IMG/VR virus record: IMGVR_UViG_3300028388_002543
Coordinates: 1 to 20,445 of that record
Source of the DNA: a virus
Length of the DNA stretch: 20,445 nucleotides
Strand: one strand, 5' to 3'
Both the position numbers and the translations under genes were made by a program. Below the pieces are notes generated by a model. It searched no databases and was not told where the DNA came from. It saw only the letters and a list, made by a program, of their open reading frames with translations. Shown here piece by piece: positions 1 to 20,445 of the stretch. Each line of letters opens with the position of its first letter. The stretch's first letter is position 1.

Positions 1-67
1 CCTTGTACTGCGCGTGCTCGAACAGCGAGGGGAATGACAACCGGACGTTCTTCAGTACAACTTTCAT
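1..67 (-). CDS. DUF2815-type single-stranded DNA-binding protein (N-terminal fragment)
   Basis: Only the first 22 codons lie in the window; the gene runs off the left edge. The start is the ATG at 65-67, preceded on the minus strand by a purine-rich AAGGAAA ribosome site. The visible N-terminus, MKVVLKNVRLSFPSLFEH, matches the usual opening of DUF2815 proteins, which are phage single-strand DNA-binding proteins with an OB-like fold. It lies 20 bases downstream of the DUF2800 nuclease gene in the same direction. That pairing is common in phage replication/recombination modules and strengthens the call. The family assignment rests on a short stretch, so it is likely but not certain. Confidence 0.75.
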   Translation of the reverse strand, partial: MKVVLKNVRLSFPSLFEHAQYK

Positions 68-87
68 AGCGTTTTCCTTTCTTGGGA

Positions 88-1167
88 TTATGTGGCGTCG
101 AAATCATCGGCCACGGGTGATAGTGCTGGGCGATCATCGTCGTCCACCACCAGTGACGGTGAGCCAGCAGGCTTGATTGTCAGCTCGCTCATCGTTTTCT
201 TGTCGAGAAGCTTGTCGGCTTTAGTGATGCCAATCAGCTTCTGCTCGAATGCGTCATCGCCTAGCAGCGAATACAGCTCGTCCTCAATGCCGGCTCGCCA
301 CTTACGCTGACTGCGGCCTCGCACTAGCTTCAGACCCTTGGGGATATGGCCCTCCTGAGCGCGTTCTAAGGCGTGCTTGTAGACCGTCCTCAGCCATGTC
401 TCGATCATGGGCTTGTACTCAACGACCCGTGCGATCTGCTCTGGCGTCAGCGCCTCCGGCGCCGGGGGATCTGCAAAGTCACTCATGGCGACCTCGTGCA
501 TCTGATCGTGCAGCGCAGGGCACTGGGGCGCGAACGGGCAGTACTTGCAGTTGGACTGGGTGGGATTGAACGTGCCACCCGCCATCGCCTGCTCCGCTGC
601 GATCTCCATCTCCCGACCGAAGTCGAACAGCTCAGAGGGCGCCACAACGTGCACAGCGTAGTGTCCGATCGGGGGCTGCACGATGTGCAGGTGAACGCTG
701 TTGATGCGCCCAGCGGCGCCTGACGCCTTCTGAGACAGCCCTATCAGCGCTCCCAGCGCATACGCATTGAGCTGCGGTCCGTTTGGATCAACACGCAGCG
801 AGCCAGTCTTGAGGTCAATGACGTGCAGCTCGTCGTCACCGATGACGATCGCGTCGGCGGTGCCCTTCATGTCGGGCACGAAGTCGCTGAGATCAACGCG
901 CTCCTCAACCAGCAGCTCAGCCTTATTGAACCGATCAGTCACGCCGTCGATGTAATCAAGGTACGCCTGCACGTCTTGATCATCAGAGTCAAAGCCAGTG
1001 CGCAAGCAGTGCTCAGCCTCCTCGTGCTTCGCTGTGCCGATCTTCGCAGCCTCTCCCGGGTCAGACTCCGGGATGTCCTTGGACGCCAGCACAGAGGCTG
1101 TGCAGCCGTCTGGCCCCATGATGCGGTGAAGCATCGAGGGGCTGATCAGTGAATGAGTGTCAGGCAT
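88..1167 (-). CDS. DUF2800 Cas4-like PD-(D/E)XK nuclease with Fe-S cluster motif
   Basis: A 359-aa protein of the DUF2800 family, phage exonuclease-like proteins related to RecB/Cas4 nucleases that probably process DNA ends for recombination or replication. Visible nuclease motifs are H48-x3-E52, D105 in GTADAI, D118-L-K120 in HVIDLKTG and the Q132LNAY136 helix. Four cysteines fit the Cas4/AddB iron-sulfur pattern: C22 near the N-terminus, then C207, C210 and C216 in CKYCPFAPQC. All expected catalytic and cluster residues are present, so it looks intact. The ATG at 1165-1167 has a GGAGA ribosome site in the repeated box described at 1173-1186. It lies downstream of the 109-aa gene and just upstream of the DUF2815 gene, in one leftward transcript. 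The family call is firm; the exact reaction is inferred from relatives. Confidence 0.85.
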   Translation of the reverse strand: MPDTHSLISPSMLHRIMGPDGCTASVLASKDIPESDPGEAAKIGTAKHEEAEHCLRTGFDSDDQDVQAYLDYIDGVTDRFNKAELLVEERVDLSDFVPDMKGTADAIVIGDDELHVIDLKTGSLRVDPNGPQLNAYALGALIGLSQKASGAAGRINSVHLHIVQPPIGHYAVHVVAPSELFDFGREMEIAAEQAMAGGTFNPTQSNCKYCPFAPQCPALHDQMHEVAMSDFADPPAPEALTPEQIARVVEYKPMIETWLRTVYKHALERAQEGHIPKGLKLVRGRSQRKWRAGIEDELYSLLGDDAFEQKLIGITKADKLLDKKTMSELTIKPAGSPSLVVDDDDRPALSPVADDFDAT

Positions 1168-1172
1168 TGGTG

Positions 1173-1186
1173 TTCTCCGGTTGGGG
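1173..1186 (-). promoter_or_regulatory. Repeated ribosome-binding box, copy 1
   Basis: The minus-strand 14-mer CCCCAACCGGAGAA lies just upstream of the DUF2800 start and contains its GGAGA Shine-Dalgarno. The same 14-mer recurs at 2310-2323 upstream of the 81-aa gene. Identical ribosome sites in front of unrelated genes suggest shared translation control or a common cassette boundary. Confidence 0.55.
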
Positions 1187-1191
1187 GTGGA

Positions 1192-1205
1192 GCCGCTTAC
1201 GCGGC
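1192..1205 (-). repeat. Stop-codon palindrome, copy 1
   Basis: The 14-bp sequence GCCGCGTAAGCGGC on the minus strand holds the TAA stop of the 109-aa gene between two complementary 5-bp arms. An identical copy at 2052-2065 holds the stop of the 81-aa gene, and both proteins end Ala-Ala-stop. There is no T-tract, so this is not a standard terminator. It may protect the mRNA end or be a relic of cassette shuffling. Confidence 0.6.
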
Positions 1206-1526
1206 CATGCTGTTAGCGGCTTGGATGTCGGTGCTGATCGTCCAGTGGTCGTCGAGGTGAGCGCCGAGAAAGCCGCCACACTTCGACTTAGTGACGATGG
1301 CGTTCAGATCAACAGCGATGAAGTAGCGGCCATTGGCCAGTTGCAAAACCTCGACGGGAGCGTTCTCAACCTCCCAGTAGTCGGCAAGGTTCTGGCTGAC
1401 TTTGCCTGCAACACTTGCGGCAAATTTCTCGCTCTTGTAGGTGCGGAGGCCACTCTTGTTCTCGATCAGACGAGCTTCAGCGCGAGCGATGGTGTGGGCG
1501 ATTCGATCAGTGTAAGTGATGTTCAT
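1197..1526 (-). CDS. Hypothetical 109-aa early protein
   Basis: I do not recognise this protein. It is soluble, with no signal peptide or membrane segment. An N-terminal part rich in Lys/Arg and Ala (about residues 1-45) is followed by an alternating, probably beta-rich part (about 50-80, including APVEVLQLANGRYFIAVDL). The ATG at 1524-1526 has a modest GAGAGAGAC ribosome site. It is the first gene after the promoter at 1577-1605 and its structured leader. It shares its stop-codon palindrome with the 81-aa gene at 2057-2302, although the two proteins are not visibly similar. The DUF2800 nuclease follows in the same direction, so a replication, recombination or host-takeover role is possible but only inferred. 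Confidence 0.7.
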   Translation of the reverse strand: MNITYTDRIAHTIARAEARLIENKSGLRTYKSEKFAASVAGKVSQNLADYWEVENAPVEVLQLANGRYFIAVDLNAIVTKSKCGGFLGAHLDDHWTISTDIQAANSMAA

Positions 1527-1548
1527 TGTCAGTCTCTCTCTGGTTTGG

Positions 1549-1567
1549 GGCCAACCTCGCGTCAGCC
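1549..1567 (-). ncRNA. 5' leader hairpin, copy A
   Basis: The leftward transcript can form a 7-bp stem: arm GGCUGAC, loop GCGAG, arm GUUGGCC, with one U-G and one G-U pair. Copy B at 2322-2340 has the same left arm and loop but a perfectly Watson-Crick right arm, GUCAGCC. The two changed bases keep the pairing through wobbles, which suggests the RNA structure matters. The hairpin sits about 15 nt past the likely -10 element, at the 5' end of the mRNA, so it may stabilise the message or bind a regulator. Calling it a leader element is inference. Confidence 0.5.
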
Positions 1568-1579
1568 GATGTAGAGATA
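1554..1579 (-). repeat. 26-bp promoter/leader direct repeat, copy A
   Basis: These 26 bases are identical to 2327-2352 and extend with mismatches on the gene side. The repeat covers the edge of each predicted -10 element, the likely transcription start and most of the leader hairpin, so both early leftward transcripts start with nearly the same RNA. Confidence 0.85.
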
Positions 1580-1605
1580 CTGCCTGAGCAGATCTATAGT
1601 GTCAA
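1577..1605 (-). promoter_or_regulatory. Leftward sigma70-like promoter for the 109-aa gene and DUF2800/DUF2815 genes
   Basis: On the minus strand a consensus -35 TTGACA (1600-1605) is followed after 17 bp by CAGTAT (1577-1582) as the -10. The -10 is weak, with TATCTC a few bases further on as an alternative. It lies right after the terminator at 1615-1643 and carries the same leader as the promoter at 2350-2378, which argues it is real. Confidence 0.6.
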
Positions 1606-1614
1606 TAACTTATT

Positions 1615-1643
1615 GAAAAAAAGTTGGTGGCCGCGGCCACCAG
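1615..1643 (-). terminator. Rho-independent terminator after the secreted repeat protein
   Basis: On the minus strand a GC-rich stem, TGGTGGC-CGCG-GCCACCA (1625-1642), is followed by AAC and seven T residues (1616-1622). It begins six bases past the stop of the gene at 1649-2029 and ends before the next promoter's -35, so it separates two leftward transcription units. Confidence 0.85.
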
Positions 1644-1648
1644 CTCGA

Positions 1649-2029
1649 TCAGTTGCAGTAGGTAGTGCCCAGAGACTGGCGGCAGCGGATTGTCGTGCCG
1701 TTGCTGAACGTGTGTGTTGTCGTGCCCAGCGTCGTGCGGCTCGTGCCTGTAGTGCCATCGCTGAAGTTGTGGTACGTCGTGCCCAGAGAGCTGCGGCTGG
1801 TGCCTGTGACGCCATTGTTCAGGTTGTGGTACGTCGTGCCCAGAGAGTTGCGGCTGGTGCCGTTCAGCCCGGTCCCACCAATGTTGTTGTGGTAGGTGGT
1901 TCCCAGAGAGCTGCGGCCGGTATAGCCGTCAGATCCGTATACGGTCCCGAGACTCTCCCGGTAGGTGGTCTGAGCGGCGGCCGCTGTAGATAGCGCGGCG
2001 ACAAGTATTGCGGTTGCAAATCGGATCAT
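1649..2029 (-). CDS. Secreted tandem-repeat protein of unknown function
   Basis: A 126-aa protein with a clear Sec signal peptide: Arg3, a hydrophobic core (about residues 4-18) and a likely cut near A19/Q20. The mature part is six imperfect repeats built on SLGTTYHN...GTSR, with LGT motifs at residues 27, 42, 63, 82, 101 and 120, mostly 19-21 residues apart. It is rich in Thr, Ser, Gly and Asn, suggesting a short beta-repeat structure. Two cysteines near the C-terminus (RCRQSLGTTYCN) could form a disulfide once exported. The ATG at 2027-2029 has a strong AGGAGA site six bases upstream. It follows the 81-aa gene in a leftward unit closed by the terminator at 1615-1643. I do not recognise a function; export suggests action in the envelope, for example on superinfecting phage or cell-surface properties, but this is inference. 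Confidence 0.8.
   Translation of the reverse strand: MIRFATAILVAALSTAAAAQTTYRESLGTVYGSDGYTGRSSLGTTYHNNIGGTGLNGTSRNSLGTTYHNLNNGVTGTSRSSLGTTYHNFSDGTTGTSRTTLGTTTHTFSNGTTIRCRQSLGTTYCN
1652..1957 (-). repeat. Degenerate tandem repeats of about 57-63 bp inside the secreted protein gene
   Basis: Successive units share the plus-strand core GTCGTGCCCAGAGAG or close variants and encode SLGTTYHN-type repeats. The nucleotide similarity among the middle units makes the array prone to unit gain or loss while keeping the reading frame. Confidence 0.8.
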
Positions 2030-2051
2030 GATGATCTCCTCAGTTGGTGGT

Positions 2052-2065
2052 GCCGCTTACGCGGC
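2052..2065 (-). repeat. Stop-codon palindrome, copy 2
   Basis: Identical to 1192-1205 and again centred on the TAA stop of a small early gene that ends Ala-Ala. The bases just downstream are also similar in both copies (CACC then CAAC). Confidence 0.6.
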
Positions 2066-2302
2066 GTCGTAGTGGCGCTGAACGCCACACAGAACCTCAT
2101 AGATGACCTCGTCCCAAAACTCAGAGGCGGATCCGCAGTACCAGCTAATGCAGATGACGCTGCACTCAGTGTAGTCCCAGATGAAACCCTCTGGCGCGTC
2201 GATGACGATGTGCTTCTCGCGGGGACCGATCTCTGTCACGTCCCAATCGACCTCGCCGTTGAACGCCGCGATCGCTTCCAGTGCTTTTGCTTTCGTTGCC
2301 AT
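2057..2302 (-). CDS. Hypothetical 81-aa acidic early protein
   Basis: I do not recognise this protein. It is small and acidic, with an Ala/Lys-rich N-terminal helix (about residues 1-15), a probable beta section (DWDVTEIGPREKHIVIDA) and a Cys/Trp-rich C-terminal half that includes EFWDEVIYEVL. There is no signal peptide. I chose the ATG at 2300-2302 because GGAG lies nine bases upstream; a TTG two codons earlier would be too close to that site. It is the first gene of the leftward transcript from the promoter at 2350-2378 and has the structured leader at 2322-2340. Being first next to the divergent control region suggests an immediate-early role such as host takeover, but that is inference. 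Confidence 0.7.
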   Translation of the reverse strand: MATKAKALEAIAAFNGEVDWDVTEIGPREKHIVIDAPEGFIWDYTECSVICISWYCGSASEFWDEVIYEVLCGVQRHYDAA

Positions 2303-2309
2303 AATCAAA

Positions 2310-2323
2310 TTCTCCGGTTGGGG
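2310..2323 (-). promoter_or_regulatory. Repeated ribosome-binding box, copy 2
   Basis: Identical 14-mer to 1173-1186 (CCCCAACCGGAGAA on the minus strand). It supplies the GGAG for the ATG at 2300-2302 and overlaps the 3' base of the leader hairpin, so folding of the leader could affect ribosome access. Confidence 0.55.
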
Positions 2324-2340
2324 CTGACCTCGCGTCAGCC
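2322..2340 (-). ncRNA. 5' leader hairpin, copy B
   Basis: The leftward transcript contains GGCUGAC-GCGAG-GUCAGCC, a perfect 7-bp stem with a 5-nt loop just after the predicted start of transcription. It corresponds to copy A at 1549-1567, where two stem positions changed but pairing is kept by wobbles. Confidence 0.55.
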
Positions 2341-2352
2341 GATGTAGAGATA
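2327..2352 (-). repeat. 26-bp promoter/leader direct repeat, copy B
   Basis: Identical to 1554-1579. It runs from the gene-side arm of the leader hairpin to the edge of the -10 element. Confidence 0.85.
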
Positions 2353-2378
2353 TTAGGGGATAACTCTGATGGCGTCAA
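2350..2378 (-). promoter_or_regulatory. Main leftward early promoter
   Basis: On the minus strand TTGACG (2373-2378) is followed by a 17-bp spacer and TAATAT (2350-2355), close to sigma70 consensus. It drives the 81-aa gene and the secreted repeat protein. A second possible -35/-10 pair (TTGACT at 2412-2417, TAAATT 16 bp later) lies upstream, so the region may hold tandem promoters. The repressor encoded at 2464 is the obvious candidate regulator. Confidence 0.65.
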
Positions 2379-2398
2379 CACTTTATTTCAATTTATTT

Positions 2399-2426
2399 TT
2401 GTTGCCCGCCAAGTCAATAATATGTT
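2399..2426 (+). promoter_or_regulatory. Possible rightward promoter for the repressor and primase-helicase genes
   Basis: TTGTTG (2399-2404), a 16-bp spacer and TATGTT (2421-2426) form a weak sigma70-like promoter pointing at the repressor gene. It is the best match in an AT-rich divergent gap. Imperfect arms GGCG-TCAAC (2371-2379) and GTTGCC-CGCC (2401-2410) face each other across the gap and could be part of an operator, but this is weak. Confidence 0.35.
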
Positions 2427-2463
2427 TAACTCCGCAGCTCACCCAACCACAGGAGGAAATGCG

Positions 2464-2667
2464 GTGAATCTACATTGGGAAATGGTATCAACCGAGTACA
2501 GCGATGCTGAGCTTAGCGATTTGCTGGGCGTAACGCGGCAGCGTATCCATGCCGCGAAAAAGAAGGGAGACATGCCGGCGCACTGGGCGGCGCAGATCCA
2601 TCGCGCAACAGAGGGCAGGATCAGGGCCGAGAAACTGCGGCCTGACATTTTCGGTGGGGTGATTTGA
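2464..2667 (+). CDS. Cro/YdaS-like helix-turn-helix regulator
   Basis: A 67-aa DNA-binding protein. The segment SDAELSDLLGVTRQRIHAAK (about residues 15-34) is a helix-turn-helix, and the C-terminal GRIRAEKLRPDIF is typical of YdaS/Cro-like phage regulators, where RPDIF or RPDIY near the end is a hallmark. I use the GTG at 2464 because a perfect AGGAGG (2451-2456) lies seven bases upstream; the ATG at 2422 has no ribosome site and probably overlaps the promoter. It sits beside the divergent control region and directly upstream of the primase-helicase gene, with its stop adjoining that gene's start. It probably represses the leftward and/or rightward early promoters. No CI-like partner or integrase is visible here, so I cannot say whether the phage is temperate. 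Confidence 0.8.
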   Translation: MNLHWEMVSTEYSDAELSDLLGVTRQRIHAAKKKGDMPAHWAAQIHRATEGRIRAEKLRPDIFGGVI

Positions 2668-4563
2668 GTGATGCCGGCCACAGCGTTCCCGGTGCTCGTG
2701 CAGAAGAACGAGCAGACAGGTCGGTGGGAGAAGAAGCCAGCGGTCTCTGGGTGGCAGCACAGCACCCAGAAGGCGAGCGAGATCCGCACGCCCAACATCG
2801 GCTTCAACGTGCCCAACAACCGCATCATCGTCGACGTGGACCTGCACAAAAACCCCAACGTCAAGGATGAGATCCGCGAGAAGTTCGGCATTGTCTGCAA
2901 TGAGGAGTCGCTGCTGCAGCGCACGATCAGCGGCGGCGAGCATCACGCATTCGCTGTCGACCCAGACTTCGAGTATGTGCAGGGATCTGATCTTGGTGGC
3001 GTCATAGGCTTCGACACACGATGCGCCGGCCGCGGCTGGATCTGCAGCGGTGAGGGCTATGACCTGCAGTGTGATGCGATCGATGCCCGCATGGATCACT
3101 TCACGATCCCAGAGCTGCCAGCGTCCGCGCTGGCACTGCTGGCCAAGAGCCCTGAGACCAGCACCGTCCGTGAGACTCAGCCGGCGCCGGAGCCCGCAAA
3201 GCTTCGCAATCTCGACATGGACGAGCTGCGCGATGCGCTCATGCACATCGACGACGACTCATATGAGATGTGGTACAGGATAGGCGGGGCGCTTCACAGC
3301 GTGCCCAGTGGATTCCTGCTGTTCGATGAATGGTCCCAGCTCAGCCCCAAGTACAATGCCAAAGACGTGGAGAAAAAGTGGTATCAGACATCAGACATCA
3401 CGGGAGTGAATGTCGAGACAATATTCTACCACGCTCGTGAATGCGGGTGGCGTCCAGAGCGAACTGAAATTGACGGATATAGCGATTCTGACTTCGATGG
3501 CGAGGTGCAGGGTGGCGTCACAGGCTCTCAGAAGACTCTGGAGCCATTTCGCTACGAGTCTAGTGGGTATGTAAGGCTCCCGCGTTTCTGCCTTGAGGGG
3601 CTTATTCAGGAGGGTCTGGTGGCGTTTGCGGGCCAGAGCGGTCTGGGCAAGACACTGACCATTGTCCCTATGGCTGTGGCGGCTACCGGCCTGTTCCCGA
3701 GCTATCACGCGCAGCCACTGATGCCTAAGACGGTTCACTACTTCGCGGAAGATCCATTGCAGGTCGAGCGCTGCCTGCGGGCCATGTCTGATGACGGCCT
3801 GATAACGCTGGACGATACGTTCAGGGAGCGGTTCGTGCTGCATGAGGCCAAGCGCCGGTCTGAGCGCAAGTGGGCGGCAATTGGCCAGATGGATCTGGGT
3901 GAGAACCCGCTGGTGGTCATGGACACAGTGAGCGCCAACTGCGACATCGAGAACGAGAACGACGCCACGGCCGTGGGCAGGCTGCTGTTCGCTCTCAGGC
4001 AGCGTGTCAGGTGCAGTATCTGGCTCATAGGGCATATCGCCAAGGCTCAGATAAACAGCGAGCAGGTCACCATGCGCGGCTCTGGCGCTTTCGGGGCTGA
4101 TGCCCAGCAAGCGATAACGCTGACCATCAACCAGCACTCAGAACGTCTCCTGCAGATCAACAAGCACCGCTACGAGCCAGTAGACTACGGCACATCCACT
4201 TCCTACCAGATCACGACGCACACCGTGGCACTGCAGGGGGTCGATGAGCTGGGACAGATTCGGGATGTCACTGGGCGCTACAACCTGATCGAGCCAGATG
4301 ACCCAGAGGCGCGTGAGGCTGCCCGGGAGATGGATGCCGCTGAGCGCGCAGAAGAAACCCGCAGGCGAACCGAGAACACACTTGAGGGCCGGGTGAGTGA
4401 TGCGCTCCAAGAGCACGGTCCAATGAAGAAGTCTCACCTGATGAATACCTGCAGGGGACAGCGGCAGATTCTGGGGGTCGTTATTGATCGTATGGTGCGC
4501 GATGGGACGCTCATCAAAGACGACGACGGCTATATTCGGTCGGCCCAAAATGCCCCGTTTTAG
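2668..4563 (+). CDS. Primase-polymerase/helicase fusion protein
   Basis: A 631-aa replication protein. The N-terminal part (about residues 1-150) looks like a bifunctional primase/polymerase domain: catalytic D56-x-D58 in VDVDLHKN, then SGGEHH (about 89-93). A PriCT-like helical domain follows (about 185-260: LRDALMHI...WYRIGGALH...KKWYQ). The C-terminal half is a RecA/RepA-type ATPase: Walker A GQSGLGKT (322-329), Walker B LVVMD (415-419), IGH (454-456) and an arginine-containing RGSGAFGADAQQ segment (470-481). A winged-helix-like tail (about 575-625) ends the protein. It probably primes and unwinds phage DNA. The start is the GTG at 2668 or the ATG at 2671, right after the repressor stop with GGTGGGG upstream, so the two are probably coupled. 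The inverted-repeat cluster starting at 4565 lies at its 3' end. Confidence 0.88.
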   Translation: MMPATAFPVLVQKNEQTGRWEKKPAVSGWQHSTQKASEIRTPNIGFNVPNNRIIVDVDLHKNPNVKDEIREKFGIVCNEESLLQRTISGGEHHAFAVDPDFEYVQGSDLGGVIGFDTRCAGRGWICSGEGYDLQCDAIDARMDHFTIPELPASALALLAKSPETSTVRETQPAPEPAKLRNLDMDELRDALMHIDDDSYEMWYRIGGALHSVPSGFLLFDEWSQLSPKYNAKDVEKKWYQTSDITGVNVETIFYHARECGWRPERTEIDGYSDSDFDGEVQGGVTGSQKTLEPFRYESSGYVRLPRFCLEGLIQEGLVAFAGQSGLGKTLTIVPMAVAATGLFPSYHAQPLMPKTVHYFAEDPLQVERCLRAMSDDGLITLDDTFRERFVLHEAKRRSERKWAAIGQMDLGENPLVVMDTVSANCDIENENDATAVGRLLFALRQRVRCSIWLIGHIAKAQINSEQVTMRGSGAFGADAQQAITLTINQHSERLLQINKHRYEPVDYGTSTSYQITTHTVALQGVDELGQIRDVTGRYNLIEPDDPEAREAAREMDAAERAEETRRRTENTLEGRVSDALQEHGPMKKSHLMNTCRGQRQILGVVIDRMVRDGTLIKDDDGYIRSAQNAPF

Positions 4564-4564
4564 G

Positions 4565-4613
4565 ATGGTTCTTCCTTTTTCGTTCCCTAGGGAAAGGGGG
4601 GAGGAAGAACCAT
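4565..4613. repeat. Long inverted repeat with nested palindrome
   Basis: Arms ATGGTTCTTCC (4565-4575) and GGAAGAACCAT (4603-4613) are perfect 11-bp complements. Between them is the 12-bp palindrome TTCCCTAGGGAA (4583-4594). It starts two bases after the primase-helicase stop. No T-tract follows on either strand, so it is not an ordinary terminator. Confidence 0.85.
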
Positions 4614-4614
4614 G

Positions 4615-4660
4615 CGGAACGGGGGGCAAAACTTGGGGTTTTGCCCTCCCCCCTGTTCCG
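4615..4660. repeat. Strong GC-rich hairpin
   Basis: CGGAAC then GGGGGG and CAAAAC on the left pair with GTTTTG, CCCCCC and GTTCCG on the right around a short TTGGG loop, with small bulges. It is one of the most stable potential hairpins in the window. What follows is TTCCTGAGAC, not a T-run, and a further small hairpin TTCCTG-AGA-CAGGAA (4661-4675) abuts it. Confidence 0.75.
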
Positions 4661-4700
4661 TTCCTGAGACAGGAAGAACCAAGAGGAACCAGGAAGAACC

Positions 4701-4931
4701 ATGTATAAAATCAATGACTTAGCTCTAAACATGGTTCTTGCTAGATACTCGGGCAAAGGGCCGCAGCATTGGAGGTTCCTTTTCGAAGAATTCACGGCGG
4801 CCGGAGGAACCAAATTTGGAGACAAAATGAGCGCCTATGAGAGACAGTATCCAGACCGGATTAAGGTCATTCGACAGTACGATCTGAGCAGGGGTGCGAT
4901 GGTCGAAATCATACCGAGGGAAAAAAAATGA
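4701..4931 (+). CDS. Hypothetical 76-aa protein
   Basis: I do not recognise this protein. It is small and basic-to-neutral, probably compact and helical at the N-terminus (residues 1-30), with a charged segment AYERQYPDRIKVIRQYD (about 45-61) and a final strand-like AMVEIIPREKK. It has no signal peptide or membrane segment. The ATG at 4701 directly follows a GGAAGAACC motif (4692-4700) whose AGGAAG can act as a close ribosome site. Its stop overlaps the next start (ATGA at 4928-4931), so the two are translationally coupled. Its position between the replication gene and the terminase genes gives no firm hint of function; an HNH-free, toxin-free reading is all I can support. Confidence 0.6.
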   Translation: MYKINDLALNMVLARYSGKGPQHWRFLFEEFTAAGGTKFGDKMSAYERQYPDRIKVIRQYDLSRGAMVEIIPREKK

Positions 4932-5125
4932 GATGGCACGCTGATATGGATACCGACGATTGCCTCATGGCGCTGCAGGCAGCAGTGAGCATGGCCAAGC
5001 GATTTGAGGAGGACACGCTCATCCTGCAGAGCCTGAAGGTGGTCCGTGCCAGCGAGTGGGACGGGCACTACTTGGAGCGCATTCGGTATGATGAGAGCAT
5101 TCGCGGCAACAATGTGTTCAAATAG
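4928..5125 (+). CDS. Hypothetical 65-aa protein
   Basis: I do not recognise this protein. It is short and mostly helical (DDCLMALQAAVSMAKRFEED, about residues 10-29), with a charged C-terminal tail ending RGNNVFK. The ATG overlaps the stop of the preceding gene as ATGA and has GAGGG seven bases upstream (4916-4920), so the start is well supported. It ends 23 bases before the small terminase gene and probably shares its transcript. A role in replication or packaging is possible but unsupported by any motif. Confidence 0.6.
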   Translation: MRWHADMDTDDCLMALQAAVSMAKRFEEDTLILQSLKVVRASEWDGHYLERIRYDESIRGNNVFK

Positions 5126-5148
5126 GCGCTTTGCTGGAGGGTAAGAAT

Positions 5149-5526
5149 ATGGCAAAGGTGGGGCGGAAGCCGCGCAAAGTGACCAAAGAGCAGCTGGAGA
5201 TGGTTCGGGACTTTGCCGAGAAGGGGATGTATGACAAAAACATCATGGCCTACTTCGGCTGGGGCAAGGATTGGTTCTACCAACAGAAGCGCGAGAATCC
5301 CGAGTTTGCAGAAGCCATAGATGGTGGGCGCGAGGGTGGCATCAAAAAGATCGCTGACAAGCTTTGGGAGGCGGCCGAGGCCGGGAACATTACGGCCATC
5401 ACCTACTTCCTTGCGAGGCGTGGCGGCTGGACAGAGACCCAGCAGCACCAGATGCTCGACGAGAACGGCGACAGGGCCAAGTGGCAGGTCACCTTTGTTA
5501 ACTCCGACATGGCAGAAAAGAAATAG
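5149..5526 (+). CDS. terS: Terminase small subunit
   Basis: A 125-aa DNA-recognition subunit of the packaging motor. The N-terminal half reads as a helix-turn-helix (EQLEMVRDFAEKGMYDKNIM then AYFGWGKDWFYQQKRENPEF, about residues 15-54). The following segment, EAAEAGNITAITYFLARRGGWTE (about 82-104), is the signature seen in many phage small terminases. The ATG at 5149 has GGAGG eight bases upstream (5136-5140); an upstream in-frame TTG at 5131 lies before that site and is rejected. It ends one base before the large terminase start, which supports the assignment. It should bind the packaging site and recruit the large subunit; the site itself cannot be located from the sequence. Confidence 0.85.
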   Translation: MAKVGRKPRKVTKEQLEMVRDFAEKGMYDKNIMAYFGWGKDWFYQQKRENPEFAEAIDGGREGGIKKIADKLWEAAEAGNITAITYFLARRGGWTETQQHQMLDENGDRAKWQVTFVNSDMAEKK

Positions 5527-5527
5527 G

Positions 5528-6949
5528 ATGCCTGAGCTGAGGGTCAACAAGGCGATCGAGCGGGCGTTCTTCAGCACCAAGCCCATCGTGGTCCTGTTCG
5601 GCGGCCGGGGCTCAGGCAAGTCGCTGGGTGTCGGTGACATCATGACCTACCGCATGGACACTGAGGGCGCTGACGTGTACTGCCTGCGGGAATTTCAGGG
5701 CAGCATCGCCGACTCGGTTCACCGGGTGTTCGAGGGCAGCATCAAGGAGCGGCTGCAGCTCGATGACTTCGAGATCCAGAAGAACAGCGTGATCGCCCCG
5801 AACGGCGCCAAGACCACCTACGTCGGTGCAAACCGCAACCCAGACTCGATGCAGTCGGCTCAGGGCTACAAATACTCGTGGTTCGAGGAGGCGCACCGGA
5901 TCAGTCAGGACAGTATCGACAAGCTGCTGCCCACCATCCTGCGGAACCCCGGCGCCCAGTGCTGGTTCACCGCCAACCCTCAGTCATCTGCCGATCCGTT
6001 CAGCCAGCGGTTCATCGTTCCCTACCTCGACGAGATCCGCGCCAATGGCTACTACGAGGACGATGTCCACCTGATCATCAAGGTCAACTGGCGAGACAAC
6101 CCGTGGTGGAACGAGGAGCAGGAGCAGCTCAGGAAGTGGGACTACGAGAACATGAGCCGGTCGAAGTACGACTGGATCTGGGAGGGCGAGTTTAACGACG
6201 GGGTCGAGGATGCGCTGATCCAGCCCGAGTGGTTCGATGCCTGCGTCGATGCAGTCAAGAAACTTGGCATCACGCCGACCGGCGCCAGAGTCACCACCTA
6301 TGACCCAGCCGATACGGGCGATGATATGAATGCAGTGGCTACCCGCATCGGTATTCACTACGACTACATCGATGAGATCGACAAGCCCAACGGCAACCTC
6401 GCCTGTGATGAGGCGTGCATGATTGCTAGGCAGCGGAATACCGACCTGTTTGTCTGGGATGGGGATGGGATGGGTGCTCTCCTGCGAAAGCAGATCGCCC
6501 AAAATTTCGAGGGCGTCAAGATCGATACCCGAATGTACCGAGGCAGCGAGGGCGTTGACGAACCCAACACGCCATACGATGGCGTCTACTCCGAGGGGCA
6601 GAAAACCAACAGGGAGCTGTTCCAGAATAAGCGGGCGCAGTATTACGTCAAGCTAGCAAAGCGGATGGAGCAGACATACAAGGCGGTAGAGCACGGGCAG
6701 TATATCGACCCAGATCAGCTAATCAGCATCAGCTCGGACATCCCGTTGCTGATGAAGCTTCGGGCCGAGGTTTGTGGTATACCGCGCAAGAAATCCTTCT
6801 CAGGCAAAATCGCGCTGATGTCGAAGGAAGAAATGAAGAACAAGTATCACCGCAAGTCGCCCAACATGGCCGACTGCTTGGCAATGGGTGAGGAGCTGCC
6901 AGAGCTAATGACTGCAGCCCCAGAATTAGTCTTTGAGGGCTGGGCATGA
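5528..6949 (+). CDS. terL: Terminase large subunit
   Basis: A 473-aa ATPase-nuclease that pumps and cuts phage DNA at the portal. Walker A is GGRGSGKS (residues 25-32), Walker B is WFEEAH (118-123) and the coupling motif is FTAN (147-150). The C-terminal RNase H-like nuclease has acidic residues at D259 (TYDPAD), D311 (WDGDG) and D449 (SPNMAD). Length and motif order fit the P22/PBSX-type large terminases, which usually cut by a headful or related mechanism. The ATG at 5528 is one base after the small terminase stop; an open frame continues upstream to 5321 but only overlaps the small terminase gene out of frame. The stop overlaps the portal start (ATGA at 6946-6949). No intein or insertion is visible. 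Confidence 0.95.
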   Translation: MPELRVNKAIERAFFSTKPIVVLFGGRGSGKSLGVGDIMTYRMDTEGADVYCLREFQGSIADSVHRVFEGSIKERLQLDDFEIQKNSVIAPNGAKTTYVGANRNPDSMQSAQGYKYSWFEEAHRISQDSIDKLLPTILRNPGAQCWFTANPQSSADPFSQRFIVPYLDEIRANGYYEDDVHLIIKVNWRDNPWWNEEQEQLRKWDYENMSRSKYDWIWEGEFNDGVEDALIQPEWFDACVDAVKKLGITPTGARVTTYDPADTGDDMNAVATRIGIHYDYIDEIDKPNGNLACDEACMIARQRNTDLFVWDGDGMGALLRKQIAQNFEGVKIDTRMYRGSEGVDEPNTPYDGVYSEGQKTNRELFQNKRAQYYVKLAKRMEQTYKAVEHGQYIDPDQLISISSDIPLLMKLRAEVCGIPRKKSFSGKIALMSKEEMKNKYHRKSPNMADCLAMGEELPELMTAAPELVFEGWA

Positions 6950-9144
6950 TCTACGACTACGACGACCTGAATGCAGTGATCAAACTGCAGCGTGACAACG
7001 AGGGCTATGTGCGCGATATGCGGCGCCAGTCCAAGGAAGCCATTGATTTTGTCACCAAGCGCGATGGGCAGTGGGAGCCGTCCATCATCCAGAAGTTTAA
7101 AGGCCGACCGCGATACACCGATGACCGCGTCAACCCGATCATCAATCAGATGGTTGGCGAGCTGTTTCAGGCTGAGTTTACTGGGCGGGTACGACCAGCC
7201 GGTGGAGGCGCTACGCAGGAAACGGCAAAGGCGCTTGATGGTCTTGTTCGTACCATACGCAACAAGTCTCACTTCAACCGGATCATCAATCAGACCGGCA
7301 GGCGGGTAGCCATCTGCGGTATTGGCGGCTGGGAGATCGTCAAGGACTACGCCAGCCCCGACAGTTTTGATATGGATCTGATGATCCAGCCCATTGAGGA
7401 TTTCCATGAGCGAGTGCTGATTGATCCCAACTCGATGAGTCCGGTGGGCGAGGATGCCCAGTGGTCAATCGTGAAGCACTATATCGGCAAGAAGGCGTTT
7501 TCCGAGAAGTTTGGCGAGGACAAGAAGGTGTGCAGTCTGGGCCATGATGACTGGTCTGACTCGTACTACTACAAGCCCGACAACGTGACGGTCGGGCAGA
7601 TCTACTACCTGAAGCCGCGCAAAAAAGAGATGGTGCTGATGAGCAACGGCGCCGTCTATGAGGCGAACGATGATTTAGACAAGGTCATCGATGAGCTGGA
7701 AATGGCAGGCATCACCGAGGTATCACGGCGCGAGGCCGATGACTTTGTCTGCGTGCAGCGATGGTACTCAGCCGACGAGTGGCTGACCGACGAGGAGGTG
7801 CTTGATTTCAACTTCATCCCCGTCATCCCAGTCTACGGCAACTTCGAGGTGACCGAGGGCAAAGTCATCTACTTCGGTGCGGTCGAGCGGCTGATGGACA
7901 TTCAGCGCGTCCACAACTATGCGTTCACTCGCAACGTCGAGGAGGTGGCGCTCAGCCCACGATCTAAGTGGTTCATGACAGCCGAGCAGGTGGCAGGGTA
8001 CGAGGCGAAGATCCGAACCCTGAACACCAACATGGATCCGGTTCAGCTCTACAACCATGTGCCCGACCAGCCGCCACCCTTCTACAGCGACACCAGCTCT
8101 GCCAGTCAATCCCTGAGCAACCTGATCGCGCTGACCGATGATGGCATTGCCAAGGCGTCTGGGATCTTTGCGGCGAACATCGGGGACAACCCGAACGTGC
8201 AGTCAGGCGTGGCGATTCAGGAGCAGATTGATCGTGGCAACAATGGCACGGCATGGTTGTTTGAGTGTCTTGAGCAGTCTATCGAGTACACCTGCAAGCT
8301 CCTGCTACGCGCCATCCCCAAGACATATGACGGCACTCGCGAGGTGGTGCTGACGCAGGACGATGGCTCATTGCAGACCAAGATGATCAACGAGCCCGTG
8401 GTCGATCAGCAGACGCAGGAAACCATTTACCTGTACGACGTGACGCAGGGCCAGTACGACGTGACCATCGACATTGGCGCCGGGTACAAAAACAGGCAGC
8501 AGGAGGCGGTCGAGGCGTTCGAGCGGCTAGCCCAGATTGACCCGGCGCTCATGGAGCTGGGCAGGGATATCCACCTAAACAATCTCGAAGCGCCGAACAT
8601 GGATCTGGTTGCCCAGCGAGCACGCCAGATGATGCTGAATCAGGGCGCCATCCCAGAAGACCAGATGACCGAGGAGGAGCTGCAGATCATGCAGCAGCAG
8701 CAGGCCGCCCAGCAGGGGCAGCCCGCACCGCCTGATCCCCAGATGATCGCGCTGGAGATCGAGCAGATGAAGGCGCAGACGGCGATGATGGATCAGCAAA
8801 ATCGCCAGCAAGACTCCCAGCTACAGGCGCAGAAGCTGCAGGTTGATGCCCAGCTCAAGCAGATGGAGCTGGAAGAAAAGCGACGAATGACCGAGATCAA
8901 GATCGCTGAGCTGGAGGCCAAGCTATCTGCCGAGCAGCGCAAGTCGGAGATCGAGGGCATGACGCAGGCAGGCAAGCTTGATATCGAGCAGCAGAAGCTT
9001 GATCAGAGCATGATGAAGATGATGAACGAGATGGCGCTCAAGATGGCGGACATGGAAGCGAGGTACGCTCAGGATATGAACGCGGCAGTGGCGGACAATA
9101 AGAACGTCCTGCGCTTTGACCCAGCCACCGGCACGATCGGCTAA
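6946..9144 (+). CDS. Portal protein, P22 gp1-like
   Basis: A 732-aa portal subunit, close to the 725 residues of P22 gp1. Twelve copies would form the ring through which DNA enters and leaves the head. The N-terminal region (RRQSKEAIDFVTKRDGQW, then RPRYTDDRVNPIINQMVGE) is typical of P22-type portals, as is the DDGIAKASGIFAANIGDN segment in the core. The C-terminal part (about residues 585-710) is a long Gln/Met/Glu-rich coiled coil, like the extended helical barrel of P22. The ATG overlaps the large terminase stop, and its own stop overlaps the next ATG (TAATG at 9142-9146). In P22 the scaffold gene comes next; here two accessory genes intervene. The assignment is firm. Confidence 0.92.
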   Translation: MIYDYDDLNAVIKLQRDNEGYVRDMRRQSKEAIDFVTKRDGQWEPSIIQKFKGRPRYTDDRVNPIINQMVGELFQAEFTGRVRPAGGGATQETAKALDGLVRTIRNKSHFNRIINQTGRRVAICGIGGWEIVKDYASPDSFDMDLMIQPIEDFHERVLIDPNSMSPVGEDAQWSIVKHYIGKKAFSEKFGEDKKVCSLGHDDWSDSYYYKPDNVTVGQIYYLKPRKKEMVLMSNGAVYEANDDLDKVIDELEMAGITEVSRREADDFVCVQRWYSADEWLTDEEVLDFNFIPVIPVYGNFEVTEGKVIYFGAVERLMDIQRVHNYAFTRNVEEVALSPRSKWFMTAEQVAGYEAKIRTLNTNMDPVQLYNHVPDQPPPFYSDTSSASQSLSNLIALTDDGIAKASGIFAANIGDNPNVQSGVAIQEQIDRGNNGTAWLFECLEQSIEYTCKLLLRAIPKTYDGTREVVLTQDDGSLQTKMINEPVVDQQTQETIYLYDVTQGQYDVTIDIGAGYKNRQQEAVEAFERLAQIDPALMELGRDIHLNNLEAPNMDLVAQRARQMMLNQGAIPEDQMTEEELQIMQQQQAAQQGQPAPPDPQMIALEIEQMKAQTAMMDQQNRQQDSQLQAQKLQVDAQLKQMELEEKRRMTEIKIAELEAKLSAEQRKSEIEGMTQAGKLDIEQQKLDQSMMKMMNEMALKMADMEARYAQDMNAAVADNKNVLRFDPATGTIG

Positions 9145-10310
9145 TGCAGCGCGTACAGGTCGGCAACGATATCGTCGAGTTCCCCGACGAGACCAACGAG
9201 GGAGAGATGCTCGGGGCGCTGCGGCGTCAATTCATGAAGACCCCGTCGGTTGAGAATACGGTCGGACGCTTAGAGGCGCTTGGATCAGTCGCATCGGCCG
9301 CACTTGCCGAGCCGATCTCGGGCATTCTCTCGCTGCCAGCACTGGCAATTGAGGGCGGTGGGGTGGACGCTGCTGTGCGCGCTCAGGAGGCGATTCAGGA
9401 GGCGCTGACATACGTCCCAAGAACCGAGCAGGGCATGCGGGATCTGCAGGATGTGGCCAATCTGCTTGAGCCTGTGGCGCAGGCGTTCGAGATGACCAGC
9501 AAGGGTGCTGGCGACTACGTCATGGAGAAGACTGGGAACCCTGAGCTGGCAGCTGCGGCCTATACCGCACCAACTGCGTTCTTGGAGCTGCTGGGAGTCG
9601 GCGCTGCTCGCAAGGCGGCTAAGGCTGGCGGGTTTGAGACACAGGGAATACCCAGCCAGCGGTTTGGGCAGGCCGGAGAGACTGGCCGGGTCACGCGAGA
9701 AGATCCCACGATCGCCCGGCTAGAGGCCGAGGGCAAGGTTGCCCAGCGCAGCCCAGACAACGAGATCCCCGACGGGAAGTACATCGAGACGAATGTGCCG
9801 GAGCCGGTGCGTCGTCAGATTGTGGCCGACGAAAAGACTACTCCGCAGCAGGAGCTGGCAGGCGAGCGCAGGGAGTCAGACAAGGGCTACCAGCAGATCG
9901 ACGAGATTGTCGGTGAGATGCCTGTGATCGACCCAGAGGTGCTGAAGGGCCGCACGGTTAAGGTCACGCTGGCTGACCTGACTGGCGCCGGCAGAGCGTT
10001 CGAAGGGACCGAGGGCGTTGAGACCATTCCGATCGAGCTGCAGGGCGGACCAGAGTTCCCTCGGCTAAAGTCGTATTTAGAAAACAACATTGTTTGGGCG
10101 GCTCAGGATGAGGGCGCCATATCTCGATTGCAGGACGGCGATGTCGTTTTGGTCTCAGCGATGATGCCGGACAGTCATGCGTCGAATGCGACCGTGGCGA
10201 CCTCATTCCTATCGATGCTCGGCAAGTTCGCCGAGGAGGGCCGCATCAGCCCTGAAAACCTCGAAAAGTTCAAGCAGAAGGGCGCTGCCCCAGCCCGTGC
10301 CGATGACTGA
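9144..10310 (+). CDS. Polyvalent-protein-type accessory protein, upstream half
   Basis: A 388-aa protein. An acidic N-terminus (RVQVGNDIVEFPDETNEGEM) is followed by an Ala/Gly-rich helical region (about residues 45-160) with moderately hydrophobic stretches. After a charged linker, a conserved-looking C-terminal domain (about 265-380) includes KVTLADLTGAGRAFEG, LQGGPEFPRL and VSAMMPDSHASNATVATSFL. I have seen this type of domain in long phage polyvalent proteins that are packaged or injected, but I cannot name a reaction. The ATG overlaps the portal stop, and the 3' end overlaps the next gene by eight bases, so the two are coupled. The hydrophobic Ala/Gly region would fit a protein that enters or crosses membranes during DNA ejection, which is inference. 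It may form one functional unit with the next gene, split into two reading frames. Confidence 0.6.
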   Translation: MQRVQVGNDIVEFPDETNEGEMLGALRRQFMKTPSVENTVGRLEALGSVASAALAEPISGILSLPALAIEGGGVDAAVRAQEAIQEALTYVPRTEQGMRDLQDVANLLEPVAQAFEMTSKGAGDYVMEKTGNPELAAAAYTAPTAFLELLGVGAARKAAKAGGFETQGIPSQRFGQAGETGRVTREDPTIARLEAEGKVAQRSPDNEIPDGKYIETNVPEPVRRQIVADEKTTPQQELAGERRESDKGYQQIDEIVGEMPVIDPEVLKGRTVKVTLADLTGAGRAFEGTEGVETIPIELQGGPEFPRLKSYLENNIVWAAQDEGAISRLQDGDVVLVSAMMPDSHASNATVATSFLSMLGKFAEEGRISPENLEKFKQKGAAPARADD

Positions 10311-12423
10311 TTTCTTCCCTGAATTTATGGGGCGCAGGCGCAAGTCGGGCGGTCTGCCGCAGGGAGACTACCGTTCGCTGCAGGTCGGCCAGCCGCTTGA
10401 GATGGTGACCGATGATGTCATTGCAAACCTGCCAAGAGAGCGCGTGCCTGACGTTAAGAACCCGGCGCAGGCTCAGGCCGTCAATGCATTCCTTGAGGAT
10501 GACTGGCGTACCAGCAGCATGCTCAAAAAAGATGGCGGCGTGACACCGCTAGACTTCGTCAATGCGGTCAACAACAACAAGTACCGGCCAAGCCTAGACA
10601 TCACCAACGAGGCCGACGTCAAGGCTGATATCGACGCAGGCAACCTTGAGGTATACAAGCTTGGCGACCGGAATATCTTTTTCGGCATCAAGAACGGCGT
10701 CAACTACAACGACAACTACGGCATCGATCTCGAAGCTGCGGGCTTATCCCCCAACGAGAAGGTGGTCACCGGGCTGATCAACAACGAGCCGGGGATCTCT
10801 AGCGTTGCGGCGCCTGCGGCGATGATGAAAGCTATCGAAGAGGGCGTGACGGCGCTGGATGCGTTCGACGTTCGCACCGACAAATTCCCAAATGGTTTTC
10901 TACCTTCTATTTACAATGAGTATGGATTCGAGGAAGCTGCACGTCTGCCATTCAGCAAAGAAGAATACCTCAAGAACCACACCGAGGCTGATTTGAAGGA
11001 GCTGGAGCAGGCATGGCGATCAGATGGCTGGACGCCTGAGAATGGCTACCCTGATCTGGTGGTCATGAAGTGGACAGGAGATGACAATGCAAGAGCAACC
11101 TACAAGCAGCAGTGGCTCGATGACATTAGCAGAGGCGATGGCTCAGGCACTACTGCCGGAGCAACTCCAGAGTCTCTCGCAGACGCAGATTCAGTTGTTG
11201 AAGCGGCGCTTGGCACAGCTCAAAGACCGGGGGCAGATCAGCCCGCAGTCGGTGCTGGGGGAGTTCGAGATAGTAACCGAGCACCTGCTGCCAACAGATT
11301 CAGCAGAGCTGCAGCAGCCGTCAGCCAGTTCGACGCAAACCAGCGGCGCCGGTATGGAATCGATGACCGAACCCCAGAACAAATCGCCTATGAGCAGTCC
11401 ATCACCCCAGAGCACGCGGCTGCCACCCGAGCCCGAACGGAAGGCATCAGAAAGCGAGGAGGAGTGGGAGGAAAGGCGTGGGTTCTACCGGAACAGAGTG
11501 GGTCGCCTAAAGAATATGCGCGGGATGCGGCAGGCAACCTCAGAGGGCTCCCCCAAGTAGAGGGTTTCAATGCTCAGGCAAACGCCAGAATTGCCGATGT
11601 CGCTGCCAGATACATGGAGCGCGTCGGCCAGTCTAAATACACTCCAATTGCCACCTACGTCCCACCGAATCCCACCAAGGGCAAAGAGATTGCCCGGCTG
11701 TTCGATGAGATGGAGCACAACCCGCAAGATCCCGAGGTCAAGGCGGCTTATAACGCTCTGATCGAGGAGACGCTTGAGCAGTACGAAGAGATCCTCAAGA
11801 CCGGATTCAAGCCTGAGTTCATCGACTTCGAAACGATGGGTGACCCGTACCAAGAAAATCCCAGAATGGTCACCGAGGACATCGCCAACAACAACCATAT
11901 GTATGTCTTCAGCACCCGCGACGGGTTCGGATCGGATGCTGACTTCGATCCTGCCGACAACCCGCTGCTGCAGGAGACGGACTACATCATCAGCGGCCAG
12001 AAGGCGCTAGCCAACGACATTTTCCGCATCGTTCACGACTACTTCGGCCATGCCAAAGAAGGGCTTGGGTTCCGCGCTGGTGGCGAGGAGAACGCATGGC
12101 GATCGCACGCGGCAATGTATTCGCCATTGGCTCGACGGGCGCTCACGACCGAGACTCGTGGCCAGAACAGCTGGGTGAATTATGGGCCGAAAGGCGAGTC
12201 TAACCGCACAGCGTCGGCGGCCGACACGGTGTATGCTGACCAGAAAATTGGATTGTTGCCGACGTGGGTGTCAGAGTCGTTTGGCGACCCTGACGCGAAC
12301 AACAAGCGTATTCTGAAGAGCAAGTTCGATTACGAAATTGATTCGGGCAACAAGCCCAAAAAAGAGAAGGCCGGGAAAACCGGGAAAACCGGGAAAACCG
12401 GGAAAAACTACACAGTGGAGTAA
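10303..12423 (+). CDS. Polyvalent-protein-type accessory protein with HDYFGH domain
   Basis: A 706-aa protein in two folded parts. The N-terminal part (about residues 100-260) runs through VYKLGDRNIFFGIKNG, SSVAAPAAMMKAIEEGVTAL and GFLPSIYNEYGFEEAARLPF, and loosely resembles a GNAT-like acyltransferase fold. The C-terminal part (about 440-690) has the motif HDYFGH (578-583), then GFRAGGEENAWRSHAAMYS and TTETRGQNSWVNYGP; the His/Asp/Glu cluster suggests a metal or catalytic site, and this block recurs in large phage proteins. The Ala/Gly-rich linker between them (about 262-420) overlaps a nested gene (11087-11560) and has atypical codon use. The ATG at 10303 overlaps the previous stop; longer upstream frames only shadow that gene. 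The tail carries GKT repeats (12371-12406). It may be co-packaged and injected, or modify host targets; this is inference. Confidence 0.65.
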   Translation: MTDFFPEFMGRRRKSGGLPQGDYRSLQVGQPLEMVTDDVIANLPRERVPDVKNPAQAQAVNAFLEDDWRTSSMLKKDGGVTPLDFVNAVNNNKYRPSLDITNEADVKADIDAGNLEVYKLGDRNIFFGIKNGVNYNDNYGIDLEAAGLSPNEKVVTGLINNEPGISSVAAPAAMMKAIEEGVTALDAFDVRTDKFPNGFLPSIYNEYGFEEAARLPFSKEEYLKNHTEADLKELEQAWRSDGWTPENGYPDLVVMKWTGDDNARATYKQQWLDDISRGDGSGTTAGATPESLADADSVVEAALGTAQRPGADQPAVGAGGVRDSNRAPAANRFSRAAAAVSQFDANQRRRYGIDDRTPEQIAYEQSITPEHAAATRARTEGIRKRGGVGGKAWVLPEQSGSPKEYARDAAGNLRGLPQVEGFNAQANARIADVAARYMERVGQSKYTPIATYVPPNPTKGKEIARLFDEMEHNPQDPEVKAAYNALIEETLEQYEEILKTGFKPEFIDFETMGDPYQENPRMVTEDIANNNHMYVFSTRDGFGSDADFDPADNPLLQETDYIISGQKALANDIFRIVHDYFGHAKEGLGFRAGGEENAWRSHAAMYSPLARRALTTETRGQNSWVNYGPKGESNRTASAADTVYADQKIGLLPTWVSESFGDPDANNKRILKSKFDYEIDSGNKPKKEKAGKTGKTGKTGKNYTVE
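11087..11560 (+). CDS. Nested overlapping gene, 157-aa protein in the +1 frame
   Basis: A complete reading frame inside the gene at 10303-12423, shifted by one base. It starts at the ATG at 11087 with AGGAG six bases upstream (11076-11080), and ends at TAG 11558-11560. The first 77 codons have G or C at the third position in about 54 cases by hand count (70%), against about 30 of 76 (39%) for the containing frame over the same DNA; elsewhere the containing frame looks normal. The product has a helical N-terminal half (MTLAEAMAQALLPEQLQSLS, then QLLKRRLAQLKDRGQI), a Ser/Pro/Gln-rich middle and a charged SESEEEWEERRGFYRNRVGR tail. I do not recognise a function; the make-up suggests a small helical virion or scaffolding-associated protein. 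A frameshift product joined to the upstream domain is an alternative. Confidence 0.65.
   Translation: MQEQPTSSSGSMTLAEAMAQALLPEQLQSLSQTQIQLLKRRLAQLKDRGQISPQSVLGEFEIVTEHLLPTDSAELQQPSASSTQTSGAGMESMTEPQNKSPMSSPSPQSTRLPPEPERKASESEEEWEERRGFYRNRVGRLKNMRGMRQATSEGSPK
12371..12406 (+). repeat. Four perfect 9-bp tandem repeats (CCGGGAAAA)
   Basis: Four identical copies of CCGGGAAAA encode a run of Gly-Lys-Thr triplets in the basic tail of the upstream protein. Being a multiple of three, copy-number change would lengthen or shorten the tail without breaking the frame. Confidence 0.9.
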
Positions 12424-12428
12424 TGATC

Positions 12429-12473
12429 ATGGCCGGATGTAAGGTCAAGAAAGGCAAAAAGCGGGGCAAGTAA
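12429..12473 (+). CDS. 14-aa lysine-rich microprotein
   Basis: The peptide is MAGCKVKKGKKRGK, with 7 of 14 residues Lys or Arg and a single cysteine. GGAG (12417-12420) lies eight bases before the ATG at 12429, an ideal spacing; an earlier ATG at 12423 overlaps the previous stop and is too close to that site. It ends in a double stop (TAATAA). The position just before the scaffold promoter and the strong basic charge fit a DNA- or RNA-binding packaging factor, but no function is known. Very short frames can arise by chance, so confidence is limited. Confidence 0.45.
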   Translation: MAGCKVKKGKKRGK

Positions 12474-12480
12474 TAACCTG

Positions 12481-12508
12481 TTTGCATTTACTCGGCGGAG
12501 AGTATAAT
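12481..12508 (+). promoter_or_regulatory. Promoter for scaffold and coat genes
   Basis: A perfect -10 TATAAT (12503-12508) is preceded by TTTGCA (12481-12486) after a 16-bp spacer. It lies in the short gap before the scaffold gene, where extra transcription of the abundant scaffold and coat proteins would be useful. Confidence 0.65.
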
Positions 12509-12561
12509 AACCGCAGGTACGCGACCTCTATTCGTGGCATTCATACCTTTAAGGGCTTTTT

Positions 12562-13389
12562 ATGGAACCTGAGCAACAGCTGCAAAACGACGAACACATC
12601 GCCGAGGAAGTTGGCGAGGTAGGAGTCGAAGACCAAGGCCAGCACCTTGGGGACGATTCAGCGCCGTCTAGTGAACCGCAACACGAAGAAAATAGCGCAG
12701 ATGCTGATGAACAAAAGCCGGTCAATCAGGAAGCGATTGACGCGGCAATTGCCAGACAGCATGCGAAGTACCGGGAAGAACAGCGCAAGCGCATGGCTCT
12801 TGAAGAGGAGCTTCAGCGGTTGCGTCAGGCTAGTCCAAGTTATGACGACCCTGAGCCTAAGATCGTTGAGGTCGACCCCTACGCAGATGATGTGCAGGAT
12901 CTGATCAAGCAGCGTGACGAGTCTCTCAGGGCTCATATGGCATGGCAGCAACGGCAGCGAGAGCGGCAGGCGCAGCAAAGTCAATATGAGCAGCAGCGTC
13001 AACTTGAGCAGCAACAGACGGCAGCTCAGCAGGCCGAGCAGTTTTTTGGCAAGGCGGCTGAGAGGAAAATTGATCAGGAGCAACTGAATCAGGCGGTGCA
13101 AACCGTCGGTCAGTACCAGCTAGGGCACGAGGTCGCATCCTATTTGATGGGGGACGACAAAGGGCCGGAGCTGGTGACAAGCCTGTCCAAGAACCCTGTA
13201 CTGCTGGCTGAGCTGTCAATGATGAGCCCAACCGAACGGATACTTCACATTGAGCGAAACGTGAGGACGAAGTTAAACCCGACTCCCCGCGCTTCGAGTA
13301 GTAAACCGCCTCCGACGCGGGTGAAGGGCCGAGCGGCAGATGCTAGCGATAGGTTCCCCCTCACCGGAGGTAAAGTTACCGTTGAATGA
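12562..13389 (+). CDS. Capsid scaffolding protein
   Basis: A 275-aa protein with the make-up of phage scaffolds. The N-terminus is strongly acidic (about residues 1-55), followed by a long Gln/Glu/Arg-rich coiled coil (about 56-165, including KYREEQRKRMALEEELQRLR), and the C-terminus is basic (about 235-270), the part that in P22 gp8 contacts the coat protein. Sequence similarity alone would not identify it, but its place directly upstream of a P22-type coat gene makes the role clear. It should drive procapsid assembly and then leave the head. AAGG lies just upstream of the ATG at 12562, and the promoter at 12481-12508 starts the transcript. The coat gene follows after 12 bases. Confidence 0.82.
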   Translation: MEPEQQLQNDEHIAEEVGEVGVEDQGQHLGDDSAPSSEPQHEENSADADEQKPVNQEAIDAAIARQHAKYREEQRKRMALEEELQRLRQASPSYDDPEPKIVEVDPYADDVQDLIKQRDESLRAHMAWQQRQRERQAQQSQYEQQRQLEQQQTAAQQAEQFFGKAAERKIDQEQLNQAVQTVGQYQLGHEVASYLMGDDKGPELVTSLSKNPVLLAELSMMSPTERILHIERNVRTKLNPTPRASSSKPPPTRVKGRAADASDRFPLTGGKVTVE

Positions 13390-13401
13390 GGGTAAGCTGT
13401 C

Positions 13402-14679
13402 ATGGCTAACAACTTTAGTAGCAATACCGTCGAGATGCTGGCTCGCACTTTCTTGGAAAAGTTCGAGTCCAGCCGTTGCGTCACCAAGGCGATCGACACT
13501 CAACTGATCCAAGGCGAATTCACACCGCGCTCTGGTGGTCAGGTATCCGTAAAACGTCCGCATGACTACAACGCCATCCGCACAGTCGGTGGTGATATCA
13601 GCGGCTCAACCAAGTCCGACATCATCTCAGGTAAGGCAACTGCGACGGTTCAGGACTACATCACCATCGCTACTGAGTGGTCAAACATTCAGGAAGCGCT
13701 CGAAGCAGACCAGATCGATCAGATCCTTGCGCCAATGGCGACTCGTGCTGTTACGACTCTGGAGACCAGCCTGTCTTCTTATATGCTCCGCAATGCAAAC
13801 CTGTCAGTCGGCACGCCCGGCACGGCAGTAACGAAGTGGAGCGATGTCGCAGCGGCTGGCGCCCTGATGGACTCAATCGGCGTTCCGATGGACAACGATG
13901 TGTTCTACGTCATGAACCCGTACACCACCACAAGCCTTGCTGACACTCAGTCAGGTCTGGCGTCTGGTGATAACGATCTGGTGAACACTGCATGGCGCCG
14001 GGCGCAGATCAGCCGCAACTTCGGCGGCATGGCTGCGTTGAGCTGCAACACCCTGCAGGCCGTTGCGGATGACGCAACACTGGCTGACCGGGCAGGCACG
14101 CTGTCTGCTAACCCGGTTGTGACCTACGTCGCGGCCAAGGACACCATGAAGCAGACACTGTCTGTCTCTGGGTTCTCGGCTAACGCCAACATCGTTGCTG
14201 GATCTGTTGTCGAGATCACTGGCCGTCATTACCTGAACCAGTCAACCCGCACCACCTTCACGGATGGCGCAGGCAATCTGGTCAAGTACCGTGCGGTTGT
14301 GACCGAGACCGTCACGCTCTCAGGCACTGGCACGGGCGACATCGTCGTTGCAGGTCCAGCGATCTTCGAGGCTACTGGTCAGTACAACACTGTTGACTCA
14401 GCGCCAGTCTCTGGCGATGTGATCACGGTTCTCGGCGCAGCTGGTGGCACTTACCAGCCCAACCTGTTCTTCCATCGACAGGCTTACGGCATGGCCACAG
14501 TCAAGCTGCCCAAGCTGTACGACACCGACACCGTTGTCACTACTGAGGACGGCTTCTCGATTCGAGTCAGCAAATACTCAGACGGTGACGCAAACCAGCA
14601 GAAAATCCGTTTCGACCTTCTGCCTGCGTTTGTTACCTTCAACCCGTTCTTCGCGGGTCTCGGGTACGGCATCGCCTAA
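13402..14679 (+). CDS. Major capsid (coat) protein, P22 gp5-like
   Basis: A 425-aa coat protein, close to the 430 residues of P22 gp5 and recognisably of that HK97-fold family. The N-terminus (MANNFSSNTVEMLARTFLEK), the segment GGQVSVKRPHDY and the middle NDLVNTAWRRAQISRNFGGM are typical. Residues about 225-345 are Thr/Val/Gly-rich beta sequence and match the inserted I-domain position of P22. The ending QKIRFDLLPAFVTFNPFFAG is also typical. GAGGG lies upstream of the ATG at 13402, and codon use is strongly biased toward common codons, as expected for an abundant protein. A terminator follows at 14688-14707. Confidence 0.95.
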   Translation: MANNFSSNTVEMLARTFLEKFESSRCVTKAIDTQLIQGEFTPRSGGQVSVKRPHDYNAIRTVGGDISGSTKSDIISGKATATVQDYITIATEWSNIQEALEADQIDQILAPMATRAVTTLETSLSSYMLRNANLSVGTPGTAVTKWSDVAAAGALMDSIGVPMDNDVFYVMNPYTTTSLADTQSGLASGDNDLVNTAWRRAQISRNFGGMAALSCNTLQAVADDATLADRAGTLSANPVVTYVAAKDTMKQTLSVSGFSANANIVAGSVVEITGRHYLNQSTRTTFTDGAGNLVKYRAVVTETVTLSGTGTGDIVVAGPAIFEATGQYNTVDSAPVSGDVITVLGAAGGTYQPNLFFHRQAYGMATVKLPKLYDTDTVVTTEDGFSIRVSKYSDGDANQQKIRFDLLPAFVTFNPFFAGLGYGIA

Positions 14680-14687
14680 ACCGAACC

Positions 14688-14707
14688 GGGGGCTTTGGCC
14701 CCCTTTT
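14688..14707 (+). terminator. Rho-independent terminator after the coat gene
   Basis: The stem GGGGGC-TTTG-GCCCCC is followed by TTTT then CTCT. It lies nine bases after the coat stop and before a small gene on the same strand. The short T-run suggests partial termination, which would give high coat mRNA while letting some transcripts continue into the tail genes. Confidence 0.8.
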
Positions 14708-14725
14708 CTCTATTAAGGGTTCCCG

Positions 14726-14923
14726 ATGAACAAAATCACGCTTTGGAAAAAGTACAGCAATGGTGATGTCCGGTCGCTTGAGATCAACGAGACCAAAGAC
14801 GGCGTTATGCATATGCTGGCCAATGGATTCTTTTTGACAGAAAAAGAAGCAAAAGCCGGGAAGGTAGACGCGCCGGCAAAGCGGCAGGCAAAGCCGAAAA
14901 GAGTAGCATCCCAAGAGGAATAG
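14726..14923 (+). CDS. Hypothetical 65-aa protein downstream of coat
   Basis: I do not recognise this protein by name. Its N-terminal half looks like a short beta-rich fold (NKITLWKKYSNGDVRSLEIN), and the C-terminal third is Lys/Ala/Arg-rich and probably disordered (AGKVDAPAKRQAKPKRVASQ). AAGGG precedes the ATG at 14726. It lies between the coat terminator and the gp4-like gene, a place where small head-completion or decoration genes often occur. The basic tail would suit contact with DNA or with acidic capsid surfaces, but this is inference. Confidence 0.6.
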   Translation: MNKITLWKKYSNGDVRSLEINETKDGVMHMLANGFFLTEKEAKAGKVDAPAKRQAKPKRVASQEE

Positions 14924-14927
14924 AATC

Positions 14928-15386
14928 ATGGAAACAGCGGGAGATATCATTCGTGACGCTCTGACAGAGCTGACGATACAGGCTCAAGAACAAACCGTGC
15001 CCGCTGTTGACCTCAACACAGGCGTTCGGTATCTGAATCGCATGATGCAGGCGCTTGACGCTGAGGGCGTAAAACTCGGCTACACCCTAGTCAACTCCCC
15101 AAACGATCCGCTGACCGTCCCCGCAGGCGCCTATGAGGGCATGGTGTTCAACCTTGCCGTGCGACTGGCTAACGGGTTTGACGTCTCTATCGGTCCCGGG
15201 CTTGCTGCATCGGCAAGAGACGGCCGGAGCACGATGTATAAGCTTGGCATCAATCTCGGCGAGATGAATTTCCCCAGCATCCTCCCTATCGGCTCTGGCA
15301 ACGAGGGCAATGCGGAGCTGTACGAAGATCAGCACTTTTTCCCCGGTTGCTGTGAAGATCAGGACACTTGCGAGGAGACGGCATGA
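14928..15386 (+). CDS. P22 gp4-like tail accessory factor (head-tail adaptor)
   Basis: A 152-aa protein similar in size to P22 gp4 (166 aa) and with the family's look: GDIIRDALTELTIQAQEQTV, then NTGVRYLNRMMQALDAEGVK near the N-terminus and a middle GAYEGMVFNLAVRLA. In P22, gp4 binds the portal after packaging and begins closure of the head and tail assembly. The C-terminal end is Cys-rich (CCEDQDTC), which is unusual and might bind metal or form disulfides. AGAGGA precedes the ATG at 14928. The stop overlaps the next start (ATGA at 15383-15386). Confidence 0.82.
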   Translation: METAGDIIRDALTELTIQAQEQTVPAVDLNTGVRYLNRMMQALDAEGVKLGYTLVNSPNDPLTVPAGAYEGMVFNLAVRLANGFDVSIGPGLAASARDGRSTMYKLGINLGEMNFPSILPIGSGNEGNAELYEDQHFFPGCCEDQDTCEETA

Positions 15387-16966
15387 GCTGCCCAACGATT
15401 AAGAGGGCTTTTGAAGATAGCCTGAACAAGTCAACGCTCAACAATACTGATGAGTTCCTGACATACAGCAACGGTACTGTATACAACGTTACCTACGGTG
15501 ACATCGCAGTTCAGCTGGGTGTTACTGGATCTCTCAATTCTGTTGGGAACGGCGTTCAGATTCTGGCAGGGACGGCGCCGGATTATCAAATCAGGTCCAT
15601 TGAGGGCGGTAATGGCATTGCCGCCCAGCAGACCATTAACGGCAGCGTCATACTCAACTCGAACATCCAGAATTCAGGCAGCAACGATGATGGGCGGCCA
15701 GTTTTAGTCAACCCAAACGTCGACCCTATTCGACTGCGCCGGCTGAAGGCGGGATCTGGCATATCAATCACGCAGAGCGCCAACACGCTGACCATAGAAA
15801 ACACTCAGGCGACTGGCGGCATTGCCAGTAATCTGGTTGTGATCAGCAGCGTCGATGACTTTCCGACGGCGGTGTCCGGCGTTATCACTCTGGCCGACAA
15901 CACCGAATACCAGATCATCGCGAACATCACCACCAACAGTAGATTTGCCGTCGGATCTAGCACAGTGATATCTGGGCTTGACCCGTTTGTCACTCAGCTG
16001 ACTTACACCGGGACCGGGACAATGTTTACGTTTGCCAATGGCAACGCCGGGTTCAAAGATATTGCGCTGTCGGCGCCAAATGGTCAGTTTTTGGATGCGT
16101 CAGGCGTTATCGCCGGCACGCTGTTGTTCCGCTTCACTCGATGGGTGGAGATGAATGACCTTGGCGTTCTCGGCCATAGCAACACAGCTATAAACAACTC
16201 GTTTATGGTTCTGCACACAGGGCAGGGCTTTCAGTTCAACGCAAACGTCACGGCGGGGCGGCTCAACATATCCACACTGACAATTGCCAGCACCACGAGC
16301 GCAACGTCTACGTTCCTAGACCTCGGTACGTCGACGTTTTCTGCGCTCAGTATTATGAACGTCACGTTCCTGAATTCTACGGCCGGGCAGACCTTTTTGT
16401 CCGGCGCCGCGGGTGGCGCCAACATAACTACTGGCGAGATTGGATTTGTCAGCCGCGTGACCATTGAGGGCGACATGGCTGCGCTAGGCACGATCAGCGA
16501 GCTTGATTCTGGGTGGGACTTCAGCGACAACAATAAGACAAAAAATACCGCCCCCCATGCCGTCTATAGTCTCGACTCAGGATCTGTTACCACTATCTCA
16601 GCAGCTGGCACTCCGGTTCAAGTGAACGGCGCGTTCACTGTTTCGACTGAACAGATATACACGACATCAGCGGCTGGAACGGCTACATACAACGGGGTTC
16701 GAGCCAAGTTCGTCCGCATCGATATCACGATGTCGTTTGAGCCAGAGTCTGGGACTAACAAAAATTTGTTTGTTCAGATCGCCGTTAACGGAACCGTCAT
16801 ACCTGAGACCAAAATCGTCAGGACTTCTAGCTCAGGCAGCGCGGCAGTTGTCTCTGTTGACTGGGCTGTTGTGCTCAACACGACAGACAGCGTATCTGTC
16901 TTCGTCGGTAACGATACAGACACAACCAACGTCCTCGTAAACCAGCTGCTAGTTCGGGCTTCTTGA
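15383..16966 (+). CDS. Fibre/spike-like beta-structured virion protein
   Basis: A 527-aa protein rich in Thr, Ser, Asn, Gly and Val with the rhythm of phage fibres and appendages. The N-terminus (SCPTIKRAFEDSLNKSTLNN) may attach to the virion. The middle (about residues 140-380) has repeated short strands, such as FMVLHTGQGFQFNAN and TFLDLGTSTFSAL, consistent with a beta-helix or beta-sandwich. The last 130 residues look like a trimeric jelly-roll tip (VRIDITMSFEP, VDWAVVLNTTDSVSVFV). The ATG at 15383 has GGAG upstream and overlaps the gp4-like stop; an in-frame start at 15368 has no ribosome site. Its stop overlaps the gp10-like ATG. No enzyme motif is visible. Receptor binding or head decoration are both possible. 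Confidence 0.6.
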   Translation: MSCPTIKRAFEDSLNKSTLNNTDEFLTYSNGTVYNVTYGDIAVQLGVTGSLNSVGNGVQILAGTAPDYQIRSIEGGNGIAAQQTINGSVILNSNIQNSGSNDDGRPVLVNPNVDPIRLRRLKAGSGISITQSANTLTIENTQATGGIASNLVVISSVDDFPTAVSGVITLADNTEYQIIANITTNSRFAVGSSTVISGLDPFVTQLTYTGTGTMFTFANGNAGFKDIALSAPNGQFLDASGVIAGTLLFRFTRWVEMNDLGVLGHSNTAINNSFMVLHTGQGFQFNANVTAGRLNISTLTIASTTSATSTFLDLGTSTFSALSIMNVTFLNSTAGQTFLSGAAGGANITTGEIGFVSRVTIEGDMAALGTISELDSGWDFSDNNKTKNTAPHAVYSLDSGSVTTISAAGTPVQVNGAFTVSTEQIYTTSAAGTATYNGVRAKFVRIDITMSFEPESGTNKNLFVQIAVNGTVIPETKIVRTSSSGSAAVVSVDWAVVLNTTDSVSVFVGNDTDTTNVLVNQLLVRAS

Positions 16967-18447
16967 TGAATCTCAGAGTCAACATCGGACAGGGTTTTTA
17001 TCAGTCAGACTCTGTGCCGTTCTCAAATCAGCGGTGCGTTAACCTGTATCCAAACGTCCCGCAGGCGCCATCAGTATCTGACACGTCTCTGTTTGGCACC
17101 GAGGGGTTGAAACAGATCGCGTCTGTCAGCACGAGGGTTAGCGAGGCGTGTCGAGGCGCGATTGAATTTCAGGGACAAGCCTTTTTTGTGCTCGGGAGCA
17201 GTCTGTATGAGGTGGAAAAGGTAACGCTCGCTACAGGCGGTGCAGACTACCGCACCAACTTCATTGGATTTGTTAACGGCGGCCTTGGCCGGGTCTCGAT
17301 GGCTGAAAATGGATCTCAGCTGTTGATCATTAACGACGAGGGCCGCGGATATATTTACCAGCCCAGCGCTTCCCCGGTATTCGGCGAGATTGCAGACGCA
17401 GGTTTTTACGCAAACGGAACGCCTCAGATCGCTGCCTATGTAGACAGGTATTTTTTGGTCACCACCGACCAGAAAAAAGTGATCATATCCGCGGTGGGCG
17501 ACGGCACTAATTGGAATGCAATTGATTTTGTGAGCGCGGAGGCTGACCCAGACGATGTGGTCAGCATTTTTATCCACAAAAACCAGCCGTATCTGCTTGG
17601 GTCGAAAACGACTGAGCAGCTGCAGAACATTGGCGGTGCAGGCGTGCCATTCCGCAGGGTCAACGGGTTTGTGGTTCCTGTTGGCTGCACAGCGCCGTTC
17701 AGCGTGGTCAATGTCGGCGAGGTAGTTTACTGGGTCGGCAGGGGGAATAATCAGAAGGCGGCGGTCTGGGCGTTCAATGGGGGTAGCCCGCAACGCATAA
17801 GCACAACTGCAATTGATAACGCGCTGAACAGCCTGCCAAACAGCTGCCTGTGCGGTATTTTCTCGTTTTCATACTCTCAGCACGGCCAGCAGTTTGTTCA
17901 CTTCACGGCGAGCAACGTGACGTTTGTGTTTAATCCGCAGACAGGTCGCTGGCATGAGCGAGAAAGCCAGTTCACTGACAACGCCGGGCAGAGAACGACA
18001 GAACCATGCCGAATATCTGCCGTCGTCGATACGTTTAATGAGCTGATTGTTGGCGACAGAAAAGACGGTCGCATTGGCATTATCGACGAGGATGTTTATA
18101 CCGAGTACGGGGAGCCGATTCTCAGCTACTTCACGACTCAGCCGCTGTATATGAATAGCAACAGCTTCACCCTGCCGCAGATTGAGCTTGTCTGCGAAAC
18201 TGGAGTTGGAAACCCTGATTGCCTAGATCCAAAAGTGCGGCTTGAGATCAGCAGAGACGGCGCGCAATTTGAAAATCCGAGGACCAGACAGCTCGGCGCC
18301 TCTGGCAACAGATCAATCCGCCCGACGTGGTATAAGAACGGCAGGGTGAGCGCTTTAGCGGTGCTCAAGGTAAGCATATCTGACCCGGTAAAGCGGGCAA
18401 TTTACGCCATTGATCTGAAGCTAAAAACGACCGGGGGTATGACATGA
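16966..18447 (+). CDS. P22 gp10-like packaged-DNA stabilisation protein
   Basis: A 493-aa tail-hub protein close in length to P22 gp10 (472 aa). The N-terminus GFYQSDSVPFSNQRCVNLYP is typical of the family, as is the beta-propeller-like body with LGSKTTEQLQNIGGAGVPFR, GEVVYWVGRG and IDNALN. In P22, gp10 joins gp4 below the portal, plugs the exit and provides the site for the tail needle and spikes. The ATG at 16966 overlaps the previous stop (TGATG); a TTG three bases upstream is not needed. The stop overlaps the next start (ATGA at 18444-18447). Confidence 0.88.
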   Translation: MNLRVNIGQGFYQSDSVPFSNQRCVNLYPNVPQAPSVSDTSLFGTEGLKQIASVSTRVSEACRGAIEFQGQAFFVLGSSLYEVEKVTLATGGADYRTNFIGFVNGGLGRVSMAENGSQLLIINDEGRGYIYQPSASPVFGEIADAGFYANGTPQIAAYVDRYFLVTTDQKKVIISAVGDGTNWNAIDFVSAEADPDDVVSIFIHKNQPYLLGSKTTEQLQNIGGAGVPFRRVNGFVVPVGCTAPFSVVNVGEVVYWVGRGNNQKAAVWAFNGGSPQRISTTAIDNALNSLPNSCLCGIFSFSYSQHGQQFVHFTASNVTFVFNPQTGRWHERESQFTDNAGQRTTEPCRISAVVDTFNELIVGDRKDGRIGIIDEDVYTEYGEPILSYFTTQPLYMNSNSFTLPQIELVCETGVGNPDCLDPKVRLEISRDGAQFENPRTRQLGASGNRSIRPTWYKNGRVSALAVLKVSISDPVKRAIYAIDLKLKTTGGMT

Positions 18448-18701
18448 CAAAAATACTCCCGCCGCCATTCACCCGGGCAATCATTGACCAAAACGGCATG
18501 CTGACCGAGGAGAGTCGCGTTTACTTTTCGGATCTTGCGAACAGAATACCAAGCTATGGATCAGGGTCGCCGGAGGGCGTCGTTGAGGCTGATTTGGGCG
18601 CAACTTATTACGATATTGCCGCTGTCGCCGGCAGCAGGACGTATATCAAGATCAGTCAGGATATCGGCGGCGACAGGTCGCAAGGATGGGAGTTAGCGTG
18701 A
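18444..18701 (+). CDS. Hypothetical 85-aa tail-region protein
   Basis: Small proteins of this kind, opening with a PPPFTRAIID-type stretch and a hydrophilic LTEESRVYF segment, are common beside tail genes in podovirus-type phages, but I cannot give a function. The C-terminal half is Gly/Ala/Ile-rich with possible short strands (YYDIAAVAGSRTYIKI). Its start overlaps the gp10-like stop and its stop overlaps the GTG of the next gene, so it is embedded in the virion operon. The P22 needle gene (26) would lie here, but this protein is much shorter and lacks a coiled coil, so I do not equate them. Confidence 0.65.
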   Translation: MTKILPPPFTRAIIDQNGMLTEESRVYFSDLANRIPSYGSGSPEGVVEADLGATYYDIAAVAGSRTYIKISQDIGGDRSQGWELA

Positions 18702-19525
18702 GCCAAGAGATCATTGCCATGATGAACGAGATCAGCGTTCCTGACGTGCAGAAGCAGCGTCAGGGAATCGTTGCGCTGGAATCTGTCTTGATGGCAGCAG
18801 ATCAGGTCGAGATGCCGCCAGAGCAGCTGTTACACGGCGGCATGTACGTTCGGGCGGTTACCGTCCCGGCGGGGACGTTGCTGACCGGGAAGATCCATAA
18901 ATACGACCACATTGAAATTATGGCTAGCGGGCTGATTGCGGTCACCACCGACGACGGGAGCGCTCGCATTCTCGATGGTTTTAATGTCATGCCGGCGCTG
19001 ACCGGCAAAAAGCGTGCTGCATTTGCCATTGAGGAGACGGTATGGATCTCCGTGACGGCGGTAGGCGACACGGGCAGCCTGACGCCAGATGAAGTATCTG
19101 ACGCCATCACAGTAGATACATTCGACGACCTCGACGCCTTCTACTCGCAGATCAGCAATGCTGACTACCACCACTTTATTGCGTCTCAGGGCTGGACCGA
19201 GGAGCAGGTTCAGGAGATCGTCACCAACGAAGATGATCTCGATTTGGGCATCGATATTGAGGCGCTCGGGCTTAGGATTGACGACAGTCAAATACATGGC
19301 GTCGGCATGTTTACTGATCGCCCTATTGAAGAGGGCGAGAAAATCATGACGGCAAGAATAGGCGCCATGAGAACGCATGCCGGCCGGTATATAAATCACG
19401 CTGTCAGGGCCAACTCTCAGTTTGTTGTCACCGACGAAGGCGTTGACTGTGTCGCCACCAAGAAAATCTACGCGGGTGAGGAGATCACCACAAATTACCG
19501 GGCTCAGCCCGTGGAGGTTCAGTAA
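18698..19525 (+). CDS. Cupin-like/SET-domain fusion protein in the virion operon
   Basis: A 275-aa protein with two recognisable parts. Residues about 45-120 form a cupin-like beta-barrel seen in phage structural regions (MYVRAVTVPAGTLLTGKIHK, H67 and H71). Residues about 190-268 have the SET-domain pattern: IHGVGMF (199-205), GRYINH (229-234, holding the conserved N-H pair) and GEEITTNY (260-267). SET domains methylate lysines using S-adenosylmethionine; this one is short, lacks a clear inserted iSET region and may be minimal or non-catalytic. A linker (121-189) is acidic. I choose GTG 18698, with GGGAG five bases upstream and overlapping the previous stop, over the ATG at 18686. The target could be a virion or host protein; this is inference. 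Confidence 0.75.
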   Translation: MSQEIIAMMNEISVPDVQKQRQGIVALESVLMAADQVEMPPEQLLHGGMYVRAVTVPAGTLLTGKIHKYDHIEIMASGLIAVTTDDGSARILDGFNVMPALTGKKRAAFAIEETVWISVTAVGDTGSLTPDEVSDAITVDTFDDLDAFYSQISNADYHHFIASQGWTEEQVQEIVTNEDDLDLGIDIEALGLRIDDSQIHGVGMFTDRPIEEGEKIMTARIGAMRTHAGRYINHAVRANSQFVVTDEGVDCVATKKIYAGEEITTNYRAQPVEVQ

Positions 19526-20092
19526 ATGTCTAAGATAGCGGCTGCCGCTATTGGCGGATCTGTAGTTAGTGGGCTTTTTGGCGACAGGGCAAGCAAGCGA
19601 GCGGCGGAAACCGCCCAGCAGGGTCAGGAGGCGCAACTGGCGTATCTTGAGCGTCAGGGACAGCTCGCACGCGAGGAGACCGCCCCGCTCTACAATCAGG
19701 CAATGGATACCCGCAGGCAGGGCTCGCAGCGGCAGATTGATATGCTATCTGCCGCGGCGCCAATGGTGCTTGATGCTCGCCAGCAGGGGAATATGAACGC
19801 GCAAAACGTGCTGGCAGGCTCTATGCCGCAAATGCAAAACGCGCTGCTGGGCACTGGGCCAATCGATTACAGCTTCATGCAGCCGCGACAGGTCAATGTC
19901 GACCTGCAGGGATTGCTAGCCGGCATTCCTCAAGTCTACAACCAGCAACAACAGCAAGCCGCGCCAAACCCGGCGCCAGTCGCTCCGGTTTCAAATCCGA
20001 CAATGGTGAACCCGCTATCGGCTCCCAACTTCAGGTTCGGTAGTTTTAACTTCGGCGGCAATGACTTTCTTACAAACAGGAATTTGAGGTAA
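19526..20092 (+). CDS. Gln/Ala-rich probable internal virion or ejection protein
   Basis: A 188-aa protein beginning with a short Ala/Gly/Val-rich stretch (KIAAAAIGGSVVSGLFGD), then a helical Gln/Arg-rich segment (about residues 21-90), then a Gln/Pro/Asn-rich disordered tail (about 130-188) with a run of five Gln. The opening resembles the glycine-zipper N-termini of phage proteins that enter the cell envelope with the DNA, such as those of the P22 gp7/gp20/gp16 group, but direct similarity is not visible. The ATG at 19526 follows the previous stop by one codon's overlap-free junction, and the next gene starts four bases after the stop. The call is by composition and position. Confidence 0.55.
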   Translation: MSKIAAAAIGGSVVSGLFGDRASKRAAETAQQGQEAQLAYLERQGQLAREETAPLYNQAMDTRRQGSQRQIDMLSAAAPMVLDARQQGNMNAQNVLAGSMPQMQNALLGTGPIDYSFMQPRQVNVDLQGLLAGIPQVYNQQQQQAAPNPAPVAPVSNPTMVNPLSAPNFRFGSFNFGGNDFLTNRNLR

Positions 20093-20096
20093 TCGT

Positions 20097-20445
20097 ATGG
20101 CTAGCCCGTTTACTGGCGGCAATTCGAGTCCGCTAACTTCAGGCGGATCTTTTCGGCCAACCGTAATGGGGTCCGGCCTTACTGCCACCCCGATGGGCGG
20201 TGGCATGACAAGCATGGTCGCGCCAAGCCAAGCAATTAACGGTGTTGTGCCGACGCTGCAGCAGCAACAGCAAATGCAGCAGCCACAAGCGCCAGTGAAT
20301 TACGGCTTAAACCCTACGCTTAATACACTCCAGAACACTTTTGATCAGGGCGCCAACTACTTGGGCATGGGTGCCGCAGGCGCTCTTAGCGCTCTGGCAG
20401 GCACCAGAAACGACCTGATGAGCATGTTTCAGCAGGGGATGGGAT
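20097..20445 (+). CDS. Gly/Gln/Met-rich probable ejection or internal virion protein (cut at right edge)
   Basis: An open frame of 116 codons runs off the right end without a stop. It starts at the ATG at 20097, with GAGG seven bases upstream (20086-20089), four bases after the previous stop. The sequence opens MASPFTGGNSSPLTSGGSF and is Gly/Ser/Thr-rich, then Gln-rich (LQQQQQMQQPQAP), then turns helical and Ala-rich (YLGMGAAGALSALAG) near the edge. The composition resembles the preceding gene and suggests a multi-gene set of internal or injected proteins, as in the P22 order after gp10. No enzyme domain is visible in the part present. Confidence 0.65.
   Translation, partial: MASPFTGGNSSPLTSGGSFRPTVMGSGLTATPMGGGMTSMVAPSQAINGVVPTLQQQQQMQQPQAPVNYGLNPTLNTLQNTFDQGANYLGMGAAGALSALAGTRNDLMSMFQQGMG

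Follow-up and report, generated by a model that had tools for sequence, protein, structure and literature searches.

A candidate gene for a small protein overprinted in the linker of a phage polyvalent protein gene

Introduction

The window considered here, that is, the whole stretch of DNA that was analysed, is a virus record of 20,445 bases with a P22-type head module (large terminase, portal, a 388-aa gene, a gene for a large multi-domain protein, scaffold, coat). Wholly inside the gene for the multi-domain protein, the containing gene, lies a shifted frame of 157 codons with AGGAG six bases before its ATG, and the coordinates given for it in the preliminary description were confirmed. Is this frame a gene in its own right, or a consequence of the codon composition of the gene around it? 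Comparison with related loci makes it highly probable that the interval holds an overprinted, selected gene, the small protein being encoded within a phage polyvalent protein ORF, in frame +1.

The features of the region are as follows.

6946..9144, plus strand: P22-type portal gene (context; PF16510, E = 7.8e-130)
10303..12423, plus strand: containing gene, phage polyvalent-type protein of 706 aa (ATG at 10303, stop to 12423)
10303..11105, plus strand: N-terminal domain of the containing protein, without a family match
11076..11080, plus strand: Shine-Dalgarno-like AGGAG, 6-base spacer to the ATG at 11087
11087..11560, plus strand: candidate nested gene, 157 codons from the ATG supported by a Shine-Dalgarno box (alternative starts 11081 and 11363, the latter without such a box)
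11087..11380, plus strand: N-terminal extension in the nested frame, with codon usage like that of coding DNA, only relative the near-identical contig L002
11106..11535, plus strand: Ala/Gly/Arg-rich linker of the containing protein, the nested gene read out of frame
11381..11548, plus strand: conserved core of the nested protein (LPPEPERKASESEEEWEERRGFYRNRVGRLKNM), HMM match E = 1.9e-15, homologous small +1-frame proteins in 56 other loci
11536..12290, plus strand: C-terminal domain of the containing protein (HDxFGH ... GEENAW ... ETRGQNSW), common to many phage polyvalent proteins
12562..13389, plus strand: head scaffolding gene (context; family phrog_8865), motif in common with the nested protein
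13402..14679, plus strand: P22-type coat gene (context; PF11651, E = 6.6e-57)

Results

The containing gene

The start of the containing gene overlaps the 3' end of the neighbouring gene. A second contig, L002, represents the same virus. It is near-identical to the window from about 10354 on, and upstream of approximately 10290 the two cannot be aligned base for base. This point, near the start of the containing gene, is a mosaic boundary or an indel between the window and L002. Assembly error was rejected as the source of the nested ORF, since L002 has the same sequence across it. The N-terminal domain has essentially no relatives beyond L002, the only other match being a weak one (27%) in L015, and no syntenic relatives were found with the portal as query. 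The C-terminal end of the containing protein contains near-perfect 9-base repeats (12369-12410) encoding (GKT)n. Elsewhere in the window, the minus strand carries an ORF of 126 aa (1649-2029), in which SLGTTYHN units are repeated and a signal peptide may be present.

The C-terminal domain and its homologs share the invariant motifs HDxxGH, GE and RGQNS. Its fold is predicted confidently (pLDDT 91); no significant solved match to this fold was found in PDB, and no Pfam model matches the domain. Among the structure matches are phage proteins whose names refer to a large polyvalent protein associated domain. The resemblance of HDxxGH to aromatic amino acid hydroxylases was considered and dropped, as tryptophan hydroxylase appeared only at E = 2.1.

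Codon usage in the two frames

The nested ORF extends from stop to stop over 11069-11560, with TAG at 11558-11560, in frame +1 relative to the containing ORF. Besides 11087, it has an in-frame ATG at 11081. In 11087-11379, the nested frame has a third-position G+C of 0.70 and the containing frame one of 0.45, matching an earlier count by hand; on both flanks of this segment the containing frame has 0.68-0.70. Between about 11,110 and 11,560 high third-position G+C shifts from the containing to the nested frame. The codon log-odds of the nested frame (+0.066 in 11087-11362, +0.114 in 11363-11557) exceed those of all 92-codon +1-frame stretches of the other genes (maximum -0.027). The corresponding values for the containing frame are -0.042 and -0.063, the 5th percentile of normal in-frame values being +0.214. 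Such intermediate codon usage in both frames is expected for dual coding.

Wherever the containing frame has an NGA codon, this is a nested codon starting with GA (Glu or Asp), read out of frame. Thus the Gly/Arg-rich linker, whose many AGA, CGA and GGA codons had been noticed in the preliminary description, results from Glu and Asp codons read one base early.

The length of the nested ORF was dropped as evidence. In simulations with the containing protein fixed and the codons redrawn, a +1 run of equal or greater length arises in 67% of trials and the same stretch is open in 32%, so that the length is not beyond chance (P = 0.32-0.67). The case for the nested gene rests on its relatives and on codon usage, not on ORF length.

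A family of small +1-frame proteins

The last ~55 codons of the nested ORF encode a member of a family of small proteins, about 43-70 aa long, with the motif PKRExFxxxEEYEEALxxFxxR. The first relatives came from a tblastn search in which the nested protein was compared with loci retrieved for the C-terminal domain; the significant matches covered the C-terminal part of the nested protein, and each was one frame off the C-terminal domain. A profile search identified the family in 40 loci, and two more scans raised this to 58 of the 146 distinct phage and prophage loci, L002 (the same virus as the window) being one of the 58. In all of them the gene is in the +1 frame within the containing ORF and upstream of the same C-terminal domain, mostly 120-170 nt before it.

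The profile matches (E from 4e-12 to 6e-23) lie mostly within giant ORFs of 500-3700 aa. Small ORFs account for the matches in L008, L009, L012, L021 and the prophages L087 and L088, each enclosed by a containing ORF of about 500 to 3200 aa. The profile scores are bimodal, and the containing ORF is open in most loci without a match. In L077, the containing frame is interrupted by a TAG (5802-5804) where the C-terminal domain begins, with the nested gene intact; this is either a real split or a sequencing error.

The family also occurs in prophages of Polynucleobacter and Paraburkholderia, carriers including Polynucleobacter sp. UK-Kesae-W10 and Paraburkholderia saeva LMG 31841, and in the phage records MW202675 and OQ594354, both without annotation for such a gene. 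Each carrier record and genome searched has one clear copy. Among 369 and 299 related bacterial genomes there were no free-standing copies; what was found were the prophage copies, and motifs lying in frame in one scaffold and one giant protein. A plasmid search yielded none. The nested protein has no significant matches in Pfam, NCBIfam or PADLOC, and in PDB only 20 residues of an anti-CRISPR chain match it (E = 0.024). The open literature that was searched contains no description of the gene. As gene finders generally skip genes lying wholly within another gene on the same strand, such families are easily missed. Neither an annotation, nor a family model, nor a paper was found for this one, which is very probably a genuine protein overlooked by them.

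The nested protein of the window is a divergent member of the family, with at most 47% identity to a relative. It is more similar to its relatives in the nested than in the containing frame in 38 of 56 comparisons, the best being with L008 (identity 0.47 and 0.24, respectively). The start with Shine-Dalgarno support, 11087, gives it a longer N-terminus, and no relatives of this part (98 codons) were found except in L002, the same virus. Possibly the true gene begins at 11363, at the start homologous to those of the relatives, encoding 65 aa, with 11087-11362 not translated together with it. The size of most relatives and the N-terminal part without a homolog would fit this shorter form. However, the sole Shine-Dalgarno box precedes 11087, with none near 11363, and codon use in 11087-11362 is above every +1-frame null stretch, that of the containing frame being depressed there too; we consider the shorter form doubtful.

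Selection

Since L002 is identical to the window over the nested gene, selection was measured in 11 independent close pairs of relatives. In every identity class, differences accumulate at the third position of nested codons, which is the first position of the containing frame. Counted at positions 1, 2 and 3 of the containing frame in the 11 pairs, there are 78, 30 and 30 differences in the nested core, 125, 91 and 479 in the C-terminal domain, and 88, 53 and 141 upstream. We further classified substitutions by their effect in both frames, using the adjacent C-terminal domain as a control with the same estimator. At the overlap, dNN/dNS of the nested frame is 0.21 (0.14-0.33) and dNN/dSN of the containing frame is 0.74 (0.50-1.12), whereas in the C-terminal domain the nested-frame dNN/dNS is 1.08 and the containing-frame dNN/dSN is 0.11. 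In the relatives, purifying selection on the nested frame exceeds what the containing frame imposes.

In 57 of 57 loci no stop interrupts the containing frame across the nested gene, 7.3 open loci being expected if it were unselected (log10 P = -72), and the same holds for all 39 representatives (5.6 expected), according to simulations in which the nested protein was fixed and codons were drawn following each phage's own usage. Thus the containing frame is still needed. Taken together, the sequences indicate true dual coding, with amino-acid constraint in the nested frame and a tolerant linker in the containing frame. The nested frame would be kept for its amino-acid sequence, and the containing frame mainly as an open linker joining the N-terminal part to the C-terminal domain.

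The preliminary description had proposed comparing the two frames in aligned relatives, and had suspected a dual-coded linker between two domains. The comparison finds the nested frame constrained at the overlap and the relation reversed in the adjacent domain; the open frame in every locus, the depressed codon use and the relaxed constraint bear out the linker. In contrast, its alternative of a three-gene array fused by loss of stops, if recent, disagrees with a containing frame that is open across the nested gene in all 57 loci.

If the containing frame alone were translated, the nested ORF would be a by-product of codon composition, and the unexceptional ORF length in the window would be accounted for. 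However, the selection test is reversed relative to the neighbouring control, the Shine-Dalgarno box is fixed, and family-level homology is confined to one frame, which makes this explanation scarcely credible.

Initiation signals

A Shine-Dalgarno box with a start codon within 90 nt was found in 46 of 57 loci, compared to a mean of 5.8 and a maximum of 14 in the matched null; such a box is present for nearly all family copies. Translation of the small protein would start in the +1 frame from a ribosome-binding site of its own, in the linker directly 5' of the conserved C-terminal domain.

The preliminary description had also allowed for programmed frameshifting, by which the product would be fused to a part of the polyvalent protein instead of being a free small protein. 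Indeed, there is an overlap of frames, and in many cases the end of the small ORF is close to where the C-terminal domain begins. However, inspection of the nested 3' ends revealed no slippery heptamer common to the loci, the small ORFs carry their own Shine-Dalgarno box and start, and in L008 a stop directly precedes the nested ATG. We rejected frameshifting as very improbable. Re-initiation at the nested stop was rejected as well, a containing-frame ATG being near this stop in only 8 of 57 loci. At the level of sequence, the family is characterized by independent initiation signals, dual coding and amino-acid constraint.

Distribution and evolution

On a tree of 144 C-terminal domains, the presence of the nested gene requires at least 17 changes (shuffled mean 45), of which only 5 are forced by well-supported branches. 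Many relatives keep the C-terminal domain without a detectable nested gene, including the most distant rows of the tree, and thus the nested gene is not indispensable for this domain. In several pairs the DNA upstream of the nested start is unrelated, while the nested gene and the C-terminal domain are still similar. As similarity ends near the nested start, the two move together. The earlier suggestion that the nested frame is older or more constrained can therefore be retained as regards constraint (dNN/dNS below the control) but not as regards age, given the many relatives, the most distant included, that have the domain only. Stops in the nested frame of relatives had been named as evidence against the gene; some relatives do lack it, and it is conserved wherever present.

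Two other +1-frame motifs were observed just 5' of the C-terminal domain. An acidic motif WDPEEEGRxExEAYQKHRQRQRG occurs in L051, L052, L055, L067, L068, L070, L074, L135, L172-L174, L178 and the L047 clade. The motif PETEEDGIRAEALRRLK, over a Gly-rich containing frame, occurs in L091, L093, L096-L099, L003 and L007, which provide few close pairs. The codon-position test had a mixed outcome for the WDPEEEGR-type motif and in the type II/III clades. These acidic ORFs, found in lineages scored as lacking the gene, may be distant versions of it. If divergent ORFs of this kind do belong to the family, the nested gene would be near universal for the C-terminal domain.

Discussion

Possible role of the nested protein

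The small protein is presumably produced during infection. Its most likely role would be to assist the polyvalent protein, which the same message encodes, as a small helical accessory factor. Besides a tail of low confidence, the AlphaFold2 model of the 65-aa form has a single helix spanning residues 32-59 (pLDDT 89-95 within the motif). As this helix resembles the middle part of P22-type scaffolding proteins, a role in head assembly can be suggested: the nested protein could guide the polyvalent protein or its C-terminal domain into the head, or keep it inactive during assembly. We regard this as a tentative suggestion.

The resemblance was seen in two comparisons, which are partly independent. 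In hhalign against ten P22-type scaffolds the probability is 85% and E = 6e-6, the latter being for that one pair. Among 38,880 PHROGs, the head scaffolding family phrog_8865 is the sole match at E <= 0.01 (best E = 0.0033; 3 of 51 members match). The genome scan with the nested family also matched a scaffold protein. The similarity to phrog_8865 and phrog_648 is restricted to a motif of ~36 columns, and full-length homology was not observed; a short scaffold-like motif could possibly arise by convergence on a helix cap. A P22-type portal was not seen in many carriers, which weakens a scaffold-specific role.

In the main rival reading, the nested protein would act as an intragenic antidote to, or inhibitor of, the C-terminal domain. 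The latter would be a harmful enzyme that the phage injects along with its DNA, and the nested protein would protect the producing cell, as RpnS blocks RpnL, a precedent for genes within genes (PMC10327210). The nested gene always adjoins the C-terminal domain, travels with it, and is present in one clear copy per carrier record or genome searched, which speaks for an antidote. On the other hand, many relatives have the domain with no detectable nested gene, the domain has no known toxic activity and its predicted fold has no significant solved match, and Rpn proteins share one frame, unlike the nested gene. An antidote is unlikely, and we prefer a nested protein that serves the polyvalent protein as an accessory factor, perhaps during head loading.

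A bolder and rather doubtful extension of the accessory-factor reading is a widespread two-product cassette, in which the small protein, a scaffold mimic overprinted in a polyvalent linker, would be the partner of the domain after it, a single mobile DNA segment thereby giving both a packaged domain and a helper packaging or restraining it. If it is true that the small protein partners the following domain, it offers a direct handle on how phages package or control injected multi-domain proteins.

Comparison with known systems

The nested gene has the properties of an overprinted gene, as judged from its sequence and those of its relatives: a complete ORF with start, stop and ribosome-binding site in another frame, selection on the nested frame, and a maintained containing frame. 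The combination of frame-specific substitution classes with a neighbouring control, open-frame simulation and a Shine-Dalgarno null provides a route to such genes in metagenomic phage data.

In the genes-within-genes toxin-antitoxin system RpnL/RpnS, RpnS is in the RpnL frame and corresponds to the C-terminus of RpnL (PMC10327210). Here too, internal initiation would give two products from one DNA stretch. However, the nested gene is in a different frame in every locus, and the two sequences are unrelated, without the same-frame identity of the Rpn pair. The containing protein resembles the polyvalent proteins that Iyer et al. (2017, PMC5512222) treat in phages and conjugative elements: it is a large phage protein made up of several shuffled domains. 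When the text of that paper was searched by terms for nested or overlapping genes, no such description was retrieved.

The likeness to P22-type scaffolds (phrog_8865) covers about 36 aligned columns around PxPxxFxDxxEYxxALxDWK. In contrast to these scaffolds, the nested protein is mostly about 43-70 aa long and lacks the rest of the scaffold, and the window has a separate scaffold gene.

A parallel in arrangement is with Rz1 inside Rz of phage lambda and E inside D of phiX174, where a small phage gene lies within another on the same strand, in a shifted frame and with its own start, as the nested gene does. The difference is that here the host ORF encodes a large multi-domain protein, and the nested gene, placed in a linker between domains, moves together with the following one.

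Follow-up and report, generated by a model that had tools for sequence, protein, structure and literature searches.

A compact SET domain on a cupin tail-slot protein: a candidate methyltransferase in the structural operons of phages

Introduction

SET methyltransferases have been studied mainly as chromatin enzymes. What, then, does a SET domain do among the virion genes of a phage? The question is raised by a fragment of a P22-like podophage, 20,445 bases long (the whole stretch of DNA analyzed here, hereafter the window), in which the genes run in the order terminase, portal, scaffold, coat, Ad3, Hc3, an 85-aa ORF, a cupin-SET gene, and an ejection protein gene. A preliminary description made from the sequence alone had placed the cupin-SET gene within the virion-morphogenesis operon, and P22-like structural genes are indeed found on both sides of it.

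In a full-text search of the open-licence PMC literature, neither a cupin-SET or other SET tail protein nor protein methylation as a step in building or firing a phage particle was found described; one phage paper lists a ‘SET domain protein (ORF62)’ for Stenotrophomonas phage Ps15 (PMC9025141). The SET domain call itself is not new, because individual members already bear a SET label in database records. Uncultured Caudovirales SET proteins such as A0A6J5PTS6 are likewise annotated in phage, and GenBank MW202744, with the product name ‘pbcV-1 histone H3-lys 27 methyltransferase structure’, is the same cupin-SET fusion. These are record-level labels only, and the architecture, the slot, and the conservation were in no paper found. 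New here are the family-wide architecture, the genomic slots, the conservation, and a coupling of the SET domain with residue 3 of the next protein. The compact SET domain occurs in hundreds of phage contigs, under strong purifying selection, in podophage, SU10-like, and siphophage-type operons. As a tentative overall reading, we suggest an active SET methyltransferase of virion morphogenesis, with the next protein as its likeliest client. If this is true, protein methylation would be among the means by which phages assemble or discharge their particles.

Architecture of the cupin-SET protein

The features of the gene and its neighbors in the window are as follows.
16963..18447 (+), head closure protein, Hc3 / P22 gp10-like (PHROG 578, 7.5e-96)
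18444..18701 (+), 85-aa ORF directly upstream of the cupin-SET gene (ORF list, PHROG search)
18688..18692 (+), GGGAG, a likely ribosome-binding site, 5 bases 5′ of the GTG
18698..19525 (+), cupin-SET protein, 275 aa, GTG start (Pfam, PHROG, AlphaFold)
18803..19108 (+), cupin (double-stranded beta-helix) domain, aa 36-137 (predicted structure, structure matches)
19121..19222 (+), two linker helices, aa 142-163 and 168-175 (predicted structure)
19247..19504 (+), compact SET domain, aa 184-269 (Pfam, alignment, structure matches)
19295..19306 (+), HGVG, aa 200-203, which we take from the SET literature to be the GxG cofactor motif (sequence motif, conservation)
19394..19399 (+), Asn233-His234 motif, in 126/126 distinct SET sequences, the motif being part of the search patterns
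19496..19498 (+), Tyr267, the expected catalytic tyrosine, in 124/126, the remaining 2 rows ending earlier
19526..20092 (+), gp7/gp14-like ejection protein, the proposed client, joined by a TAA-ATG junction (PHROG 21132, 6e-4)

The GTG at 18698, which overlaps the 85-aa ORF by 4 bases, is a better start than the in-frame ATG at 18686, which has only AAGG, directly abutting it. The coordinates 18698-19525 given in the preliminary description are borne out, and so are its three SET motifs, IHGVGMF (I199-F205), GRYINH (G229-H234), and GEEITTNY (G260-Y267). The fusion of a SET domain with a cupin-like domain that it had read from these letters also holds, well beyond chance, with Pfam and PHROG matches and both folds in the predicted structure. 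The AlphaFold model of the whole protein, made with an alignment of 51 sequences, has a pLDDT of 92.5 and a pTM of 0.82. The linker helices accompany the SET domain even in standalone SET genes. PHROG 34170 matches the whole protein (3.9e-49) and is the same protein family; it stands in PHROGs without a function or a domain name, and the standalone SET proteins match its C-terminal part. The cupin-SET protein had no defence-family match in PADLOC and nothing over a cutoff in NCBIfam.

Elsewhere in the window, two ORFs that separate the portal and scaffold genes (388 and 748 aa; 9144-12423) have almost no family matches, the C-terminus of the 748-aa ORF matching the function-less family PHROG 3170 (1.4e-13). 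A 532-aa protein between Ad3 and Hc3 (15368-16966) has no Pfam match and resembles the tail fiber family PHROG 24754 at its C-terminus (8e-6). On the minus strand, a 126-aa protein (1649-2029) consists mostly of repeated ‘SLGTTYHN’-type units and matches no PHROG.

Relatives in phage genomes

Relatives were collected by scans of IMG/VR, in which 509/541 stretches were confirmed for the whole protein, 386/391 for SET, and 467/490 for cupin, the best 80 of 509, of 386, and of 467 being returned. The 277 collected sequences, which are loci, some sharing a contig, plus the window itself, comprise 183 fusions, 79 cupin-only and 14 SET-only sequences, and one case of adjacent separate genes. Four of the 79 cupin-only sequences are cut by the contig end (L212, L225, L228, and L254); L254 probably carries SET, because its cut falls inside the linker. 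L183 was classed as SET-only solely because its contig begins inside the gene. Nine loci come from bacterial assemblies, mostly MAGs. With the whole protein as query, tblastn matched 63 of 50,697 phage records, of which 8 records, representing five distinct phages, had a query coverage of at least 80%; the SET-only query found the same 8 records and no others. In the phage records examined, a cupin, alone or fused to SET, occupies a slot beside an ejection-type gene; the gene order is Hc3, an optional small ORF, cupin or cupin-SET, and ejection gene.

The SET domain and its catalytic residues

The SET assignment is supported by profile and structure alike. Pfam SET (PF00856) matches at 2.7e-8 with 34.6 bits, above the curated cutoff of 22.4; the best stretch is profile positions 60-104 of 105, the C-terminal half. 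Residues 184-269 superpose on MLL1 (7u5v) with Z 10.3 and an rmsd of 1.8 Å over 78 aligned residues at 35% identity, and on vSET (3kma) with Z 9.8 and an rmsd of 2.1 over 81. The linker and SET domain predicted alone have a pLDDT of 93.8, and the 50 listed PDB matches of this model are all SET-domain proteins (Z 9.1-10.4). Structure prediction, which the preliminary description had proposed along with the profile search, thus recovered the SET fold.

With MLL1/KMT2A, EZH2, SETD8, and PBCV-1 vSET, the phage domain has in common the fold and the order of GxG, RYxNH, and terminal Tyr. Unlike the MLL1-type enzymes and vSET, it has no post-SET zinc motif, is fused to a cupin, and lies in a phage tail operon. 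A nearly invariant R225-T226 ahead of GRYxNH, unlike known SET enzymes, marks the phage family. The core is very small, as noted before: the 84 residues 185-268 of the model align with a span of 122 residues in MLL1, and residues 186-267 with one of 105 in vSET, so that across these spans the phage SET lacks about 38 residues relative to MLL1 and 23 relative to vSET. The sequence alignment with MLL1 splits in two at the missing SET-I region. A SET-I insert and an aromatic lysine channel are typical of SET domains, though not universal. By alignment the SET-I insert is nearly absent here, and across the family the residue before D/N-Y is V/I/L/T, not Y/F. A lysine channel would have to be built otherwise, because SET-I is almost absent and the chain stops 8 residues beyond Tyr267, with no post-SET.

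The motifs GxG, (R)xxNH, and terminal Tyr are in order and conserved. S197, G203, T226, G229, R230, N233, H234, E262, and Y267 are invariant in the 81 distinct fusions of full length, which form 51 clusters at 80% identity. Among the 126 distinct SET sequences, N233 and H234 are each present in 126 and Y267 in 124; the two rows without Y267 are one at a contig end (L267) and one with an in-frame stop (L214). The fused ORF at 2890-3630 of L214 has its stop inside SET, near the contig edge, and is probably a counter-example through decay, or an assembly error. Since the scan patterns contain the GRYxNH motif, the rows found by cupin patterns were checked separately: Asn-His is present in 22/22 distinct fused rows, 9 of which were found by no other route, and in 5/5 of the phages found by tblastn. 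Loss of Asn-His and the terminal Tyr in relatives, which the preliminary description had regarded as speaking against its reading, was not found. In close pairs, the median dN/dS is 0.066 for SET (90 pairs, 0.016-0.186) and 0.038 for the cupin (77 pairs); the SET domain is under strong purifying selection.

Does such a reduced domain still catalyze? It might merely lengthen a cupin tail protein, with a structural or SAM-binding role, as its very small core without SET-I or post-SET would allow and as would agree with 79 of the 277 sequences looking cupin-only (4 of them cut by a contig end). A mere spacer would not need GxG, Asn-His, and Tyr, which are kept in essentially every sequence, and standalone SET genes exist. 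Because the catalytic residues are invariant and purifying selection is strong, a binding module alone is the less likely alternative, and we consider it improbable. An active methyltransferase is likely, because the SET fold, the conserved residues, and the selection all point that way.

The cupin domain

The best structure match of aa 36-137 is HP0902 (5j4g) with Z 11.2, and many others score about 10. Cupin-type PHROG 12032 matches aa 3-149 (3e-31) and PHROG 24280 aa 4-146 (3.4e-27). Metal-binding cupin enzymes carry HxH...E and H as metal ligands. This signature was not found in the 81 distinct relatives: H71 alone of the ligand set is kept (75/81), position 67 being Q/H/Y, 69 mostly F, and 73 mostly N. 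By profile match and by its slot before the ejection gene, the protein belongs with PHROG 12032, podophage short tail fiber. PHROG 12032 and 24280 (‘short tail fiber protein’ and ‘tail fiber adhesin’) have the cupin half and the genomic slot in common with it; their examples, in Thalassomonas phage BA3, Vibrio phage VvAW1, and Bordetella phage BPP-1 (bbp23), are all without SET, and the names are annotations rather than experimentally based functions. The record of Shewanella phage X14 labels a SET-less cupin homologue ‘Unknown function structural gene’, and a term search of the X14 paper gave no mention of mass spectrometry. The cupin on its own is a common podophage tail-slot protein.

Gain, loss, and genomic slots

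The SET domain was repeatedly gained or lost on the cupin. In a cupin-domain tree of 114 rows, with few columns and rough support values, SET presence changes at least 14 times (16 before L212, L225, L228, and L254 were dropped); the starred branches alone force 10 changes, counted before removal of the truncated rows. In L105, cupin and SET are separate adjacent genes with a four-base overlap.

Standalone SET genes and some fusions occupy other positions. In L167, L182, and L191, the standalone SET gene directly follows a 678- or 540-aa portal-type ORF, the family scan covering that of L167; the order in L167 is SU10_portal (1e-184), SET, a 90-aa ORF, scaffold, and SU10_MCP. In L137, L153, and L173, SET follows an ORF of about 775 aa, which in L173 matched no family. 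In L181, it lies downstream of Hc3, with no cupin detected within the locus. In L154, the genes run tape measure, distal tail, tail protein, cupin-SET, and central tail fibre J, and in L156 cupin-SET likewise directly precedes J, in a siphophage-type tail-tip operon (cupin-SET and J region, L154 2347-6023 and L156 716-4155). J in both loci begins with MSG and a Gly-rich hydrophobic stretch, resembling the podophage ejection proteins. More distant standalone SET genes are found in L003-L006, and the copy in L003 adjoins a ferredoxin gene. A small Cys-containing protein of 78 aa is encoded directly after the standalone SET gene in L137 (3258-3494) and L173 (3270-3506), and matches PHROG 13558 in L173.

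Because three separate structural-gene contexts are involved, we think a role of the SET protein in morphogenesis somewhat more likely than not. An active methyltransferase could instead aim at a host protein, either in the cytoplasm during infection or after being ejected with the internal proteins and acting early. Its position beside ejection genes would suit this, as would the distant SET of L003, which lies outside the head or vertex slot. A virion target fits better with the constant late structural-operon position in unrelated phage types and with the fusion to a tail-slot module, and no data suggest a host target, which we therefore regard as unlikely.

Coupling between SET and the start of the next protein

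The analysis covered the next gene, usually one for a gp14/gp7-like protein, in 247 loci. Its product mostly begins with MS-x, after which comes a hydrophobic stretch rich in Gly and Ala, however the protein continues, J included. Residue 3 is G/A/S in 105/111 distinct N-termini from loci with SET (SET+) vs 6/60 from loci without it (SET-). The remainder of the 111 comprises 4 bulky residues and 2 others, one of the latter probably from a mis-called start; L105 and L031 were left out of this count and of the following one. Among the thinned rows of the tree, residue 3 is small in 67/71 SET+ vs 6/30 SET-. Since the coupling holds inside both overlap classes, -12 (38/39 vs 0/10) and -3 (34/37 vs 4/11), reading-frame overlap is unlikely as its cause. 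Within one ejection-protein subfamily, the start is MSG in 3/3 SET+ loci and MSV in 35/36 SET- loci. For G3 only, once 12 of the 114 tree rows had been set aside because their next gene was unusable or excluded, the counts are 46/72 SET+ vs 4/30 SET- (Fisher p 2.7e-6, without phylogeny); the coupling is a post hoc observation, and the grouping into small and bulky was picked after the G3-only result. Of 7 supported pairs in a phylogeny-aware comparison, a mean of 2.8 agreed with the coupling, 0 ran against it, and 4.2 showed no difference, which is not significant in an underpowered comparison. The window's own next protein is an exception, with K3. A second candidate, A to T at position 6 of the next protein, was weak (35/72 SET+ vs 9/30 SET-, Fisher p 0.12) and was dropped.

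Two explanations of the coupling remain: either SET acts on or reads the N-terminus, or SET and the opening codons of the next gene travel as one unit in recombination. Between L021 and L015, the next genes diverge in roughly their first 28 codons and are nearly identical beyond. As only the start differs, this pattern suits recombination that carries SET and the first codons of the next gene, and such hitchhiking explains the pair equally well. No conserved lysine was seen by eye in the N-terminus of the next protein, and no lysine column of the cupin domain is confined to SET+ sequences; the single contrast is a K/R swap at cupin positions 105-106, where RK is the commoner pair with SET and KR the commoner one without it.

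Proposed function

The computed support consists of the two folds, the catalytic residues, purifying selection, gene position, the three contexts, and the residue-3 coupling. The preliminary description had named coat or tail proteins, or an injected or host protein, as candidate targets. The neighborhood points rather to the product of the next gene, gp14/gp7-like or J. In its size and its N-terminal Gly/Ala-rich hydrophobic start, the neighbor is similar to T7 gp14 and P22 gp7. According to excerpts of a review, gp14 is the first ejected protein and forms an outer-membrane pore, and methylation is not mentioned in that review (PMC8954989).

A mechanism may be proposed as follows. The cupin barrel would hold SET at the assembling tail vertex, where the SAM-dependent SET domain would methylate a phage protein. 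The likeliest client would be the product of the next gene, gp14/gp7-like, or J in siphophage-type operons, and the methylated site may lie in the N-terminal segment of that protein or be a residue that is offered along with the segment; ejection might be affected in turn. The cupin-SET protein probably modifies part of the virus's own injection machinery. Among single guesses at the client, the next protein has the best support, although we hold this guess with some reserve. The enzyme might instead methylate another vertex protein, namely the portal, Hc3, the adaptor, or the coat, as the standalone SET directly after the portal gene of SU10-like L167 might suggest. Residue coupling was sought, and seen, for the next protein alone, and we find this alternative rather doubtful.

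Carried further, the reading with the next protein as client would make the mini-SET a dedicated maturation enzyme, which reads the processed Ser-Gly-Ile/Val-Ala-Thr-type N-terminus of the gp14/gp7-like protein or J and places a methyl group on its terminal amine or on a residue close by, SET and the first residues of the client being inherited as a matched pair. We regard this as quite improbable; if true, the maturation of phage tails or ejectosomes would include a post-translational step carried out by a SET enzyme. With its matched start, the next protein offers a definite candidate substrate, and isolated SET+ phages exist in Pseudoalteromonas PH1 and Rhodoferax P26218.

A GNAT acetyltransferase gene (PF00583, 6.5e-7) abuts the cupin gene in BPP-1 (bbp24-bbp23; L010, 7468-8387), and the record of L114 annotates an acetyltransferase next to the cupin (3516-4426). 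Phage zth2-2 (L013, 6001-8000) has cupin-SET together with a relative of the BPP-1 GNAT. Lysine-modifying enzymes may recur beside the cupin.
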